Made by a program: the position numbers and the translations under genes | In this document: one piece after another, positions 1 through 64,000 of the stretch | Position numbering within the stretch: the first letter of the stretch is position 1 | Layout: each line of letters begins with the position of its first letter | IMG/VR virus record: IMGVR_UViG_3300023174_000039 | Coordinates: 124,001-188,000 of that record | From: a virus | Direction: 5' to 3' (one strand) | Length of the DNA stretch: 64,000 nt | The notes under the pieces: generated by a model | The model's input: the letters and a program-made list of their open reading frames with translations, nothing else | Told to the model about the DNA's origin: nothing | The model's database searches: none

Positions 1-222
1 CACGGTGCTAGAATCAAATGGGGCAGACCGTTTGATTCAATTACACAATGGGACGAAGTGGCCACCTGGGGCATAGAGTTCTTTGGCCTGCCTGGTGATC
101 GCTATGTCACCGACATCAACATCAACGAAATGGTTTGGTGGTTCCGAGACCCACGTGATCAAACCCTGTTTACCTTGCGCAATGGATCAGCACAATGCAT
201 CCAATTACAATTCGAGACGTGA
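1..222 (+). CDS. partial hypothetical phage protein (C-terminal 73 residues)
   Basis: The reading frame is open from the first base of the window and stops at TGA 220-222, so the start lies upstream. The visible part is rich in Trp and Phe (WGRPFDS, FFGLPGDRYV, MVWWFRDPRD) and reads like a compact soluble domain. I do not recognise the family. The last 28 bp overlap the next gene, the tight packing typical of this region. Confidence 0.6.
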   Translation, partial: HGARIKWGRPFDSITQWDEVATWGIEFFGLPGDRYVTDININEMVWWFRDPRDQTLFTLRNGSAQCIQLQFET

Positions 223-410
223 GTCCGTTTGACGCAATTGGATACAAGTTTCAATTGATACAGGCAGGCTTGGTCATGGATGATGATTTTTCTTGGTCGT
301 ATGTTCCATCCACCTGGGACAACTTCACCGGCGAAACACACGGCAAATATGTGGTGTTTCAATTTCGTGAAGCTAATCTAGCAACTTTTTATCAATTAAA
401 ATGGACATGA
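195..410 (+). CDS. small hypothetical phage protein, 71 aa
   Basis: ATG at 195 lies inside the 3' end of the preceding gene in another frame. The product is acidic and aromatic (DDDFSWSYVPSTWDNF) and ends in FYQLKWT. The preceding partial gene has a similar tryptophan-rich style. No signal peptide or membrane segment is visible. Its stop at 408-410 overlaps the start of the D,D-peptidase gene as ATGA, so the two are probably translationally coupled. Function is unknown. Confidence 0.6.
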   Translation: MHPITIRDVSPFDAIGYKFQLIQAGLVMDDDFSWSYVPSTWDNFTGETHGKYVVFQFREANLATFYQLKWT

Positions 411-1219
411 AATACTTTTTACTTGCACTTGCTCTTGTGGTGTCTCCAGCCTGGAGCAAGACCAAAACAGCTAACTTGCCCACAGAGTCCGTGTTGATAT
501 TCAATGTGTCAACCAATAAATCTGAATATGAACGCAACGCCACAGAGCAACGTGCCATTGCGTCGATCACCAAGATCATGACTGCCATGGTTACCCTGGA
601 TTATGATCGTGACCTGGGCAAACAACTCATGCACCGGCCAAGTGTGAGCACAAGTTTGCCCCGGCAACTGTACACACGACAAGACTTGCTCACTGCCATG
701 TTGGTCAAAAGTGACAATGGGGCCGCAGAGACCCTGGCCCAAGACTATCCCGGGGGTGTGTCTGCTTTTGTGCAACGCATGAATCTACAGGCACGCGAAT
801 GGGGCATGAGCCGAACTGAATTTGTAGATCCACATGGCCTTAGTTCTGGCAACATCAGCACAGCACATGATGTAGCTGACATGATTACTACCTCCACCGG
901 CTACTGGTTCATTCGAGAAACCTCAATCAAGAAACAAGTGGCCATTGAAACTCAACAAAAGAAACGAGTGCGTACCATCAGTCTTGCCCATACCAGCGCA
1001 CCCATGTTGTTTGAGTTTGACAACATCATTGTGAGCAAAACTGGACTGACATCGGCAGCAGGTTGGTGCGTGGGCATGGCAGTGAATCAGCGCCAGCAAC
1101 AGTATGTTATTGTGGTGTTGGGCGCACCCAACAAGGCACATCGTTTTGAAGTGGTCAAAGACATGATGTACAACCATGTGCTGGATCAGAATATTCCCTA
1201 CTCCTTGGATTTGCAATAA
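407..1219 (+). CDS. secreted D-alanyl-D-alanine carboxypeptidase/endopeptidase (peptidase S11, PBP5/PBP7 type)
   Basis: All three penicillin-binding-protein active-site motifs are visible: SITK (Ser53/Lys56), SDN (102-104) and KTG (211-213). This is the S11 low-molecular-mass PBP family, which removes terminal D-Ala or cuts DD-crosslinks in peptidoglycan. A signal peptide (MKYFLLALALVVSPAWS) sends it to the periplasm. I chose ATG 407 because it makes an ATGA overlap with the previous stop and puts Lys at position 2; ATG 401 would add two residues. The 270-residue length fits the catalytic domain without the C-terminal membrane anchor of PBP5. It could remodel the wall during infection or assist lysis. 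Confidence 0.88.
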   Translation: MKYFLLALALVVSPAWSKTKTANLPTESVLIFNVSTNKSEYERNATEQRAIASITKIMTAMVTLDYDRDLGKQLMHRPSVSTSLPRQLYTRQDLLTAMLVKSDNGAAETLAQDYPGGVSAFVQRMNLQAREWGMSRTEFVDPHGLSSGNISTAHDVADMITTSTGYWFIRETSIKKQVAIETQQKKRVRTISLAHTSAPMLFEFDNIIVSKTGLTSAAGWCVGMAVNQRQQQYVIVVLGAPNKAHRFEVVKDMMYNHVLDQNIPYSLDLQ

Positions 1220-1226
1220 TTACAAC

Positions 1227-1460
1227 ATGCTAGAAGAAAGAGTTATAGACTCTAGAAAACGAGAAAGTTTCCAGTACTCCCGGGAAATTTCCAAACCTTT
1301 TGGCAAATTAGATCATGTGCTGGATTGGTGCAAAACCGAACTTGTAGGCGACTGGCGTTGGCAATTGGTAGATGTGAGTTCGGATAGTCGTCCGGGACGC
1401 TACATTTTCTACTTTGATTTGGAACGAGACTTTTTTGCCTTTACTCTACAATGGTCCTAG
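1227..1460 (+). CDS. small hypothetical phage protein, 77 aa
   Basis: ATG at 1227 follows the peptidase stop by 7 nt. An in-frame ATG at 1176 would lie inside the peptidase and is not favoured. The product has a charged N-terminal half (LEERVIDSRKRE) and an aromatic C-terminal half (WRWQLVD, YIFYFDLERDFFAF). It was not recognised beyond resembling small conserved proteins of T4-like phages. A promoter begins six bases after its stop. Confidence 0.6.
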   Translation: MLEERVIDSRKRESFQYSREISKPFGKLDHVLDWCKTELVGDWRWQLVDVSSDSRPGRYIFYFDLERDFFAFTLQWS

Positions 1461-1465
1461 CCTGG

Positions 1466-1494
1466 TTGACCAATAAATCCCCTTATGCTATACT
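1466..1494 (+). promoter_or_regulatory. sigma70-type promoter
   Basis: TTGACC at 1466-1471, a 17-bp spacer and TATACT at 1489-1494 preceded by TGC (extended -10). It drives the gene starting at 1521, which has GGGAGA as its ribosome-binding site. Confidence 0.85.
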
Positions 1495-1520
1495 GTTCAT
1501 AACACCTTGGGAGAAACTTT

Positions 1521-1754
1521 ATGATTCAAATTGAAAACCTTACACCCTACCAGTGCGAGATGCTGGACATAATGTGGGAACTAGAAAGCCAAGAACAATA
1601 TGTTGAATGGTATGAACTGTTGGATCCAGAAGATCAACTGTTGGCCGAATCCCTGCAATGCTTGATCATCATGGAAAGTCTTGAGCCCACAATTGCAGGC
1701 ATGGACAATTACTGGTTGGCCACTAACTACCTTAAGAAATTTCAACTGCAATGA
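1521..1754 (+). CDS. small acidic hypothetical protein, 77 aa
   Basis: Own promoter (1466-1494) and a GGGAGA Shine-Dalgarno shortly before ATG 1521. The protein is strongly acidic and probably helical (CEMLDIMWELESQEQYVEWY). Such small acidic early proteins are common in phages and often act as host-takeover factors, but nothing here shows a specific target. It overlaps the next gene by ATGA (1751-1754), indicating a two-gene operon. Confidence 0.7.
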   Translation: MIQIENLTPYQCEMLDIMWELESQEQYVEWYELLDPEDQLLAESLQCLIIMESLEPTIAGMDNYWLATNYLKKFQLQ

Positions 1755-2083
1755 ATCACAAATTTTTGGTCATGTGGTGCAACGAAGGTCTTGAGTGTGT
1801 GGTTGACCTAACCGAGGATGAAAAAAATCGTACTTGGTCTGTACTCGCGGGAAAACCTCCGGTGAGTCAATTGCCCAGCCTACACCACTTGATTCTACGT
1901 GCTAGATACAACCAACAACGCCATTATGAAATTTACACCGTGGAAGCCACAGAAGGCATCTCAGCAGATGACATCCGCGATATGTTTGAAGGTTCTCCAC
2001 AGATGTCCGCTGACACCATACGTGAACGTGGTCATTGCATACACAGTGATCGAGCCAAATCTAATCGGGTATTGATTACCTAA
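1751..2083 (+). CDS. hypothetical protein, 110 aa
   Basis: Second gene of the 1521-2083 operon, starting in an ATGA overlap. The N-terminus (KFLVMWCNEGLECVVDL) resembles a beta-strand-rich start seen in small T4-like phage proteins. A later segment (ATEGISADDIRDMFEGSPQ) looks helical. No catalytic motif was found. A new promoter starts 9 bp after the stop. Confidence 0.65.
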   Translation: MNHKFLVMWCNEGLECVVDLTEDEKNRTWSVLAGKPPVSQLPSLHHLILRARYNQQRHYEIYTVEATEGISADDIRDMFEGSPQMSADTIRERGHCIHSDRAKSNRVLIT

Positions 2084-2091
2084 ATTAGAGG

Positions 2092-2120
2092 TTGACAACA
2101 TAGTATATTTGCTATATAAT
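2092..2120 (+). promoter_or_regulatory. sigma70-type promoter, consensus
   Basis: TTGACA 2092-2097, 17-bp spacer, TATAAT 2115-2120. This is a perfect consensus promoter in front of the ParB-fold gene at 2197. Confidence 0.9.
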
Positions 2121-2126
2121 ACACAC

Positions 2127-2178
2127 AAGCTAACCAAGTATGGTACTTGGCAGCTTATAACCCGACGCATGGTGCGTC
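2127..2178 (+). promoter_or_regulatory. two RNA hairpins in the 5' leader of the ParB-fold gene
   Basis: The leader after the 2092-2120 promoter can form a first hairpin (AAGCT/AGCTT at 2127-2131/2152-2156 plus CCAAGTA/TACTTGG at 2134-2140/2144-2150). A second follows (GACGCA/TGCGTC at 2164-2169/2173-2178). Both precede the AAAGGA ribosome-binding site. They may stabilise the mRNA or control translation; no known riboswitch was recognised. Confidence 0.55.
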
Positions 2179-2196
2179 ATTACTAAAGGACCTAGC

Positions 2197-3249
2197 ATGG
2201 CACAAAAACGCCTTACTCGTAAACTCACTGACGTTATTGCAGAAGTTGAAAAGCAACTCAAAGCACATTACAACGTCACACAAAAAGACCTTGATGCTTG
2301 GCGAGCCCGAGCAAAGGCTCTATCACACAAATTCCCTATCAGTAGCATGATCCAGATTGAAGATCTGTGGATCGACTACGAAGTTCAACGAGATGTGTTA
2401 CACAAGCACATTATCAACATCATGCGGAAGTGGGATCCACGTATCTGCTCACCTGGATCTGCATGCCGCTTTGGTGGAAAACCCCCAATCTATTTGTACG
2501 ACGCCCAGCACCGTACCATTGCCGCTGGCATCTTGGGATTCACTGAGATTCCTTGTGCTGTGGTAGAAACAACAGATCCAAACTTTGCCAGTTATGCGTT
2601 TGAAATGCTCAACGACACAGGTGTAAAACGCCTTACTCCCGGCGACCTTCACCGCAACGCTCTGGTGCGTTACAAGAACGGCAGTCGAGACAGCAAGGTA
2701 GTCCATGCCAGAACCATGCAAGATCAATTTGATACCGTAGGCATTGACTTGCAAGACAAAGGCAGTCGCAACAGCGATAATCTGCGTGGCGACAACGACT
2801 ACTTCTTCAGTCACTTCAAGTATGCACAAAAAGGCATCGAAGTAGATGAGAAGGGCCGAGTACTGTTTGAAGTCTTGAATTCTATCAAGACAGCATTTCC
2901 ATTGCAAGAGGAAATTGATCAAGGTGTTTACATTGGACTGTTGGAATTGCACAAGTTAAGTCGTGCAGAGACAACCGAATTGCCTGACAGCTGGATGAAT
3001 GAATTGTTAAATGTAGTCAAGAAAACCTACAAGAGTTCTAGCCTGATCCATGCCAAGGCCAAGGTACAATGGGAACACGTTAACCCTGGTGGCACCTGGA
3101 CTGCTCCTACTGCTATGAGCAACTTCATGCGCGAATTGTATATTCGCAACGGTGGCACCCAATTGAACTTGCCCTATCACGGTGAAGGTGCTAAAATGGG
3201 TATTACTGATGGCAATGTTGCCCCAGGACTTTTTCCCGAGGAAAACTAA
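2197..3249 (+). CDS. ParB/sulfiredoxin-fold (ParB-like nuclease domain) protein, 350 aa
   Basis: The segment with YDAQHRTIAAGILGF (about residues 101-115) matches the D-x-x-H-R box of the ParB/Srx superfamily. Members bind nucleotide phosphates and act in CTP-dependent DNA binding, nicking or other roles. The N-terminal 60 residues are a basic helical region. The rest (RLTPGDLHRN; WEHVNPGGTWTAP) is not diagnostic. It has its own consensus promoter, a structured leader and an AAAGGA ribosome-binding site, so it is probably expressed strongly and early. The exact activity is not visible. Confidence 0.7.
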   Translation: MAQKRLTRKLTDVIAEVEKQLKAHYNVTQKDLDAWRARAKALSHKFPISSMIQIEDLWIDYEVQRDVLHKHIINIMRKWDPRICSPGSACRFGGKPPIYLYDAQHRTIAAGILGFTEIPCAVVETTDPNFASYAFEMLNDTGVKRLTPGDLHRNALVRYKNGSRDSKVVHARTMQDQFDTVGIDLQDKGSRNSDNLRGDNDYFFSHFKYAQKGIEVDEKGRVLFEVLNSIKTAFPLQEEIDQGVYIGLLELHKLSRAETTELPDSWMNELLNVVKKTYKSSSLIHAKAKVQWEHVNPGGTWTAPTAMSNFMRELYIRNGGTQLNLPYHGEGAKMGITDGNVAPGLFPEEN

Positions 3250-3250
3250 A

Positions 3251-3772
3251 ATGAAAAATGCATTTCATAACTATCCTGCAATCTATTTGCCACTGGCGTC
3301 AATGACCGACCCTTGGGAAATCTGTGAATTTTTACATGATAGAAATATCAGACAATACACCTATTTCTTTGCTACTAGTTTGGGCATACTAAAATATGGG
3401 CAAAGCGCCAACGATAATAGTGTGTACTGTGGTAACCGTATATACAGACAAGCAGGCAATATACTTGGTTGGCCCAAGGGCCTAATAGGCAACAGTGGGG
3501 ACGACATGACTGGTATTAGTCGGGACTATGCAGAAATGTACAGAAAAACTTTACACAGGATGGATGTGGTAGTTGGTGTAATTGATATGTCTGGACACAC
3601 TGACAAAGACTGTGAAGAATTAGAACGAAATCTTATTGACCTGCATATCCAACAGCGCGGTCATGCCCCGATTGGAAACAAGGATAATCAGACTTTGTTA
3701 AATGAACGAAGATATCACAATCAACGACAGCTAGAAAAGTTCGGTGTTTATACCTTGGATAGTCATGCTTAA
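3251..3772 (+). CDS. possible GIY-YIG-like protein, 173 aa
   Basis: ATG at 3251 directly follows the previous stop. An N-terminal stretch (YTYFFATSLGILKYGQS, then an Arg in GNRIYRQ and a later Glu in CEELERNLIDLH) follows the order expected of a divergent GIY-YIG fold: two Tyr-containing strands, an Arg on the next helix and a downstream Glu. The similarity is weak and judged by eye. It could equally be an uncharacterised phage protein. Probably co-transcribed with the ParB-fold gene. Confidence 0.5.
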   Translation: MKNAFHNYPAIYLPLASMTDPWEICEFLHDRNIRQYTYFFATSLGILKYGQSANDNSVYCGNRIYRQAGNILGWPKGLIGNSGDDMTGISRDYAEMYRKTLHRMDVVVGVIDMSGHTDKDCEELERNLIDLHIQQRGHAPIGNKDNQTLLNERRYHNQRQLEKFGVYTLDSHA

Positions 3773-4340
3773 AGAAAGCCTAGAACAATTTACAGCACCA
3801 GTGTACGGTAAGACTAAACGTACACCGGACACATACCGCACTGTGGCCGACCACTGCACCGGACACTTGACACGCCTGGTTGCAGAGTACCGCAGTGTCA
3901 AAAATAATCAACAATTGTTGCGTGAAATCCGTAACGACATTGACTACTATCTGCGCAGGTACCACGAGTACTGTATCAAACAACGTGATGGCATGAGTGC
4001 TCACTATCACGAACAAGGTGCAGATGAAGACACAGATTTTGAGCATCTAGTTCCGGCCGCAAGAATTCGAGATCTGTTGCTGGCCGGAGTCATCACTGTG
4101 GTACAGGCATTAAATGCACCTACAGTAAAATTGAGTAGAGCCAAACATGCTCTGCTCAAAGAAGCAGGTTGGGCCAGTACCACCCCAGACATGTGGTTGC
4201 CTTTCCGTAGATACAGTCAGGTGTTTTCAGCCGTTTTTGAAACACACGATGGAACTGCCGTTGATCCCGAGACCTGGACGTTGGAACAACATTTCAACTA
4301 TTTTAAACATTTGATTATTGAAACAAAGGAAACAGTATGA
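3765..4340 (+). CDS. hypothetical protein, 191 aa, possible HNH-like core
   Basis: ATG 3765 overlaps the previous stop by 8 nt; an upstream in-frame ATG at 3744 is less likely. A helical basic N-terminal half is followed by DFEHLVPAARIRDLL and, after 25 residues, SRAKHALLKEAG. This E-H-x-x-P ... H arrangement resembles degenerate HNH-type phage proteins, but the zinc-binding cysteines are absent. I would not assign nuclease activity from this alone. It is coupled to the next gene by ATGA. Confidence 0.55.
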   Translation: MLKESLEQFTAPVYGKTKRTPDTYRTVADHCTGHLTRLVAEYRSVKNNQQLLREIRNDIDYYLRRYHEYCIKQRDGMSAHYHEQGADEDTDFEHLVPAARIRDLLLAGVITVVQALNAPTVKLSRAKHALLKEAGWASTTPDMWLPFRRYSQVFSAVFETHDGTAVDPETWTLEQHFNYFKHLIIETKETV

Positions 4341-4588
4341 GCCGTTTAGCATTACACAGTCGCCCCTTCGTGGTGTTTGATCCTGCCAACAAAGACCATC
4401 GCAAGTGGTTTGCAGAATTCAATCGAAGTGCCCGATGGGGCTCTTGCCCTGTGAGATTTGTGGTAGAGGATGATAATGGAGACTTGGTCACAATGATCCA
4501 ACGCAGACTGATTCAGTACTATGTGAGTAGAGAGTTTGCCCCTGTGGCTGTGAGATCTGTTGTAAAAAAACAACACAAATTTGGTTGA
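4337..4588 (+). CDS. small conserved phage protein, 83 aa
   Basis: Starts in an ATGA overlap with the previous gene. Reads as a compact alpha/beta protein (FVVFDPANKDHRKWF, CPVRFVVEDDNGDLV, IQRRLIQYYV). Its TGA stop (4586-4588) is part of the next promoter's TTGACC box. Function unknown. Confidence 0.65.
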   Translation: MSRLALHSRPFVVFDPANKDHRKWFAEFNRSARWGSCPVRFVVEDDNGDLVTMIQRRLIQYYVSREFAPVAVRSVVKKQHKFG

Positions 4589-4613
4589 CCAATAAAGCCC
4601 GATTTGCTATAAT
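4585..4613 (+). promoter_or_regulatory. sigma70-type promoter producing a leaderless mRNA
   Basis: TTGACC 4585-4590, 17-bp spacer, TATAAT 4608-4613. The ATG of the next gene begins at 4620, where transcription should start, and there is no ribosome-binding site. The -35 box contains the stop codon of the upstream gene. Confidence 0.85.
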
Positions 4614-4619
4614 CATAGT

Positions 4620-4853
4620 ATGAAATTAGATACTAATGAAACTTTGCAGTGGATCGGGGCTGTTTTTATTGTAGCAGGCCACAGTCTCAACGCCGTGGGT
4701 CCTGCGGCCTATCCTTACAATATTCTTACATTTTTTATAGGTACCGTGCTGTTTTTAGCATGGACCATCCGTGTTGCAAATAAGCCACAGATGTTTGTAA
4801 ACCTTGTGAGTGTGGCAATTGGGCTTACAGGGCTTGTAAAAGCATATGGTTGA
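4620..4853 (+). CDS. small membrane protein, 77 aa, leaderless
   Basis: Three hydrophobic segments (about residues 10-27, 33-50 and 58-75) predict a small inner-membrane protein with short loops. The ATG lies 7 nt after the last base of TATAAT and no Shine-Dalgarno precedes it, so the mRNA is predicted to be leaderless. Its stop TGA (4851-4853) lies within the next TTGACC box. Function is unknown; a holin, a superinfection-exclusion factor or a host-membrane modulator are all possible. Confidence 0.7.
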   Translation: MKLDTNETLQWIGAVFIVAGHSLNAVGPAAYPYNILTFFIGTVLFLAWTIRVANKPQMFVNLVSVAIGLTGLVKAYG

Positions 4854-4878
4854 CCAATAAATCCCGATTTGTTATAAT
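4850..4878 (+). promoter_or_regulatory. sigma70-type cassette promoter
   Basis: TTGACC 4850-4855, 17-bp spacer, TATAAT 4873-4878. It is followed by a leader shared almost exactly with the promoters at 5194 and 5604, containing AAGGAG. It overlaps the upstream stop codon. Confidence 0.9.
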
Positions 4879-4909
4879 ACTTGTATAGTAATTAAAAAGG
4901 AGCTCAGAA

Positions 4910-5197
4910 ATGACAGCAACAGAATCAATCCGCACCGCAGTTGGCAACGACATGCAACGTCAACGTCAGATCAACATGTACGGTTGCACCGAACAAGATC
5001 TTCGTGACAGTGTTGAATCTTCAATCACATTCAGAACATCTGGTCCTGCCATGATTGTGGCCAGCATGATGAGTGATGCACAAGAGATGATGGCCTACGA
5101 GCAACCAGACTTCCGCACAATCGAATCCCAGCGTCAACTGTTAAATCGTGCAAAATTTGTGCTTTTTGAGTACATCATGGACCGTGCAAACGGTTGA
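4910..5197 (+). CDS. hypothetical early protein, 95 aa (cassette gene 1)
   Basis: Translation starts behind a strong AAGGAG site in a leader repeated at the next two genes. The product looks all-helical (RTAVGNDMQRQRQINMY; AMIVASMMSDAQEMMAYE). It is the first of five consecutive monocistronic cassettes (4850-7527). The first codons (ATG ACA GCA) are identical to those of the next gene, consistent with duplication of the expression module. Function not recognised. Confidence 0.7.
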   Translation: MTATESIRTAVGNDMQRQRQINMYGCTEQDLRDSVESSITFRTSGPAMIVASMMSDAQEMMAYEQPDFRTIESQRQLLNRAKFVLFEYIMDRANG

Positions 5198-5222
5198 CCA
5201 GAAATTCCCAATTTGTTATAAT
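5194..5222 (+). promoter_or_regulatory. sigma70-type cassette promoter
   Basis: TTGACC 5194-5199, 17-bp spacer, TATAAT 5217-5222, then the same leader as at 4850-4909. The upstream TGA stop (5195-5197) is embedded in the -35 box. Confidence 0.9.
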
Positions 5223-5253
5223 ACTTGTATAGTAATTAAAAAGGAGCTCAGAA

Positions 5254-5607
5254 ATGACAGCAATCGCAACAGTAGTGACCCCAGAAGCAGTTCAGTCAGC
5301 TTGTCAAGAAGCCAGCATCCAGGCCCAGTCTGCGGCAAGAGCATTCCATGCCAAGCATGGTGATCGTGATGCCTGCGGCTTTGCCTGGGTCAATGTTTGG
5401 GGTGTTCGCTCAAACAGCAAGATCGGCAAAGCCTTGCAAGCTCAAGGCTTCCGCAAGGACTACACCGGTTCTTTGTGCATGTGGAACCCCAGCGGCTTCC
5501 CTACACAATCAATCAGCATCCTGGAAGCAGGTGCTGAAGCCTACGCTCAGGTGTTGAAAGATCGACTGGGCTTGGACCGTGTTTATGCAGGGTCACGTTT
5601 GGATTGA
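5254..5607 (+). CDS. hypothetical early protein, 117 aa (cassette gene 2)
   Basis: Reads as an alpha/beta protein with a conserved-looking core (ACGFAWVNVWGVRSNSKIGK, then DYTGSLCMWNP) that I associate with uncharacterised phage and plasmid proteins. An AAGGAG site precedes ATG 5254. It has its own promoter and its stop lies inside the next promoter. No catalytic motif is visible. Confidence 0.7.
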   Translation: MTAIATVVTPEAVQSACQEASIQAQSAARAFHAKHGDRDACGFAWVNVWGVRSNSKIGKALQAQGFRKDYTGSLCMWNPSGFPTQSISILEAGAEAYAQVLKDRLGLDRVYAGSRLD

Positions 5608-5632
5608 CCAATTAATCCCAATCTGTTATAAT
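5604..5632 (+). promoter_or_regulatory. sigma70-type cassette promoter
   Basis: TTGACC 5604-5609, 17-bp spacer, TATAAT 5627-5632, leader with AAGGAG. The TGA stop of the upstream gene (5605-5607) lies in the -35 box. Confidence 0.9.
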
Positions 5633-5662
5633 ACTTGTATAGTAATTAAAAAGGAGTTCAAA

Positions 5663-6160
5663 ATGGGTACACGTTCAAGAATTGGTGTCATGCATGGTGA
5701 CGTTTGCAAGTCAGTTTACTGCCACTGGGATGGCTATCTGGACCACAATGGTCGCATCTTGCAGGAGCACTATGACTCTGCTCGGGCCAACCACTTGGTT
5801 GCAATGGGAGACATCAGCTCATTAGGCGCAAAGATTGGTGACGCACATCCTTTCTCAAAGTTTGAGATCAGCAAGGAGTCGCCAGATTTTGACAAGCTCA
5901 TGGCAGTACACGAACAGGCACAAGCAGAAGGTTGGACCACATTTTACGGTCGAGACCGTGGTGAGCAAGGTATAGAGTTTAAGTCAGCCATGACCTTTGC
6001 AGACTTCATGGTACAGGTTGAGAACTGTGGAGCAGAGTACTACTACATCATGAAGGACGGTGTGTGGTACACAGGTTGCCCTGGCGAGGGAGATGCTCTT
6101 GTGCCCCTGGCAACTGCCCTGGCACCTGTTGCAAAGACATGGGAAACGGTTGACCTTTAA
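5663..6160 (+). CDS. conserved phage protein, 165 aa (cassette gene 3)
   Basis: The N-terminus GTRSRIGVMHGDVCKSVYCH followed by WDGYLDHNG marks a family common in phages and some bacteria but without known function. It is a compact alpha/beta protein with paired Tyr residues near the C-terminus (EYYYIMKDGVWYTGCPGE). ATG 5663 was chosen because AAGGAG lies 7 nt upstream; the longer frame from 5579 would cross the promoter. Confidence 0.8.
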   Translation: MGTRSRIGVMHGDVCKSVYCHWDGYLDHNGRILQEHYDSARANHLVAMGDISSLGAKIGDAHPFSKFEISKESPDFDKLMAVHEQAQAEGWTTFYGRDRGEQGIEFKSAMTFADFMVQVENCGAEYYYIMKDGVWYTGCPGEGDALVPLATALAPVAKTWETVDL

Positions 6161-6178
6161 TTGCCCTTTTGCTATAAT
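6150..6178 (+). promoter_or_regulatory. sigma70-type cassette promoter
   Basis: TTGACC 6150-6155, 17-bp spacer, TATAAT 6173-6178. It overlaps the last codons of the preceding gene. The leader ends in TTAGGAG. Confidence 0.9.
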
Positions 6179-6211
6179 ACTTGTATTGTAAATTAATTAG
6201 GAGCTGAAATT

Positions 6212-6706
6212 ATGTTTGGTTTTTTTAGTAAAACAGAATCTAAAAAAGTGACAGAACAACTCACTGCCGACAGCCCGTTCTATCCAATAATAGATGTTGG
6301 GCAGGCTTGTACCTATGTTACTGTGGAATATACTGGCACAAGTTTAAGTCTGAAATTAAATACCAAAACTATTCAAGAATCAAAATTTGCACTCGAAGAA
6401 ATTGATCTTCTGAAGAAGACCGCTCAATCGATTAAAAAAGAAACTACTCTTAAGATTAAAGAACTTCGATTATCACATAGCAATCGAGTTGCCAATCGCG
6501 GCACTATGGTGCCTGGCGGAGGAAAAATTGGAACAGTTTTTCGATATCTAGAGAGATCTAGTCGTGCCTCTGAGAGAGGTGAAGTATCGTCTGCTATTAA
6601 AGAAGTTGAGGATAATATTATCAAACCAATGGACCAACTTCTATTAGGACTCGACAAATATAAACTAGTCTTGAAAAAAGAAATTTTGACAGGTGTAGTT
6701 GGTTGA
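6212..6706 (+). CDS. hypothetical protein, 164 aa (cassette gene 4)
   Basis: A short aromatic start (MFGFFSKTE) is followed by a long lysine-rich, probably coiled-coil region (residues 60-100) and a Gly-rich loop (TMVPGGGKIG). No known domain was recognised. AT content is somewhat higher than in neighbouring genes, which may suggest a different origin. It has its own promoter and its TGA stop lies in the next promoter's -35 box. Confidence 0.65.
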   Translation: MFGFFSKTESKKVTEQLTADSPFYPIIDVGQACTYVTVEYTGTSLSLKLNTKTIQESKFALEEIDLLKKTAQSIKKETTLKIKELRLSHSNRVANRGTMVPGGGKIGTVFRYLERSSRASERGEVSSAIKEVEDNIIKPMDQLLLGLDKYKLVLKKEILTGVVG

Positions 6707-6731
6707 CCTTTAATTGCCGATTTGCTATAAT
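6703..6731 (+). promoter_or_regulatory. sigma70-type cassette promoter
   Basis: TTGACC 6703-6708, 17-bp spacer, TATAAT 6726-6731. Its leader is nearly identical to that at 6179-6211, with TTAGGAG before ATG 6763. Confidence 0.9.
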
Positions 6732-6762
6732 ACTTGTATTGTAAATTAATTAGGAGACCGAC

Positions 6763-7527
6763 ATGCCAGGATTTGTAGACGTAAGCAACATGACATCGCG
6801 AGAGATTCAACGTATAGGACACGCCGACGATGAGACTCCACGCCAAACTTGGAAGCCAAAATCTAAACCCCAAGGTGCCAAGCACTCAATAGACAATGTC
6901 TGGGGTGCGGCATGTGCGGCTCAACGCATTAATGGTTCCTACGTAAAAGAGACTCAATACCGGTTTGATGAGAATACAAATACCACTGTGGTTGTAAAAC
7001 AACGCAATCGCGACATCATGTCAGACATTCTGGCCAACCCTGCTGTACTCACAGTAGAGGATATTGCACAAGGTCAGGAGTGCCGTAAATTCCTAGAGCA
7101 AGACATTACCTTGCGTGGACTCAAAAGCCGGCTCACAGAATTTGATACTGTGATCAGCAGAGTGATTGCCATTACAGATGAGTTTGACTCTGCAAAACAC
7201 AAATACGAACTGGCAGTGGTTGCAAGTTTACCTGCAAGCCACCAACGTAGCCTAGCTCGTCAAGATGTTGACAGCCGTGTGCGTCAGACCACAGGCGGGT
7301 ACGTAGGTACTATGGACGTCAAAGTTGAATTTGATGTAGAAGTTGTGAGTGCCAATTACAGTCATACCTACAACATTTTTTGGGTCACTGCAATCACACA
7401 AGACAACCAAGCTGTGTTTTTCAGTTACCGATCTAAACTCACAACAGGATCTTGGATTCATATCAAAGGCACCGTCAAGGCACACCGCGATGGTAAAACT
7501 CAACTCAACCGTGTGAAGGTGATCTAA
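6763..7527 (+). CDS. conserved phage protein with possible C-terminal OB-fold, 254 aa
   Basis: The N-terminal 60 residues are polar and probably disordered. A central helical part follows (FLEQDITLRGLKSRLTEFD). The C-terminal 75 residues are beta-rich with alternating hydrophobics (VKVEFDVEVVSANYSHTYN; SWIHIKGTVKAHRDGKTQLN). That tail resembles an OB-fold nucleic-acid-binding domain as found in phage replication or single-strand-binding proteins; this is an inference from pattern only. It is coupled to the next tiny gene through TAATG. Confidence 0.65.
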   Translation: MPGFVDVSNMTSREIQRIGHADDETPRQTWKPKSKPQGAKHSIDNVWGAACAAQRINGSYVKETQYRFDENTNTTVVVKQRNRDIMSDILANPAVLTVEDIAQGQECRKFLEQDITLRGLKSRLTEFDTVISRVIAITDEFDSAKHKYELAVVASLPASHQRSLARQDVDSRVRQTTGGYVGTMDVKVEFDVEVVSANYSHTYNIFWVTAITQDNQAVFFSYRSKLTTGSWIHIKGTVKAHRDGKTQLNRVKVI

Positions 7528-7655
7528 TGCGTAACTTAGCAATCGGATTCGTTTTTGGTTTGGTAGTCAGCTCAGTTGGATTTTCGGGCATTGCTCGAAT
7601 GTTTGACAAGGGCGTCCAAACCATCCAAACCCAAAGCAAGGAATTGGCCCAGTGA
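7527..7655 (+). CDS. single-span membrane miniprotein, 42 aa
   Basis: The TAATG overlap at 7525-7529 couples it to the upstream gene. Residues 4-22 (LAIGFVFGLVVSSVGFSGI) form one transmembrane helix, followed by a short polar tail (RMFDKGVQTIQTQSKELAQ). Similar single-helix miniproteins with a VGFSG motif recur in T4-like phages. It may be an inner-membrane effector; function unknown. Confidence 0.7.
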   Translation: MRNLAIGFVFGLVVSSVGFSGIARMFDKGVQTIQTQSKELAQ

Positions 7656-7691
7656 AACGGGCAAACCCAATCAAAATTATTGCAAAAAGAC

Positions 7692-7720
7692 TTGACCATA
7701 AACTGTTCTTTTGCTATAAT
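7692..7720 (+). promoter_or_regulatory. sigma70-type promoter
   Basis: TTGACC 7692-7697, 17-bp spacer, TATAAT 7715-7720. The 71-nt leader contains a small hairpin (ATGTTG/CAACAT at 7727-7732/7742-7747) before a GAAAGG site. Confidence 0.9.
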
Positions 7721-7791
7721 ATTGATATGTTGTGTAAGAAGCAACATGTATTTTAACTTTAACTTAACAGGCAACCCCGAAAGGCAACACA

Positions 7792-8151
7792 ATGTCAGAA
7801 TCTAAACTTTTTACAGTAGCAGGCACCGCAACTAACGCAGACGGTACCACAAAGGCTCGCTTTGCGAACGACTTGGTAGCACGTATCAAGATCCTCAACA
7901 AGGCAGGCTGTACAGATATCAACTTGGTAGAATTGCCAAGCCCAATGACAAAACTGCAAGCTCTGCAGTATTTGACAGACACACAAGGCTACACTGGTGA
8001 CGCCAGCTATGCCGTAGCCAATAAATTGGCCGAGAAGACCAAGGTCGCCAAGAAAGGCGAAGTCAAGGTCACTGCTAAGAGCGTCAAGGCTCCCAAATCC
8101 AAGGTAACAGCCGAGGACTTGTTGGCAGCCGCAGAGGATGCACCTCTGTAA
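7792..8151 (+). CDS. hypothetical protein with basic C-terminal tail, 119 aa
   Basis: Strong promoter, 71-nt leader and a terminator directly after it make this a monocistronic, probably highly expressed gene. The first 80 residues form a folded domain (ATNADGTTKARFANDLVARI, ELPSPMTKLQALQYL). Residues 80-105 are a Lys/Val/Ala-rich tail (KTKVAKKGEVKVTAKSVKAP) that could bind nucleic acid. No family recognised. Confidence 0.75.
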   Translation: MSESKLFTVAGTATNADGTTKARFANDLVARIKILNKAGCTDINLVELPSPMTKLQALQYLTDTQGYTGDASYAVANKLAEKTKVAKKGEVKVTAKSVKAPKSKVTAEDLLAAAEDAPL

Positions 8152-8167
8152 CAAATTGCAACTCTAA

Positions 8168-8196
8168 TAAAGCGGCTTTTGGGCCGCTTTTCTTTT
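8168..8196 (+). terminator. Rho-independent terminator
   Basis: Stem AAGCGGC (8170-8176) and GCCGCTT (8183-8189) with a 6-nt loop, then TTTTCTTTT. It ends the transcript of the 7792-8151 gene. Confidence 0.9.
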
Positions 8197-8214
8197 GACC
8201 GAGATAACTACTAC

Positions 8215-8463
8215 ATGCTTGACGAAGACCAACTACAAAAACGCATCAAAGAAATCATGGTTGATATCATGATTGTGCTGTATGAGCACGGCATCAAAGA
8301 AGCGCACATGGGCGCCATGATGAGGTTGCTGGGAGTGGATGATGAGAGTGCCGCCAAACATGATGATGAGAGTGTGGTGCTGGATGAAAAATTTGGTGAG
8401 ATGATAACCAAATTAAATAAACCAGTGCCAACAACGATCCCATCAGGCACCACCTTCCATTAA
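8215..8463 (+). CDS. small conserved phage protein, 82 aa
   Basis: ATG 8215 is preferred; the frame is open back to a TTG at 8179 but that lies in the terminator. A helical N-terminal region (QLQKRIKEIMVDIMIVLYEH) leads to HMGAMMRLLGVDDES and an acidic C-terminal part. No ribosome-binding site or promoter is obvious, so expression may come from read-through. It ends in a TAATG overlap with the next gene. Confidence 0.65.
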   Translation: MLDEDQLQKRIKEIMVDIMIVLYEHGIKEAHMGAMMRLLGVDDESAAKHDDESVVLDEKFGEMITKLNKPVPTTIPSGTTFH

Positions 8464-8711
8464 TGTCCATAACCTCATACCGTGCAGTAGAACCGCTGTA
8501 CATTGTTACCATGCGAAACAACACTCAGGCCGAGACCATGCTCAAGGCCTGGGTCAAGAGCAATCGCATTGAGCATGCCAATGTGAATGGTAATCGAATG
8601 ATGTTGCACGACCAGCGTGGGTTTGAGCAGTTCAGAGTTACTTGGAAGCACGAAGTGGACCATATCACCATTTGGGATACTTGGAACCGCAGGCACATAT
8701 ATTTAGACTAA
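8463..8711 (+). CDS. hypothetical protein, 82 aa
   Basis: Starts in a TAATG overlap with the upstream gene. Basic and aromatic (MLKAWVKSNRIEHANVNGNR, VTWKHEVDHITIWDTWNRRH). No motif recognised. Its end precedes the promoter of the Hc1-like gene by 28 nt. Confidence 0.65.
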   Translation: MSITSYRAVEPLYIVTMRNNTQAETMLKAWVKSNRIEHANVNGNRMMLHDQRGFEQFRVTWKHEVDHITIWDTWNRRHIYLD

Positions 8712-8739
8712 ACTGGAGTGCCAAAATACAGGCTTTTTA

Positions 8740-8768
8740 TTGACATCGCCTCTGCAGGCGTGTATAAT
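8740..8768 (+). promoter_or_regulatory. sigma70-type promoter
   Basis: TTGACA 8740-8745, 17-bp spacer, TATAAT 8763-8768. AAAGGA lies ahead of ATG 8796. Confidence 0.9.
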
Positions 8769-8795
8769 TACTATTGTTATTATAAAGGAAACATC

Positions 8796-8987
8796 ATGAC
8801 ACAACATGAACAAATCGTGGCCGCATACGAATCATATATCGCGGAAAATGAAAAGTTTACAACCAAGGGTGTGAAGGCAGCGGCAGCTCGTGCTCGCAAG
8901 GCATTGCAAGAAATGAGCAAGGGCATCAAAGAGCGTCGCAAAGAAATCACAGCTGAGAAAGAAGCATTAGCTACAGCGGCAAAATGA
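8796..8987 (+). CDS. histone H1-like Hc1-family protein, 63 aa
   Basis: The central sequence FTTKGVKAAAARARKALQEM then IKERRKEITAEK matches the pattern of small Hc1-type proteins of bacteria (KAAGTRARKALQEI...RKEIQ). These are basic helical proteins that bind DNA and compact nucleoids. Here it could coat phage DNA or compete for host chromosome sites. It has its own consensus promoter. Identification is by motif recall, not by a search. It is coupled to the next gene by ATGA. Confidence 0.7.
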   Translation: MTQHEQIVAAYESYIAENEKFTTKGVKAAAARARKALQEMSKGIKERRKEITAEKEALATAAK

Positions 8988-9148
8988 TTGTAAAAGATAG
9001 TCAACTACATCAAACTGAATGGCCCTTGGTGCTTACTCCGGAACAGCGAGAACAACTGATACAAGAAAAGGTTGCTCGATTTACTGCCTGGTATCAGCAC
9101 TTGAAATCCAATGACCGCAATGACCGCAAAGATTGTAAATGTAGTTGA
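8984..9148 (+). CDS. miniprotein, 54 aa
   Basis: Starts in the ATGA overlap with the Hc1-like gene and stops at 9146-9148. The product is polar (LTPEQREQLIQEKVARFTAW) and ends in a lysine/cysteine-rich tail (NDRNDRKDCKCS). Its 3' end overlaps the next gene by 38 nt in another frame. Retained because it links two well-supported genes with coupled overlaps. Confidence 0.55.
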   Translation: MIVKDSQLHQTEWPLVLTPEQREQLIQEKVARFTAWYQHLKSNDRNDRKDCKCS

Positions 9149-9293
9149 AGACCCAGAAACCGGCGATCTCATGCTGGATCTGGGTATGGAGTTGTGCGCC
9201 GAACTTGGGTGGCAAGAAGGCGACACACTCGACTGGCAAGACAACAAGGATGGCTCATGGATGATTCGAAAGATATCTCCTTCTCAAACTTAA
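9111..9293 (+). CDS. small beta-rich conserved phage protein, 60 aa
   Basis: Reads KIVNVVEDPETGDLMLDLGM, then LGWQEGDTLDWQDNKDG. The pattern (short strand, PETGD turn, G-W-x-x-G-D-T-L-x-W) resembles an AbrB-like swapped-hairpin protein, which would bind DNA; this is only a guess. Start could be 9111 or 9120 because ATGACCGCA is tandemly duplicated there. Confidence 0.6.
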   Translation: MTAMTAKIVNVVEDPETGDLMLDLGMELCAELGWQEGDTLDWQDNKDGSWMIRKISPSQT

Positions 9294-9766
9294 CAGACAC
9301 AATTTCTGCACAAGACTACAATTATAACACAATAGATTTGACAGATCTCAATAGTGGTATCACGGTGGCCAGCCCGACATACACCATGGCTCCAATGACA
9401 GTAAGCATGCCTACTATATCAATCAGTAGTATTACTGGTGCCAATGCGGGATATTCCAACACCATGTGGACCACAGGTACATCAGGGTTAAATGGTACGA
9501 GTGCCGCTGATCTAAATCAATCGGGCATGCTGAGTCTCCGAGGTAAAAATGCCGACATTGATATCAATGGCAAGAGCTTGATGAAAACTCTAGAAGCATT
9601 AGAGGAAAGATTAAATCTAATGACTCCCAATCCCGAACTTGAAAAAGAGTGGAATGACTTGAAGAAACTGGGCGATCGGTATCGTAAGTTGGAGAAGAAG
9701 TGCAAAGAAAAAGCCGAAATATGGAACAAACTCAAATCCATGCCCAAACCCAACGTAAAATTATGA
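9257..9766 (+). CDS. conserved phage protein with C-terminal coiled coil, 169 aa
   Basis: ATG 9257 lies within the end of the previous gene. Residues 1-85 are low-complexity Ser/Thr/Asn-rich, then GKNADIDINGKSLMKTLEAL introduces a charged helical segment (LEKEWNDLKKLGDRYRKLEK) running to the C-terminus. This C-terminal arrangement recurs in phages, where I have no firm function for it. It is coupled to nadE by ATGA at 9763. Confidence 0.65.
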   Translation: MDDSKDISFSNLTDTISAQDYNYNTIDLTDLNSGITVASPTYTMAPMTVSMPTISISSITGANAGYSNTMWTTGTSGLNGTSAADLNQSGMLSLRGKNADIDINGKSLMKTLEALEERLNLMTPNPELEKEWNDLKKLGDRYRKLEKKCKEKAEIWNKLKSMPKPNVKL

Positions 9767-10581
9767 CATCAAAACAAAGAATCAAACATATCTCTAAATG
9801 GATCAAAACATACGCTACCAAGAACAAGATTTCAACTCTTGTGGTGGGCATTTCAGGTGGCATTGACAGTTCGGTTGTGAGTGCCTTGTGCGCCGAAACT
9901 GGACTCAAAACCATTGTGGTACAGATGCCAATCCGTCAGGCCAAAACCTTGGACAACCGCAGTTCAATGCAAGCCAGTTGGTTGTTGGAACGCTACAAAG
10001 ACAACGTCACACACATGAGCTTGGATTTGACTCCTGTGTATGCCGCATTTGAGAAAAAGGTTGGACCATTCTGTTCAGTAGAACAAGAACCCAACCAATC
10101 TGAACAATTGGCATTTGCCAACAGCCGTGCTAGACTGCGCATGATGACCCTGTACCAAATTGCACAAAGCCATGGTGGTATTGTGGTAGGCACAGGCAAC
10201 AAGGTAGAAGACTTTGGTGTGGGCTTCTACACCAAGTATGGTGATGGTGGAGTGGACATCAGTCCTATTGGTGACTGTCTCAAAACCCAAGTTTGGGACA
10301 TGGGCAGAGAATTTGGCTTGCCACAAGAAATCATTGATGCTGCACCAACCGATGGATTATGGACAGACGGCCGCACAGACGAAGATCAATTGGGCATGAG
10401 CTATCCTGAATTGGAACGAGCCATGGCCAATGACGAGCTAGAGCGACAGGATGTGTACAACACCTTGCCCATAGAATTAGGCCGGGAAGAACGAGCACAA
10501 CTCAAGAAGTATCGTGCTATCCGTGCTCGAAACCTGCACAAGATGTTGCCGATCCCGGTTTGTGAGATCAAAACACAATGA
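9763..10581 (+). CDS. nadE: NH3-dependent NAD+ synthetase
   Basis: Residues 31-37 (SGGIDSS) are the ATP-pyrophosphatase P-loop of the N-type ATP-PPase fold. Later [25 protein letters not shown] and [16 protein letters not shown] are the conserved NaAD- and ATP-binding segments of NadE. At 272 residues it is full length. It makes NAD+ from nicotinate adenine dinucleotide. ATG 9763 was chosen for the ATGA overlap. A nicotinamide-nucleotide adenylyltransferase-like domain occurs at 52939, so the phage may supply two NAD+ biosynthesis steps, useful for replication or against NAD-depleting defences (inference). Confidence 0.93.
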
Positions 10582-10901
10582 CCTATGTTGTCACAGAAGC
10601 ATGTGTAAAATGCAAGTATACCGATTGTGTCAACGTCTGCCCTGTAGACTGTTTCAAAATGGGTCCCAACTTCCTGGTTATTGATCCAGACGAATGCATC
10701 GACTGTGCAGTGTGTGTGCCCGAATGTCCTGTGGATGCCATTTATGCCGAAGAGGATCTGCCAGAGGATCAGCTGGAGTTTGTACAAATCAATCGTGAAC
10801 TGGCTCTTTTGTGGCCCACTATTACCAAATCAATCGCACCACTAGATGATGCCGAACACTGGGCAACGGTAAAACTCAAACGTCATTTACTTGACAAATA
10901 A
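10578..10901 (+). CDS. fdxA: 7Fe ferredoxin (3Fe-4S plus 4Fe-4S), FdxA/Azotobacter FdI type
   Basis: All cysteine ligands of the FdI family are present: C9, C17 and C50 for the 3Fe-4S cluster and C21, C40, C43 and C46 for the 4Fe-4S cluster. They sit in segments [18 protein letters not shown] and [19 protein letters not shown]. The C-terminal extension typical of this type ([20 protein letters not shown]) is complete, total 107 residues. The protein is a soluble low-potential electron carrier. The sequence reads like betaproteobacterial FdxA, implying acquisition from the host. It overlaps nadE by ATGA. Confidence 0.93.
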
Positions 10902-10919
10902 CACACTCTAGTGTATACT
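10891..10919 (+). promoter_or_regulatory. sigma70-type promoter
   Basis: TTGACA 10891-10896 (inside the last codons of fdxA), 17-bp spacer, TATACT 10914-10919. It drives the cell-wall hydrolase gene through a 96-nt structured leader. Confidence 0.88.
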
Positions 10920-10922
10920 GTA

Positions 10923-10984
10923 TTGAGTGGAATAACTATCCACTTAATGGCAGTAATGAAGCATTTTGGCCCGGTCTGACCGGG
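10923..10984 (+). promoter_or_regulatory. structured 5' leader with two hairpins
   Basis: TTGAGTGGA/TCCACTTAA (10923-10931/10939-10947, one G-U pair) forms a 9-bp stem. CCCGGT/ACCGGG (10970-10975/10979-10984) forms a tight stem with a 3-nt loop. The ribosome-binding site before ATG 11016 is weak, so the leader may control translation of the lytic enzyme. No T-run follows, so these are not terminators. Confidence 0.55.
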
Positions 10985-11015
10985 GATCTCAACCCAAGTG
11001 AGTAAGTAAAAGCCT

Positions 11016-11594
11016 ATGGAAACAAACTTAACATTAACCAAATTTGACTTTGTGCCTTGGATTTCACGGTTCTTTAAAACTGTGGGACTCGTGGCAGTGG
11101 CAGTGGCAGTCGTGGCAGTTTGTGACGCTCGCTTAGAAAGTCTACGTAATGCGCAAAATGCCATGCCACCAGGGTATGTCACTGCCGCAGAACAAACACG
11201 CCAATTAGAGTGCCTAACACGCAACATCTATTGGGAAGCCGCAAGCGAGCCTTTTGAAGGCAAAGTAGCAGTGGCCCAGGTCACACTGAACCGTATGCAA
11301 TCGGGCAAGTTCCCAGATTCAGTCTGCGGTGTAGTACATCAAAAGAATGTGTTTTACGAAAAAGTTGTGTGTCAGTTCTCGTGGTATTGTGAAGGCAATC
11401 ACAAGATGAAACCAGTACACAAACCCTTGTGGCGTGAATCAGAAGAAGTGGCCAAAAAGGTCTTGCTGGAAGGCTTTCGCTTGCCCAGTTTGAAGAACGC
11501 ACTTTACTATCACGCTGACTATGTAAATCCCGGATGGAAGCATCCTAAAATTGAGCAAATCGGACATCATATTTTCTACGGAGAGCGCAAATGA
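11016..11594 (+). CDS. membrane-anchored cell-wall hydrolase, SleB/Hydrolase_2 family, 192 aa
   Basis: Residues 24-36 (VGLVAVAVAVVAV) form one transmembrane or signal-anchor helix. From about residue 66 the SleB-type catalytic domain is visible: LTRNIYWEAASEPFEGKVAV (with the catalytic Glu of the IYWEA box), then NRMQSGKFPDSVCGVVHQ and CQFSWYC. This family comprises muramidase/transglycosylase-like peptidoglycan hydrolases. The anchor would place the domain in the periplasm. It is separate from the GH19 endolysin at 46184 and is controlled by an early-type promoter. Confidence 0.85.
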   Translation: METNLTLTKFDFVPWISRFFKTVGLVAVAVAVVAVCDARLESLRNAQNAMPPGYVTAAEQTRQLECLTRNIYWEAASEPFEGKVAVAQVTLNRMQSGKFPDSVCGVVHQKNVFYEKVVCQFSWYCEGNHKMKPVHKPLWRESEEVAKKVLLEGFRLPSLKNALYYHADYVNPGWKHPKIEQIGHHIFYGERK

Positions 11595-11887
11595 ATATCG
11601 AATCGGTACGTAACTTTCTTTCAACAACACTGACCAAAATCTCTGCAGAAACCCTGGGTTGGCTGGCAGCCATTGTGATCCATGCCGCAACTGTTCCTAC
11701 TCTGATTGCCCTAATGACCGGGCTTTCAGATCGCACACCCAATTTGGATATTGTGCTGTTTGCCTGGGCAGGTTTGGTGCTAATGTTCTTTAGAGCAGTG
11801 GTGCTCAAAGACCTGCTAAACATCATCACAATTGGCCTGGGCTTTATAGTGCAGGCTGTGTTGATGGCCTTGATCTTGTTCAAATAA
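11591..11887 (+). CDS. three-span membrane protein, 98 aa
   Basis: ATGA overlap with the hydrolase gene. Hydrophobic stretches at about residues 22-42, 53-70 and 76-96 predict three membrane helices. Its position directly behind a cell-wall hydrolase suggests a holin or a partner in wall remodelling, but it has no recognised holin signature. Confidence 0.7.
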   Translation: MNIESVRNFLSTTLTKISAETLGWLAAIVIHAATVPTLIALMTGLSDRTPNLDIVLFAWAGLVLMFFRAVVLKDLLNIITIGLGFIVQAVLMALILFK

Positions 11888-11890
11888 CAG

Positions 11891-11919
11891 TTGACCACTA
11901 AATCCTGTTATGCTACAAT
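11891..11919 (+). promoter_or_regulatory. sigma70-type promoter producing a leaderless mRNA
   Basis: TTGACC 11891-11896, 17-bp spacer, TACAAT 11914-11919 preceded by TGC. ATG 11926 is 7 nt after the last -10 base, the same geometry as at 4620 and 25760. Confidence 0.83.
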
Positions 11920-11925
11920 AACAGC

Positions 11926-12189
11926 ATGAAACTTGTACATCCTCACTGTAATTTTGTTGTAGATACTGGCCCTTGGACACAGGATCTCATGGACATACTG
12001 GAAGGCAGGCACAAAGTAGGAGACTTTATTGAGGCTCGCAACGAACTGTCGGCTCGTCACGAACGCTGGGTAAAATGGCTGATCCAACACGGCTACGAAG
12101 CAGGCCGACACTACTGGACCTGCAAAGAAGGCTTTCGTTTTTCTTCTGGTGGCATTGCCATAGCATTCGCATTAGGGATAACAAAATGA
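11926..12189 (+). CDS. hypothetical protein, 87 aa, leaderless
   Basis: Predicted leaderless: no Shine-Dalgarno and ATG at the expected transcription start. The product (FVVDTGPWTQDLMDILEGRH, ARHERWVKWLIQHGYEAGRH) looks helical. Function not recognised. It is coupled to the next gene by ATGA. Confidence 0.68.
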   Translation: MKLVHPHCNFVVDTGPWTQDLMDILEGRHKVGDFIEARNELSARHERWVKWLIQHGYEAGRHYWTCKEGFRFSSGGIAIAFALGITK

Positions 12190-12410
12190 TCAAGAGTGGT
12201 CGATCTGTTAAAACTCTGCGTCCTGGAGATCCAGACTTCACATTCTCACCGGATGGCATTCAAATAGTGTCACGAGCGGCATTTGAGATCAGCAATAACT
12301 GTCCTGCTGAATACAAGAGTATCTTTATCACTGCCATCAACGCAGGGTGGCTCAAACCTGTGGCCTACATGCGAGACACCGAATATACCATGGAGTTATT
12401 ACGAAAATGA
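12186..12410 (+). CDS. small conserved phage protein, 74 aa
   Basis: Starts in an ATGA overlap. The sequence KTLRPGDPDFTFSPDGIQIV ... RAAFEISNNCPAEYKSIF ... GWLKPVAYM is a compact domain seen repeatedly in T4-like phages, without assigned function. Ends at 12410, immediately before a small acidic reading frame whose start is unclear. Confidence 0.72.
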   Translation: MIKSGRSVKTLRPGDPDFTFSPDGIQIVSRAAFEISNNCPAEYKSIFITAINAGWLKPVAYMRDTEYTMELLRK

Positions 12411-12411
12411 T

Positions 12412-12561
12412 ATAGATCAAGATCCTGTTGACATCAAGTATTCAGAAGAGTACGATGCCTACTACAATCAAAAGACCAACGAGTGGACCGAACCCAGGTG
12501 TGATGATCCTGCTTGTGAGTACTGTGCCAAGCGTCCAGATCATCCTCTAGTTGACAAATAA
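12412..12561 (+). CDS. small Cys-containing phage protein with unresolved start, about 50 aa
   Basis: The frame encodes DIKYSEEYDAYYNQKTNEW followed by CDDPACEYCAKRPDHP, a coherent small protein with a C-x4-C-x2-C cluster. No in-frame ATG, GTG or TTG lies nearby. The only ATG at the right place (12407, in an ATGA overlap) is two bases out of frame and meets TAG at once. A two-base slip in ATGATATAG, an ATA start at 12412, or frameshifting are possible. The given start is provisional. Confidence 0.45.
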   Translation: MDQDPVDIKYSEEYDAYYNQKTNEWTEPRCDDPACEYCAKRPDHPLVDK

Positions 12562-12579
12562 ATTCGGGCATGCTATAAT
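12551..12579 (+). promoter_or_regulatory. sigma70-type promoter
   Basis: TTGACA 12551-12556, 17-bp spacer, TATAAT 12574-12579 preceded by TGC. TTGGAGA lies before ATG 12604. Confidence 0.9.
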
Positions 12580-12603
12580 ACACACATACTTTGGAGATAC
12601 TCA

Positions 12604-12996
12604 ATGAGCATGCACCTACATCATCCTGCGCTTTCCTACAACGGCAAGAAGCGCGGCAAGATCAAATTCCGCAACGCAGAAGAAGCACGTAAGGCACGTG
12701 AGCTTGATGCAAGCTGGAAAGAGATGCAGTCCAAATGGCAATTGGATGCTGACGAAAAACGGCGCCAACGTGCGCTGGCGGCCGAGCCTCTGAGCTACAG
12801 TTTGACCACACCCATTGGTCGTAGCAACACACATGACATTCCCAGCCGAGTGACCCCAGGTTCTTCAACTGCAAGTGTGCATAAGGTCTACACCGGCACC
12901 AAGGTAAAAGGTATTGCTACCATGCACAAGTCAAATGCTGTGCCTGTGTTTAGTGATGAAGAGGCAGTAGAAATCTCCCGCATGCGCCGTGGTTAA
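12604..12996 (+). CDS. conserved phage protein, 130 aa
   Basis: Own promoter and a GGAG site. N-terminal half is basic and helical (AEEARKARELDASWKEMQSK). The C-terminal half carries a distinctive conserved tail (IPSRVTPGSSTA, VKGIATMHKSNAVPVFSDEE). This tail recurs in phage proteins of similar size, so the gene is real, but no role has been assigned to it. No catalytic residues are obvious. Confidence 0.75.
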   Translation: MSMHLHHPALSYNGKKRGKIKFRNAEEARKARELDASWKEMQSKWQLDADEKRRQRALAAEPLSYSLTTPIGRSNTHDIPSRVTPGSSTASVHKVYTGTKVKGIATMHKSNAVPVFSDEEAVEISRMRRG

Positions 12997-13003
12997 CTCT
13001 CCC

Positions 13004-13009
13004 TATAAT
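13004..13009 (+). promoter_or_regulatory. possible -10 element
   Basis: TATAAT with no recognisable -35 at 17 bp. It lies just before the AAAGG site of the gene at 13024, so it may be a weak promoter. Confidence 0.35.
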
Positions 13010-13023
13010 AGAAAGGCTTACTC

Positions 13024-13287
13024 ATGAAAATCTCATCACATTTCAGTCCCGAAAGAAATCTGGAACACGAGACCTTTATCGACATGCCTGTGCGAGTGCC
13101 GGTATCTCGATGGTTGGAAAAACAGTTTGGTCGGCCGTGGCATCCTTTGGACAATCCCAAAGGACGATGGACCATGGCCTGGGCAGGTCGCAACGGCAAC
13201 TTTACGGACCTAACCAATTTTGACAAGTATCAAGTTTACTTTGCTGATCAGCAAGACTTGTGTACTTTTAAGTTGACTTTTCCGTGA
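13024..13287 (+). CDS. hypothetical protein, 87 aa
   Basis: AAAGG ahead of ATG 13024. Reads as a small alpha/beta protein (PVRVPVSRWLEKQFGRPWHP, KGRWTMAWAGRNGNFTDL, YQVYFADQQDLCTFKLTF). No family recognised. The end overlaps a GTG that could start the next gene (13284). Confidence 0.65.
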   Translation: MKISSHFSPERNLEHETFIDMPVRVPVSRWLEKQFGRPWHPLDNPKGRWTMAWAGRNGNFTDLTNFDKYQVYFADQQDLCTFKLTFP

Positions 13288-13325
13288 TCAAGAAACGTTT
13301 ACTAACCAATAGAGGATTTGATGTT

Positions 13326-13727
13326 ATGAGTACAGATATGTGGGAAAAACAAGAAGTTGTGCGCTTGCTCAAAGGAGCACCAGGCACACTGTACCAAGAA
13401 GCAGATGATGTCAACAAGACTATCATGCGTGATTGGATCAAGAGTTTGTTGCAAAAACAACCTATAACTGTGAATTTTACCAAAGCAGATGGCACTGACC
13501 GTGACATGAAGTGTACACTAAATCACGATCTTATTCCACCTGCACCGCCAAAGTCAAACACAGGCAGAGTTGATGGGATTATGACAGAGTCTACAAAACC
13601 CAAAAAGGAGCCCAAAGAGTCGGATCCTGCTGTGATCAAAGTGTATGATTTAGAAGCTCAAGCCTGGCGCAGTTTCCGTATGGACCGACTAAAGAAGATC
13701 ACTGCGGAATTGGTGTTCGATAAGTAA
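13326..13727 (+). CDS. SH3-type beta-barrel (WYL_2/DUF2693-like) protein, 133 aa
   Basis: Central VNFTKADGTDRDMKCTL followed, after a variable linker, by IKVYDLEAQAWRSFRMDRLK matches a phage family annotated as Sm-like SH3 beta-barrel (WYL_2). Members are small proteins thought to bind nucleic acid or ligands. ATG 13326 is preferred because GAGGA lies 9 nt upstream; a GTG at 13284 would add 14 residues. It directly precedes infA. Confidence 0.7.
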   Translation: MSTDMWEKQEVVRLLKGAPGTLYQEADDVNKTIMRDWIKSLLQKQPITVNFTKADGTDRDMKCTLNHDLIPPAPPKSNTGRVDGIMTESTKPKKEPKESDPAVIKVYDLEAQAWRSFRMDRLKKITAELVFDK

Positions 13728-13733
13728 TTGCTT

Positions 13734-13952
13734 ATGGCAAAAGAAGAAACTATAAGCATGGAAGGTAAAGTGGAGGAGATTCTACCAGCCGCTATGTTTC
13801 GCATCAAATTAGACAACGTAAACAGCATGGTCCTGGGACATCTAAGTGGACGTATGCGCACCAACAATATCAAAGTATTACTGGGCGACCGTGTGGAAAT
13901 CGAGTTCACACCCTACGATCTCACTCGTGGTCGTATTACACGTCGCAAATAA
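13734..13952 (+). CDS. infA: translation initiation factor IF-1
   Basis: The whole 72-residue product matches bacterial IF-1: [48 protein letters not shown] and [12 protein letters not shown], a single S1/OB domain of the normal length. IF-1 binds the ribosomal A site with IF-2 and IF-3 during initiation. A phage copy could favour phage mRNA, notable because several mRNAs here look leaderless. ATG 13734 is in frame with the usual MAKE start; a TTG at 13728 is ignored. Confidence 0.95.
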
Positions 13953-13955
13953 ATA
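13950..13955 (+). promoter_or_regulatory. T4-late-type TAAATA element, short gap
   Basis: ATAAATA core ending 4 nt before ATG 13960 (superoxide dismutase). No Shine-Dalgarno lies in the gap. Confidence 0.6.
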
Positions 13956-13959
13956 CAAG

Positions 13960-14508
13960 ATGGAACTACGTGACCACATCAATCTTGTAGAAGCAAGCAC
14001 CCGTCCGGCAAAACTGGAAACCACCCCTTTACCTTATGGAGTCAAAGACCTTGAACCCATAATGAGTAAAGAAACTATAGACTATCATTTTGAGCATTTG
14101 GCCAAAGGCTATGCCAAACGCTACAATGCAGGAGAAGGCAATGCGGATTTTAATCGTGCTGGCAGTTTTTTACACAACAAGTTTTTCCCTCAGCTTCGGG
14201 CTCCCAAAGGCGCCAACCGGCCCCGAGGTGCAGTACTTGCGCTCATAGAAGAACACTTCGAAACCTGGGAAGATTTCAAGGACGCTTTTAAAGAAACCGC
14301 AATGAAGATCCAAGGATCCGGTTGGGTGTATTTGAGCACCAGTGGTGCAATCAAAACCATTGCCAATCATGCTGTACGCACCGACATCTGTGTGCTGGTA
14401 GATTGGTGGGAGCATTCTTGGGCATTAGATTACCAAGCAGACAAAGAACGCTACCTAGACAATATCTGGAAGATCATTGACTGGGACGTTTGTAACGAAA
14501 GACTATAA
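13960..14508 (+). CDS. Fe/Mn-family superoxide dismutase with capsid-targeting-like N-terminus, 182 aa
   Basis: Metal ligands H43 (DYHFEHL), H72 (SFLHNKFF), D148 and H152 ([11 protein letters not shown]) are all present, with the usual C-terminal W-x-x-I-x-W ending. It converts superoxide to H2O2 and O2. Relative to SodB it has about 16 extra N-terminal residues reading [13 protein letters not shown], very like T4 capsid-targeting peptides cut after L-x-E. The second-sphere Gln is replaced: residue 68 is Gly and residue 137, in the MnSOD Gln position, is His. The gateway histidine after H43 is also lost. Metal preference cannot be read from sequence. TAATG-coupled to erpA. Confidence 0.9.
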
Positions 14509-14828
14509 TGAGATTAGACACAAGTGCAGTAACCAAATTACGTGATATCCTGGCAGAAGAAAACAATCCCGAGGCAAAGCTTCGTGTGTTTGTACAGGGC
14601 GGTGGATGCTCGGGCATGCAATACGGATTCTCTTTGGAAGAAACCAAGAACGAAGACGACTTTGATTTTGTTTACGAAGATGTTGTTGTGTTGGTAGATG
14701 CCATGAGCATGCAATACTTACAAAACGCCGAGATCAAATGGAGTGATTCAGACATGGGATCAAGTTTTATAATCAGCAATCCGCAAGCCCAAACCACATG
14801 TGGTTGCGGATCTAGTTTCTCAATTTAA
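14508..14828 (+). CDS. erpA: A-type Fe-S cluster carrier (ErpA/IscA/HesB family)
   Basis: The three cluster-binding cysteines are C34 ([11 protein letters not shown]), C98 and C100 ([11 protein letters not shown]); total 106 residues, the normal size. The family carries nascent [4Fe-4S] or [2Fe-2S] clusters to apo-proteins. ErpA is favoured over IscA by overall wording but the distinction is not firm. Translationally coupled to the dismutase (TAATG). A plausible job is loading or protecting Fe-S enzymes, perhaps the phage FdxA, under oxidative stress. Confidence 0.92.
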
Positions 14829-15427
14829 TTGTATCTTGCTTGGGTCATGTTAACCCAGGCGTTGGCTTGATAACACTGCACATAATTTTCCGTAGTGTTA
14901 TAAATCAAATCCCCATTTGACGGTGTTAGTAAATTTCTTTGAGAGCTGGTCAGTTTTGGCAATCCAATTGGTCCGCCAACAGCTGATATAGATCCTTGCG
15001 CAACAATGTTGCCTGTGGTTGAAATGTTGCCGCTCAATTGGTTTTGCACAAATGCTGTGGTAGCAATTTGACTGGTTGAAGTGCCGTTTGCGGCAGTAGG
15101 AGCAGTGGGGATTCCAGTAAATTCAGGACTTATTTTTTGTGCATCCACGTAGGCAGTGCTGGCCAATCCAATCCACACATTGCCAGTGGAATAAGAATTC
15201 AGTGTATCTGTGGTGCTGTTGTACCAAAGTTGTCCCAAAGTAGGCTGTAGCGGAGCATTGGGTGCTGCAAAATTTTCCAGCAAATACACCCAGTTTTCAT
15301 TTTCTGCAGTACCGTAATTGGTCACACCTTGACCCACCAGGCTTAAACTGGTGCTAGAGGTATTGGTAGTACCATCAGGTATTACTGCTACAATATTTCC
15401 ACGACTGTTGTTGATAATATATGACAT
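14825..15427 (-). CDS. tail-fibre-type virion protein, 200 aa
   Basis: N-terminal [18 protein letters not shown] ... VGQGVTNYG and [14 protein letters not shown] is a module found in tail-fibre proteins of T4-like cyanophage-type viruses. The middle carries a fibre repeat ([20 protein letters not shown]) and [20 protein letters not shown], similar to the repeats of the 15516 gene. It ends in a small tip region. Lone minus-strand gene, convergent with erpA, the two stops sharing TTAA. GGAG lies ahead of its ATG, 19 nt from a TAAATA element. Confidence 0.8.
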
Positions 15428-15446
15428 TGATCACTCCGACTCTGGG

Positions 15447-15452
15447 TATTTA
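15447..15452 (-). promoter_or_regulatory. T4-late-type TAAATA element, long gap
   Basis: On the minus strand CTAAATAC lies 19 nt before the ATG at 15427, with GGAG in the gap. Divergent partner of the element at 15491. Confidence 0.7.
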
Positions 15453-15490
15453 GCCCTGCAACGACTGTAGCCCGTGGGCTGTGTATTTGG

Positions 15491-15496
15491 TAAATA
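15491..15496 (+). promoter_or_regulatory. T4-late-type TAAATA element, long gap
   Basis: GTAAATAC lies 19 nt before ATG 15516, with AAGGA between. The spacing equals that of the divergent element at 15447-15452. Confidence 0.72.
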
Positions 15497-15515
15497 CAGC
15501 ACAAGGACTCAGAAT

Positions 15516-18098
15516 ATGGTACAGCAAGTAATCAACGTAGGTAACGTGGCTAACGATGGTGACGGTGATCCGTTACGAACTGCGTTTAGTAAAACCAACG
15601 ACAACTTCACAGAATTATTCAACATTGGCGGTATTACTGGTATTGCCAATGGAAACAGCAACATTGCCATTCTAAATAGCGGTGTTATTAACATGAGCAG
15701 TGCCGGAGTGGCCAATGTAGTAGTGGTCACAAGTACCGGGGTCAACTTCACTGGAACCACAGTGGCCAATGTTGTTAGTGCAGTTGGTAATATTTCGGGA
15801 AATTACATACTTGGTAACGGAGCACTATTAAGCAACGTTACTTCAACCACTGACGCAAATACCCTTACAGGAACCACCCTAAAATCCACAGTCATCAACT
15901 CCAGTTTGACCAGTGTTGGTACATTGGTTGCACTAAGCGTTAGCGGAAACGTGGATGGGGGCAATTTACGAACATCTGGGCAAATATCATCTGCAGGTAA
16001 CGTACTTGGGCAAAACTTAAACACAGGTGGTCAACTCAGCGCCACTGGTAATGTCACAGGCGGCAACTTTAATACTGGTGGATTAATCAGCGCAGTTGGT
16101 GCAATCTCATCAGGCGCTAATATTACCAGTAGCTATTTCATTGGTAATGGCAGACTATTATCAGGAATTAATGCCAGCACAGATGCCAATTTATTAACTG
16201 GTACAACATTAAATTCAAACATTGTTAACTCCAGTTTGACTAGCCTTGGCACACTGTTTTCATTAACTGTGGCAGCTAGTGGACTTGGCGGAAATGGCAA
16301 TGCTATTATTGGAAATATCAGTTCAGCAGGCATAGCTAGCATTGCAGGCAACATCACTGGTGGCAATTTATTAACTGGTGGCCTAATATCAGTTGGCGGC
16401 GGCATCACAGCCGGCGGCGATATCACTGGTGGTAACGTAAGCGCATCAGGCGGTGGTAATGTTGCCGGCGGTAACGTAAATGCTACAAATTCAGTAACAG
16501 GTACAATAGTCAGTGCCACAGGTAATGTGGTTGGTGGTAACATAAGAACCGCCGGCCAGGTAAGTGCCACTGGCACAATTACATCAGCAGCCAACATTGT
16601 TGCTGGTAACATCACAACCGGTGGATTGATATCTGCAACTGGTAACGTAACTGGTAACAATATCAGTGCCATTGGCAACATTGACGGCGGTAACCTACGT
16701 ACCGGCGGATTGATTTCAGTAACCGGTGCTATTACTACAGGAAGTAGCGTATTGGCTACAGGCAATATTGACGGCGGCAACATAAACTCTGTTGGGAATA
16801 TCAGCGCAGTAGCCAATGTCAAGGCTAATTTCTTCATTGGCAATGGCAGTCTGCTGAGTAATATCAATGCTGGAAACATAACCGGTGCCTACGGCAATTC
16901 AAATGTGGCTGCATACTTGCCCACATATACTGGTACTTTGGCAGCCTTAACAGGCAACGTCACAACCACTGCCAATTTACAAGGCGGCAATATATCTACT
17001 GGTGGACTGATCAGTGCAACCGGTGGTATAACAAGTTTGGCCAATATCGTAGGTGGCAACCTTACCACTACAGGTATTGCCAATATCAACACACTGGCAA
17101 TCAATGGCGCGGCCACTGTGGGATCTACCATTACAGGTGTTGGCAACATCACGGGCGGTAACTTGTTAACAGCTGGTCTGGCAAATGTAACAGGCAATAT
17201 AACCGGCGGAAATATTCTAACAGTGGGCAATGTCAGTGCCACAGCCAATGTTGTTGGGGGAAATATCAACACTGCTGGATTGGTAACAGCAACTGGTAAC
17301 ATTACAGGTGGTAATGTCAGTGCCGCAGGCAATGTTGTTGGCGGCAATATTACCACTGCAGGACTATTAAGTGCAACTGGCAATGTTACTGGTAATGTAC
17401 ACATTGGTAACGGTGCTGGATTAACATCACTTGTGGGTGCCAATGTCACAGGTACTGTGGCCAACGCCACTTATGCACTGAACTCTAATGCTGCAACCTT
17501 TGCTGGCACCGTGACCACAGCGGCACAACCAAATATTACATCAGTTGGCATACTGTCGAGTGTAACAATAACAGGTAATACCACAAGTGGAAATGTGTTA
17601 ACAGGCGGGTTAATAAGTGTTACAGGCAATATCACAGGCGGTAATTTAATCACTGGTGGTTCACTCAGCATTGGTGGTAATGTCATTGGTAATTTATTGC
17701 CAAGTGCTAACGTCACTTATGATTTAGGATCAACAACACAACGCTGGAAAGACTTGTGGTTGAGTAATAGCACAATCTATTTAGGCAACAGCACAATCAG
17801 TGCCAATGCTACTGCTATTGTTATGACCAATCCTGCAGGCGGCCAAACAGTATTGGCAGGTGCAAGTGGCAATAGTCAGGTCACTGGTGCTGTTGTTAGT
17901 GCAAGCGGTAACGTCACTGGCGGCAATTTGTTGACTGCCGGTGTAATATCAGCAACCGGTAATATCACAGGCGGTAATTTAATATCCAATGGAAACATTG
18001 CTATGCTCTCTAACATTGCTCGGTACACTTGGGTATCTAACGTTGCCCCAACAGCAGGACAAGGGTCAGTTGGTGATATTTGGTATCAGACTGTTTAA
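15516..18098 (+). CDS. long repetitive tail fibre, 860 aa
   Basis: N-terminal region (VGNVANDGDGDPLRTAF, NDNFTELFN) is a fibre attachment module common in T4-like viruses. From about residue 150 to 830 the protein is dominated by an imperfect repeat of roughly 18-25 residues of the form (I/V)SATGN(I/V)TGGN(L/I)xTGG, with a second unit TGTTLxSxxxNSSLTSxGTL. This predicts an elongated beta-structured trimer. The C-terminus (NVAPTAGQGSVGDIWYQTV) resembles a tip or intramolecular-chaperone end. A GTG at 15474 is rejected as start because AAGGA precedes ATG 15516. Confidence 0.88.
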   Translation: MVQQVINVGNVANDGDGDPLRTAFSKTNDNFTELFNIGGITGIANGNSNIAILNSGVINMSSAGVANVVVVTSTGVNFTGTTVANVVSAVGNISGNYILGNGALLSNVTSTTDANTLTGTTLKSTVINSSLTSVGTLVALSVSGNVDGGNLRTSGQISSAGNVLGQNLNTGGQLSATGNVTGGNFNTGGLISAVGAISSGANITSSYFIGNGRLLSGINASTDANLLTGTTLNSNIVNSSLTSLGTLFSLTVAASGLGGNGNAIIGNISSAGIASIAGNITGGNLLTGGLISVGGGITAGGDITGGNVSASGGGNVAGGNVNATNSVTGTIVSATGNVVGGNIRTAGQVSATGTITSAANIVAGNITTGGLISATGNVTGNNISAIGNIDGGNLRTGGLISVTGAITTGSSVLATGNIDGGNINSVGNISAVANVKANFFIGNGSLLSNINAGNITGAYGNSNVAAYLPTYTGTLAALTGNVTTTANLQGGNISTGGLISATGGITSLANIVGGNLTTTGIANINTLAINGAATVGSTITGVGNITGGNLLTAGLANVTGNITGGNILTVGNVSATANVVGGNINTAGLVTATGNITGGNVSAAGNVVGGNITTAGLLSATGNVTGNVHIGNGAGLTSLVGANVTGTVANATYALNSNAATFAGTVTTAAQPNITSVGILSSVTITGNTTSGNVLTGGLISVTGNITGGNLITGGSLSIGGNVIGNLLPSANVTYDLGSTTQRWKDLWLSNSTIYLGNSTISANATAIVMTNPAGGQTVLAGASGNSQVTGAVVSASGNVTGGNLLTAGVISATGNITGGNLISNGNIAMLSNIARYTWVSNVAPTAGQGSVGDIWYQTV
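15945..18000 (+). repeat. coding repeat array, ATGN(I/V)TGGN type
   Basis: DNA encoding about thirty copies of the A-T-G-N-(I/V)-x-G-G-N unit. Copies vary at synonymous positions, so the repeat is selected at protein level. The same unit occurs at 24845-25060 and 32850-33310. Confidence 0.85.
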
Positions 18099-18100
18099 AT

Positions 18101-19852
18101 ATGCAAACAAAAGAATATATTGTTATCCTTGAGAAAGGTATTAATTACGACCAAGTATGGACAGATATAGAATCACCTACTAACGGGTTACCTCACATAC
18201 CAGATCGTCCAGTAAGCATTTTAAATAATCTAGATGCATTTAATCGTATGTGCTCTTATGCCCTAACAGATAATGAAGTAGAGAAATTAAAGCAAGATCC
18301 AAGAGTTGTAGGAGTTGAAGTTCCAATTGAACAAATGCCCGGAATTGAAATTAAAGGATTTACAGTTCAAAATCCATCAACCTACAGCCCTCCAGGTAAT
18401 TTTACAAAACCCGCAACAAGTTCATCTGCGGGTACAAGTATAAATTGGGGATTAATACGACATAGTAATCCTACTAATGTTTATGGCACTACAACTACTA
18501 CCTCATTAAATTATGACTATGCGTTGGATGGAACAGGTGTAGACGTAGTGATTTCAGATTCCGGAATTCAAGCAGACCATCCAGAATTTCAATACACAGG
18601 AAACTCTACCTCTAGGGTACAGCAAATAGACTGGGCTAGCTATGTTCCAGCACTCTCAACCGTGGGAAATTGTTACCAAGACAACAATGGTCACGGGACT
18701 CACGTTGCTGGAACGGCAGTAGGAAAAACGTATGGCTGGGCCAAAGGCGCTCAAATATATTCTATACTTGCCTATGGCACCGGTGCCCCTACTGCGCTCA
18801 ACCAATTTTCTGCAATTAAGCTATGGCATCAATCTAAGGGTGCAACAGGCAGACCTACTGTAGTTAACATGAGTTGGGGATCTATCTACCCTTGGTATTA
18901 TTTAGGGAATCTGCCTTCCAATACATCACCTACATTGTCTAATGTAGTGTTAGCTATGAATAATTTCTTATCAACAGTTACTAGCGTTACTTGGCAAGGT
19001 AATACTTATGCTGGCAATGTTAATGTTACAAGTAGAGGCCTATTACTAGACACAACCAATGCTAACTGTGTGAATAGTTTTTATGCCGGTATCCCATCTC
19101 ATACTTTGCAAACTGATGTTGCTCTTGCTGATTTAATTGATTCAGGAGTAGTTGTAGTTAATGCTGCCGGAAATAGTTATTATAAAATTGATATCCCAAC
19201 CGGCGTAGATTATAACAACTATGTCACCACTACTAATGGAAATATTTTATATCAGCGAGGTAGTAGTCCAGGAACTGCAAATGCGATCTGTGTAGGCGCC
19301 CTTAATTCAGTATCCTACAGTTCTACGCAAGATCAAAAAACTGCATTTTCTAATACTGGGCCCGGTGTGGATATATATTCTGCTGGTAATTGTATAATGA
19401 GTTGTACTACAAGCAATGTATCTGCAACATTGTATGCTACTTCATCGCCATACTTTTTAAATAATGGTTACAGACAGCTAAACATAAACGGGACTAGCAT
19501 GGCAAGCCCGCAAATTGCTGGTATGGCAGCATTGTATTTGCAAGCTCATCCACCTGCAAATAATCTTAGTTCAGTTAATTGTACACAAGTGAAATCTTGG
19601 ATAACATCTAGTTCTACAAGCACTATGTATTCGCCTGGCAATGCAACCACTTATACTAATTTTACATCGACCCTTGGCGGTAATGCTATAACTGCATACC
19701 AACCAATTCAGGGACTTACTCAAATCAAAGGAACAGGTAACACCTGGCAATCTCCTGCTAATATTAGTATAAAAACTAGTGCAAACACTTGGACCACAGT
19801 CAACAAGGTATGGACCAAGACCACAGCTAATACCTGGATTCAGACATATTAA
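18101..19852 (+). CDS. subtilisin-like serine protease (S8) with tail-fibre-like C-terminus, 583 aa
   Basis: The catalytic triad is visible in order: Asp in VDVVISDSGIQADHPEF, His in NNGHGTHVAGTAVG, Ser in NGTSMASPQIAGMAALYLQ. The N-terminal 90 residues (YIVILEKGINYDQV ... DPRVVGVEVPI) resemble an I9-type propeptide. The C-terminal 40 residues (ANTWTTVNKVWTKTTANTW) are a Trp/Val repeat typical of phage tail-fibre tips. Lying between fibre genes, it is probably a virion component that degrades host surface proteins or processes fibres. ATG 18101 follows the previous stop directly. No secretion signal is seen. Confidence 0.87.
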   Translation: MQTKEYIVILEKGINYDQVWTDIESPTNGLPHIPDRPVSILNNLDAFNRMCSYALTDNEVEKLKQDPRVVGVEVPIEQMPGIEIKGFTVQNPSTYSPPGNFTKPATSSSAGTSINWGLIRHSNPTNVYGTTTTTSLNYDYALDGTGVDVVISDSGIQADHPEFQYTGNSTSRVQQIDWASYVPALSTVGNCYQDNNGHGTHVAGTAVGKTYGWAKGAQIYSILAYGTGAPTALNQFSAIKLWHQSKGATGRPTVVNMSWGSIYPWYYLGNLPSNTSPTLSNVVLAMNNFLSTVTSVTWQGNTYAGNVNVTSRGLLLDTTNANCVNSFYAGIPSHTLQTDVALADLIDSGVVVVNAAGNSYYKIDIPTGVDYNNYVTTTNGNILYQRGSSPGTANAICVGALNSVSYSSTQDQKTAFSNTGPGVDIYSAGNCIMSCTTSNVSATLYATSSPYFLNNGYRQLNINGTSMASPQIAGMAALYLQAHPPANNLSSVNCTQVKSWITSSSTSTMYSPGNATTYTNFTSTLGGNAITAYQPIQGLTQIKGTGNTWQSPANISIKTSANTWTTVNKVWTKTTANTWIQTY

Positions 19853-19855
19853 ATA
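19850..19855 (+). promoter_or_regulatory. T4-late-type TAAATA element, long gap
   Basis: TTAAATATA overlaps the protease stop codon and lies 24 nt before ATG 19880. Confidence 0.6.
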
Positions 19856-19879
19856 TACCAGACTAGGAACATAATAACA

Positions 19880-22800
19880 ATGGCACAACCAACCTGGATC
19901 ACTCCCGCAGGCAGTTTAGGGATCATACCCGAAGGCGTTTTTTATCAGCAGACTTTGCTGGGATCAACTGATTCGTTGCCAAACACGCCAACTGTTACTG
20001 CCGCCAATGGAGTCACCAACAGATTTACCTGTACCAGTTTAAACGGAATATACCCGCGACTGAACGTGACATTTGCCGGCACAACATTTGGCGGTGTCGA
20101 CGAATACACTAGATATTTTGTACTAGAAGTATTTCCGTTGACCAACGAGTTTTCTATTGCACCCACTGAGTTTACTACAACTCCTACACCATTGACCACA
20201 GCAACAGGGTCAATGACTGCGGTGTTTACTCAACACATCTATTATTATTTGATTTCTGGATCACTTCCTCCGGGCATCCAGGTCAGCGACAACGGAACCA
20301 TTGTGGGTGTGCCGCAGGCCATTGCCAGTTTCCAAGGCGTTCCCCTGGAAGTCAGCCGCGATGTTGTGAGCAAATTTACTTTGCGTGCCTACACTGAAAA
20401 ATATGAAGCTGGGCAGTATGTGCGGGACCGCATTAGAGATAGAACATTTGAATTGACAGTGACCGGTAATGATCCCCCGGCCTGGATCACACCTGCCGGC
20501 GAAATTGGCACATATTATGATGGCGGTGAAGTCAATTTCCAGTTTGCTTATACTGATACTGATCCGGCTGACATTGTGGCTGTGAGCCTGGTAGCAGGTG
20601 AATTCCCGCCAGGAATATCTTTGGGTGCCAAAGGCCTGTTGTACGGATACATTGAACCAATTGTTCCTATTGATGATAACTCTGGTTATGATCTATCTCC
20701 ATCTGGCACACAACCCTATGACTTTGTGTCATCCTATGTGAGCAGAAACTATCAATTCACTCTAGAGATCACTGACGGCAAGTCCAGAGATCTACGAACA
20801 TTCACAATGTTTGTGTATGCTCGAAATGAGATGACTGCCGATACCACGCAGATCACTGCAGATAACACAGTTGTCACTGCTGACGAAACAACTATTCGAG
20901 CACCATTCTTGACCAACGCACTGCCTACCAACTTGGGCAGTGTTCGCAGTGACAACTACTATGTGCATCAGTTTATAGGCGATGATTATGACACTGCTAG
21001 TATTGCCTATGCAATCAATGTTAACCAAGGGTCCGGACTGCCACCATTACAAAACAGCAAAACAGACACTGGTACTACCAATGCTGGACTGGATCCCAAA
21101 ACAGGATTTTTGTATGGTTATATTCCTGACCAAGGTACCACACAGATTGAATACAGTTTCAACATCACTGTGTATCAAACTGAAAGTGTTGCTGTTCCTG
21201 TTTTGTGTACAGCTACCACAGCCGGTACAAATCGTATCACGTGCGCCAGCACTGCCAGCTTGGCTATCCCTAGTGAATGGTACGCTCCCGGGGACCCACC
21301 GTTGTATGTGCCTATCAAGCTGAGTGGTACTGGACTTGGAGGGTTGAGTACAGTGGGAGAAACACTGTATTATGTACTGTACGTTTACAGTGATACTGAA
21401 TTCTCTGTAACTGCCAGTGCCACATCAACAACCCTGGTGATGTTGACCACTTCTGCTGGCACAATGACAGCCAGTGTGGTTATTACCAGCCAACCGTATC
21501 CGTTTACCTTGACCATTGTGGGTGCCATTGACAGTGAGATCACTTGGTTAACTCCGGAACATCTTGGCACCTTGGTCAATGGCGAAACCAGCTTGTTGTA
21601 TATAGAAGCTGTGAACCGTGGTGGCAGAACCTTGCAATACCGCTTGGCCTCTGGCGAATACAACAGCTTGCCCCAGGGCCTGGAACTGTTGCCCACAGGA
21701 GAGATTGCAGGGCGTGTTACATTCAACACATTTGCTGTGGATCTGGGTGCCACAACTTTTGATAACAAAACCACAAACTGGGATAGCTCTTACACATTCA
21801 ATGTGAATGCTTATGCACCTGACACTCAACAAAAATTATACGATGTAGCCAGCATTGGCATTGTGGCCACAGGATCTGGCTACAGCAGTGCCAGCCCGCC
21901 AACCATTGTGTTCTCTACTCCAGTTGGTGCCAGTGCCGAAACAGCCATGGTAGGCAATGTTACCATTGGGTATACAGATGCAATCACATCAGTGAGACGT
22001 GTGGGTAATGTTGCCTATGTAACTGCCAACAACAAACTGGCACCAGGTGATGTAGCCAATGTCAATTGTTCAATCAACTCTTTTGACAATTCCACAGCCA
22101 CAGTGCTGGCCTCCAGTGCCACACAGTTTATCTATGCCAATTCTGGTCCAGATATTGCGTCAACCATTGCAACAGGTACTGTGAAATACGGTACAGGAAT
22201 CACCGCAGTTGAAGTAAGCAATGCAGGTGCAGGATACACAGGCCAGGCCACTATTACCATCACAGAAGGTTATGGCGGGGCAGGAGCCAATCTGCAGGCC
22301 ATAATGCAACAGACTGGCACACGCGATGTGGTGTCAGTGTTCAAGAAGTTTACCATAAAAGTCAACAGAGAATACAATGCACCGTATCAAAGTTTATATG
22401 TGCAGGCCATGCCGCCGGAAAACGATCGTGCCCTGGTGGCCAGCCTATTGAGCAATCAAAATATTTTCATACCCGATTATATCTATAGACCTACTGATCC
22501 AAATTTTGGACTCAGCACCCAGGTGGTATATCAACATGCATTTGGACTTGCTCCGGATGCCTTGGACATATACACTGAAAGTTTGTACCTAAATCACTAC
22601 TGGAAGAATCTCACACTGGGCGAAATCAAAACAGCCGTGGCCAGAGATGCCAACGACAACATTGTGTATGAAGTGGTTTACAGCCAGATTGTTGACAATC
22701 TAGTGAATGCCAGTGGCCAAAGTGTGGCCAAAATTGAAGCCACTGCATACCCCATTGTTGATCCTGCCGACGGTAGTAGTGTACTGAATGTGGTTTACCC

Positions 22801-24226
22801 CAACAGTTTGATCAACATGCGAAATCAAGTTATTGACACTGTGGGGCAAATATCAACAGGACTGCCACTCTGGATGACCAGTAAACAAGACAACGGGCGT
22901 GTGCTTGGGTTCACTCCAGCCTGGGTCATTGCTTATGTCAAGCCCGGTCGCGGCGCACAAGTTGCGTACTATCTAAATCGGCAATTTGGTGTGCAATTGA
23001 ACCGTGTGGACTTCAAAGTTGACCGTTACATACTGGATCGTAGCTTGAGCTTGAACTGGGACACTACCACACAAGACTGGACACCACAGCCAAGTTTGAC
23101 CACCTTTGATCGATTTGACACGTCGGGGTATAAATTTGTTGGTAACGTGACTTTTGCCACAAATTTAGCCTACTCAGATGTAAATGCAAGATCAGTGTCT
23201 TACATCAATGATCTGGGTGGACTTGATGGATACATAAACACTGGCCAACCGGTCAACACTGGCGATACCTTGATATTTGTCAAGCAGGAAAACTACAATG
23301 GGCCACCGGGCAGTAAGTACAGCACCACAGACCAGGCCTGGCAAGATTATGTGGTCACCTATGGTGAAGAAGGGTTTGATCAGGCAGGAACAGAATTTGA
23401 TCAAAGTTACACTGTGAGTGGTGGTGATGTTTTGATATGTACCAGTACCAATGCTGTGACCAATCGTATAACGTATAACAATGTCACTGGAATTCCCAAA
23501 GTGTATGCTGGATTGCCACTAAGATTGTTCACTCCCATTGGCGGACTAAGTGCGGGATTGCATGTGGTATTGACTGCTCCTAACAACAATACATTTACAG
23601 TGGGCAAGGCAACCACGGTAACACAAGTAGAAGTCAGTACAGATTTAATCACAGTGGCTGATGTCACTGGGTTTGCTGTCAATAGTCCAGTGCAATTTTA
23701 TCAGACCACATTTGGTGGCCTAGTTGCGGGTGTTACCTATTACATCTTGTCAATCACAGAAATTGCTGCTGGATATCAAATAACTGTATCGTTAACTCCT
23801 GGCGGAGTCAGAGAAGTTTTGGCCGGTGGAACAGGATCATGTTTGATGTACAGTAACACTGTGCCTGTCACAACTGACACAGGTACCATGGAAGCAGGAA
23901 TATTCAACGAACGAATGGCCATTTATAGAATCAATCGAGACCCGGTATCCAGTGTGATATCATTGACTTTGGTAGATCAAACTCAATCCAATGAATATGT
24001 GCAGGTCAGCCGAGGTGTGCAGTACAGAAACGCTCAATTGTATAGACCAGCCGCGCCTGCAGTTGATTTAACAAGAGTGAGTTGGTTACCGTTGGTCACT
24101 GTGGTAACCAACGAAACAACATTTGACCGAGATAGTATGCAGTTTATTGAACCAGTGGATATGTACAACGCTGGACAAATCAACGATAAATATCTTGTAT
24201 TCCCCAAGAGCAATATTTTGGTATAA
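19880..24226 (+). CDS. giant virion structural protein with Ig-like modules, 1448 aa
   Basis: Repeated modules begin with W-I-T-P-A-G or W-L-T-P-E (TWITPAGSLG near residue 5, AWITPAGEIG near 203, TWLTPEHLG near 555), each followed by a beta-sandwich pattern ending in LPPGI-x-x-(S/G)-x-x-G-x-(I/L)-x-G. That is typical of putative Ig/cadherin-like domains in phage tail and baseplate proteins. Extra inserts repeat TNRFTCTSLNG/TNRITCASTAS. The last 300 residues (DRYILDRSLSLNWD, TFDRDSMQFIEP) are a conserved end seen in T4-like cyanophage-type structural proteins. Likely a long tail-fibre or baseplate protein. Confidence 0.82.
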   Translation: MAQPTWITPAGSLGIIPEGVFYQQTLLGSTDSLPNTPTVTAANGVTNRFTCTSLNGIYPRLNVTFAGTTFGGVDEYTRYFVLEVFPLTNEFSIAPTEFTTTPTPLTTATGSMTAVFTQHIYYYLISGSLPPGIQVSDNGTIVGVPQAIASFQGVPLEVSRDVVSKFTLRAYTEKYEAGQYVRDRIRDRTFELTVTGNDPPAWITPAGEIGTYYDGGEVNFQFAYTDTDPADIVAVSLVAGEFPPGISLGAKGLLYGYIEPIVPIDDNSGYDLSPSGTQPYDFVSSYVSRNYQFTLEITDGKSRDLRTFTMFVYARNEMTADTTQITADNTVVTADETTIRAPFLTNALPTNLGSVRSDNYYVHQFIGDDYDTASIAYAINVNQGSGLPPLQNSKTDTGTTNAGLDPKTGFLYGYIPDQGTTQIEYSFNITVYQTESVAVPVLCTATTAGTNRITCASTASLAIPSEWYAPGDPPLYVPIKLSGTGLGGLSTVGETLYYVLYVYSDTEFSVTASATSTTLVMLTTSAGTMTASVVITSQPYPFTLTIVGAIDSEITWLTPEHLGTLVNGETSLLYIEAVNRGGRTLQYRLASGEYNSLPQGLELLPTGEIAGRVTFNTFAVDLGATTFDNKTTNWDSSYTFNVNAYAPDTQQKLYDVASIGIVATGSGYSSASPPTIVFSTPVGASAETAMVGNVTIGYTDAITSVRRVGNVAYVTANNKLAPGDVANVNCSINSFDNSTATVLASSATQFIYANSGPDIASTIATGTVKYGTGITAVEVSNAGAGYTGQATITITEGYGGAGANLQAIMQQTGTRDVVSVFKKFTIKVNREYNAPYQSLYVQAMPPENDRALVASLLSNQNIFIPDYIYRPTDPNFGLSTQVVYQHAFGLAPDALDIYTESLYLNHYWKNLTLGEIKTAVARDANDNIVYEVVYSQIVDNLVNASGQSVAKIEATAYPIVDPADGSSVLNVVYPNSLINMRNQVIDTVGQISTGLPLWMTSKQDNGRVLGFTPAWVIAYVKPGRGAQVAYYLNRQFGVQLNRVDFKVDRYILDRSLSLNWDTTTQDWTPQPSLTTFDRFDTSGYKFVGNVTFATNLAYSDVNARSVSYINDLGGLDGYINTGQPVNTGDTLIFVKQENYNGPPGSKYSTTDQAWQDYVVTYGEEGFDQAGTEFDQSYTVSGGDVLICTSTNAVTNRITYNNVTGIPKVYAGLPLRLFTPIGGLSAGLHVVLTAPNNNTFTVGKATTVTQVEVSTDLITVADVTGFAVNSPVQFYQTTFGGLVAGVTYYILSITEIAAGYQITVSLTPGGVREVLAGGTGSCLMYSNTVPVTTDTGTMEAGIFNERMAIYRINRDPVSSVISLTLVDQTQSNEYVQVSRGVQYRNAQLYRPAAPAVDLTRVSWLPLVTVVTNETTFDRDSMQFIEPVDMYNAGQINDKYLVFPKSNILV

Positions 24227-24239
24227 CAAGGACAACTAA

Positions 24240-25715
24240 ATGACAAGTAGCATCAACCCCAACAACATCGACGGCTCGTATCCAGTCGCTGGACAAGACA
24301 ATAACTCACAAGGTTTTCGAGATAACTTTACGAATACCAAAGTTAACTTTCAGTATGCTGAAGATGAAATCAATGACCTACAAAACAAAGTGGTACTGAA
24401 GGCAGCATTGACTGGTAGTTCACTCAACAATGACATGAATGATGCTCTATTAATTGCTGCCCAAATTCAAGATTTTTCGGCTCTGAGAGTTGGTATATCC
24501 AGCACCAGCGGCAGTATTGCCGTTAATTATGCTTCAGGTCACTACCAAACAATCAGTACAACTGGATCAATTTCGCTGAGTTTTAACAATTTCCCGCCAT
24601 CTGGTCAGTATGGATATGTCAAACTACAAATCAACATTACCAACATAGCGCACACAGTGACTTTACCAGCGGCTGTTACTCTGGGCACATCGGGTTTGCA
24701 AGGATACAGTGCCGGTACAATCACTTTTGGTGCAACTGGAACCTATGAGTTTGCGTTTGGTACTTATAATGCTGGATCAACTATCACAATCTTTGACTTG
24801 AATCGCGCACTAACAAATTTTACTGCGGCTGATCTCACAATTGATGATCTTACTGCATCTGGCAATGTGATTGCCACAGGCAACGTAACTGGAGGCAATA
24901 TTCGCACTGCTGGATCTGTATCTTCAACTGGCAATGTCACCAGTGGTAACGTTAGCACAGTGGGACTGGTCACTGCCACAGGCAATGTGGGCGGCGGCAA
25001 TATCAATTCAGGTGGTACAGTAAGTGCTGTGGGCAATGTAACTGGTGGTAATGTCAACGCATTTGTAAGACCAACTATTGGCACAAGTAGTGTTGCTCCT
25101 GTGGTGTTTACCGCTGGTACCAATATGACCACCCCTGCTGCCGGTGCATTTGAATACGACGGTGTTGTATTTTATGGTTCGCCACAGGCCAATCAACGTG
25201 GCGTGATTGCCGCAGAACAATTCATTGCACTGACAGCAGGCTACACCGGTGCTGACTCAGCAACTGCGCAAAAAGTCTTTAACAGCAGTACCAATGGTGC
25301 AGTGACCTTGGCCGCAAGCACAACCTACTTTATGGAAGGTGTGTATTATATCACACGTGCCGCTGGTACAACCAGTCACACACTCAGCACCTTGTTTGCA
25401 CTGGGTGGTACGCTGACCAGTATTGCTTACACAGCCGATACCACCAGCACAACTGGCAATGCTTTGGGTGCTGTCAGTCGAATCTATGCCACAGGAGCCA
25501 CTGCCACAGTGGTCACTGCGGCCAGCACAAGTGCTACAGAAAACATCACAGTGACCATCCGTGGCATTGTGAGAACCAATTCTGCTGGTACATTTACTCC
25601 ACAAATTCAGTATTCGGCTGCACCTGGCGGTGCACCAACTGTTTTGGCCAACAGTTTCTTCAAACTCACCCCAATTGGCAACAACACAGTGGCCACTGTG
25701 GGCAATTGGAGTTAA
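24240..25715 (+). CDS. tail-fibre protein with ATGN repeats, 491 aa
   Basis: N-terminal INPNNIDGSYPVAGQDNNSQ and FRDNFTNTKVNFQYAEDEIN form a fibre attachment module; residues 205-272 contain four to five ATGN-V-TGGN units like those of the 15516 fibre. The C-terminal 210 residues differ completely (ANQRGVIAAEQFIALTAGY; TTYFMEGVYYITRAAGTTSH) and probably form the receptor-binding head. The shared repeat with a unique tip suggests modular exchange. ATG 24240 has AAGGA upstream. Confidence 0.82.
   Translation: MTSSINPNNIDGSYPVAGQDNNSQGFRDNFTNTKVNFQYAEDEINDLQNKVVLKAALTGSSLNNDMNDALLIAAQIQDFSALRVGISSTSGSIAVNYASGHYQTISTTGSISLSFNNFPPSGQYGYVKLQINITNIAHTVTLPAAVTLGTSGLQGYSAGTITFGATGTYEFAFGTYNAGSTITIFDLNRALTNFTAADLTIDDLTASGNVIATGNVTGGNIRTAGSVSSTGNVTSGNVSTVGLVTATGNVGGGNINSGGTVSAVGNVTGGNVNAFVRPTIGTSSVAPVVFTAGTNMTTPAAGAFEYDGVVFYGSPQANQRGVIAAEQFIALTAGYTGADSATAQKVFNSSTNGAVTLAASTTYFMEGVYYITRAAGTTSHTLSTLFALGGTLTSIAYTADTTSTTGNALGAVSRIYATGATATVVTAASTSATENITVTIRGIVRTNSAGTFTPQIQYSAAPGGAPTVLANSFFKLTPIGNNTVATVGNWS
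24845..25060 (+). repeat. coding repeat, ATGN(I/V)TGGN type
   Basis: Four to five repeat units inside the fibre gene 24240-25715, homologous at protein level to the array at 15945-18000. Confidence 0.75.
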
Positions 25716-25724
25716 CCAAACAAT

Positions 25725-25753
25725 TTGACTTTGCTGACTAACTGTATTATAAT
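25725..25753 (+). promoter_or_regulatory. sigma70-type promoter producing a leaderless mRNA
   Basis: TTGACT 25725-25730, 17-bp spacer, TATAAT 25748-25753. ATG 25760 begins 7 nt after the -10 box with no ribosome-binding site. Confidence 0.85.
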
Positions 25754-25759
25754 TACAGT

Positions 25760-25990
25760 ATGGAGCATCCACTAATAGGCAATATTGATCATCTCACTGA
25801 GGACCAACTCAGTGAGAAAATCAACGAGCTAAACAGAAAATTAAACATGGCGGTGCGTTCGGGTAACGGACACATGTGTAATCAACTGCGCATGGCCTTA
25901 GAGTCATTTCAAAGCAAATATCAACAAAAACTTCAAGAGGCCCGTAAAGGCCAATCCACAAACTTTGACGACAAGATCGACATTAAATGA
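25760..25990 (+). CDS. small helical phage protein, 76 aa, leaderless
   Basis: Predicted leaderless. All-helical charged sequence (LTEDQLSEKINELNRKLNMA ... QLRMALESFQSKYQQKLQE) like small conserved proteins of T4-like cyanophage-type viruses. It heads an operon (25760-27097) through ATGA overlaps. Function unknown. Confidence 0.72.
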   Translation: MEHPLIGNIDHLTEDQLSEKINELNRKLNMAVRSGNGHMCNQLRMALESFQSKYQQKLQEARKGQSTNFDDKIDIK

Positions 25991-26598
25991 ACGTTAGACT
26001 ACAATACGACCTAGAGTTTCTGGGCGGCATATATTTTGAAGATCAACTGCAGATGAATCAGTACTCAGTGAGTTTGAGTTTTGTAACAGGAACAGCTGAT
26101 CCTGCAGACACAAACATAGCCATGGATCGAGTAAAAGCATTTGTGTTTGGAGAGCTAGAACATTCGGTGTTTATGAATGGTGCTCAAAGAGAACGAGCAG
26201 AGCTCATGCACATGATGGGTATCAATGTTACCACCCTGCCCGAAGAACCAGTAGACCAGATCATTGGTATGATGTTATACTACAAACTCAATGCTGTGAT
26301 GGAGGGTCGTATGATTGTGCGCAGTCTAGATATCAGTTCCACACTGGGCGATTCAGTTTGGTATCAACACGATGATGAAGACTCCGCAGGACCGTTTGCT
26401 CAAGATGGATGGTGGCACGATTCCACAGTAAAACACAACACAGTGGACTTTGCAGAAGCAGATGAACATGTGCTAAAGGTCGAACCCAATGTCTGGGCAG
26501 ACTATGGATTGTTATGGCCCAATGAGCAACCATTAACAGCCAAAACAGAAGCAGGCAACACAGTGGTATTTGGAAACTTCCCAAAAAATGAAAACTGA
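25987..26598 (+). CDS. hypothetical protein, 203 aa
   Basis: ATGA overlap with the previous gene. N-terminal half (RVKAFVFGELEHSVFMNGAQ) looks alpha/beta; the rest is acidic with many Trp and His. Conserved-looking in T4-like phages by overall style but no function recognised. Overlaps the next gene by 11 nt. Confidence 0.65.
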   Translation: MNVRLQYDLEFLGGIYFEDQLQMNQYSVSLSFVTGTADPADTNIAMDRVKAFVFGELEHSVFMNGAQRERAELMHMMGINVTTLPEEPVDQIIGMMLYYKLNAVMEGRMIVRSLDISSTLGDSVWYQHDDEDSAGPFAQDGWWHDSTVKHNTVDFAEADEHVLKVEPNVWADYGLLWPNEQPLTAKTEAGNTVVFGNFPKNEN

Positions 26599-27097
26599 CG
26601 CAGTAGGACAAATTGTACTAGATGAAACAGACTTGATCAACATGATCATGACTGGTCGCGATCTAGAAAGTATTAGCAATGCCTTGGTAGATGGTACTGT
26701 AGACTTGGAAGCAGCCGCCTATTGGCTCGAGCATGTGCCAGCATTTACCTACTGGACTGAGCCACCAACTCAGGAAGTATTTGATACAGTGCAACGACAG
26801 AACTGGCACATGCCTGATCGGTACAAGCAGTTGGACATTGCAGAATATGTGCTGAATCTTTGTACCACAGACGCAGAACTACAACGCTGTGGGCACGAAC
26901 TCATGCTGTATCAAGAACGTGGCTTGTTTAATTTACTGCGTTTCTTGACATATCTGGTAGACATCATGCGTGAGAATCGTGTGATCTGGGGTGTGGGGCG
27001 TGGGTCCAGCGTCAGCAGTTATGTGTTGTATAAATTGGGTATTCATAGAATTGATTCGATGTTCTATGATTTAGACGTAGAAGAGTTTTTACGTTAA
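26588..27097 (+). CDS. DNA polymerase III alpha-like fragment, 169 aa
   Basis: The last 45 residues (NRVIWGVGRGSSVSSYVLYK, LGIHRIDSMFYDLDVEEFL) match the start of the DnaE palm ([27 protein letters not shown]-x-LLFERFL). The protein ends just before the P-D-x-D-x-D catalytic acids would follow, so it cannot be an active polymerase. The preceding 120 residues have no PHP motif. Similar stand-alone fragments occur in T4-like viruses. Possible roles are binding the host clamp or DnaQ, or decoying the replisome. Start 26588 chosen over ATG 26570. Confidence 0.7.
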   Translation: MKTDAVGQIVLDETDLINMIMTGRDLESISNALVDGTVDLEAAAYWLEHVPAFTYWTEPPTQEVFDTVQRQNWHMPDRYKQLDIAEYVLNLCTTDAELQRCGHELMLYQERGLFNLLRFLTYLVDIMRENRVIWGVGRGSSVSSYVLYKLGIHRIDSMFYDLDVEEFLR

Positions 27098-27100
27098 ATA
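27095..27100 (+). promoter_or_regulatory. T4-late-type TAAATA element, long gap
   Basis: TTAAATATT overlaps the upstream TAA stop and lies 19 nt before ATG 27120, with TAGGAG between. Confidence 0.65.
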
Positions 27101-27119
27101 TTGTTTTAGGAGAACTACA

Positions 27120-27320
27120 ATGACAAGCAAAGTATATAAATCTGCACAAGGTAAAACAGTTGACATGGGTCGTTTACAATTGCAAAACGAAAATGTTCGT
27201 GCTGTGGGCAATATGAAAGTCAACGCACGTGGCGACATGGTAGATGACATGAATCGAGTTATCAGCACCAAAGCAGAGCAAGTGAACAAGCAGTACACCA
27301 CACAAACCACAAAGAAATAA
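27120..27320 (+). CDS. small conserved phage protein, 66 aa
   Basis: TAGGAG site before ATG 27120. Basic, polar sequence (YKSAQGKTVDMGRLQLQNEN, RAVGNMKVNARGDMVDD) recurring in T4-like viruses as a small conserved protein of unknown role. The next start lies 1 nt after its stop. Confidence 0.72.
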   Translation: MTSKVYKSAQGKTVDMGRLQLQNENVRAVGNMKVNARGDMVDDMNRVISTKAEQVNKQYTTQTTKK

Positions 27321-27321
27321 C

Positions 27322-27726
27322 ATGACGGCCAAAGCAGCATTTGAACCACACCGAATTGATCGCGAACAACTAAAGCCCTTACGGGACGCTGTGATTGTAA
27401 GCGACATGAATTTTAAAGAACGTATCAGCCGTGGTGGACTTATCCTGCCCACTGACAATGGCAAGAGTTCTGGCATTCGTCCACGCTGGGGGCAAGTGTA
27501 TGCAGTAGGACCTGATCAAAAAGATATCCGAGTGGGCACATGGATCTGTGTAGAACACGGTCGCTGGACACGTGGCATTGATATTGAAGACGAAAACGGT
27601 CGACAAACACTGCGCAGAGTTGACCCCAAAGATGTTATGATGGAATCAGACGATGAGCCACAGGACACAACCTTTTCAGATGCTATCCATGTGGAAGCCA
27701 AACCCGACTGGATGCAACACAATTGA
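27322..27726 (+). CDS. GroES-type co-chaperonin (T4 gp31-like), 134 aa
   Basis: The opening PLRDAVIVSDMNFKERISRG with GLILPTDNGKS matches the GroES core strand and mobile loop. Later VYAVGPDQKDIRVGTWICVE corresponds to the G-x-G ... V-G-D-x-V segment. The hydrophobic triplet in the loop (LIL) would contact GroEL. T4 gp31 replaces GroES so that GroEL can fold the large capsid protein; the same role is likely here. The C-terminal 35 residues are an acidic extension. DnaJ (48162) and a ClpA-like ATPase (49012) are further phage chaperones. Confidence 0.8.
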   Translation: MTAKAAFEPHRIDREQLKPLRDAVIVSDMNFKERISRGGLILPTDNGKSSGIRPRWGQVYAVGPDQKDIRVGTWICVEHGRWTRGIDIEDENGRQTLRRVDPKDVMMESDDEPQDTTFSDAIHVEAKPDWMQHN

Positions 27727-27980
27727 TACGCAATTGGAATGCTGGTGAAATCATCAGCGAAATACAAAAAATTTATTTTGCCACAACAGACCCCAGGATG
27801 GACGGTTATACCACTTGGGCTTGCAAACAAGACCTGTATCGTGTACAATTTGCACTAGAGCGTATGTTAAAGAATTGCCCAACCTATTCGCTGGAAAATG
27901 AATGGCTAGAAGAGCAACGATTAGAACGCGAGAAACAACAAGTCTGGAGAACACTTAATGATAAAAAAGGATTGGAATAA
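27723..27980 (+). CDS. hypothetical protein, 85 aa, TTG start
   Basis: No ATG at the start; TTG 27723 forms a TTGA overlap with the co-chaperonin stop, the same geometry as the ATGA couplings. Helical, charged product (AGEIISEIQKIYFATTDPRM ... WLEEQRLEREKQQVWRTLND). No known family. Ends in a TAATG overlap. Confidence 0.62.
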   Translation: MIRNWNAGEIISEIQKIYFATTDPRMDGYTTWACKQDLYRVQFALERMLKNCPTYSLENEWLEEQRLEREKQQVWRTLNDKKGLE

Positions 27981-28171
27981 TGAGTAAAGGTTCAAGACCC
28001 CGACCATCAATTGTCAGTCAAGAAGAATTGGCAGCTAGACACGCAGAGATCTTTGGCACAAAAGAGCCAAAGCCTCGCTATGTTCCGCCACCATTGCCAG
28101 AGGACATGCAAAACATCGAGTCGTCACATGCACGACAATTGGGCAAGAACATTCCACAAGGAAGAACATGA
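27980..28171 (+). CDS. small disordered phage protein, 63 aa
   Basis: TAATG-coupled. Pro- and charge-rich (SKGSRPRPSIVSQEELAARH, KEPKPRYVPPPLPEDM). MSKGSRPRP starts are common among small phage proteins. Its last codons overlap the clamp-loader start by 4 nt, suggesting co-expression. Confidence 0.68.
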   Translation: MSKGSRPRPSIVSQEELAARHAEIFGTKEPKPRYVPPPLPEDMQNIESSHARQLGKNIPQGRT

Positions 28172-29091
28172 AAGAGTTATGGGTAGAGCAGTATCGGCCA
28201 AAAACAGTAGACGGCTATGTGTTTGTGGATGACGCACAACGTGATCAAGTACAGCAATGGATTCAGGACGGATCAATTCCGCACTTGATGCTGTCAGGAT
28301 CTGCAGGTACAGGTAAAACAACCTTGGCCAAACTGTTGATTAATGAACTGGGTGTGGATGAATATGATGTGATGTGGGCCAATGGTTCCAAGGAAGCTCG
28401 CAAGATTGAATGGGTCGACAAGCTGATTGGCTTTTGTCAAACCATGCCATTTGGCCGGTTCAAGGTTGTGCTCATAGACGAAGCAGACTACATGAACAAG
28501 GATTCGGTACAGCCTGCCTTGCGTAACTTGATGGAAGACTATTCGCAGACTGTGCGCTTTATTCTTACTTGTAACTACCCACACAAGATCATTGCACCCA
28601 TCCACAGTCGTTGTCAAGGCTTTCACATTGTCAAAACAGATCACGTGGAGTTCACTGCTAGAGTTGCCACTGTGTTGCTGGAAGAGAGCGTGGCATTTGA
28701 CATGGATGTGTTGGACAGTTATGTCAAGGCCACATACCCAGATCTACGCAAGTGTTTGAATCTTGTGCAACTGAACAGTCAAGGTGGTGAACTCAAACAA
28801 CCCAGTGCCACAGACAAGAGTGCTAGAGACTGGCGATTGGAATGTGTGGACTTGTTCAAGCGTGGCAAAATACGTGATGCACGAGCAGTACTGTGCCAAA
28901 ACTCATCACCAGAAGAAGCGGAAGATGTGTTCCGTTGGATGTACGACAACTTGGACTTGTGGGGCGACACACCTGAACGCCAGGATCAAGCAATTGTGAT
29001 CATTCGCAATGGCCTGGTCAATCACAATGCAGTGGCAGATGTAGAGATCAACTTGAGTGCAACCCTAATTGAATTGGCAGGAATACAATGA
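28168..29091 (+). CDS. 44: sliding-clamp loader large subunit (T4 gp44-like AAA+ ATPase), 307 aa
   Basis: Walker A GSAGTGKT (residues 44-51), Walker B VVLIDEAD, sensor/SRC region PIHSRCQGF and the N-terminal WVEQYRPKTVDGYV characterise RFC/gp44-type clamp loaders. It would assemble with a gp62-type subunit, not seen in this window, to place a gp45-type clamp on DNA for the phage polymerase. Length is near T4 gp44 (319). ATGA overlaps on both sides place it in one transcription unit with the neighbouring small genes. Confidence 0.93.
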   Translation: MKELWVEQYRPKTVDGYVFVDDAQRDQVQQWIQDGSIPHLMLSGSAGTGKTTLAKLLINELGVDEYDVMWANGSKEARKIEWVDKLIGFCQTMPFGRFKVVLIDEADYMNKDSVQPALRNLMEDYSQTVRFILTCNYPHKIIAPIHSRCQGFHIVKTDHVEFTARVATVLLEESVAFDMDVLDSYVKATYPDLRKCLNLVQLNSQGGELKQPSATDKSARDWRLECVDLFKRGKIRDARAVLCQNSSPEEAEDVFRWMYDNLDLWGDTPERQDQAIVIIRNGLVNHNAVADVEINLSATLIELAGIQ

Positions 29092-29405
29092 GATATCTCA
29101 CAATGACTTATGTTACTCGTGCCAACGGCAAAGTGGACGAAGTAATGGCCGTGGCCCGAAATATCAAAAAGGCAGACCTCCAGACCTGCAATGTAATACT
29201 TGACTTTCGACGGCTAGAAGTAGTAAAATGCACAATGAATGGTACTATTGTTCCCCGTGATTGGGATCGAGTGGTAGGATACTATCATCAACACTACGCA
29301 AGCACTATCGAACGCTTGTTCAACGAAAACGGATACGAAATTGTCAAACCTGAAGAACCCAAACCCGCTGTTGAGTCAGCAAGTGATCCTAGTACCCCAG
29401 TTTAA
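29088..29405 (+). CDS. conserved phage protein, 105 aa
   Basis: ATGA-coupled to the clamp loader. Core sequence VTRANGKVDEVMAVARNIKK, ADLQTCNVILDFRRLEVVKC, VPRDWDRVVGYYHQHY recurs beside clamp-loader genes in T4-like cyanophage-type viruses; in T4 this slot holds gp62, but I see no clear gp62 similarity. The C-terminal 25 residues are Pro/Glu-rich. Confidence 0.68.
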   Translation: MRYLTMTYVTRANGKVDEVMAVARNIKKADLQTCNVILDFRRLEVVKCTMNGTIVPRDWDRVVGYYHQHYASTIERLFNENGYEIVKPEEPKPAVESASDPSTPV

Positions 29406-29415
29406 TAGAACCTTG

Positions 29416-29423
29416 TATAAATA
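29416..29423 (+). promoter_or_regulatory. perfect T4 late-promoter sequence TATAAATA
   Basis: Full 8-bp TATAAATA ending 5 nt before ATG 29429 of the homing endonuclease, with no Shine-Dalgarno between. Confidence 0.75.
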
Positions 29424-29428
29424 CTTGC

Positions 29429-29953
29429 ATGAAGCAAGTATTACATAAACATCACATTATACCAAGGCATGCCGGCGGGACTGATGATCCTACTAATCTT
29501 GTTAATTTAACCATTGAAGAACATGCTAACGCTCATCGCCTGTTATACAAACATTATAATAGACAAGAAGATTATCTGGCTTGGAAAGGATTAGCAGGCT
29601 TGATAGGTAAGGACGAGATGCTACATGCAAAATGCTCTCTTAATTCATCCCGTCCTGGTTCGTTGAACACTTTTTATGGTATGAAACATTCTGAAGAAAC
29701 AAAAAGAAAAATATCCGAAAAGCGTCAAGGGCACTCGGACAACAAAGGTATTCCAAAATCTGAAGAGCATAAAAAGAAAATAAGTGAGCGTCGAAAAAGT
29801 GAAGCAAAGAATTATACTTTTGAACACATAGACGGATCTGTGTTTGTTGGCTCTTGTAAAGAGTTAGCAAGTATAACAAAATCGCACCCAGCCGAACCGT
29901 GGAAATTAGTAGCAGGGCAATATAAAACACACAAAGGATGGAAAGTCAAATGA
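29429..29953 (+). CDS. free-standing HNH homing endonuclease with NUMOD3 repeats, 174 aa
   Basis: N-terminal HHIIPRHAGGTDDPTNLVNL followed by TIEEHANAH is a complete HNH nuclease core. Residues 82-120 contain two NUMOD3-type DNA-binding repeats (GMKHSEETKRKISEK, GIPKSEEHKKKISER). The gene is more AT- and Lys-rich than its neighbours and sits between conserved genes, typical of a mobile homing gene. It would cut phage lacking the insertion. Its own T4-late-type promoter would delay expression. Confidence 0.9.
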   Translation: MKQVLHKHHIIPRHAGGTDDPTNLVNLTIEEHANAHRLLYKHYNRQEDYLAWKGLAGLIGKDEMLHAKCSLNSSRPGSLNTFYGMKHSEETKRKISEKRQGHSDNKGIPKSEEHKKKISERRKSEAKNYTFEHIDGSVFVGSCKELASITKSHPAEPWKLVAGQYKTHKGWKVK

Positions 29954-30546
29954 AAGACAATGTAATTTTAGCGGATTGTGACGGTGTGCTGGTTAACTGG
30001 GAGTACGCATTTAGCATCTGGATGGAAACACACGGGTTTGTAAAACAACCTGGCAGTGAGTTTGAGTATGACATTGGTCGTCGCTACAACATAGACCATG
30101 CCCAAGGTCGCAAACTGATCAAGATCTTCAACGAGTCGGCCGCAATTGGTTTCTTGCCGCCCCTGCGTGATGCCATGTTCTGGGTCAAACGACTGCACGA
30201 AGAACATGGCTATGTGTTTCACTGTATCACCAGCTTGAGCTTGGACCCGTCAGCAGGCAAACTGCGCGAAATGAACCTGAACAAATTGTTTGGTCCTACA
30301 GCATTTGAACGAGTTGTTTGTTTGGATACTGGTGCAGACAAACATGATGCACTTGCTGAATATCGTGACTCAGGTTGCTGGTGGGTAGAAGACAAGCCGG
30401 AAAATGCCGAGGTAGGATTGAAACTTGGGCTCAAAGCTGTGCTGGTAGAACACGGACACAACATGTCATGTGAAAACACAAAAATTCCAGTGGCCAAAAA
30501 CTGGAAAGAAATATATCACCTTATAACCGGTACTGAGTTCAACTGA
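29950..30546 (+). CDS. HAD-superfamily hydrolase, possible 5'(3')-deoxyribonucleotidase, 198 aa
   Basis: Motif I DCDGVLVNW (Asp nucleophile) near residue 10, a motif II-like ITSLSLD region near 95 and the acidic motif III-like VEDKPENAEVG near 145 define a HAD phosphatase. Spacing and the cap (AFSIWMETHG ... DIGRRYNID) resemble NT5C-type deoxyribonucleotidases or phage 5'-nucleotidases. The substrate cannot be proven. ATG 29950 overlaps the HNH stop (ATGA); ATG 29938 is an alternative. Confidence 0.78.
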   Translation: MKDNVILADCDGVLVNWEYAFSIWMETHGFVKQPGSEFEYDIGRRYNIDHAQGRKLIKIFNESAAIGFLPPLRDAMFWVKRLHEEHGYVFHCITSLSLDPSAGKLREMNLNKLFGPTAFERVVCLDTGADKHDALAEYRDSGCWWVEDKPENAEVGLKLGLKAVLVEHGHNMSCENTKIPVAKNWKEIYHLITGTEFN

Positions 30547-31384
30547 ACTTGTGTGGGAACATTGCAGTGATTATGTTTTTGCATTCTTGCTCTATGTCTG
30601 TCTTGCGCCAAGTTTTACCCAGTGCAATAATTTCAGTTGGTGCAGATGCCATTGCCAATCCCCGGGCCCAGAGTTCATGATCTCGGGGGCTGATTTCTAG
30701 ATTCAAGCAATCTGCTATAACGTGACTGCCTTGTGGGGATACTATATCTTTGTAGCGCACATTCACAATGTTCAATGAATCATCCAGGCGTGGGGGAGGT
30801 GTGTTTATAGTTGTTGACAGCACTGTGATCTGGTGCTGTATCATTTTTTCTATTAGATGTACTTTATCATGGTCCGTGGCAATTTGTTCTAGGTCTTGAT
30901 CAGATCTAAACCAGCGCAGTAGGTCAATATCAAAAACTCCTGACAAAAAAGTCTTTGATGTAAATTCCCAAACTATAGTAATCAAATCGTCAAAATCTAT
31001 TGTCACATTGATCACTGTGGTGTACGGAATTAACTCAACAGGTATTGGCAAGTATTCTGCTGACTTGTGAGTTTTTTGAACAATAACCGGAGCTGACTCA
31101 TGATGTACACTTGACAGCCAATTTATGAATTCAACGTCTTGAGTGTCATCAAACAATGCCTGTTCAAAAATATTCCCGCCTTGATGCATGCATGTTCGGC
31201 CGCCACGAACCGAAATAACCCACGGGGTTCGGATAGGGTGACTTATTGACGCTTCTGTCAACCAACAAGCAATAAAATCTGATCTTGCTCCACCATCTGC
31301 TCGCACAATATAACAATGCCCCCAACGAAAATTGGCTGGAGGCATTGTGTAGTCTTTTAATAATTTATCAATGTTTTTGGACAT
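30539..31384 (-). CDS. hypothetical protein, 281 aa, possible P-loop/sulfotransferase-like start
   Basis: Minus-strand gene whose stop overlaps that of the HAD gene. N-terminal HCYIVRADGGARSDFIACWL followed by PWVISVRGGRTC is reminiscent of small phage P-loop or sulfotransferase-fold proteins, but a canonical Walker A is absent. The rest is alpha/beta without recognised motifs. A TAAATA element lies 4 nt before its ATG with no ribosome-binding site. Confidence 0.6.
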   Translation of the reverse strand: MSKNIDKLLKDYTMPPANFRWGHCYIVRADGGARSDFIACWLTEASISHPIRTPWVISVRGGRTCMHQGGNIFEQALFDDTQDVEFINWLSSVHHESAPVIVQKTHKSAEYLPIPVELIPYTTVINVTIDFDDLITIVWEFTSKTFLSGVFDIDLLRWFRSDQDLEQIATDHDKVHLIEKMIQHQITVLSTTINTPPPRLDDSLNIVNVRYKDIVSPQGSHVIADCLNLEISPRDHELWARGLAMASAPTEIIALGKTWRKTDIEQECKNIITAMFPHKFS

Positions 31385-31388
31385 TGAC

Positions 31389-31394
31389 TATTTA
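31389..31394 (-). promoter_or_regulatory. T4-late-type TAAATA element, short gap
   Basis: On the minus strand GTAAATA ends 4 nt before the ATG at 31384. It lies between that start and the phoH stop. Confidence 0.55.
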
Positions 31395-31396
31395 CT

Positions 31397-32134
31397 TTAG
31401 GAATATAGCTTGAGGATAGATTCAATAATCTGATGACGTTGTACGTCACGATTTTGAAGCTCGCACATTGCGATACCGTTTACACCCCCTTTCTTCAACC
31501 TTTCGCAGAGGTCCAGCAGACCGTTATCTCCATTATTACGGTCTGCTTGCTCAACGTCTCCGGTTATTACTATCTTGCTATTCGTTCCTATGCGGGTCAT
31601 TAACATCTTGGCCTGGGCCGGAGTTGCGTTTTGCATTTCATCGGCTATAATCCAACTGTTTTTAAAGGTGCGGCCGCGCATGAATGCCAGAGGCGCAATC
31701 TCCACTACCTGATCTTCTATCATGGTTACGATGTCCTGAGGGCGATAATATTCTCGCATGACATCCAACAAGGGACGAGTCCATGGCTCCATTTTGGCCA
31801 CTAAATTACCTGGTAAAAATCCGTGTTGTTCTCCTTCAACGCCCACGGCTGGGCGGGTCATTACTATCCTATCGCATCGTCCCTCTTTCAGAGACTTAAT
31901 AGCGGCCAGCATGGCAAGGTAAGTCTTACCAGTACCTGCAGGTCCTACTGTGACTACAATGTGTTGACTTTCATCTTGTAGAGCCATGACCAGTCTTTCC
32001 TGATTTCGTGTTCGAGGGATCAGGTCTATGCGGCGTGCAGCCACTCTAGGTGCTTGTTGGGTAAAGCTGATGGTATTTTCTACAGATTGAATCATACGTT
32101 TGTTTTGTGCTTTCGCAGCGCGATTTCTACTCAA
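31397..32134 (-). CDS. phoH: PhoH-family ATPase
   Basis: Walker A GPAGTGKT, the PhoH-specific segments MTRPAVGVEGEQHGFLPGNL and EIAPLAFMRGRTF, and the Walker B region IIADEMQNATPAQAKM make this a full PhoH domain. PhoH proteins are widespread in phages; ATPase/helicase and RNA-linked roles have been proposed. No ATG is in place. A TTG at 32134 lies 8 nt after GGAGA and is preferred; another in-frame TTG at 32140 is too close to that site. Confidence 0.9.
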   Translation of the reverse strand: MSRNRAAKAQNKRMIQSVENTISFTQQAPRVAARRIDLIPRTRNQERLVMALQDESQHIVVTVGPAGTGKTYLAMLAAIKSLKEGRCDRIVMTRPAVGVEGEQHGFLPGNLVAKMEPWTRPLLDVMREYYRPQDIVTMIEDQVVEIAPLAFMRGRTFKNSWIIADEMQNATPAQAKMLMTRIGTNSKIVITGDVEQADRNNGDNGLLDLCERLKKGGVNGIAMCELQNRDVQRHQIIESILKLYS

Positions 32135-32171
32135 GTGCAATTCTCCTATGGGTTAGTCCTCTCGGACTTTT

Positions 32172-32177
32172 TATTTA
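32172..32177 (-). promoter_or_regulatory. T4-late-type TAAATA element upstream of phoH
   Basis: GTAAATAA on the minus strand, 37 nt before the TTG start at 32134. The leader contains a hairpin AGTCC/GGACT (32055-type pairing at 32155-32159/32164-32168) before the GGAGA site. Confidence 0.5.
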
Positions 32178-32282
32178 CGGATGCAAAAATATCTAGATAT
32201 GTGGACAGATAATGCCAAAAATTCAGGCTAAGTACTGACCAGGCGAGAGAAAATCCAAGCAACAGGATTTAGAAACACAAAA

Positions 32283-32288
32283 TAAATA
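32283..32288 (+). promoter_or_regulatory. T4-late-type TAAATA element, short gap
   Basis: AATAAATATA ends 7 nt before ATG 32296, with no ribosome-binding site in the gap. Confidence 0.6.
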
Positions 32289-32295
32289 TACGACT

Positions 32296-33804
32296 ATGCC
32301 TATATTTGACCCACCAATCTCCCCAAATTCAAACTCTGTAGTACCACAGAGTGCTATAGATCGAGTGCCAGCGCCAGTAGACGTTGGCACACCTGCAGTG
32401 AACGTGATACCACGCAGTGCTGTGGATCGCAAACCGGCACCGGTAGACGTTGGGATACTACCAGTTCCTGTAGTACCAGTTAGTGCCGTGGATCGCAAAC
32501 CAGACCCGGTGGATCCCAGTGTTGCACTAGGTACACCCAGTGGCCCAGCTGCCCCGATATCAGTTGCCGCACCTATAAAAGAAACCCCGGTGATACCTGC
32601 TCCTGCGTTTACACCCACAACCGTTGCTCCTGCCACTGTGGTAAAATATCTGAGCATTTCTGATGAAGGTGTTGGAATCAATACCAATGTAACTGCAATG
32701 AATTTCACCGGAGACGGAGTTGTTGTTACCAATAACTCCAACGGAGCAAATGCAGTAAATGTCACCATCAACGGCGGCGGAGCCTCATACGGCAATTCAA
32801 ATGTGGTCACATTATTGGCTGGATTTGGATCTAATGTACTCAGCACCACAGGCAATGTCACTGGTGGTAATTTAATAACCAGCGCACAAGTTGTGGCCAG
32901 CGGTGTGATACAGTCTGGCACAGGACTCAGCACTGGTGGCTATCTAAGTGTGAATGGCACAGCCGACCTACACAATACCACAGTAACTGGTAATTTATCA
33001 GCCACTGGCAATGTCACTGGCAATTATGTTTTGGGCAACGGAAGTCAGTTAACAGGATTGCCTGCCACTTATTCAAATGCCAATGTGCAGTCCTACTTGC
33101 CCACGTATTCAGGCAACGTTGGTGCACTAACAGTGACAGGCAATTTGACTGTCACTGGAACAACTACAACTGTGAATACAGAGATTGTAAATGTCAGTGA
33201 AAGTGTTGTGGGCAATGTGGATGCCGGTAATTTACGCACAGTTGGTCAAGTAACTGCTACTGGCAACATCACAGCAGGCAACATCAGTACTGTTGGTAAA
33301 GTTATTGCTGGTAATTTAGATGCTATCAATCTAGTGGTCAACAATATCTCCAGTGACGATTCAACCCTTGTGTCAGTGCAAGATGGACTACAGGTATATG
33401 GCGACATTATTGCTGACAATATAATTGTAGCTAATTCAATGAGTTTTTCCAATGGCAGTACATTATCGTCGGCAGCTTGGGAATTAGTAGATAGCATTTC
33501 TGCTAACTTTGTTGGTTGCGCTACTCCCACGGTAACCGGAACTTATTCAATGCAGTATTACATTGACAATTACAACGAACTATGGATTTCTTTTCAGTCT
33601 GGACAAAACTACCCAGGATGGATTGGCTCAACACATATTCCTACAGTTGCATTATTTGCTAATTCTGTTTATACAAGTACTTGTACCACTAGCGGAAGTC
33701 CTAATGTGCCATCAATTCAATGGTTTGATATTAGCAATACACGAGTTCGTATTAGTATGGCAACTACTCAGTATACTGGCAATATCAACATTTATGCAAG
33801 ATAA
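32296..33804 (+). CDS. tail-fibre-like protein with Pro-rich tandem repeat, 502 aa
   Basis: Residues 15-75 hold three copies of a 22-residue unit (SA(I/V)DRxPAPVDVG, then a variable part), spaced exactly 66 bp. A Pro/Ala-rich spacer follows. From residue 110 the sequence becomes fibre-like (ISDEGVGINTNVTAMNFTGD) and residues 185-340 carry ATGNVTGGN-type repeats. The C-terminal 110 residues (AWELVDSISANFVGCATPTV) form a distinct tip. Probably a fibre with a flexible stalk. Confidence 0.8.
   Translation: MPIFDPPISPNSNSVVPQSAIDRVPAPVDVGTPAVNVIPRSAVDRKPAPVDVGILPVPVVPVSAVDRKPDPVDPSVALGTPSGPAAPISVAAPIKETPVIPAPAFTPTTVAPATVVKYLSISDEGVGINTNVTAMNFTGDGVVVTNNSNGANAVNVTINGGGASYGNSNVVTLLAGFGSNVLSTTGNVTGGNLITSAQVVASGVIQSGTGLSTGGYLSVNGTADLHNTTVTGNLSATGNVTGNYVLGNGSQLTGLPATYSNANVQSYLPTYSGNVGALTVTGNLTVTGTTTTVNTEIVNVSESVVGNVDAGNLRTVGQVTATGNITAGNISTVGKVIAGNLDAINLVVNNISSDDSTLVSVQDGLQVYGDIIADNIIVANSMSFSNGSTLSSAAWELVDSISANFVGCATPTVTGTYSMQYYIDNYNELWISFQSGQNYPGWIGSTHIPTVALFANSVYTSTCTTSGSPNVPSIQWFDISNTRVRISMATTQYTGNINIYAR
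32350..32520 (+). repeat. 66-bp tandem coding repeat (three copies)
   Basis: Units begin at 32350, 32416 and 32482 (AGTGC...GATCG...CCAG/GCACC). They encode the Pro/Val-rich stalk of the 32296 protein; the third copy is diverged at its end. Confidence 0.8.
32850..33310 (+). repeat. coding repeat, ATGN(I/V)TGGN type
   Basis: Fibre repeat units within 32296-33804 that match those at 15945-18000 and 24845-25060 at protein level. Confidence 0.7.
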
Positions 33805-33824
33805 ATGCTCTTGGTGAACGGGGC

Positions 33825-33830
33825 TAAATA
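33825..33830 (+). promoter_or_regulatory. T4-late-type TAAATA element, short gap
   Basis: GCTAAATATAGC then ATG 33835: the gap is 4 nt and no ribosome-binding site is present. Confidence 0.62.
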
Positions 33831-33834
33831 TAGC

Positions 33835-34434
33835 ATGGATAAAGAACTCTTTAAAGATCATTCAGACTACTGGCAAGTGGCCGACAACATACGCGATATC
33901 TACATGAGCGATGGTAGTATCACCACGCTGTTGGACTTTGAACGTGTGCTAGACGAAGTAGATATCTACGCATTTCGAAATTGGGAAATTGGCGAACTAG
34001 TGGCCGGACCCGAAATCACCAAATATCGTGTGGGCTGTACATTTATGTGGCCGGAAAATCTCATGCCTGATCCCCGTGGCGGCAAAAGATTGCTGCCATT
34101 TGATTGTGAAGTCAGCTACCGCAGAGTGGAAATGAAAATCCCGATCAAGATTACAGATCCTTCAGATTATATCCCCGGCACACACAAGGCCAAGATTGTT
34201 AAAAAGCCTGTGTGGTTGGTGGAAATTGTGATGCCAAAAAGCCTAATGAGTGACATCAAAACAGGCTCAATTGAAATGGAAGATCAGGATATTGATCTGG
34301 AAGAATTGGATGACGCATACGAAAAAGATCTTGACAAGCAAGAGAATCAAAGTGATGCCAAAGCCGAAGACGCACAACAAGACTTGGCTGCTGTGCCCGG
34401 ACAGCCACAAGCACCAGCCCCAGGAGTAGTATAA
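33835..34434 (+). CDS. conserved T4-like phage protein, probable virion protein, 199 aa
   Basis: Start at 33835, just after TAAATA. Core segments (FRNWEIGELVAGPEITKYRV, CTFMWPENLMPDPRGGKRLL, FDCEVSYRRVEMKIPIKITD) recur in T4-like cyanophage-type genomes near structural genes. The C-terminal 50 residues are acidic then Pro/Gln/Ala-rich, probably disordered. Specific function unknown. Coupled by TAATG to the next gene. Confidence 0.72.
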   Translation: MDKELFKDHSDYWQVADNIRDIYMSDGSITTLLDFERVLDEVDIYAFRNWEIGELVAGPEITKYRVGCTFMWPENLMPDPRGGKRLLPFDCEVSYRRVEMKIPIKITDPSDYIPGTHKAKIVKKPVWLVEIVMPKSLMSDIKTGSIEMEDQDIDLEELDDAYEKDLDKQENQSDAKAEDAQQDLAAVPGQPQAPAPGVV

Positions 34435-34973
34435 TGTTTAGACACTTGTTAGAAGGCCTACAGTACAAAGACCTAGAAGGCATCATGAAATCAACTGTGC
34501 ATATTGATGAATTTGCATCAAAAATGGGCGACGATGACGACATTGTGGTAGTGAGCTTTTTTGTAAGAGACCTACAGGCCGCAAAAGATCTAGTGGGTTG
34601 GTTTGAAAAGGGCTATGATTTTGTGCTGGATGCTGATCGCTCACCCGGTGAAATCAAGCCCAGTCGCTATCTAGTGTATGTGGAACTGCGTCGCCGTCCC
34701 GCAGTGGCCAAACAAGTGGGCACATTGATTGATGACCTGGGCACGCTCACAGAATTTGATGCCAAAGACTGGACCATGCGTTACGATGGCCGGACACAGC
34801 CTTGGTCAGTGGATGCAATGAAGGCAACTGTGCCACTTACTCCTGCTGACTATCGGTCAGCACATGGTGATGATCTAAATGATGTACGCACAGCCGCTGG
34901 TATTGAACCCAAGAAAGTTCACAAGCCCACACCAGAGACCTTGGCCATGCAGTCGGCTGCTGGGATAAGATAA
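34434..34973 (+). CDS. conserved T4-like phage protein, 179 aa
   Basis: TAATG-coupled. Conserved-looking core STVHIDEFASKMGDDDDIVV, FFVRDLQAAKDLVGWFEKGY, SPGEIKPSRYLVYVELRRRP, a pattern I associate with a small T4-like family found beside the preceding gene. The C-terminal tail (GIEPKKVHKPTPETLAM) is flexible. Function unknown. Coupled to the next gene by TAATG. Confidence 0.7.
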   Translation: MFRHLLEGLQYKDLEGIMKSTVHIDEFASKMGDDDDIVVVSFFVRDLQAAKDLVGWFEKGYDFVLDADRSPGEIKPSRYLVYVELRRRPAVAKQVGTLIDDLGTLTEFDAKDWTMRYDGRTQPWSVDAMKATVPLTPADYRSAHGDDLNDVRTAAGIEPKKVHKPTPETLAMQSAAGIR

Positions 34974-36166
34974 TGAAGATCACAGACGTTATTAAAGAAG
35001 ATGTTGCTCTTGAAGGTGAAGTTGTTCCACTGGGTAAAAAACATCGTGGTGATCTAGACAGCGTAAATTCATGCTCCAAGTGCGGTGGCAAGTTAGAAGG
35101 CGGAACATACATGGGGCAAAGAATCAAAGTATGCCAACCATGTAAGCAAGTTTATCTACCACCTAACAGCGGTATTGATCAACAGGGTAATAAAATTAAA
35201 GAACAAGGTGTGGCGGAAGGCTCATTGCGTGAACAGGCCAGTAAATTATTGTCTGCTGAAGATAAAGATGGCGTGATCACTATCATAGTACAAGCACCCG
35301 ATGGTACCAAGAGATCAGTAGCCGATACCAATCCAAACTATATCAATAGATGGTTAATGAAATATGGACTACGACTTCCTGCCAGTATTACCAGCAAGTT
35401 TGTGGGTGTGACAGAAGAATTCAGACCCACCACAGGGCAAGCCATGGGCATACGCAGTCAGACTGCACAAAAGATGAATCCTGGCAGCAGTAAATTCATT
35501 TGGAAACGACCAAATCAAATCATGGGCAGTCACACTGAAAATGAACTTCGTGCATTGAAATTTAGGTACTCAGCCAAACACAACGTCTGGGGCGGCACAC
35601 AACAGATGTGGAGTCAACTGGAGGGCACACTAAAAGAATTTGCTCCCAGTGCTCCTGGTGGTGCTGATCGCGGAGGTGGCAACTACTTTAAATCTTTGGC
35701 CCAGGCCTGGTATTATAATGGCGTACACGACTTTGATCTACAAGGTGGTGTCAAGACTCAACAAGACGTGGAACGCTTGCTACAACGTGGTATTGTATGT
35801 CCTGATGGTGTCACACGCAAGTTTGGAATAGATTACAATTCAGGTTTTAACGGTGTCGTGATATCCAGCGATGATTACTATGAACATTCTGATCATGGCA
35901 AACGACCTGGTACAATGATAGATGTTCGCACCGGGCGGCCCTGGGGACCATATGATTATATGGAATTCTCTGAAGATGATTTGGACGAAGATGTAGAAGA
36001 AGGCATCCGTGTGCCAGCACAGCAGATCTTGGGCACAAAAAACCGTGCGCAGTCAGCTTACTATCCCACCAATGTCAAGCCCAAGGTGCCTAAACTAGAC
36101 ACTCCCCTGACAGACAAGGAACTGGCAAGACTCTCACAGTTGGCCGGTGTCAACACAAATAAATAA
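34973..36166 (+). CDS. modular virion cargo protein with capsid-targeting-like N-terminus, 397 aa
   Basis: MKITDVIKED resembles a T4 capsid-targeting peptide. Domains in order: a zinc ribbon (CSKCGGKL ... CQPCKQVYLPP, residues 24-65), then a linker GVAEGSLRE, a small domain (DKDGVITIIVQAPDGTKRSV), a linker VTEEFRP, a domain near 160-215, LKEFAPSAPGG, and a domain containing NYFKSLAQAWYYNGVHDFDL. It ends with LARLSQLAGV. The V-x-E and E-F-A-P linkers recur in neighbouring proteins, so it may be processed in the capsid. Function of the pieces is unknown. Confidence 0.75.
   Translation: MKITDVIKEDVALEGEVVPLGKKHRGDLDSVNSCSKCGGKLEGGTYMGQRIKVCQPCKQVYLPPNSGIDQQGNKIKEQGVAEGSLREQASKLLSAEDKDGVITIIVQAPDGTKRSVADTNPNYINRWLMKYGLRLPASITSKFVGVTEEFRPTTGQAMGIRSQTAQKMNPGSSKFIWKRPNQIMGSHTENELRALKFRYSAKHNVWGGTQQMWSQLEGTLKEFAPSAPGGADRGGGNYFKSLAQAWYYNGVHDFDLQGGVKTQQDVERLLQRGIVCPDGVTRKFGIDYNSGFNGVVISSDDYYEHSDHGKRPGTMIDVRTGRPWGPYDYMEFSEDDLDEDVEEGIRVPAQQILGTKNRAQSAYYPTNVKPKVPKLDTPLTDKELARLSQLAGVNTNK
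36160..36165 (+). promoter_or_regulatory. T4-late-type TAAATA element, short gap
   Basis: AATAAATAA overlaps the upstream TAA stop and ends 7 nt before ATG 36173. Confidence 0.55.
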
Positions 36167-36172
36167 CATATC

Positions 36173-37465
36173 ATGAAAATAAACGACGTTGTTACATTAA
36201 TGGAATTTGGTGCTCCCGGCAGTCGCGCACTGGGCACTGGAAACTTTGCTCTGCTACACCGAGCCTATGTGAACAAACGTCCTAGACTCAGTAGATACTT
36301 GCAGTTGGATTTTGGCAACAATCAAATTATCGAACTTGACGATGATGACATTGAAGCAGTGGCCAACTACTATGATACATTGCCCACAGATCAAGATCGA
36401 TACACCTTTGTGTACGATGTCATGAGTCGTGGGGACAAATTTGATGCATTGTTGAAAAAACTGGGTCGCAGATCTGGTGCTCCTGAGCAACCCAGCTTGC
36501 TGGAGCAAAGCGACGACCCTGATCTAAGTCGCAGTGGTGTGCGTAGTGCGGCATTGAGCACAGCTTTGCGCCAGGCCTACGCCAAGTATCCACAAGCACA
36601 GAGTGATATCGAAGCCTTGATCATGCACGACATGGATGTTCAAAAAGACACCAAACAAGAGCTACAGGCACAAGATAAAATAAATCAACGTCAGGACGAT
36701 ATTGATGTGCAACTGCGCAATGTTGCCGGTAAACAAAGCAAAAAGATTTCCAGCTTAGATCAAGAAAATGATGACTTGACAGCAGAACTAGATCGGCTCA
36801 GCAGAGAACTGGATGCCATGCATGCTCAAACAGGTTCTGAACCTGAGCGCAAGAAACGCAGTGACAGCAAGGGCCAGCCTCCAGTGTACAACGTCAATAT
36901 CAAGTCAGCTGATCGTGCTGAAAAATCACAACAACGAGCAGCCGATGCTGAAAAACGCAAACCAGAACCAGCAAAACTCCGTCCAGGTGCCAGCACATTC
37001 AAACCTGTGGGATCTACTTTGCCCGTGACTCCTGCGGTCAAGCCACCTGCACCCACTATCAACGTGATTGATCGTCCAGATCCCAGTGCTGCCATGAGTC
37101 AAGTGGCATTTCAGGCTCCTGCCCCGCAACCAGACATTGCATTGCCTACCAAGCTGGGAGCAGATCTTGATGAGCCTGAAACGGACGCAACTCAACCAGA
37201 TCTGTTTGCAGAACCCAAAGATAACATAACGGTAGATCAGCCCGTGCCGCAAAGCATGTCCTCAATAGATGCTGAACCTGAACCTGAATTGCCGCCCAAC
37301 GTTACTAACCTGGCCACTCGCCGCAACAGAGTTGCAGAACCAGGCAGTGATCAGTATCGTAGAGACACTGTGGACCGAGCAAGAGATCTCATGCAAAAAC
37401 AAATGGCCATGCACGAAGCACAAGACTTGCGCCGCATGCAAAAACTAGCAGGATTACTGCAATGA
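36173..37465 (+). CDS. coiled-coil, Pro-rich cargo-type protein, 430 aa
   Basis: Capsid-targeting-like start MKINDVVTLMEFG. Residues 20-100 form a helical domain (LSRYLQLDFGNNQIIELDDD; FVYDVMSRGDKFDALLKKLG). Residues 160-225 are a coiled coil (QDKINQRQDDIDVQLRN; SSLDQENDDLTAELDRLS). Residues 225-395 are Pro/Ala-rich and probably disordered. The C-terminus RRMQKLAGLLQ repeats the R-M-x-K-L-A-G motif of the next protein. Probably an internal or scaffold-like virion protein. Coupled by ATGA. Confidence 0.7.
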   Translation: MKINDVVTLMEFGAPGSRALGTGNFALLHRAYVNKRPRLSRYLQLDFGNNQIIELDDDDIEAVANYYDTLPTDQDRYTFVYDVMSRGDKFDALLKKLGRRSGAPEQPSLLEQSDDPDLSRSGVRSAALSTALRQAYAKYPQAQSDIEALIMHDMDVQKDTKQELQAQDKINQRQDDIDVQLRNVAGKQSKKISSLDQENDDLTAELDRLSRELDAMHAQTGSEPERKKRSDSKGQPPVYNVNIKSADRAEKSQQRAADAEKRKPEPAKLRPGASTFKPVGSTLPVTPAVKPPAPTINVIDRPDPSAAMSQVAFQAPAPQPDIALPTKLGADLDEPETDATQPDLFAEPKDNITVDQPVPQSMSSIDAEPEPELPPNVTNLATRRNRVAEPGSDQYRRDTVDRARDLMQKQMAMHEAQDLRRMQKLAGLLQ

Positions 37466-38670
37466 AAATAAATCAGATTATACACGAAGCAGGTACTGGA
37501 TTAGAAATTGATCGTAGCATTCCTGGCCGCACTATTGCCAGGATCAGTGGAGATCTAGCACACAGAACAGGGTCTCTGACAGATAAAAGATTACCTGATC
37601 ACCATCCTGATGATGATTATGTTCCTTGGTCTGGCAAGGTAGGTGCATCAACCCGTGATGACGAAGAAGACACGTTTGATATAGATTACACCGGCGACGA
37701 TGGTGAATTAAACGAATTTGTTACGCCACAAGCAGTGGCACAAGATCCTGGACTAGAACGTGAAAAGGATGTGGATGTTATTTTCTTTGGCTTTATGCCC
37801 CAAGACTTCACTGCCCGAACTGCATGGAAGGCACTAGAAGATGTGTTGCCTAGAGAATATCCTGCTGGTAGTGAACGAGCACAAAATAAAATAGCAGAAG
37901 TTAGCAAGAATAATGGTGCCGTAGTCACAACCAAGCCCCTGAGCATAGCACAGAAACTGGTTAAAGAATTCCAAGCACGTGGCATCAAGTGTAGAATTGA
38001 TGATTCAGGTCTGGAAGAAGACATAACCCGCAGAGGATTCTTGAAGGGTGCAGGAGCAGCCGCTATGGCAGCAGCCGGCGGATCAGCACTAGGCCAGTCC
38101 ATACAAATGCCCACAGTAGACCAAGTTGACAGACAAAAAATGACAATTGTGGTAGATGGTCAAGAGTATCCCTTAGTCATATTATCTCCTACAGACTTTA
38201 GACCACGTGGCGGACAACAATTGCATATAACCTGTGCGCAGATGGGCGAACGCTGTATGGGTAGATATGATGCTGTGTTAGCACAAAACCGAGTGTTTGT
38301 GTTGCCAGGAACAAAGCCACCGGTTATTCCAGCCGGAGTTGACGAAAGTCGCCGAGGCAGCATGCCTGAGCCTGAAAACTTTGACAGTGACTGGGACTAT
38401 GAAGACGCTATGACACGTTGGAGAAACAGCGACTCTGACCAAGACATTGACTACGAGAATATAATAGACGATGAACCTGATGACTGGTTTGACGAATCTC
38501 GAGAGAAAGTAGGCAATATGGATGCTGATGCATTTGATGCTGCCTTGTCACGTATGAAAAAGCTAGCCGGTGCAGGTCCGCTAAAGACCGTGTATGATCC
38601 CAACAAACGTGTGTACCGAAATGTACCGCATGCTGTGCAACCCGCACAACAACCCAAGAAGGCAAGATAA
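37462..38670 (+). CDS. cargo-type protein with internal Tat-like signal, 402 aa
   Basis: Capsid-targeting-like start MKINQIIHEAG. Residues 95-175 form an alpha/beta domain (VDVIFFGFMPQDFTARTAWK). At residues 184-195 the sequence LEEDITRRGFLK joins an L-x-E cleavage-type site to a textbook twin-arginine motif. An Ala/Gly-rich hydrophobic stretch (GAGAAAMAAAGGSALGQS) follows. Next comes a beta-rich domain (KMTIVVDGQEYPLVILSPTD) and an acidic tail with RMKKLAGAG. Cleavage after LEE would expose an N-terminal Tat signal. Coupled by ATGA and TAATG to its neighbours. Confidence 0.75.
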   Translation: MKINQIIHEAGTGLEIDRSIPGRTIARISGDLAHRTGSLTDKRLPDHHPDDDYVPWSGKVGASTRDDEEDTFDIDYTGDDGELNEFVTPQAVAQDPGLEREKDVDVIFFGFMPQDFTARTAWKALEDVLPREYPAGSERAQNKIAEVSKNNGAVVTTKPLSIAQKLVKEFQARGIKCRIDDSGLEEDITRRGFLKGAGAAAMAAAGGSALGQSIQMPTVDQVDRQKMTIVVDGQEYPLVILSPTDFRPRGGQQLHITCAQMGERCMGRYDAVLAQNRVFVLPGTKPPVIPAGVDESRRGSMPEPENFDSDWDYEDAMTRWRNSDSDQDIDYENIIDDEPDDWFDESREKVGNMDADAFDAALSRMKKLAGAGPLKTVYDPNKRVYRNVPHAVQPAQQPKKAR

Positions 38671-40073
38671 TGAAGATAAAAGATTTTCAAACAGAATCAT
38701 GGAGCGAAAAATACAAGAACAGTATCAACTGCTCGCACCCCAAAGGTTTTAGCCAACGTGCGCATTGTGCCGGCAAAAAGAAGCATAATGAATCTGTTGA
38801 AATGGAAATGGTGTGTGAAGACTGTGGCATGTGCAAGTCACATGGTAGTCTCAATGAAATTCGAAAGGGTCAAAAAGACTCAAATGGCTACACACGTTGC
38901 TGGCCTGGCAAGCATGCCGAAGGTACCAAAAAGGGCAAGAATGGCGGCCAAGTTCGCAACTGTGTGCCCAATGAAAGTGTAGCGGAAGCAGATATGAGTC
39001 GCAGAGGTTTCCTTGGTGCGTTGGCAGGTGCAGGTTTAGCTGCCGCAGGATTAGGTGCCAGTGGTAATGCTCAGGCAGGCACCAACGATGCGGCATTTTT
39101 TAACAAAGTAAACGATCTACATCAAAAAACAGCTCAAACAAATCCTCGTTATGCCAAAGAACATGCATCCTTGAACATAGGTATTGTTAGAGGCATGTCT
39201 GGTGCCTCTGCTGAAAACAACAAGCAATGGGCACAAAAAACTGCTCAACTGTTACAAAAATACGGAGTTGCTGTAAACGAAAGTGTAGTAGAAGGTGAAC
39301 AGCGTGTGGATTCACTTGTGACCGACGCACTGAAAATCATGCAGGGTTCAGAAGTAACTGATGCTGTGCAAGCACTAAAGACTGTGCTGGGAGATAGAGA
39401 GTATAACGGTCGCCGTGGTCATTATAATTTCTATATTAGACAAATAATGGATATGTATAACCAGCAAGGCCTAGCAGAAGACTTCAACGGTGAATACGAT
39501 GACGAAGCAGGCATGGTCAAGAATAACCTTCACACTATTATTCGCGTGTTGACACACCTGGGCAAAGATATCGACAACAACGAAAATTTCCCTGAATGGG
39601 TGCAAGAAAAGATTGCCATGATCAAGCAAACCAGTGTTGAAGTTATGAACTACATGATTAGTCAGCACAAAATGGACGTTGATCCTGAAGTAGAAGAAAT
39701 GTACGAAGCCATGGATCAACTGGCAGAAGAAATGGCAGCCAAAAAAGGCATCAGTGCTGACCTAGTATGGGAAAGCTTCGAAGCTCTAGACGATCACATG
39801 CTGTACGAAACAGCCGCCTGGCGCAGAAAAGAAGGCAAGAGCAAAAAGGGCGGCCTAAACGCCAAAGGTGTTGCTAGCTATAGACGCGAGCATCCTGGTT
39901 CAAAACTGCAAACAGCAGTGACCACAAAGCCTAGTAAATTAAAGCCTGGATCAAAAGCAGCCAAGCGTCGCAAGAGTTTCTGCGCACGTATGTCAGGTGT
40001 TAAAGGACCTGCCAAAAAGCCCAACGGTGAACCCACACGCAAGACTCTGGCCTTGCGCAAATGGAACTGCTGA
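38670..40073 (+). CDS. modular cargo-type protein with internal Tat-like signal and basic Cys-containing ends, 467 aa
   Basis: Start MKIKDFQTES. Residues 10-37 (WSEKYKNSINCSHPKGFSQR then AHCAGKKK) are a small Cys/His module common in phages. Residues 48-100 hold a CxxC segment. At 103-116 SVAEADMSRRGFLG places a V-x-E-A site before a twin-arginine motif, followed by a hydrophobic stretch ending NAQAG. Further linkers are SVVEGEQ and GLAEDFN. The middle is helical and acidic. The C-terminal 85 residues (AAWRRKEGKSKKGGLNAKGV; RRKSFCARMSGVKG; ALRKWNC) form a conserved basic phage domain. ATG 38994 could also act as an internal start at the Tat motif. Confidence 0.75.
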   Translation: MKIKDFQTESWSEKYKNSINCSHPKGFSQRAHCAGKKKHNESVEMEMVCEDCGMCKSHGSLNEIRKGQKDSNGYTRCWPGKHAEGTKKGKNGGQVRNCVPNESVAEADMSRRGFLGALAGAGLAAAGLGASGNAQAGTNDAAFFNKVNDLHQKTAQTNPRYAKEHASLNIGIVRGMSGASAENNKQWAQKTAQLLQKYGVAVNESVVEGEQRVDSLVTDALKIMQGSEVTDAVQALKTVLGDREYNGRRGHYNFYIRQIMDMYNQQGLAEDFNGEYDDEAGMVKNNLHTIIRVLTHLGKDIDNNENFPEWVQEKIAMIKQTSVEVMNYMISQHKMDVDPEVEEMYEAMDQLAEEMAAKKGISADLVWESFEALDDHMLYETAAWRRKEGKSKKGGLNAKGVASYRREHPGSKLQTAVTTKPSKLKPGSKAAKRRKSFCARMSGVKGPAKKPNGEPTRKTLALRKWNC

Positions 40074-40723
40074 TGCTGGTTGATGAACTGTTTACCACGT
40101 CGTGGCTGACAGAATCCACGGACTCTGCACCTGATCTTGACCGGATCTTGGTAGACCTGTGTGCCATGGTTGTAAAGGGTAAGCAACGCAAGCCCGACTA
40201 CTACGGCATGGTTGCGGCTGCTGTGGTTGATCCCAAAGGCCGTGTGGTCCGGGCTGTGAATCACTTTGATGACGCAACTGACAAACGCATACATGGTGAA
40301 CGTGCTGCCATTCAAGCGTATGAACGCCGGTACGGTCGAGTCACACCAGATTGTACTATAGTAACCACCCTGAGTCCTTGCAGTGAGCGCATGGACGATC
40401 GTTATGGTGAGAGCTGTGAAGATCTTTTAGATGACTATGGTATCACTGATATCTACTGTGGCTATCAAGACCCCACACAAGACTCGGGCTACACAGTTAC
40501 TAGCAATGAAAAAATACAGGAACTGTGCAAGGCCTTTGCTGACACGTTCCTGGGTGATCAACAACTGGATGAACTCAGCTTCTTGGGTAGCCCTTGCACC
40601 AAAGACTGTTCTGGGCATCGCGCAGGATATGATTGGTCAGCACGTAAAGGCAACATCCCGGGCACGAGCCCTTACAGTCCCAGCTTCAACAACGGCGCCA
40701 ATTTAAGAGCCGCTGGCAAATAA
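40073..40723 (+). CDS. cytidine/deoxycytidylate-type deaminase domain protein, 216 aa
   Basis: HGERAAIQAYERRYG and TLSPCSERMDDRYGESC give the H-x-E and P-C-x(n)-C zinc-binding and catalytic pattern of the CDA/dCMP-deaminase superfamily. The insertion between the two Cys is unusually long. The C-terminal FLGSPCTKDCSGHRAGYDWS is a motif seen in many phage virion-associated proteins. Start 40073 (TGATG overlap) gives MLVDELFTTSWLTES, matching the start of the gene at 63915 (MIVDQLFTT); ATG 40061 is the alternative. Substrate unknown; a nucleotide, DNA or protein-linked base is possible. Confidence 0.75.
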   Translation: MLVDELFTTSWLTESTDSAPDLDRILVDLCAMVVKGKQRKPDYYGMVAAAVVDPKGRVVRAVNHFDDATDKRIHGERAAIQAYERRYGRVTPDCTIVTTLSPCSERMDDRYGESCEDLLDDYGITDIYCGYQDPTQDSGYTVTSNEKIQELCKAFADTFLGDQQLDELSFLGSPCTKDCSGHRAGYDWSARKGNIPGTSPYSPSFNNGANLRAAGK

Positions 40724-41452
40724 TTATTTTTTAGTGTACACAAAGTACAATCTATCATTGGCATCTTTTTTAAATGTATCCAAATGTAAATTGAATTTTT
40801 CTGCCAATTCATTCACAACTTCAAACGACCAAGCAAACACATCCACATAAGGCCCTGTCTTGTGTGTTATTCCCGGGTTGGCTCGCAAAAAGAATTTGCC
40901 ACCCTTGGCCAACAAATCAACACAGTTGGCAATTCTAGCTTCAATTTCGTCTTGTGAATTAAAGTTAATTGATCCCAGTGCCATTACCACATCATATGTG
41001 CCGGGCTTGACTCGGTAATCCAGGATATCAACCATATAATCAGCAGAAGCATTAAATGGATCAATGCCCACAATATTGTGTATCCTCCCTTTAAACGGAT
41101 GATAGCCACATCCAACGTCAAGAACTTGTGTAGGGTTGAGCTTGTTGATTTCTTCTGCCAGCTGCCATCCTGTGTAGCTGAATGTTTCTGTGCGGGGCTT
41201 CCACATTTCTCCAAAGAACCTGTTGAGGTATCTTCGGTCAAAGTCTGCGACGATTTCATAAAGCGTTCCTTTAAATTCTGATGTTAACTGTAGTTCTTGT
41301 TCCACTGTTTCTTTAAACTTGTTAAAGCGAGCAGGAGTCCAAGGTAAGTCTTGTACTACAGTAGTGGTGTCTAACACAAGGTTAGAGTACTTGGGCAAAT
41401 GGAATGATTGTTTGAGATTTTGTTGTAAGAGATTAAAAATTTTGCTATTCAT
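40724..41452 (-). CDS. class I SAM-dependent methyltransferase, 242 aa
   Basis: Motif I VLDVGCGYHPF near residue 112, an acidic residue after the second strand (VGIDPF), and motif IV-like DVVMALGSINF identify a Rossmann methyltransferase. The N-terminal 100 residues are a helical extension (YLNRFFGEMWKPRTETFSYT). Substrate not apparent; it lies at the edge of a metabolic island and may methylate a small molecule. Stops abut those of the deaminase gene. No clear promoter on the minus strand. Confidence 0.82.
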   Translation of the reverse strand: MNSKIFNLLQQNLKQSFHLPKYSNLVLDTTTVVQDLPWTPARFNKFKETVEQELQLTSEFKGTLYEIVADFDRRYLNRFFGEMWKPRTETFSYTGWQLAEEINKLNPTQVLDVGCGYHPFKGRIHNIVGIDPFNASADYMVDILDYRVKPGTYDVVMALGSINFNSQDEIEARIANCVDLLAKGGKFFLRANPGITHKTGPYVDVFAWSFEVVNELAEKFNLHLDTFKKDANDRLYFVYTKK

Positions 41453-41523
41453 TAAAAAATTTCCGTGTTAGGTAAATAAAAGTACAATACCACTAAAAAT
41501 TTTGTGGCTCTTGTGTTTTTCTA

Positions 41524-41544
41524 ATACATATTTAACTTATGTAT
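41524..41544 (+). promoter_or_regulatory. inverted repeat in the leader of the tctC gene
   Basis: ATACATA/TATGTAT (41524-41530/41538-41544) lies within the 124-bp AT-rich gap before the periplasmic receptor gene. A shorter pair CCAC/GTGG (about 41491-41508) precedes it. It could be an operator or RNA hairpin. No clear -35/-10 pair was found in this gap. Confidence 0.4.
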
Positions 41545-41576
41545 CACATACGTCAAAAATTTTCAAAAGGATCAAA

Positions 41577-42554
41577 ATGAAACGATTATTAGCTATATTG
41601 GCACTGGTTCCTATGCTGGTGTTTGCTCAGTCTTGGACCCCGCCCAAGACAGTCACTGCCATAGTGGGAAATGCACCCGGGGCAGGCAACGAAATTGCAT
41701 TTAGAAAAGCCGCAGAGATTGTGACACGCACAACAGGCATTAACTTTGTGATAGAAAACCGCCCGGGTGCAGACAGTGTTATTGCCATGAACATGATGAT
41801 GACCAAGCCCAGTGACGGAAGTGTTGTGGCACTGCCCAGTCACATGAGCACCTATGTCACAAATGATATCTGGGAAAAGAATGTCAAGAAATTTGAATGG
41901 AATAGTTTTGAAGAAGTCTTAAGCTATGGCAAAGCACCATTGGTGGTTGTGAGTGCTGCCCGTAGTTCAATTAACACGCCAGCAGATTTGCTAAAGATGT
42001 TTCAAACAGTTGACAGGCCCATTAATGTGGCCATCGGCGGTGGTGCACATAGAATGGCGTTTGAGTACATGATGGTTAAAACTCGAGCAGATCGCAATCA
42101 AATCAAACATATCAAATTTAATGGACCAGCACAAGCGGTGAGCAGTGTGGCTGCATATGATGGCAAAATTGGCACAGAACTTGGTATTATGCCTGCTGCC
42201 ATTGCTCTGCCCCTGGTGCAAGCAGGCAAGGTCAAATTCATTGGACTAACAGGCACAAAGAAACTACAACAAATACCCACAGTACCTTTGCTAAGTGATG
42301 CTATACCTGGTGTTATGGCACAGGCAGGGTGGAATCTTGTGTTGCCACCCATGACACCGCGTCCCATTGTTGATTGGTATGTGAAAGAATTTGGCCGTGC
42401 ATTAAAGACACAAGAATATCGCCAATGGGCCGAAGACAACTTAATTATAGTAGACGAAAAGGATCACACTCCCGAAGGAGTGCGAGCACACATGGCAGAC
42501 TTGCGCCAGCGATTCTTGCCCATGGCACAGTATATTTCACAAGAAGGCAATTGA
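41577..42554 (+). CDS. periplasmic substrate receptor of the TctC/Bug family, 325 aa
   Basis: Signal peptide MKRLLAILALVPMLVFAQS then the Bug-family pattern: TVTAIVGNAPGAGNEIAFRK, VIENRPGADSVIAMNMMMTK, and LGIMPAAIALPLVQAGKVKF with GLTGTKKLQQIPTVPLLSDA. Bug proteins bind small organic acids for tripartite tricarboxylate transporters and are greatly expanded in Burkholderiales. AAGGA precedes ATG 41577; full length for the family. No TctA/TctB partner is present, so it would work with host permeases or bind a signal molecule. Its ligand cannot be read from sequence. Confidence 0.92.
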   Translation: MKRLLAILALVPMLVFAQSWTPPKTVTAIVGNAPGAGNEIAFRKAAEIVTRTTGINFVIENRPGADSVIAMNMMMTKPSDGSVVALPSHMSTYVTNDIWEKNVKKFEWNSFEEVLSYGKAPLVVVSAARSSINTPADLLKMFQTVDRPINVAIGGGAHRMAFEYMMVKTRADRNQIKHIKFNGPAQAVSSVAAYDGKIGTELGIMPAAIALPLVQAGKVKFIGLTGTKKLQQIPTVPLLSDAIPGVMAQAGWNLVLPPMTPRPIVDWYVKEFGRALKTQEYRQWAEDNLIIVDEKDHTPEGVRAHMADLRQRFLPMAQYISQEGN

Positions 42555-42555
42555 C

Positions 42556-43272
42556 ATGAACAAACAATTCAACTGGGGCGGTAGCCGATGGGAAGGTACC
42601 CGTGCTGCCAGCAAATGGCACTTTGATACCACACGTCCACCTGAGCCCGGTGCAGACAGCTTTACCTATGTGGGTAGATTTACCACAGACTTTGCTGATG
42701 TTGTTGAACGTTATTTGCCCCGTGCAGACAGTGTGGGATGGGGCACACGCAACAAAGAAAAGATCCCCGGGGAACTGTATACAGCGTCGGCAGAAGAAGC
42801 TGATTTAATTCGTGCAGGTGCCAACCCCAAAATGGAGATTTATGCCAGGGTTGCTGCCGAAGATGAGCCGGTGTTTAATGCCATGGCAGCAGTGCTGGGC
42901 ATTGATGACCCGCAGATCAAGTTCCACAATCAAAAGACTGGGCAAGTACTGGTCTGGCACATCGACAACTTTGCCGCACGAGCAGAACGTGAAAACAGTT
43001 TCAAAGTCACCAACCTAGACACACACCCTGAACAGATACGACGCTTTGCCATCATGTTAGCAGACTGGCAGCCCGGGCAAATTTGGCAAATAGGCAATGC
43101 CACCTGGACACACTGGAAGTCTGGTGACTGTATCACCTGGGAATGGCAGGACATGCCACATGCTACCTGCAACATGGGCTGGTGGGATCGTCCCTTGTGT
43201 CAAATCACGGGCTATGTCACACCCAAGACTCAAGCTATCTTGAACAATCCAGGGCAGACGTTCCACATATGA
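42556..43272 (+). CDS. 2OG-Fe(II)-type oxygenase, aspartyl/asparaginyl-hydroxylase-like, 238 aa
   Basis: The facial triad is visible as H135-x-D137 (VWHIDNF) and H202 (MPHATCN), with R212 (WWDRPLC) placed to bind 2-oxoglutarate. The strands between (RRFAIMLADWQPGQIWQIGN; TWTHWKSGDCITWEW) match a double-stranded beta-helix. The family hydroxylates amino acids, small molecules or proteins. It starts 1 nt after the TctC stop and is ATGA-coupled to the sulfotransferase-like gene, so the three form an operon. Confidence 0.8.
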   Translation: MNKQFNWGGSRWEGTRAASKWHFDTTRPPEPGADSFTYVGRFTTDFADVVERYLPRADSVGWGTRNKEKIPGELYTASAEEADLIRAGANPKMEIYARVAAEDEPVFNAMAAVLGIDDPQIKFHNQKTGQVLVWHIDNFAARAERENSFKVTNLDTHPEQIRRFAIMLADWQPGQIWQIGNATWTHWKSGDCITWEWQDMPHATCNMGWWDRPLCQITGYVTPKTQAILNNPGQTFHI

Positions 43273-43895
43273 AATACATCTTTATAGCAGGTGCTCCTGG
43301 CTCAAAATGGTCCAGCGTGAGCAAAAACATCTATCACAGTCCCGACATAGACACAAGTGATCACTCAGAGGCTCGCACATATTACCACGACGCTTCGGGA
43401 GAACGACAACTCATGCACCAGGGTGCATACTTTGATCCAGGTATGGAATTTGGCAAATTCTTTGATCGTATAGAAAGATATTCCAAGCAAGAATGCGAAG
43501 CAGAATTCAACAGGCCATTTACAGGCACAGGTGTTCGCATTATCAAAAGCCATGTGTTTGCCAATCACATTGACTTTTTGCGAGCACACTGGCCCAACTG
43601 CCCTATAGTACTTGTACATCGCTCAGATGATGCTTGCCTGGGTTGGTGGGTCAAATGCGGGCATTTTGATATAACATATCCTGATTATGCAGAATATTAT
43701 CAAAATTTACGCAAAATGGCGCAGATAATTCATGAACAAAATCAAGGACTAGCAGTGGCCGAAACCACGTATGCAGACAGCAAAAAGACACCAGCTACAA
43801 ATTTAGAACTATGTGACCTACTGGGCATTGCTCGCCCAGTTAACCGTGTGCAACATTATCACAGTAATGATATCAGGGTAAATTTGATTCAATAA
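43269..43895 (+). CDS. sulfotransferase-like P-loop protein, 208 aa
   Basis: N-terminal KYIFIAGAPGSKWSSVSK is a P-loop resembling the PAPS-binding loop of sulfotransferases. Residues 92-118 (RIIKSHVFANHIDFLRAHWP then CPIVLVHRSDD) mirror the K-S-H and V-x-R-x-x-x-D segments that bind the 3'-phosphate. It is shorter than typical enzymes and its acceptor is unknown. ATGA overlap with the oxygenase indicates a shared pathway. The minus-strand gene at 30539 may be a distant relative. Confidence 0.72.
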   Translation: MKYIFIAGAPGSKWSSVSKNIYHSPDIDTSDHSEARTYYHDASGERQLMHQGAYFDPGMEFGKFFDRIERYSKQECEAEFNRPFTGTGVRIIKSHVFANHIDFLRAHWPNCPIVLVHRSDDACLGWWVKCGHFDITYPDYAEYYQNLRKMAQIIHEQNQGLAVAETTYADSKKTPATNLELCDLLGIARPVNRVQHYHSNDIRVNLIQ

Positions 43896-43898
43896 ATA
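43893..43898 (+). promoter_or_regulatory. T4-late-type TAAATA element, short gap
   Basis: AATAAATATT overlaps the upstream TAA stop and ends 5 nt before ATG 43904, with no ribosome-binding site. Confidence 0.58.
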
Positions 43899-43903
43899 TT
43901 TTG

Positions 43904-44965
43904 ATGAATTTGCCAAGAGTTAACAGCTATACCAATTGGGGTCGTTTAGAAGAAGTATGGCTAGGTGACTGCTATCCCGCACACTTTTATGATCATTTAA
44001 ATTCTGAAGTACGTGATGTATTTTACGAGCTGACAGAAAACACCCAGCATGATCTAAATATAATACAAAAAAAACTTGAAGAATTTGATATAGTAGTTCA
44101 ACGTCCGCAATACAAAAATATTGATCATTATTTAACACCCAATGACACACTGACAAAACCTGCCATTACCCCAAGAGACTATTATCTAGTGGCTGGCAAC
44201 ATGTTCATTGGCAGTCATAATATAGATGTATGGAGCCATGCCATTGAACAGTATCGAGCTGACCCTGGATCAATTGTGATGGGAACTATTGAAACACAGC
44301 ACCTGGGCTGGATATGCGGTGCTAACTCAGTGCGAGCAGGACGAGACATTTATCTGGATCTATTTCAAAGTTACAACAAACAGTCAGCACTGGACCAACA
44401 ACTTGAAGAATATCATCGGGTGGTACAACCACATTTTAAAGATTATCGTGTGCATCTACTGTTCAACGGCGGACACATTGACGGATGCTTTGCCGCGGTC
44501 AAACCAGGGTTATTGTTGACATCGGTGTACTTCGACAATTATGATCAGACTTTTCCAGACTGGCAAAAGATCAACATTGCTTCTCCTGAATTTTTCACAC
44601 ATCAGACCAAGAAAACACCTATCAGCAACGGCCGCTGGTGGGACACAGCATCGTCGCCATCCAAAGCATTTAATGATCATATTATTGCTCATGCTCTGGA
44701 CTGGGTGGGCAATTACACAGAAACTTACTTTGAAGTCAATTGCCTTGTGATTGACCAAAAGAATATTTTCATGCTGGGGGAAGATGACCGGGTATTTCGT
44801 GAGTTTGAACGCCACGGTATTACTGCACACAGTTTGCCATTCAGAACCAGAACATTCTGGGACGGAGGATTGCATTGTTTGACTCTGGACATACGTAGAC
44901 AAGACTCAATGATCGACTTGTTTCCCAACAGAACCCAAACACTGTACTTGTACAACAATCCATAA
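43904..44965 (+). CDS. glycine/inosamine amidinotransferase-like pentein enzyme, 353 aa
   Basis: The catalytic Cys is C325 (GGLHCLTLDIRR) and the catalytic His H191 with D193 (GGHIDGCF). The segment FREFERHGITAHSLPFRTRT also matches glycine amidinotransferase (GATM) wording. These enzymes move an amidino group from arginine to an amine acceptor (glycine, inosamine or lysine). The acceptor is uncertain. It follows the oxygenase and sulfotransferase-like genes, suggesting synthesis or decoration of a guanidino compound. TTG 43901 is a less likely start. Confidence 0.85.
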   Translation: MNLPRVNSYTNWGRLEEVWLGDCYPAHFYDHLNSEVRDVFYELTENTQHDLNIIQKKLEEFDIVVQRPQYKNIDHYLTPNDTLTKPAITPRDYYLVAGNMFIGSHNIDVWSHAIEQYRADPGSIVMGTIETQHLGWICGANSVRAGRDIYLDLFQSYNKQSALDQQLEEYHRVVQPHFKDYRVHLLFNGGHIDGCFAAVKPGLLLTSVYFDNYDQTFPDWQKINIASPEFFTHQTKKTPISNGRWWDTASSPSKAFNDHIIAHALDWVGNYTETYFEVNCLVIDQKNIFMLGEDDRVFREFERHGITAHSLPFRTRTFWDGGLHCLTLDIRRQDSMIDLFPNRTQTLYLYNNP

Positions 44966-44968
44966 ATA
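44963..44968 (+). promoter_or_regulatory. T4-late-type TAAATA element, long gap
   Basis: ATAAATAC overlaps the upstream TAA stop and lies 20 nt before ATG 44989, with AAAGGA in the gap. It heads the lysis operon. Confidence 0.7.
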
Positions 44969-44988
44969 CTCCCATATAAAGGACTGGT

Positions 44989-45612
44989 ATGTCACAGATT
45001 GTATGGATGTTTAGCCTACTGCCTGACAGCATTTTTGTCATGTTGACCTATGCGATATTTGCACTAGGCGTACTGTTGTACATTGCAAGCAAGCTGGTCA
45101 AGTGGATTCCCATGATGATGCAATACCGCATGCCTGCTGAACTGGTGGGTGTGGTGTGCCTGTGTATTGGCGCTTATTTCTTTGGTTGGCGCGGTAACGA
45201 AGAGAAATGGCTGGCTAGAATTAAAGAGCTAGAACAAAAAGTTCAAATTGCTGAAGCCCGGAGTCGTGAAGTCAACACCGTAATTGAAACCAAAGTTGTT
45301 ACCAAGATCAAAGTTGTAAAGGAAACAGTATATGCAAACCGAGAAATCATTCGAGAAGTTGCTGGCGCTCAGCTTGACAGTCAGTGTACTTTGCCTAAGT
45401 CTAGCGTCGTGCTCCACGACAGTGCCAGTCGTAATGAAGTGGCCCGAGGTCCCGGCAGTGTTGATGGAACCCCCTCAGGCATTGAAGCCCATAGACTCCT
45501 CGAAACCGTTGTCGACAACTACGGAAGCTGTAACGAAAACATCGAAAAACTAAAAGCCTGGCAGGAATGGTATCGAACACAAAAACAAATATTTGAAAGT
45601 GTTGCCAAATGA
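44989..45612 (+). CDS. Rz: inner-membrane spanin (Rz-like), 207 aa
   Basis: Two hydrophobic segments (about 15-36 and 50-66) anchor it, followed by a charged coiled coil (WLARIKELEQKVQIAEARSR) and a long periplasmic domain with two Cys. This is the plan of an i-spanin, although two membrane spans is more than the single one of lambda Rz. Identification rests mainly on the nested lipoprotein gene inside it and on the lysis-gene context. It would fuse inner and outer membranes with its o-spanin after endolysin action. Confidence 0.8.
   Translation: MSQIVWMFSLLPDSIFVMLTYAIFALGVLLYIASKLVKWIPMMMQYRMPAELVGVVCLCIGAYFFGWRGNEEKWLARIKELEQKVQIAEARSREVNTVIETKVVTKIKVVKETVYANREIIREVAGAQLDSQCTLPKSSVVLHDSASRNEVARGPGSVDGTPSGIEAHRLLETVVDNYGSCNENIEKLKAWQEWYRTQKQIFESVAK
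45332..45553 (+). CDS. Rz1: outer-membrane lipoprotein spanin (Rz1-like), nested in Rz, 73 aa
   Basis: Lies wholly inside the Rz gene in the +1 frame. A signal sequence (LLALSLTVSVLCLSLASC) ends in a lipobox L-A-S-C with C27 as lipidation site. The mature 47 residues are Pro-rich (WPEVPAVLMEPPQALKP), like other o-spanins. AAGGAA lies 8 nt before ATG 45332. The arrangement is the lambda-type nested spanin pair. Confidence 0.87.
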   Translation: MQTEKSFEKLLALSLTVSVLCLSLASCSTTVPVVMKWPEVPAVLMEPPQALKPIDSSKPLSTTTEAVTKTSKN

Positions 45613-46187
45613 GAGCCAGGGAATTCACTACAGAAGCACATCACTATCGCATGGCCACACAAAAAATGGGTAACTGGAAAGTGCACCTAGATAGTCATGC
45701 TGTGGTAACCATGGCAGATCGTGACATTGACAGTGGCAGTGTGATCAACATACTGGGATTTGCCTGTAGAAACGTTCCTGAACTCGGAACAATACCGCTG
45801 GGCAAAGGAGCGTATTTTCAAGACACAAACACCTTGATATCTTTATATCTCAAACGATCAGATCATTACCCCGATGAAATTACCCTGGAGACTGTGTTAT
45901 CGCCAGACATGCGACCTACTCCGCCACTGTTCCGCAGACCAGTCCCGCCTGCTCCGCGCGACATGCAAGATAACGCATTAGTGAGGGCAAATAAACAGGC
46001 CATGAAACAAAAAACTCAAGCTCGTGGTCGTGATGCTGTGAGTCAAGATATTGAAAGCATGATGCCAACCTTAAAGGCCTCAATGAATCAGCCACCAGCA
46101 CCAGACGCACCTTTGAACCGAGAACAGCGTAGGGCCTGGAGTAAATACCTACAAAAAAACAAATACTTAAAAGGAGTCATTGAATGA
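45609..46187 (+). CDS. cargo-type protein with capsid-targeting-like start, 192 aa
   Basis: MRAREFTTEAHHY matches the T4 capsid-targeting pattern (cut predicted after T-T-E). The next 85 residues form a beta-rich domain (WKVHLDSHAVVTMADRDIDS, LGKGAYFQDTNTLISLYL). A Pro-rich linker and a basic helical tail (REQRRAWSKYLQKNKYLKG) follow. Oddly it sits between spanin and endolysin, overlapping both by ATGA. Function unknown. Confidence 0.7.
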   Translation: MRAREFTTEAHHYRMATQKMGNWKVHLDSHAVVTMADRDIDSGSVINILGFACRNVPELGTIPLGKGAYFQDTNTLISLYLKRSDHYPDEITLETVLSPDMRPTPPLFRRPVPPAPRDMQDNALVRANKQAMKQKTQARGRDAVSQDIESMMPTLKASMNQPPAPDAPLNREQRRAWSKYLQKNKYLKGVIE

Positions 46188-46801
46188 GTACAATACTGAC
46201 TAGAGAGCAACTGAAACAAATGGTCAAAAATCCACATATCGATCACTGGTATGATGCACTAGAGCAGTTGTTGGATGATTATGAAATCAACACGCCACAG
46301 CGTGTGGCAGCCTTTATTGCACAATGCGCACATGAGTCAGGAAATTTTGTTTTTATCAAAGAAAATCTTAATTATAAAGCGGCCAGCTTGAGAAAAGTTT
46401 TCCCCAAGTATTTCCCCACAGACGCACTTGCGGCACAGTATGCCAACCGGCCTGAACAGATTGCCAACAGAGTGTATGCCAATCGCATGGGCAACAGTGA
46501 TGAAGCATCCGGTGATGGCTACAAGTACTGCGGGCGTGGCTTAATACAGTTGACAGGCAAGGACAACTACACATTCTTTGCAGGATCATTGGGCATTGCT
46601 GATGAAGAAGCCGCTGACTATCTGGCCACATTTGAAGGTGCTTGTCAAAGTGCCTGCTGGTTCTGGGAACAAAACAATCTAAATCGCTTTGCAGATGCAG
46701 GCGATATCAAAGGGCTCACAAGAGCCATCAATGGTGGTTACATTGGTCTAGAAGATCGTATCAAGCACTATGAACATGCCTTACATGTAATGGGAGTATA
46801 A
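46184..46801 (+). CDS. GH19 chitinase-type endolysin, 205 aa
   Basis: FIAQCAHESGNFVFIKENLN (catalytic Glu in AHESG) and CGRGLIQLTGKDNY are the GH19 hallmarks. Phage GH19 enzymes are muramidase-like endolysins that cut the peptidoglycan glycan chain. No signal peptide, so export needs a holin; candidate membrane proteins follow directly at 46803 and 47355. ATGA-coupled to the preceding gene. Confidence 0.92.
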   Translation: MSTILTREQLKQMVKNPHIDHWYDALEQLLDDYEINTPQRVAAFIAQCAHESGNFVFIKENLNYKAASLRKVFPKYFPTDALAAQYANRPEQIANRVYANRMGNSDEASGDGYKYCGRGLIQLTGKDNYTFFAGSLGIADEEAADYLATFEGACQSACWFWEQNNLNRFADAGDIKGLTRAINGGYIGLEDRIKHYEHALHVMGV

Positions 46802-46802
46802 A

Positions 46803-47339
46803 ATGGCAGAAGAAAAAAAACCTTTATCACGCAGTGAACGTGAAGCCTTAATCAAAGACAAAGCAGGACTGGTCATTGTGTTCATGGCGCTGTTTTTGGC
46901 AGCAAACACTTACTTGTCCAACACCTTTAGTGGCACAGCACAAACCAACCTGTTGCAGGCCAGCAACACATATGGATTTTATCAGTCAAAGTCGATCAAG
47001 CAAACCATTGCTGAAGGACAGCTAGAAGAAGCTCGAAAAGGCACAGACAAAGCCAGAATTGAAAAGCTAGAAGCCAAGATTGCTCGCTATGAAAGCGATC
47101 CCAAGACTGGCGAAGGCAAAGTAGAACTCTTGGCCAAAGCACGAGCACAAGAAGCCGCACGTGAAGAAGCCCGAGCACATGGACCATGGCTTACATTCTC
47201 GGGCATGCTGTTCCAACTGGCCATCGTGTTATTGTCAGCAAGTATTTTAGCAGTTAATAACAAAATGTACAAAGCCAGCTTGGGAGTAGGAGCACTAGGA
47301 CTAGTATTAATGGCCCAGGGCTATTGGTTGTGGATTTAA
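46803..47339 (+). CDS. DUF4337-like membrane protein, 178 aa
   Basis: Hydrophobic helices at about residues 22-38, 131-150 and 157-175 flank a helical periplasmic or cytoplasmic part (EEARKGTDKARIEKLEAKIA). The phrase NLLQASNTYGFYQSKSIKQ resembles DUF4337 membrane proteins. It follows the endolysin by 1 nt, so a holin-like or lysis-timing role is plausible but unproven. Confidence 0.7.
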   Translation: MAEEKKPLSRSEREALIKDKAGLVIVFMALFLAANTYLSNTFSGTAQTNLLQASNTYGFYQSKSIKQTIAEGQLEEARKGTDKARIEKLEAKIARYESDPKTGEGKVELLAKARAQEAAREEARAHGPWLTFSGMLFQLAIVLLSASILAVNNKMYKASLGVGALGLVLMAQGYWLWI

Positions 47340-47354
47340 TATCAAGGAGTTGAC

Positions 47355-47894
47355 ATGGCAGAAAAAATGAGTGAGAGTGAAAAGAAAAAAGAAGACTGGA
47401 TGAATTCAAAATGGCGTCCCATGATGGGGTGGTCATACATGTTGACTTGCATTGCAGACTTTGTGATATTCCCTGTGTTATGGAGCATATTGCAAAGTGT
47501 TTCAAAAGGTCAAGTAAATGTACAGTGGCAACCTATTACACTGCAAGGTGCTGGCCTGTACCACATTGCAATGGGTGCTGTGCTGGGTATTGCGGCTTAT
47601 GGTCGTACACAGGAAAAACTAGGAGGAGCAAACAATGGCGGAATCAACTTACCACAGAATGTCGGTACAACATATCAAGTACCTGGAGCAACACCGCAGT
47701 CCGGGGCCGGTGCGTTTGGTTCACCAGCACCAGTCACAAACTCCTGGGGCTCACAACCCTTGGGTGTATCAGTCTCTCCCGCTCCAAGTTGGGGCACAAC
47801 TCCTGTCTCAACAGGGTTCGGTGCTGCCGGAGTGACCACAGGTTTTGGGGGTAAACTTGCTCCTCCACAACCTGACTTTTATCCAGAAAGATAA
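47355..47894 (+). CDS. probable holin (3TM holin-like), 179 aa
   Basis: WRPMMGWSYMLTCIADFVIF resembles the start of the GTA/phage 3TM holin family (W-R-P-x-x-G-x-x-Y ... F-D-F-x-x-x-P). Hydrophobic helices lie at about 26-50 and 65-85. The last 90 residues are Gly/Ser/Pro-rich and probably disordered, unusual for a holin. AAGGAG precedes ATG 47355. Its place after the endolysin supports a lysis role. Confidence 0.72.
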   Translation: MAEKMSESEKKKEDWMNSKWRPMMGWSYMLTCIADFVIFPVLWSILQSVSKGQVNVQWQPITLQGAGLYHIAMGAVLGIAAYGRTQEKLGGANNGGINLPQNVGTTYQVPGATPQSGAGAFGSPAPVTNSWGSQPLGVSVSPAPSWGTTPVSTGFGAAGVTTGFGGKLAPPQPDFYPER

Positions 47895-48112
47895 TGATGA
47901 AAAAACTATTATTAATATTAGCCCTGACACTAGGTGGCCAATTTGCTGTGGCCAATGAGCCCGCACATGAAACCAAAAAGATCTGTGTTGATGTCAAAGA
48001 CAAGGAAGGCAAAGATGTAATTGATCCCAAAACCAAACAGGTCAAACAGAACTGCAAACAGGTCAAACAACACAAAAAACTAGAAGGTACTGATGTGCCG
48101 GTCAAGAAGTAA
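47894..48112 (+). CDS. small secreted protein, 72 aa
   Basis: Signal peptide MKKLLLILALTLGGQFAVA is followed by a Lys/Asp-rich mature part with two Cys (KKICVDVKDKEGKDV; QNCKQVKQ) that could form a disulfide in the periplasm. TAATG overlap with the holin gene; two Met codons (47894, 47897) are possible starts. Function unknown; a lysis accessory or periplasmic inhibitor are options. Confidence 0.72.
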   Translation: MMKKLLLILALTLGGQFAVANEPAHETKKICVDVKDKEGKDVIDPKTKQVKQNCKQVKQHKKLEGTDVPVKK

Positions 48113-48141
48113 TTGACACCACTCTGAAAATCCTGTATAAT
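48113..48141 (+). promoter_or_regulatory. sigma70-type promoter for dnaJ
   Basis: TTGACA 48113-48118, 17-bp spacer, TATAAT 48136-48141. The -10 box lies partly in the stem of the hairpin at 48127-48158. Confidence 0.87.
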
Positions 48142-48161
48142 TATGTGTACAGGATTTTTTT
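48127..48161 (+). terminator. terminator overlapping the dnaJ promoter
   Basis: Perfect 11-bp inverted repeat (48127-48137 with 48148-48158), 10-nt loop, then a run of T to 48161. It should stop transcription from the lysis operon, while the promoter whose -10 box is in the same hairpin restarts it. The dnaJ ATG follows at once. Confidence 0.8.
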
Positions 48162-48938
48162 ATGACCGATCATTATGCCGCCTTAGGTGTGCCTCGAACT
48201 GCCAGTGCAGATGAAATTAAACGAGCATTTCGCAAGTTGGCCAGCCAGCACCATCCCGACAAAGGTGGAGACACTGCCAAGTTCCAGGCCATCCAGGCAG
48301 CCTATGCCACTATAGGTGATGAACAAAAACGTGCCGAGTATGATAACCCGCAACCACAGTTTGGTGGATTTGGCGGCGGGCATCCACAGTTCAACGATAT
48401 CTTTGCACAGATGTTTGGAGGTGGTGGGTTTCCAGGACAACAGCCACGCAGAAATCATGTGCGTATGACCTTGTATGTGAGTCTGTTGGACATAGCACAG
48501 GGTGGACGTAAACCCGTGAGCATAGGCACAGCACAAGGACAAAGCACCATTGAAATTGATATCCCATTGGGATTAAATGATGGAGACAATGTGCAGTACG
48601 CTGGGCTTGCACCTGGCGGACAGGATCTGGTGGTCACTTTCAGAACACGGCCAGACCCGGTATGGGAACGAGACGGACTTAATCTAACCAGAGAATACAC
48701 TGTGAGTGTTTGGGATCTAATCTTGGGCACAGATGTCGATGTGCAGAACATACTGGGACACACTCTGACAATTCGTGTGCCTGCTCGTTGCCAACCAGGT
48801 ACTGTGTTACGATGCCGCGGCCAAGGCATTAGAGATCGTCGTGGTATTCAGGGCGACATGTTTGTGAAACTACGAGCAACTATTCCGGATAACCTCCCAC
48901 TCGAATTACTGGAAGCAATAGAAAAATATCGGCAATAA
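48162..48938 (+). CDS. dnaJ: DnaJ/CbpA-type co-chaperone, 258 aa
   Basis: A complete J domain (residues 1-65) with H31-P32-D33 and the following DKGGDTAKFQAIQAAYATIG. A Gly/Phe-rich linker (FGGFGGGHPQF) and the two C-terminal beta domains follow (VRMTLYVSLLDIAQGGRKPV; LRCRGQGIRDRRGIQGDMFV). The zinc-finger of DnaJ is missing, so it is class II (CbpA-like). It would direct host DnaK to phage substrates. A T-rich sequence precedes the ATG and no strong ribosome-binding site is seen. Confidence 0.93.
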   Translation: MTDHYAALGVPRTASADEIKRAFRKLASQHHPDKGGDTAKFQAIQAAYATIGDEQKRAEYDNPQPQFGGFGGGHPQFNDIFAQMFGGGGFPGQQPRRNHVRMTLYVSLLDIAQGGRKPVSIGTAQGQSTIEIDIPLGLNDGDNVQYAGLAPGGQDLVVTFRTRPDPVWERDGLNLTREYTVSVWDLILGTDVDVQNILGHTLTIRVPARCQPGTVLRCRGQGIRDRRGIQGDMFVKLRATIPDNLPLELLEAIEKYRQ

Positions 48939-48953
48939 ATATTTTCGTAATGG

Positions 48954-48982
48954 TTGCTTGTTGTTGATCAACACAGTATAAT
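48954..48982 (+). promoter_or_regulatory. sigma70-type promoter for the ClpA-like gene
   Basis: TTGCTT 48954-48959, 17-bp spacer, TATAAT 48977-48982. AAAGGA stands before ATG 49012. Confidence 0.75.
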
Positions 48983-49011
48983 AACAATATAATTGGTAAA
49001 AAAGGAACTTG

Positions 49012-51273
49012 ATGCAGAACAATCCTGAAGTAGAACAAGTGGTTGAAACCGCTGTTAATTTGGCTAGAGAAAAACAGCACGAATACGTGCTGACCGAACA
49101 CCTGTTGCTGGGCATGTTACGACACATGCCATTTAGGCGAGTGGTTGAAAAGTTTGGTGCCGATGCTGACCTACTGGATATTGAATTAAATGTATACCTA
49201 GACAGTCAGGTCAACCTAGTTAGCAACGCCAAAGATGTCCAACCTCGCAAAACACAGGCGTTGGAACGTATCTTTAATCGTGCCAATGTGCAGGTGATGT
49301 TTACCGGTCGCAGAACCATGAATGTGATTGACATTTATCTGAGCATCATGGCCGAAACCAATAGTCATGCACATTACTTTTTGCTCAAGTACGGTATTCG
49401 CAAAGCAGAATTCATCGAGTTCTATCAAAAGAATCACCAGCCCGAGAGTGTGAAAATGAATGCCCAGCAGGCCACAGACATTCTGGAAGAGCATTGCACA
49501 AACATTTCAGCAATGGCAGCCAAGAATCAGTTAGAACCCTTGATTGGTCGCAGTCAAGAACTGGAGGACATGATCACTGTGTTGGCACGGCGCTTCAAGG
49601 CCAATGTGCTCATGGTAGGTGATCCTGGGGTGGGCAAAACTGCCATCATCGACGGACTTGCACAAGAGATACACAACAACTGTGTGCCCGAGTTCCTTAA
49701 AGGACACGAAGTATGGGGTCTTGAGATTGGGTCATTACTGGCAGGAAGCAAGTATCGCGGAGAGTTTGAAGAAAAGTTCAAGCAGGTTATTGCCGCACTA
49801 GAAGCCAAGAAGAACTGTATATTGTTTGTGGATGAAGCACACACCATGCGTGGCGCAGGATCATCGGGACAGAGCAACTTGGACTTTGCCAACATGCTGA
49901 AACCAGCAATTACCAAGGGCAACCTCAAAGTCATTGCATCAACCACTTGGGAAGAATACTACGAGAGTTTTGAAAAGGATCGTGCCTTGATGCGCAGATT
50001 CCACAGACTGTCAATTGATGAACCCAATGATGCAACCACAGAACAAATCCTCATTGGGCTGAGTCCACGACTAGAAAAGTTCCACAATGTCATGATTGAT
50101 ACAGAAGCCATGACAGCGGCTGTGGAACTGAGCGGACGTTACATTCATGACAAAAAGAATCCCGACAAATCAATTGACTTGTTGGATGGTGCTTGTGCTC
50201 GACAGCGTGTGCGGGATGCAGGACTGGTAACAGTTACCAAAGACATGATCATGGCGCAGGTCAGCAAGGTAGCAGGTGTGCCCATGGATCGCTTGCAGAA
50301 CGAGCGTAGCACAAACATTGTGGATCTTGAAAGCAATATCAAGCAGAAGCTCTACGGCCAAGATGCCGCTGTGGATTCAGTGCTAGAGCGTGTGTACATT
50401 AACTTTGCAGGCATTGGTGCAACAACTCGCCCTATGGCAAGTTTCCTGTTCTTGGGTCCAACAGGTACAGGCAAAACAGAACTGGCCAAACTGCTGAGTG
50501 AAAACTTGGACATGAAACTGCTCAAGTACGACATGAGTGAGTATCAAGAAAAGCACACAGTATCCAGCTTGATCGGTGCGCCGCCAGGTTATGTGGGCTT
50601 TGAGGATGGCAATGTAGGTGGCGGCAAGCTGATCAGTGATCTTACTAAAAACCCATTCTCGATTATCTTGTTTGATGAAATTGAAAAAGCACACCCTGAT
50701 GTTTCCAATATCCTGTTGCAGATGCTGGACGAAGGACACATCACAAGCTCTGCAGGCAAGCGTGTGGATGTCAAAAACACCATCATTATCCTGACTTCAA
50801 ATTTGGGTGCGCGAGACAACGAAAGCAATGCCATTGGTTTTGGATCACAGGAAAAGACCGGCAACGAAGACCGGGCAATGAAAGAGTTCTTCAAGCCTGA
50901 ACTGCGTAATCGTATTGATCAGATCTGTAGATTTAACAAGCTGGACCGGCTGGCCATCAAGAAGATTGTGATCAAGTTTGCAGATCAACTCAAAGCCAGT
51001 TTAGATGAAAAACACATTCGACTCACACTCAGTGAAGATGTCATAGACATGCTGGCCGACAAAGGCTACGATCCCAAGATGGGTGCTAGACCCTTGGCAC
51101 GCAAGATTGATGAATTGATCAAAGTACCTTTATCTAAGAAAATTCTATTTGATCGACTCGGCAACTGCGAAGTGTTTGTGACCATGCAAGGTGATTCAGT
51201 ACATTTTGAATCTGTTGCACACCTTGTGCCCGTGGTAGACAACGATGGCATTATCCGATTCCCAGATGTTTGA
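49012..51273 (+). CDS. clpA: ClpA-like AAA+ unfoldase, 753 aa
   Basis: N-terminal Clp repeat domain (EVEQVVETAVNLAREKQHEY; LTEHLLLGMLRH), first AAA with Walker A GDPGVGKT (203-210) and VDEAHTM, second AAA with GPTGTGKT (482-489) and FDEIEKAHPDV. No ClpB-type middle coiled coil. An I608-G-F610 loop (NAIGFGSQEK) sits where ClpA has its ClpP-binding IGL loop, so it can probably dock on host ClpP. Its own promoter follows dnaJ. No phage ClpP or ClpS was seen. It may redirect host proteolysis. Confidence 0.92.
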   Translation: MQNNPEVEQVVETAVNLAREKQHEYVLTEHLLLGMLRHMPFRRVVEKFGADADLLDIELNVYLDSQVNLVSNAKDVQPRKTQALERIFNRANVQVMFTGRRTMNVIDIYLSIMAETNSHAHYFLLKYGIRKAEFIEFYQKNHQPESVKMNAQQATDILEEHCTNISAMAAKNQLEPLIGRSQELEDMITVLARRFKANVLMVGDPGVGKTAIIDGLAQEIHNNCVPEFLKGHEVWGLEIGSLLAGSKYRGEFEEKFKQVIAALEAKKNCILFVDEAHTMRGAGSSGQSNLDFANMLKPAITKGNLKVIASTTWEEYYESFEKDRALMRRFHRLSIDEPNDATTEQILIGLSPRLEKFHNVMIDTEAMTAAVELSGRYIHDKKNPDKSIDLLDGACARQRVRDAGLVTVTKDMIMAQVSKVAGVPMDRLQNERSTNIVDLESNIKQKLYGQDAAVDSVLERVYINFAGIGATTRPMASFLFLGPTGTGKTELAKLLSENLDMKLLKYDMSEYQEKHTVSSLIGAPPGYVGFEDGNVGGGKLISDLTKNPFSIILFDEIEKAHPDVSNILLQMLDEGHITSSAGKRVDVKNTIIILTSNLGARDNESNAIGFGSQEKTGNEDRAMKEFFKPELRNRIDQICRFNKLDRLAIKKIVIKFADQLKASLDEKHIRLTLSEDVIDMLADKGYDPKMGARPLARKIDELIKVPLSKKILFDRLGNCEVFVTMQGDSVHFESVAHLVPVVDNDGIIRFPDV

Positions 51274-51928
51274 TATTGACACAACAATAGACCAACGTAG
51301 CGAACCGTACTACAAGCAGTATCACCACTGCTTGATATGGTGGATCCCCGAAGGCAACATGATGCGCAAGTTGGATCACAAAAGTATTGACACCAATATT
51401 TTTTGGCGCAACAACTATCTACAGCATTGGCGTAGCACACATCAACGAACAAACATAACTGAACAAGATCAACTGCGACTACACGAGGTTTGTGATATGT
51501 TGCTGGCCGTAACCACCCCGTTTAAAAAAGTGGTATGTAACAACACAATGTGGCTGTATACCAATACGCCAGAAGATTTTGAGATAATTGTATCGCAACC
51601 AGGTACCAAACTGATCGAACGCAGACAAGCAGATGTATGTTTGCCCACTGACTGTGTGGTGCTGAATCGTCCTCGACACCGGTTTAGAACCTACTTCCGT
51701 GAACGTTTTGTAGACGAGTCACAACGCAAAATAATAACAAAATACTTTGTGACACGGCCTGAGCAATATCGTCCAGGGCCAGGATTCAAGCAGTTCTTGC
51801 GTGGTGCACGTATGTGGATTCCGGCAAACTATTTTGTAGATCATGATGATGAACAGGATGCACTGCTTATAAACATAGCATGCCCGCAACTGGTTAGAAA
51901 AACTCTACCGATACAGGCTCGTAACTAA
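51266..51928 (+). CDS. hypothetical protein, 220 aa
   Basis: ATG 51266 overlaps the ClpA-like stop by 8 nt; ATG 51245 would add seven residues. Rich in Trp, Tyr, Arg (HHCLIWWIPEGNMMRKLDHK; RHRFRTYFRERFVDESQRKI), alpha/beta by look, with conserved-seeming end segments (FLRGARMWIPANYFVDHDDE). I associate it with T4-like conserved proteins but cannot name a function. Adjacent to ClpA, it might be an adaptor (speculative). Confidence 0.65.
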   Translation: MFDIDTTIDQRSEPYYKQYHHCLIWWIPEGNMMRKLDHKSIDTNIFWRNNYLQHWRSTHQRTNITEQDQLRLHEVCDMLLAVTTPFKKVVCNNTMWLYTNTPEDFEIIVSQPGTKLIERRQADVCLPTDCVVLNRPRHRFRTYFRERFVDESQRKIITKYFVTRPEQYRPGPGFKQFLRGARMWIPANYFVDHDDEQDALLINIACPQLVRKTLPIQARN

Positions 51929-51931
51929 ATA
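51926..51931 (+). promoter_or_regulatory. T4-late-type TAAATA element, short gap
   Basis: ACTAAATAC overlaps the upstream TAA stop and ends 7 nt before ATG 51939, with no ribosome-binding site. Confidence 0.62.
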
Positions 51932-51938
51932 CAACACT

Positions 51939-52106
51939 ATGGCAAAAATACACGAAGAAGTAGTTGTGATCAAACTCTCAAAATTGGTCAAAGACAGCGA
52001 TCCTGGTACTGATATTGCAACCGCTGACATTGTGGCTGCATTGCAAAGCGTGGCTGAAGAATTGGCAGGTGTGGGCGTGATTGTAGAAGCAGAACGAGCA
52101 CAATGA
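51939..52106 (+). CDS. small conserved T4-like phage protein, 55 aa
   Basis: MAKIHEEVVVIKLSKLVKD, then a helical acidic half (TADIVAALQSVAEELAGVGV). Small proteins with the start M-A-K-I-H-E-E-V are frequent in T4-like viruses. ATGA overlap with the next gene. Predicted leaderless from the adjacent TAAATA element. Confidence 0.75.
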   Translation: MAKIHEEVVVIKLSKLVKDSDPGTDIATADIVAALQSVAEELAGVGVIVEAERAQ

Positions 52107-52471
52107 CCGTTACTACCCAGTCGATCTTGACCAACGTTGTGTACAGTGAGCCGTCGGGCAACTATGACGGCAGTAGTCAAGACTGGGTCAGTGATGCTGT
52201 GCGAGCCGCAAACTACTATCGCGGACAAGGAAATTTACAAACAGTCACTTTCAGTGTGACTGATTTTGAAGGCATCTTGTATGCAGAAGCAACACTTGAT
52301 GCTGATGCACAAACAGCCACATGGTTTACCACTTACACATATGGAGACGGATCAACCACCCCATTGAGTGATTATCACCCGGCAACTATCACAGGAAACT
52401 TCACATGGATGCGAATGCGTGTTGAAGGTTTTTCAGGTGGTACAATAAATTCTGTCACCATTACCTATTAA
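52103..52471 (+). CDS. probable virion protein, beta-rich, 122 aa
   Basis: ATGA-coupled. Beta-strand-rich Ser/Thr sequence (QSILTNVVYSEPSGNYDGSS; TITGNFTWMRMRVEGFSGGT) of the kind found in head- or fibre-decoration proteins of T4-like cyanophage-type viruses. No enzyme motif. It lies behind a late-type element, consistent with a structural role. Confidence 0.68.
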   Translation: MTVTTQSILTNVVYSEPSGNYDGSSQDWVSDAVRAANYYRGQGNLQTVTFSVTDFEGILYAEATLDADAQTATWFTTYTYGDGSTTPLSDYHPATITGNFTWMRMRVEGFSGGTINSVTITY

Positions 52472-52485
52472 TTTTAAGGATTATC

Positions 52486-52923
52486 ATGAGCAATTTTACA
52501 ACCATTTCTGGATCAATAGATTCCAACGACAAACAAGTACCGTTAGGTACAGAAGTTTGGATTGATGATACTTGTATCATCAATGTAGAACATGTGGATC
52601 AGATCATACATTTTTCACATGAACTAACAGACGAAGATGGTGAACACGAGCTTCGTATTGTGATGAAAAACAAGACCTCAGAGCATACAGATGTGAATGA
52701 AGACGGTAAAATTGTACGAGATGCAAGATTAATCATCAATGATATCAAATTTGATGAGGTTAAATTAACTTACAATCAACTGATAAAAATCATCTACAAA
52801 CATGATTTTAATGGCAGTGCAGAAGAAATAGAAGACCAATTTTATGAAGAGTTAGGTTGCAATGGCACCGCTAGTTTGAAGTTCACTACACCTACATATC
52901 TTTGGTTGCTAGAAAATCAGTAA
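52486..52923 (+). CDS. hypothetical protein, 145 aa
   Basis: TAAGGA before ATG 52486. An acidic beta-sandwich-like sequence (TEVWIDDTCIINVEHVDQII; HELRIVMKNKTSEHTDVNED) with a shorter end domain (YKHDFNGSAEEIEDQFYEEL). Resembles small carbohydrate-binding-like or fibre-accessory phage proteins, without a firm assignment. More AT-rich than its neighbours. Confidence 0.65.
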   Translation: MSNFTTISGSIDSNDKQVPLGTEVWIDDTCIINVEHVDQIIHFSHELTDEDGEHELRIVMKNKTSEHTDVNEDGKIVRDARLIINDIKFDEVKLTYNQLIKIIYKHDFNGSAEEIEDQFYEELGCNGTASLKFTTPTYLWLLENQ

Positions 52924-52926
52924 TAC

Positions 52927-52932
52927 TAAATA
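52927..52932 (+). promoter_or_regulatory. T4-late-type TAAATA element, short gap
   Basis: ACTAAATACTAGCT then ATG 52939; gap 6 nt, no ribosome-binding site. Confidence 0.65.
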
Positions 52933-52938
52933 CTAGCT

Positions 52939-54738
52939 ATGAAACAGCTAGTAATCATGCCCGGGGGATTCCACCCCTTTCATGCGGGACACGCCGCTCT
53001 TTATCAATCTGCCGTTGAAGCATTTCCCGGTGCTGATGTATATGTGGCTGCCACCAACGATACCAGCACACGCCCTTTTCCGTTTCCTGTCAAAGAAAAA
53101 CTAGCACAATTGGCCGGGGTTCCCAAAGGCCGATTCATGCAGGTTAAATCGCCTTTTCGAGCAGAAGAAATCACAGCACCTTACGATCCCAACAACACAC
53201 AGTTGATCTTTGTGCGTTCAGATAAAGACGCAGGATCACAACCTCGTCCAGGTGGCAACAAAAAAGACGGATCACCTGCATACCTACAACCATATGATGA
53301 TGCCAGTGATCTGCCCATGAGTCAACATGCTTACATGGCCTACTTGCCTACTGTGGAGTTCGGACCTGGCATGACATCAGCCACAGAGATTCGCAGTGCA
53401 TGGCCCCGGCTAAATGAAAAACGCAAAACAGCTCTGGTCATGAGCCTGTATCCCAAGGCACAGACTAATCCCAAGCTGGCAGCCACAGTGGTTAAACTGT
53501 TGGACACAGCTATGGGCGCAGAACTAAATGAGTTTGCGTCTGCAGGCATTGACGACGGTAATGATAGTGACGATGAGAAAACATATCTGTTACAGCTGGC
53601 AGAAGATCTCAGTGAAGCCATGTACGGTCCCAATAAAAACAAACAAGCAATAGAAAATATAATGGCCAAGATCCGTGCTGTGGGAGGCGATGTAAAGATA
53701 ACATGGAATCCTGACGGCACATTTAATGTGGCAATGTATCATCCGGTACACTTCAAGCAAGGCTATCTAATTAGACTGGTTGGCCGGGGCAATCAAGGCC
53801 TGGACGAAAATACAGCGCCAAACCCACGTGTGAATTTAACCCCTAACTTTCCCAACTACGCTACCTTAATTGGAGAGTTTGTTGGCATTAAAAAGAATCG
53901 TGCGCTGTTTCGTATCATTGCCGCAGAGCTCCGGCCAGGACAAGGTGAAACTGAAAAGATCTTTCGAGCCATGAGTACCAACACTCCCATTGGCATTGAG
54001 ATTGGCAAAGTAAAAAATCGTGCTGTAGTAGAAAATGTAGGCAAAGAATTTATATTGTATATCAATGGTAAACCTGCTGCCAAGTATGTGGACCAACAAC
54101 AGGCCATACTAGACATGGCCGCGGTAAGAAAGAAATATCCTGCCGCTAGACTAGAACTCAAACACGAAGTGTGTGACATGCAAACTGTGAAACAAATCAA
54201 CGAAGGCGGCAGCATACTAGAAGCACTCAAGCCGGATGCGTTTGCTGTCTTGCAAAAAGCCAAACAAAACATAAAACAAAATCGTCAGCAAGAGCAACAG
54301 GCCAAACAACAGATTGAACCGGAACGTCAGCAAGAAGTTGATCAATGGGCACAAGACTTCCGGGCCAACAGTGCAAAATTAGCAGGACGTCAGCTGAAAC
54401 AAAGATTTGCCGCGCCTCCACCGGCTCCAATCCCTGTGGCTAAACCGGGTGAGGGATATTACGCATTAAAAGATAGATTGGCACAGTTAGATATTGCCAA
54501 ACAAAAGTTTGAAGAATTTAACAAATTGATTGCGTCAATTAAAAAGAAATATCCTTTAGTGGCAGACACGCTAGATCAACTGGAAAACAGTTTGTTACAA
54601 GATGTCAAGGACGGTGCCGCAGATAATTACGCATCTCTACTGACTAAATTAAACAAGTACAAAAATGCGTTGACAACCAGGTTTCCTGGCATAGTCAAAG
54701 AAGACCCCGATTACATCGAAGAAGGTCGCAAAATTTAA
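52939..54738 (+). CDS. nucleotidyltransferase (NMN adenylyltransferase-like) fused to cargo-type modules, 599 aa
   Basis: Residues 1-160 are a HIGH-type nucleotidyltransferase: PGGFHPFHAGHAAL with H15-x-x-H18, and MTSATEIRS (145-153) in the place of the I-S-S-T-x-I-R motif. Closest in look to NadM/CoaD-type enzymes. After it come a linker ELNEFASAG, a domain with YLLQLAEDLSEAMYG and DVKITWNPDGTFNVAMYHPV, a domain near 290-415, linkers QINEGGSILEA, and a Gln-rich coiled coil to the end. Expressed from a short-gap TAAATA element. With NadE it would give two NAD+ synthesis steps. Substrate specificity is inferred. Confidence 0.8.
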   Translation: MKQLVIMPGGFHPFHAGHAALYQSAVEAFPGADVYVAATNDTSTRPFPFPVKEKLAQLAGVPKGRFMQVKSPFRAEEITAPYDPNNTQLIFVRSDKDAGSQPRPGGNKKDGSPAYLQPYDDASDLPMSQHAYMAYLPTVEFGPGMTSATEIRSAWPRLNEKRKTALVMSLYPKAQTNPKLAATVVKLLDTAMGAELNEFASAGIDDGNDSDDEKTYLLQLAEDLSEAMYGPNKNKQAIENIMAKIRAVGGDVKITWNPDGTFNVAMYHPVHFKQGYLIRLVGRGNQGLDENTAPNPRVNLTPNFPNYATLIGEFVGIKKNRALFRIIAAELRPGQGETEKIFRAMSTNTPIGIEIGKVKNRAVVENVGKEFILYINGKPAAKYVDQQQAILDMAAVRKKYPAARLELKHEVCDMQTVKQINEGGSILEALKPDAFAVLQKAKQNIKQNRQQEQQAKQQIEPERQQEVDQWAQDFRANSAKLAGRQLKQRFAAPPPAPIPVAKPGEGYYALKDRLAQLDIAKQKFEEFNKLIASIKKKYPLVADTLDQLENSLLQDVKDGAADNYASLLTKLNKYKNALTTRFPGIVKEDPDYIEEGRKI

Positions 54739-54748
54739 CGCTGTCTGC

Positions 54749-54763
54749 TATACTCTGTAAATA
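54749..54763 (+). promoter_or_regulatory. extended -10 (TGCTATACT) next to a TAAATA element
   Basis: TATACT 54749-54754 preceded by TGC but with a poor -35, then GTAAATAC at 54758-54763, 26 nt before ATG 54790 with CGGAGA between. Either or both may drive the glycosyltransferase gene. Confidence 0.6.
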
Positions 54764-54789
54764 CTAGCATATTTTTAACGGAGAACCCA

Positions 54790-55677
54790 ATGGCTGAACA
54801 GCAAATACAAGTCAATATTGACTACCTAAGAACTACCCGAGTGCATATCTGTATGCCATGTTACGGCGGGCAGTTAACTGAATCCACATTCATGAGCTTT
54901 ATCAAATGGGCCAACACATGCCGCCAACTAGGCATCGACTGGACTGTGGAAACAATGACCAATGAAAGTTTGATTTCACGTGCTCGTAACACACTCACAG
55001 CCAAGTTCTTGAACACAGAAGGTTCCACTCACCTGATGTTTATTGATGCTGACATTGGCTGGGAACCTTGGCATTTGTTGGCATTGTTAAATGCCGACAA
55101 AGATGTCATTGGTGGCTTGTACCCAATGAAATCCCTGCCAGTCAAATGGTGTGTGAATGGCATTCCTGGTGCAGACGAAAATGATCCCAGCGGCCTGGTA
55201 GAAGTCACCAAAACAGGCACAGGTTTCTTGTTGATGAAACGCCATGTGTTTGAAAAGCTCAATCAGCACCCTGCTGTGAAGCCATTTACCAACGACATTG
55301 GACTTGACCCTGCACTCAACGTACACATGAAAACCTACTTTGACACAGCCGTGCGCGAAGGACGTTACTACTCTGAAGACTGGACATTCTGTGAAAACTG
55401 GCGTGATCTAGGCGGACAGATCTTTGTGGACAAACGTGTGTTGCTCAAGCACACAGGTACCTATGTGTTTGACTTTGGTACACACGAAAAACTCTATCAC
55501 GATCTTGCAGAGATGTACAACAACGGTGGGTTGCCCACAACTATGCCACAATCTTTGCCAGCACCTGTTGTTGACCCAACTCCGCATCAGCTGGCAGCGG
55601 CACCTGCACCAGTGGCAGAAGCCAAAGTTATGGCAACAAGCAAGGCCAAATCCAAGAAAACATCTAAAGCAGCCTGA
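54790..55677 (+). CDS. GT-A-fold glycosyltransferase-like protein, 295 aa
   Basis: HICMPCYGGQLTESTFMSFI, RARNTLTAKFLNTEGSTHLM and FIDADIGWEPWHLL (D-x-D-type nucleotide-sugar site) match a phage glycosyltransferase family. Residues 190-240 (DTAVREGRYYSEDWTFCENW) form the acceptor half. The C-terminal 45 residues are Pro then Lys/Ala-rich. It may glucosylate DNA, fibres or host surface glycans; the acceptor is unknown. Good Shine-Dalgarno CGGAGA. Confidence 0.8.
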   Translation: MAEQQIQVNIDYLRTTRVHICMPCYGGQLTESTFMSFIKWANTCRQLGIDWTVETMTNESLISRARNTLTAKFLNTEGSTHLMFIDADIGWEPWHLLALLNADKDVIGGLYPMKSLPVKWCVNGIPGADENDPSGLVEVTKTGTGFLLMKRHVFEKLNQHPAVKPFTNDIGLDPALNVHMKTYFDTAVREGRYYSEDWTFCENWRDLGGQIFVDKRVLLKHTGTYVFDFGTHEKLYHDLAEMYNNGGLPTTMPQSLPAPVVDPTPHQLAAAPAPVAEAKVMATSKAKSKKTSKAA

Positions 55678-55680
55678 CGG

Positions 55681-55686
55681 TAAATA
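55681..55686 (+). promoter_or_regulatory. T4-late-type TAAATA element, short gap
   Basis: GTAAATATAG ends 8 nt before ATG 55695, with no ribosome-binding site. Confidence 0.6.
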
Positions 55687-55694
55687 TAGTTCGT

Positions 55695-58600
55695 ATGAAC
55701 ATCAACGAACTAGATTCCTATAACCTTGCCGATGCTGTTAAGTTTAATGAAGAACTTAACCCACGCATCTGGCAAGGTTCTCGCATGCGCCCAGAAGTGC
55801 GCCGAAAATTACTGGCCATTGCTCGAGATTTTAAACAAAGTCTAGGACTCAGTGACCTAGAAGTCAAAGACATCACACTCAGCGGAAGCAACGCTGGTTA
55901 CACATATACCCCGCACTCGGATATTGACCTACACCTTGTGGTAGATGTTCCACAAGCAGAAACTGACGAAGTGTATCGTGAGTTGTTCAATGCCAAAAAG
56001 TACCAATATAATGATGAGCACAACTTGGCCATTGGCGGCTATCCTGTTGAGTTGTATGTTCAGCCGGCCAATCAAACACATCACTCACAAGGAATCTATT
56101 CAGTATTAAACAACGACTGGACTGCTATTCCTCGCAAGCGAGAAAGCACAGTGAATGACGGTGCTGTAAAAAGCAAGTACGAACTCATGAAGCATCGTAT
56201 TAACTCTGCCATCAACAGCGGCAACATCAAACAGTTGACCAAAACTGCCGCACGTATCAAACAAATGCGGCAAGCAGGTCTAGACAAAAACGGTGAACTG
56301 GGTCCTGAGAATCTGGCCTACAAAATGTTGCGTACACAAGGGCTGATTGAAAAGTTGTACACTGCTCGCACCGCGGCCAAAGATCGGCTGCTGAGTCTAC
56401 AAGAGCAACCTGTGGCAGAACACGTAACGTACGGTTTTGCAGAAGATGCAACCATATCTCCTTACGGTGTTAGTCCCACGACACAGATGTTTCTAAATGA
56501 AACAGGTGACAGTGAACAAACTGTACATGATTTTATTTCTCATACCGCTGAACAACTGGGCATTGAAAACATGCCGCATATTGAATTGCACACAGACCCT
56601 GAATGGTCAGAACGTGAACACAGCTTTGGTCGTTACACTCCTGAAACACATACCTTGGAAGTGAACTTGGCCAATCGTCACATCATGGACATCCTGCGTA
56701 CCACAGCACACGAACTGGTACATTGCAGACAACATGAACTATCTCCACTGCCCAACGAAGCAGGAGAAACTGGCAGTCGTTGGGAAAACGAAGCACATGC
56801 CAAAGCTGGGGTGATCATGCGTGACTATGCTGATGCCAATCCTGAAAAGTTTGGCGAACATGCCCTGGCAGAAGCATCAGGATATATTCCCACTAGGGCG
56901 CAGGTTCGAGATCCACGTTTCAGTACTGCACTTACTGTGGATGTGCATCCAGGGCAAACAGGCAAGGAAGCCAACAAGATGGCTTTGCAAACAGATGCAC
57001 AAGGTCGTCCTGCCTTGTTGACGAAGGGGCTGGCAAATCAACTGCACGAAGAGTTTGCACAGTTTGATGAGTCAACTGCGCTATTTGAAATCAAAATGAC
57101 CGGCAAGAACCTGCGAGCCGAAGCTGCCAAAACAGGTGCCATTGCCGGCATGGAATTTGAAATGATTGTGCCCAACATGGAGGGCGACCCTGACGATGAT
57201 CAGGAAATGGAGCCTGATTGGGAATATGATGAAAGTGTTATTAGTATTGATGATGCATGTAACTTCTTTGAAAACGGTGAGGGCAACACCAGTGGTGACA
57301 TTAGACGCCTGCGTGAACGCATGCAAAACTATTATTACGATTGGTTAGATGAGCAGTTTGACAGTCGCTGGGACGGCGATGAGTTAGAGTTTATTTACAA
57401 CTACATTAAAGAAAATGCCAGCGCAGAAGAAATTGCAGAAATATTGGGCACAGAACCCAACGAAGATGGTGAGTATCCTGACCCAGGTAAACAAGATTAT
57501 CTTGATGCCGCAAACAAAATTAGCGAACAAGGCTACGACAACCAATGGTATAGTCAAGCACGTGAAGACGCACAAGAAGATTATAACAGAAATGCTGACC
57601 AAGAACGAGAATGGCTAGCAGACCAAGACATCAACACCATGAAGGATGTGATGGACACGTTTGGCAATGTCAATTGGCCTTACTACTATAATTCCAATGT
57701 CGGTGGTGATAGAAGTATAGATGATGTGGCTAATGATTTCCAAGACGCAATAGGCCGTGATGTTCAAGCTAGCACTAGATATCACTCAGGGAGTGTGGAT
57801 AGACCCAGCCCAAGTTCACATCATTATGTGGTCGAGCCCGACGGCAGTTTAGATGGCGACAACTACGGGGACCGAGGCCTGGAGTTTGTGAGCCCACCAT
57901 TGCCCATTGATGTAATCCTTAATGATCTAAGCAAAGTCAAACGCTGGGCAGACAGCTATGGTTGCTACACTAACGATTCAACTGGATTGCACATCAATAT
58001 TTCAGTGCCTGAATACAACAGAGACAAGCTGGACTTTGTAAAGTTGGCTATCCTGATGGGCGACGAACATGTGTCCGACAGCTTTGGACGATTAGGTGCA
58101 TACTACGCAAAAAGTGCTATGGCTGCAATTCGCGACAATGTTCGCAGTCGCCCTGAGGCCGTGACAGATGCCCTGGAAAAAATGCGAACACACATGAATA
58201 CAGCGGCATCAAAAGCTATTCATGCCGGTGTGACTCAGAAATTTACCAGTATCAACGTCAAAGACGGCCACATTGAATTTCGCTCACCTGGCGGTGATTG
58301 GTTGGGCGAGAACTTTGACAAGATTGAAAACACCCTGTTGCGTTTCACAGTGGCCATGAGTGCTGCCTTAAACCCAGAAATGTATCGCGAAGAATACCTG
58401 AAGAAACTGTACAAGTTATTGACTCCGGAAGGACAGAAAGACGAGTACGGAGACATGATCGAAGAGTTCTCCAAGTACATGGTATCACTGCAAGGCAGTG
58501 GTGCAGAAGCGAGTGGCAAGTTGAGCAAAGAAACACAGCAGGCCATCAAGGACTTTAGAACAGCGGCCAGCAAAGAACTAAAACAAAAAAATCTGGCCAA

Positions 58601-60572
58601 CAAGCTGAAAAAGGGCAACACTGCTGGTCAAAAGTACTGGTGGAAAGTTTCTAATCCTGGAAACAGTAATGCTGGTATAGAAGTTGTGGCCACAACCAAA
58701 GAGGAAGCAATTGAAAAAGCCACGGGTGAAGATGGGTATCCAAGCTGGGCTAACTATCTAAGTTCCCTGGTTGCAAAGCCGTTGAGTCCTTATTATGAAA
58801 AATCCAAACCTTCCCAACAAACTGCCAGATATGAAATCTACAACAAACAAACTGGTAACTCGGTAGAGACTGCTGATGGCATTACCAACGATGCAGACGC
58901 ACTAGTTCGCCTGAATGATTATATTGAACACGGTCCGCATGCACTACAACGCGGGCAAGCCTCACGTATGTTTGGTATTCGCACCACCAATGGGGTTGAG
59001 ATTGTGGACATAGACATACCCATGGCCCAAGGTCGTGCTGCCACAAGTCCAACCGGAAAATGGAAAATAACAGACGGATTGGGTCGTTACCTATATGTGT
59101 TCCGTCCTGCAGAGAACACCCGATCAGCAGCCAACGAGTTAGCCGCATTATGGGCAAGAGAAAACAACTTTGATGGCAACTATCAAGTTGAGCCAGTAGA
59201 AGATACTGCGCAAACTGGCACACAGGATCAACAACAAGGCGGCTTGATTGACGTTGTGCCAGGATCTACAAATGATCTAGCACGTCAGCGAGCAACACCT
59301 GGTGCATTTACAGGTGCATGGAAGGTTCTAGATGCCGACGGCAACGAGCTGTATAGATTCTCAGGCGTAGGCAACAATCAAAGTGATGCTAACCGTGTAG
59401 CAGTACAATGGATGCAGAACAATGGTTATGATCACGGCACAGAAATGTCTGTAGTGCCTGTCATGAGCGAAAGCATTGCGGAAGGTGCAGATAAAAAATA
59501 CACAATTAAAAAATCTTACACCATGTCCAAGGCTGGTGTAGAAAAATCTGTATGGCACATTATGGACGGTGACTTTGTGGTGGACGTTACTGACTTGAGA
59601 CGCGATGCCAAGTACTACGCTGACAAGTGGAATGCTGCCGAGAAGGAATCATCAGACGCATCTCAAAATCTACACAAGCAAGGCATGGCAGAAGGTCTGA
59701 ATGAATTTGCACCTAGCAGCCAAGGTGGAGGTAATTCAGGACGCTGGTACACTGATGACGAGCTTGCAGATATCATTGGTGATGATTGGTTTGAAGACTT
59801 TGATGTCAGCCACGATGGGTTTAATATTGATACACATGGCGAAAAAGCCAAGCAAAATCTAGTGGGTTATGCCAACTCCTGGTTCGATGATCGAGGTTAT
59901 AATGTCAACGTAATGGGCGTGGAACACAATGATGTTGACCACGATTTAAAATGGTACATTGTTGGTAGTTTCCACAATCCCCGCTTTGCCAACGAAGGTG
60001 TGACGGAAGCCAGTTTATCAACCATGCGAGACTTTTTTGCCGGTGATGAAAAGGCACGTGATCCATACGAAATTACCAAACAACGGTTACACTTTAGTAA
60101 AGATCCCAAAACTGCTGCAACCAATAGAAAAGAATTTAGAAGCAAAGAAGAGTATGAACAATGGGCAAAACAAAATAAAATAGTAAATGCACCTAAGGTT
60201 AACGAGGCTCCAGAATTTTTCTCTATGCCATTGCGCATGAGCGAATATCGTGGTAAACATCATCCTGCAACCGAAGAGCCGTACGATGCCAAGTTCAAGT
60301 TCTCGGGTGATTTAAAAGATCGTGTACACAGTCTATTAGATGCAGGAACCAAGCCCAAGCTGTTACAAGTCAATCCGCGTCATTTGTTGGCCACACAAGA
60401 CTGGCTGAGCAATCAAGGCGGCGGCAAGCCACCATTTGCCACAATGAAACAACATCCTGTGGTGCTACAAAAAAACAACAAGTTGTACATTCTCGACGGC
60501 CATCATAGATCAGCAGATGCGCTCAACTCTGGCTCACCAATTGAAGTATACCTATTCCAGGATGAATTATGA
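55695..60572 (+). CDS. giant multidomain cargo-type protein: nucleotidyltransferase, metallopeptidase-like, amidoligase, repeats, ParB-fold; 1625 aa
   Basis: Domains in order: Pol-beta-type nucleotidyltransferase (G64-S65 ... D76-x-D78, residues 20-130); a zinc-metallopeptidase-like region with H339-E-L-V-H343; an amidoligase-like domain from about 484 (GMEFEMIVPN) through GLEFVSPPL (728-736) and STGLHINIS (762-770) to about 960; three small repeated alpha/beta modules (about 990-1260; KWKITDGLGRYLYVF, AWKVLDADGNELYRF); modules near 1270-1440; and a C-terminal ParB/Srx-like domain with ILDGHHR (1599-1605). Between them are linkers ALAEASG, SIAEGAD, GMAEGLNEFAP and GVTEAS. I infer a polyprotein cut during capsid maturation. 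It starts 8 nt after a TAAATA element and overlaps the next gene by ATGA. Confidence 0.82.
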   Translation: MNINELDSYNLADAVKFNEELNPRIWQGSRMRPEVRRKLLAIARDFKQSLGLSDLEVKDITLSGSNAGYTYTPHSDIDLHLVVDVPQAETDEVYRELFNAKKYQYNDEHNLAIGGYPVELYVQPANQTHHSQGIYSVLNNDWTAIPRKRESTVNDGAVKSKYELMKHRINSAINSGNIKQLTKTAARIKQMRQAGLDKNGELGPENLAYKMLRTQGLIEKLYTARTAAKDRLLSLQEQPVAEHVTYGFAEDATISPYGVSPTTQMFLNETGDSEQTVHDFISHTAEQLGIENMPHIELHTDPEWSEREHSFGRYTPETHTLEVNLANRHIMDILRTTAHELVHCRQHELSPLPNEAGETGSRWENEAHAKAGVIMRDYADANPEKFGEHALAEASGYIPTRAQVRDPRFSTALTVDVHPGQTGKEANKMALQTDAQGRPALLTKGLANQLHEEFAQFDESTALFEIKMTGKNLRAEAAKTGAIAGMEFEMIVPNMEGDPDDDQEMEPDWEYDESVISIDDACNFFENGEGNTSGDIRRLRERMQNYYYDWLDEQFDSRWDGDELEFIYNYIKENASAEEIAEILGTEPNEDGEYPDPGKQDYLDAANKISEQGYDNQWYSQAREDAQEDYNRNADQEREWLADQDINTMKDVMDTFGNVNWPYYYNSNVGGDRSIDDVANDFQDAIGRDVQASTRYHSGSVDRPSPSSHHYVVEPDGSLDGDNYGDRGLEFVSPPLPIDVILNDLSKVKRWADSYGCYTNDSTGLHINISVPEYNRDKLDFVKLAILMGDEHVSDSFGRLGAYYAKSAMAAIRDNVRSRPEAVTDALEKMRTHMNTAASKAIHAGVTQKFTSINVKDGHIEFRSPGGDWLGENFDKIENTLLRFTVAMSAALNPEMYREEYLKKLYKLLTPEGQKDEYGDMIEEFSKYMVSLQGSGAEASGKLSKETQQAIKDFRTAASKELKQKNLANKLKKGNTAGQKYWWKVSNPGNSNAGIEVVATTKEEAIEKATGEDGYPSWANYLSSLVAKPLSPYYEKSKPSQQTARYEIYNKQTGNSVETADGITNDADALVRLNDYIEHGPHALQRGQASRMFGIRTTNGVEIVDIDIPMAQGRAATSPTGKWKITDGLGRYLYVFRPAENTRSAANELAALWARENNFDGNYQVEPVEDTAQTGTQDQQQGGLIDVVPGSTNDLARQRATPGAFTGAWKVLDADGNELYRFSGVGNNQSDANRVAVQWMQNNGYDHGTEMSVVPVMSESIAEGADKKYTIKKSYTMSKAGVEKSVWHIMDGDFVVDVTDLRRDAKYYADKWNAAEKESSDASQNLHKQGMAEGLNEFAPSSQGGGNSGRWYTDDELADIIGDDWFEDFDVSHDGFNIDTHGEKAKQNLVGYANSWFDDRGYNVNVMGVEHNDVDHDLKWYIVGSFHNPRFANEGVTEASLSTMRDFFAGDEKARDPYEITKQRLHFSKDPKTAATNRKEFRSKEEYEQWAKQNKIVNAPKVNEAPEFFSMPLRMSEYRGKHHPATEEPYDAKFKFSGDLKDRVHSLLDAGTKPKLLQVNPRHLLATQDWLSNQGGGKPPFATMKQHPVVLQKNNKLYILDGHHRSADALNSGSPIEVYLFQDEL

Positions 60573-61576
60573 GAGCACATGAATTTTTATCCGAAGGTCA
60601 AGAAGAATTTAACCAAGAAATAATGCAACACGGTTTTGAGTTCAGTCAGAAAATTGCCGGTGTTACATATAAAGTAATAAACGATCTTGGTGTACTCTTG
60701 GTCACAGCCTTAGATCCAGCAGGAGAACAAATCGGACATGCAAGTTTTTGGAAACATCAAACTCGTTCAGGACTAGAAAGTCTAAGTACCGAAGTTGACG
60801 ACAAATGGCAAGGCAAAGGCATTGCCGCAAACATGTATGCCGTTGTACGTATGCTGGGCGCAAACATAAATCCATCATTATTCCAAAGCAAGCAAGGAAA
60901 AAACATGTGGAAGAAGTGGCAACAACAAGGCGACGTTGCACATCTAAAACGCATGAATGCAAAAAACAAAGACCAAGATATAGCAGAAACAATAAACTCC
61001 GCCATACTCAATAAGAGATTCCGACACAAACAAGTAATTGGCAATTATACTTACAGAGCATCAGTTGAAATGTTTATGGGTGAGCCGTTATTGTCAATCA
61101 AAGCCTATGACGGAGATAGGGAAATAGGTCATATTCTGTTTGAAATAATTGTAAGATCTCCAGGAGGGAAGAGAGATCCATCCGCGGATTACTTAGAAAG
61201 CGGCGGCACTGAGGTTGATCCAGCATATAGAAACAAAGGTGTGGCATCCACAATGTATGCGTATGCCAAAATGTTAGGCAATGATATTCGACCCAGTTAT
61301 AATCAAACAAGTCAAGGCCAAGCAATGTGGGCGGCCTGGAACAAGACAGGTGATGCAAAGCATTTGATCGGTACTGCCGCGGAATCCACTATGGCGGAAA
61401 ACTTTGCTGATGGCAAAGTAAAAGGCAAAAGCCGCCCTGGGCGTGTGAAACGGTCAGGTGCCAGTTGTGATGGCAGTGTGACAGATCTACGTGCTCGTGC
61501 AAAGAATGCATCAGGTGAAAAGGCCAAAATGTATCACTGGTGTGCCAACATGAAGTCTGGTCGCAAAAAAAGTTAA
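60569..61576 (+). CDS. tandem GNAT-like acetyltransferase with capsid-targeting-like N-terminus, 335 aa
   Basis: MRAHEFLSEGQ is the clearest capsid-targeting-type start here. Two homologous GNAT-like domains follow, each with the CoA loop region: VDDKWQGKGIAANMYAVVRM (about 75-94) and VDPAYRNKGVASTMYAYAKM (about 212-231), both continuing to M-W-x-x-W and a D-x-x-H-L end. Linkers DIAETIN and TMAENFA separate them from a basic C-terminal phage domain (KSRPGRVKRSGASCDGSVTD; KMYHWCANMKSG). Probable acetyl-CoA-dependent transferase delivered in the virion. Target unknown. Confidence 0.82.
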   Translation: MRAHEFLSEGQEEFNQEIMQHGFEFSQKIAGVTYKVINDLGVLLVTALDPAGEQIGHASFWKHQTRSGLESLSTEVDDKWQGKGIAANMYAVVRMLGANINPSLFQSKQGKNMWKKWQQQGDVAHLKRMNAKNKDQDIAETINSAILNKRFRHKQVIGNYTYRASVEMFMGEPLLSIKAYDGDREIGHILFEIIVRSPGGKRDPSADYLESGGTEVDPAYRNKGVASTMYAYAKMLGNDIRPSYNQTSQGQAMWAAWNKTGDAKHLIGTAAESTMAENFADGKVKGKSRPGRVKRSGASCDGSVTDLRARAKNASGEKAKMYHWCANMKSGRKKS

Positions 61577-62277
61577 TTGCGCAGTTTTGCAAGACCCACA
61601 AGTCTAAATACATTTAACCACATCCAACCTATATCAAATTCAAACCAGCGGCGACTGAGACAAGGATTGCCGGGTTCAAGGTGATGATTATTATGAAGAC
61701 ATTCACCGCCAATAATAATACCCCAAGGCATAATGTTCCTACTATTATCTTTGGTTTTGCCATTTCTATATCCCCACCAATGACCTAGGCCGTTGATAAC
61801 ACCTGCGGCCCAGAATGGAATCCATATCATTTGGATGCCCCATACTAACAGTCCCCAAGCACCAAACAACACAAGATTGATCAATAACATTAACACAATG
61901 CCCAAGCGACTGTGTTTGGTGTATATGTTGCGCTCAATCCAGTCATCAGGTGTGCCAGCACCATACTGTGCTATCATTTGATCATCACGGCTGGCCAAAT
62001 GATAAAGCCCTGCGCCCTTGAACAACACACGCCAAATACCATACACATGTGGGCTGTGCGGATCTTGTGTTTCTTCTGTGAATCTATGATGTTTGCGATG
62101 TATAGCCACCCATTGACGGGTGACCATGCCAGTGGTTAACCATAACCAGGCTCTCATAAAATGTTCCAGTATAGGATGAAATACAATGCTTCTGTGTGCT
62201 TGTCCACGATGTAAAAACAACGTGACACATATTATAGTGATGTGTGTAACTGTTAGGGTGTAAATTAGTTCAGTCAT
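61573..62277 (-). CDS. fatty-acid desaturase (acyl-CoA delta-9 type), 234 aa
   Basis: Three histidine boxes bind the di-iron centre: HRGQAHRS, HRKHHRFTEETQDPHSP and ECLHNNHH. Four hydrophobic stretches match the membrane topology of the family. It would introduce a double bond into host acyl chains, changing membrane fluidity. Electrons are normally delivered by a ferredoxin or cytochrome b5; the phage FdxA is a possible donor (speculative). Convergent with the GNAT gene, stops sharing TTAA. TAAATA lies 4 nt before its ATG. Confidence 0.92.
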   Translation of the reverse strand: MTELIYTLTVTHITIICVTLFLHRGQAHRSIVFHPILEHFMRAWLWLTTGMVTRQWVAIHRKHHRFTEETQDPHSPHVYGIWRVLFKGAGLYHLASRDDQMIAQYGAGTPDDWIERNIYTKHSRLGIVLMLLINLVLFGAWGLLVWGIQMIWIPFWAAGVINGLGHWWGYRNGKTKDNSRNIMPWGIIIGGECLHNNHHLEPGNPCLSRRWFEFDIGWMWLNVFRLVGLAKLRN

Positions 62278-62281
62278 TGTT

Positions 62282-62287
62282 TATTTA
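62282..62287 (-). promoter_or_regulatory. T4-late-type TAAATA element, short gap
   Basis: Minus-strand GTAAATAA ends 4 nt before the desaturase ATG at 62277; divergent from the element at 62316. Confidence 0.6.
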
Positions 62288-62315
62288 CTTGAATCTACGC
62301 AAGTAAAACTCCAAC

Positions 62316-62321
62316 TAAATA
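62316..62321 (+). promoter_or_regulatory. T4-late-type TAAATA element, short gap
   Basis: ACTAAATACAGG then ATG 62326; gap 4 nt. Confidence 0.62.
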
Positions 62322-62325
62322 CAGG

Positions 62326-62616
62326 ATGGGATTACAAAGCGTTCAATTTGAATACGAAGTACATTGCGACTGGACCGGCACACCACCTGTTTATCGCTTG
62401 TACATCAATGACGAACTGTTTACTGAACGCACATACATCTGGAATAACAAATATCTTGAAGAAGCAGTGTCAATCGAAGCACTGCCTGGGGACTATGTTG
62501 TTCGTTATGAATTACACGGTAACGGAACGCTGACTGCAAAAAACCCCAAAGTCACCATTGGCACAGCAGAGTTTATAGACAATAACACATTAAGGATTCC
62601 GCATGAGAGCTCATGA
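62326..62616 (+). CDS. conserved phage protein, 96 aa
   Basis: A compact beta-rich protein (VQFEYEVHCDWTGTPPVYRL, YINDELFTERTYIWNN, GDYVVRYELHGNGTLTAKNP) with a fold reminiscent of an Ig or fibronectin-like sandwich; similar small proteins occur in T4-like cyanophage-type viruses. Head of the operon leading to dps. The last 14 nt overlap the next gene. Confidence 0.72.
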   Translation: MGLQSVQFEYEVHCDWTGTPPVYRLYINDELFTERTYIWNNKYLEEAVSIEALPGDYVVRYELHGNGTLTAKNPKVTIGTAEFIDNNTLRIPHESS

Positions 62617-62821
62617 GATTATGGAAAATGCCAGTGCAGGCGCCACTTGTGCAGGGTCAATTGCTCCTGTAGAAAGCACCATGGGCATGGTATCAAGAAA
62701 CGGCGGATCAATGCTAACAGGTAAATATGTAACAGGTTCAGATCCCACACCGAACACACCTAAAGAATACAAAAGGAACAAGAATGTTAGCGGACGCTTT
62801 AAAAATTCTCCTGGCAACTGA
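62603..62821 (+). CDS. short cargo-type protein with capsid-targeting-like start, 72 aa
   Basis: MRAHEIMENASAGATCAGS begins like the GNAT protein (MRAHEFLSEG) and continues as a low-complexity sequence (VESTMGMVSRNGGSML; NTPKEYKRNKNVSGRF). Similar short products in related phages end in a basic tail. The gene overlaps dps by 38 nt, so the two are coupled. Its role may be structural or it may be a packaged peptide. Confidence 0.65.
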   Translation: MRAHEIMENASAGATCAGSIAPVESTMGMVSRNGGSMLTGKYVTGSDPTPNTPKEYKRNKNVSGRFKNSPGN

Positions 62822-63224
62822 AGAAGCTTTTGCTCTAAAAGCCAAACAGTTTCACTGGAACGTAGAAGGCCCAGATTTTGGCCAGCTACATGCTTTCTTT
62901 GACGCGATCCACGACGATGTGTATGGTGCTACTGACCCTACCGCTGAATACATTCGTGCCATGGGCGATTATGCTCCAGGGTCATTTGAACGATTTATAG
63001 AACTAACAAAAATACAGGGACAAACAAAGATCCCACGTGCTAGACTTATGTTAGAAGAACTCTTGGCCAACAATGGTCAAATGCTGGATCTTCTTAACGA
63101 AACCTTCCAAGTAGCAACCAATGAAAATCAGCAAGGTATTGCCAACTTCATTGCCGAACGAATTGATGCCCACCAGAAACATGGATGGATGTTGAGAAGT
63201 TATTTGAAAGAGCAACGAGCATGA
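62784..63224 (+). CDS. dps: Dps-family DNA-protection/ferritin-like protein, 146 aa
   Basis: FALKAKQFHWNVEGPDFGQL with HAFFDAIHDDVYGATDPTAE holds the Dps inter-subunit ferroxidase residues (His in F-H-W-N, then His, Asp and the D-x-x-x-E pair). It forms dodecamers that bind DNA and oxidise Fe(II) with H2O2. AAAGGA lies before ATG 62784. Together with the dismutase it suggests a phage oxidative-stress module: the dismutase makes H2O2 and Dps consumes it. Confidence 0.9.
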   Translation: MLADALKILLATEEAFALKAKQFHWNVEGPDFGQLHAFFDAIHDDVYGATDPTAEYIRAMGDYAPGSFERFIELTKIQGQTKIPRARLMLEELLANNGQMLDLLNETFQVATNENQQGIANFIAERIDAHQKHGWMLRSYLKEQRA

Positions 63225-63913
63225 GTTCATCAGCAGACATTAGATCAATTCTAGATCGCTTGGCCACAGTAGAAGAAAGCAAACTTACTCCTGTCAACGT
63301 CAAGCATGGGTTAAACAAACAGCAGAAGTCTGCGGACCAATTGCCTGCGCTGTTCAAACCCCGAGACATTAGTCCCACATTGGCCAAAAAGCCTTATCAA
63401 AAACATCCCATGGACGGCAAACTAGTTGGCGACTCAATTGAGCCTACCAAGAGTCCGCTAGAAGAAGCCATGCAAGACATTGAAGAAGACATGCTCAGCA
63501 AAGTCAAGCGCAGTTTTGTTGATTACTTGGAGCAATTAGAAGACGATAACAAAATTGACGGCCACTTGGTCCGCAAGGCCAAGGCTGAACTAGATATTGC
63601 CAATGACCCAGATCCTGAAAACGAATCAGAGATAGATGAAGATCCTACACAACAAGACCTTGATGTGGTGCCTGCACAAGCACCTGCTGAAGATCCTACA
63701 TTGGCAGAAGCACCTGTAAAAACCTATCCCATGGAAGATGGTAGCATGCTAGAGTGTTATGGTAATGAATCACAAGGATTTGAAATTCGTCATGGAGAAC
63801 GACGATTACCCACACGTTTCCGCAATGTCAATGATGCCGACATGGCAGTAAAGATATTCCAGAAACGTAAAAACAAGCCCCAGGGCAACGAAGATTATTT
63901 GGAAGAACGCTGA
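63221..63913 (+). CDS. acidic virion/scaffold-type phage protein, 230 aa
   Basis: ATGA overlap with dps favours ATG 63221 over 63185. N-terminal ADIRSILDRLATVEESKLTP VNVKHGLNKQQKS split by a flexible part leads to a helical stretch (EEDMLSKVKRSFVDYLEQLE) and an acidic Pro-rich linker. The end is a small domain (DGSMLECYGNESQGFEIRHG ERRLPTRF). The family recurs in T4-like viruses beside cargo-type genes. Function unknown. Confidence 0.7.
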   Translation: MSSSADIRSILDRLATVEESKLTPVNVKHGLNKQQKSADQLPALFKPRDISPTLAKKPYQKHPMDGKLVGDSIEPTKSPLEEAMQDIEEDMLSKVKRSFVDYLEQLEDDNKIDGHLVRKAKAELDIANDPDPENESEIDEDPTQQDLDVVPAQAPAEDPTLAEAPVKTYPMEDGSMLECYGNESQGFEIRHGERRLPTRFRNVNDADMAVKIFQKRKNKPQGNEDYLEER

Positions 63914-63914
63914 A

Positions 63915-64000
63915 ATGATAGTAGATCAATTATTCACAACCCCTGCTGTAGTTGGTAACACCAAGCAGTTTTTTGGTGAAAGCCGTCACAACAAGTTGCT
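63915..64000 (+). CDS. partial gene, N-terminal 28 residues visible
   Basis: ATG 63915 follows the previous stop by 1 nt and the frame is open to the window end. The start MIVDQLFTTPAVVG resembles the deaminase protein start MLVDELFTTSWLTES at 40073, so it may be another cargo-type protein. Confidence 0.55.
   Translation, partial: MIVDQLFTTPAVVGNTKQFFGESRHNKL

Follow-up and report, generated by a model that had tools for sequence, protein, structure and literature searches.

Tat-type export signals directly behind prohead-protease-type sites in predicted virion cargo proteins of a T4-like jumbo phage

Introduction

Injected phage proteins are mostly regarded as cytoplasmic agents. In phage T4, gp21 strips a short N-terminal capsid-targeting peptide from the internal proteins and from Alt, which are later injected (PMC7411985, PMC9958956), and the available sections of PMC9958956, PMC7411985 and PMC3012670 describe no export signal in the T4 internal proteins. 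In SPN3US, the prohead protease gp245 cuts head proteins at AxE sites, a Glu motif that recalls the one used by T4 gp21, and the available part of the same source reports no export signal in the SPN3US ejection proteins (PMC7411985). Polyvalent proteins are multidomain and are thought to be injected and to be split into units that go to different subcellular destinations; the paper that describes them mentions neither Tat, nor signal peptides, nor the periplasm (Iyer et al. 2017, PMC5512222). In the literature searched, which covered papers readable without a subscription, no paper was found that describes Tat signals in the cargo of phage heads.

Here we analysed a stretch of 64,000 nucleotides (the window, G000:C1:124001-188000) within a 331,654-bp virus record, in which two adjacent genes encode putative virion cargo proteins. 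Both carry a Tat-type segment directly behind a site of the kind that T4 gp21 cleaves.

Results

The window contained four collinear genes in a row (starting at 34973, 36173, 37462 and 38670), and all of their products start with MKI. The last two are polyprotein-like ORFs and putative virion cargo genes, gene 1 (37462..38670, + strand) encoding 402 aa with a TIGR01409 TAT_signal match over the cut-off and gene 2 (38670..40073, +) encoding 467 aa. The first neighbour gene (34973..36166, +) has the capsid-targeting-like prefix MKITDVIKE/D, where the slash marks a putative cleavage point, and several [LIV]xE sites, and the second (36173..37465, +) has the similar prefix MKINDVVTLME/F. Shortly downstream of the cargo genes, at window 41577-42554, lies a gene for a solute-binding protein that starts with an ordinary signal peptide and that we take to be TctC-like from recognition of its sequence rather than from a family search. 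A close bacterial relative of this gene was sought in genome_contigs as a clue to the host, and none was found there. A deaminase-domain protein (window 40061-40723) has the tail QQLDE/LSFLGSPCTKDCSGHRAGY, and a Glu-type site precedes the C-terminal module here too.

In the 37462 protein, the stretch G-L184-E-E186-D187-I-T-R190-R191-G-F-L-K-G contains a prohead-protease-type site, L184-E-E186/D187 (38011..38019, +), recognised from the sequence and from the pairing statistics given below. It is followed by the predicted Tat signal peptide DITRRGFLKGAGAAAMAAAGGSALG/Q (residues 187-211; 38020..38094, +), identified by TIGR01409 and PF10518 and by the homologue L199, which has AMA/Q. The corresponding stretch of the 38670 protein, S103-V-A-E106-A107-D-M109-S-R111-R112-G-F-L-G, contains the site V104-A-E106/A107 (38979..38987, +), recognised from the sequence, and the predicted Tat signal peptide ADMSRRGFLGALAGAGLAAAGLGASGNAQA/G (residues 107-136; 38988..39077, +), identified by TIGR01409 and the homologue L073, with an h-region that terminates in N-A-Q-A136/G. 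In both proteins, R-R-G-F-L and an Ala/Gly-rich h-region were found 3-4 residues downstream of [L/V]xE, and both segments agreed with the twin-Arg consensus of Tat substrates, with their weakly hydrophobic h-region and with an AxA-type ending, the putative signal-peptidase sites being ALG/Q and AQA/G, respectively. The NCBIfam profile TIGR01409, with a cut-off of 16.7 bits, scored the whole 37462 protein at 24.8 bits, and at 26.7 bits after truncation near D187. The 38670 protein, scanned within its protein, scored 15.8-16.3 bits against the cut-off of 16.7. A six-frame genome search gave 30.5 bits for the 37462 and 19.9 bits for the 38670 segment, both above the cut-off, and these two were the only matches at E<=1 in the 331,654-bp record. 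PF10518 scored the 37462 protein at 22.2 bits against a cut-off of 22.7 and at 23.1 bits in the genome search, which included in-frame neighbours. The placement of Tat-type segments directly behind protease-type sites, proposed for both proteins in the initial annotation, was confirmed by sequence and TIGR01409. The twin Arg is internal in both chains (residues 190 and 111) and would become N-terminal only upon cleavage at the Glu site.

The pairing of the Glu site with R-R-x-F-L was kept in relatives, as seen both in profile searches and in scans of IMG/VR. Loci retrieved by homology to the 38670 protein held about nine further Tat-type segments, each after [LV]xE. Among 44 related records, TIGR01409 gave 12 matches over the cut-off, the two of the window included, and all of them followed [LV]xE, with the junctions LDE/ID-RR, LDE/IS-RR, LDE/DLS-RR, VSE/ADMN-RR, VEE/AGGPDMS-RR, VTE/ADMN-RR, VDE/ADMS-RR, VNE/DLT-RR and LEE/ID-RR. 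IMG/VR was scanned twice for RRGFL[KR]G with the upstream sequence left free, which yielded 72 distinct contexts; the query itself fixes RR, so these scans speak to the upstream site and not to the conservation of RR. An [LIV]xE lay at most nine residues upstream in 54/72 contexts and at a spacing of 2-4 residues in 50/72. For internal motifs, defined as having at least 60 residues upstream, [LIV]xE stood at a spacing of 2-4 in 33/46, compared with 2.0 expected (p ~7e-35) from random positions in the same proteins (2000 draws, maximum 7). When each cargo type was counted once, the fraction was 24/36. Contexts without [LIV]xE came mostly from giant proteins of the polyvalent type or were plain N-terminal signals, and TDE/DLS and TDE/AID forms made up the others. 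Further downstream, an AxA was found 18-34 residues past RR in 41/54 relatives versus 16 expected from composition by shuffling, and the signal of L138 ends in a lipobox-like LSGC, in the style of a lipoprotein. A chance match was considered and ruled out because the over-cut-off matches in relatives follow [LV]xE and 33 of the 46 internal motifs in IMG/VR are paired with [LIV]xE at a spacing of 2-4.

In smaller phages, internal Tat signals without a Glu site were observed in giant proteins of the polyvalent type (LPD22, ART-PolyVal), with the carriers L134:92-3598, L122:3-4445, L141:3068-9634, L104:561-9263 and L126; in L134, PF10518 scored 27.3 bits at residue 246. These are possibly a parallel solution that uses another protease.

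If the sites are cut during head maturation, as proposed in the initial annotation, the genome should encode a matching protease, and it does. A Peptidase_S77 gene was found at G000:C1:319159-319602 (E 1e-23), with a product homologous to the T4 gp21 prohead protease structure 5JBL (E 1e-11), along with a gene for a gp23 major capsid protein (E 1e-97). The stretch YLKE/NASAG in gp23 suggests, by analogy, that an LxE maturation site is present there also. The [LIV]xE cleavage specificity is taken over from T4. Peptidase_S77 was present in 5/5 tested contigs of >280 kb with Glu-site Tat modules and in 0/12 contigs without a Glu site, the latter being mostly small genomes; in G001 and G007, two records of >250 kb with Glu-site Tat modules, the Peptidase_S77 search gave no match. 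Near the major capsid gene, at L016:3028-11087 (G000:C1:323028-331087), large repeat proteins occur in tandem copies and alternate with Gly-rich proteins (MPLSIGPGW.. / MGFTIGPGW..).

Both cargo proteins start with a capsid-targeting-like prefix. That of the 37462 protein is MKINQIIHE, with the site IHE/A (37462..37488, +), a pattern that is shared in the genome and is similar to the T4 capsid-targeting sequence (PMC9958956), and that of the 38670 protein is MKIKDFQTE, followed by S (38670..38696, +), with the same pattern. The pattern M[KR]xx(D/E/Q)(F/I/V)xxE occurred on about ten genes of the genome, these two included, and other prefixed genes start with MRAREFLTE, MRAHEFLSE and MRFREFITE. 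An N-terminal prefix ending at a Glu site, as in the T4 internal proteins, is present by resemblance. In several relatives, the Tat segment stands immediately behind the prefix (MRIHEIINE/DISRRGFLKG, MRLEEILE/DISRRGFLKG and MRAREFVNE/DLTRRGFLRG).

An alternative to unmasking by cleavage is that the signal works already in the producing cell, from an internal start or with a short n-region, giving export late in infection without packaging. The initial annotation had pointed to the ATG at 38994, which is M109 of the 38670 protein, and as a general explanation this start fails. Among 62 collected modules, the position two before RR was I, L, M or V in all 62, and the codon there was ATG or TTG in 12; a Shine-Dalgarno sequence was recognised in none. 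The other 50 have ATA, ATT, ATC, GTA or other codons, the 37462 protein having ATA, and internal initiation as a rule was rejected for most modules on the basis of this codon survey, although internal starts may be used in individual cases. The constant hydrophobic residue may go back to the initiator Met of a Tat protein that was captured. The depth of the modules points the same way, with 44/62 lying >60 residues into the protein. In 11/62, RR is preceded by at most 30 residues (by just seven in L165/L174), and signals that start so close to the protein start could act uncleaved. Export from the producing cell would, however, leave unexplained both the Glu site 2-4 residues upstream and the capsid-targeting-like prefixes, and we consider it unlikely.

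The modules between the Glu sites have been exchanged among phage proteins. The N-terminal module of the 38670 protein (..RNCVPNES; 38697..38978, +) is common to about 24 relatives, in which it nearly always ends in a [VIL]xE-type site. Behind it comes Tat cargo in L039 and L042, and in a more distant form in L047; the remaining relatives have unrelated parts in this place. Cargo 2 (residues 137-208; 39078..39293, +), delimited by homology to L073, ends at a second site, VVE/G. The 38670 protein and L073 shared 74% identity across a block that coincides exactly with residues 107-208 and runs from VxE/ADMSRR to the next VxE, and were largely dissimilar outside it. The 37462 module was 68% identical to that of L199, the upstream part of which is different. 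By itself, each module had one relative, L199 for the 37462 module and L073/L226 for the cargo-2 module, and no relatives of the whole 37462 protein were found in viral_contigs or phage isolates. The 38670 protein was matched by 521 phage records, chiefly at its C-terminal end, a DUF6321 domain (39834..40064, +; PF19846, E 4e-20) that is frequent in cyanophage and pelagiphage proteins.

A different signal was found in the same position in cargo homologues without RR, with the layout xxE/GWKSALGGAALAGAMALGG...AxA. This WK-type signal, carried by L052, L236:9041-10039, L169, L219, L231 and others, stands regularly behind a Glu site, as in VDE/GWKSALGGAALAGAMALGGSGAHA/Q on L204-type cargo, LEE/DWKSALATGAMAGAMAMGASA on LysM cargo and LDE/NWKNKLAAGALSAAMGLGAMGAANA/Q on L172-type cargo; one copy is joined to a GH19 hydrolase. 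A scan of IMG/VR for WK[ST]ALG, with no upstream constraint, gave 23 distinct contexts, of which 21 were xxE/(G/S)WKS... (19 with L/I/V and two with M) and two were unrelated. In searches of isolated phages for Tat or WK-type signals none was found, with a BLAST low-complexity filter that may mask Ala-rich stretches. Judged by its layout, the WK-type is a putative Sec signal. The same cargo has a Tat signal in L204 and a WK-type signal in L052 and L236, and for both versions the homology of the cargo begins at the AxA site. The swap affects just the segment that runs from the protease site to the signal-peptidase site, the behaviour expected of export signals. Loss of the twin Arg in homologues that keep the linker, which the initial annotation had named as evidence against its reading, was seen in part: in the homologues L050, L068 and L168 the cargo comes behind the xE site without any signal, which means that export is not required of every cargo, and other homologues have replaced RR by the Sec-like signal.

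As the initial annotation's reading predicts, envelope-type domains were found behind the signal and none before it. Tat modules occur on more than 30 cargo types. A Pfam search of 60 post-signal sequences identified LysM (3), TonB_2/TonB_C/TolA C-terminal (3) and SLT (2) domains, also M48, phage lysozyme and a few others, and a search of 42 pre-signal parts identified CTP_transf_like (4) and GNAT acetyltransferase domains and no envelope domain. Judged by these domains, the recognisable cargo would act in the envelope and the upstream parts (nucleotidyltransferase, GNAT) would be cytosolic. The distance from RR to the domain start was 34 residues both for LysM in L114 and for TonB_2 in L205. 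In the window, cargo domain 1 (residues 219-280; 38116..38301, +) was predicted by AlphaFold2 to be a beta domain of six strands that contains a conserved C-x6-C pair (pLDDT ~73-86), directly after a disordered signal, and cargo 2 was predicted with low confidence to consist of helices. With these models of modest confidence, no significant fold match for cargo 1 or cargo 2 was found in the PDB. TonB/TolA C-terminal domains follow a phage Tat signal in L192, L193 and L205:6034-7482; these domains may act as decoys for the TonB or Tol system of the host. In L171, L173 and L217, the cargo that comes after the Tat module is unusual, a long stretch rich in Gly, His and Ser (GGGGGGGHGGSGGHASS).

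These observations bear on two further explanations. The segments are hydrophobic and Ala/Gly-rich and could serve ejected proteins as membrane-active or anchoring elements, such as a piece of an inner-membrane conduit, and the accessible text of PMC8402733 describes an envelope-spanning conduit built by phage P22 ejection proteins. Such an element would not account for the twin-Arg consensus with its profile matches, the enrichment of AxA, the lipobox-like end in L138, the soluble envelope domains immediately behind the signal or the second signal type swapped in between both cleavage sites, which makes this explanation distinctly improbable. There is just as little chance that the segment is a mobile, non-functional peptide (Glu-Ile-Asp-RRGFLKG...) that recombines, Glu included, among linker-rich phage proteins, as one version (GSLEEIDRRGFLKGLGAAAVAGAAG) repeated across many proteins, the highly uniform Sec-like version and the homologues without the segment might suggest, since the junctions are diverse (E/ID, E/DLS, E/ADMS, E/GMN, E/APTDVS and E/AQEQLN), the segment is tied to envelope cargo and not to upstream domains, and the pairing holds even at one count per cargo type.

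Discussion

The reading that a prohead protease unmasks the Tat signal, with export after injection, was already put forward in the initial annotation and is the one best supported by the sequence data, through the protease gene, the conserved pairing and the envelope cargo. We consider it reasonably probable that the two proteins belong to a class of virion polyproteins of T4-like jumbo phages that are cut by the prohead protease, with the new N-termini serving as export signals after injection. The signals, the sites and their tight spacing, the protease gene, the prefixes, the module exchange and the nature of the identifiable cargo are features of the sequences themselves; that the proteins are packaged, cut at precisely these bonds, injected, exported by Tat and active in the periplasm is inferred from them.

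In the proposed mechanism, the capsid-targeting prefix would carry the cargo polyprotein into the prohead core, where the gp21-type prohead protease would cleave after [L/I/V]xE and divide the chain into modules. A module that acts in the envelope would have a Tat signal at its freshly cut end, and in relatives this could also be a Sec-like signal. The signal would be inert within the precursor, and cleavage would turn it into an N-terminal signal peptide. The mature pre-protein would then enter the host with the DNA, the Tat machinery of the new host would export the cargo, and signal peptidase would cleave at the AxA-type site. Periplasmic action, such as envelope remodelling or the exclusion of rival phages, could thereby precede the synthesis of new phage proteins. 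With the signal hidden until head maturation, no export would occur in the producing cell and the cargo would be reserved for the next one.

If the cargo is exported, the periplasm of the next host would be pre-loaded at infection with peptidoglycan-binding, lytic and TonB/TolA-like proteins, and the hidden signal would block premature export in the producing cell until the head matures. The sequence rule of [LIV]xE, 2-4 residues and RRxFL offers a way to find such effectors in uncultured phages. The chances are about even that this reflects a general virus strategy, in which proteolysis during capsid maturation switches cytosol-safe polyproteins to secretory pre-proteins of the Tat or Sec-like type, and the virion delivers periplasmic effectors via the cytoplasm and exporters of the next host before phage gene expression.

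The components, namely T4 internal proteins, Tat signals and injected polyvalent proteins, are already known; the literature searched yielded no example of their combination. As in T4 IPI-III and Alt, so far as the available text of PMC9958956, PMC7411985 and PMC3012670 describes them, an N-terminal prefix of about 10 aa ends in a Glu site for a protease of the gp21 family, and the cargo is variable and presumed to be injected. The cargo described for T4 has cytoplasmic targets (restriction enzyme, RNA polymerase), whereas here there are several sites per chain and an export signal after some of them. The Glu-site cleavage proposed here also resembles that of SPN3US head proteins. With polyvalent proteins the locus shares the multidomain layout, the presumed injection and the presumed processing into separately targeted units. 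Polyvalent proteins often carry their own metallopeptidase (PMC5512222), whereas neither a built-in metallopeptidase nor an LPD/ART domain gave a Pfam match in the 37462 or 38670 protein, and here a separate prohead protease would make the cut. The signals themselves are like those of ordinary Tat substrates (TIGR01409, PF10518), with [S/T/N/D]RRGFLK, an Ala/Gly-rich h-region and AxA. In contrast to ordinary substrates, in which the signal is N-terminal, it lies here up to ~990 residues into the precursor.
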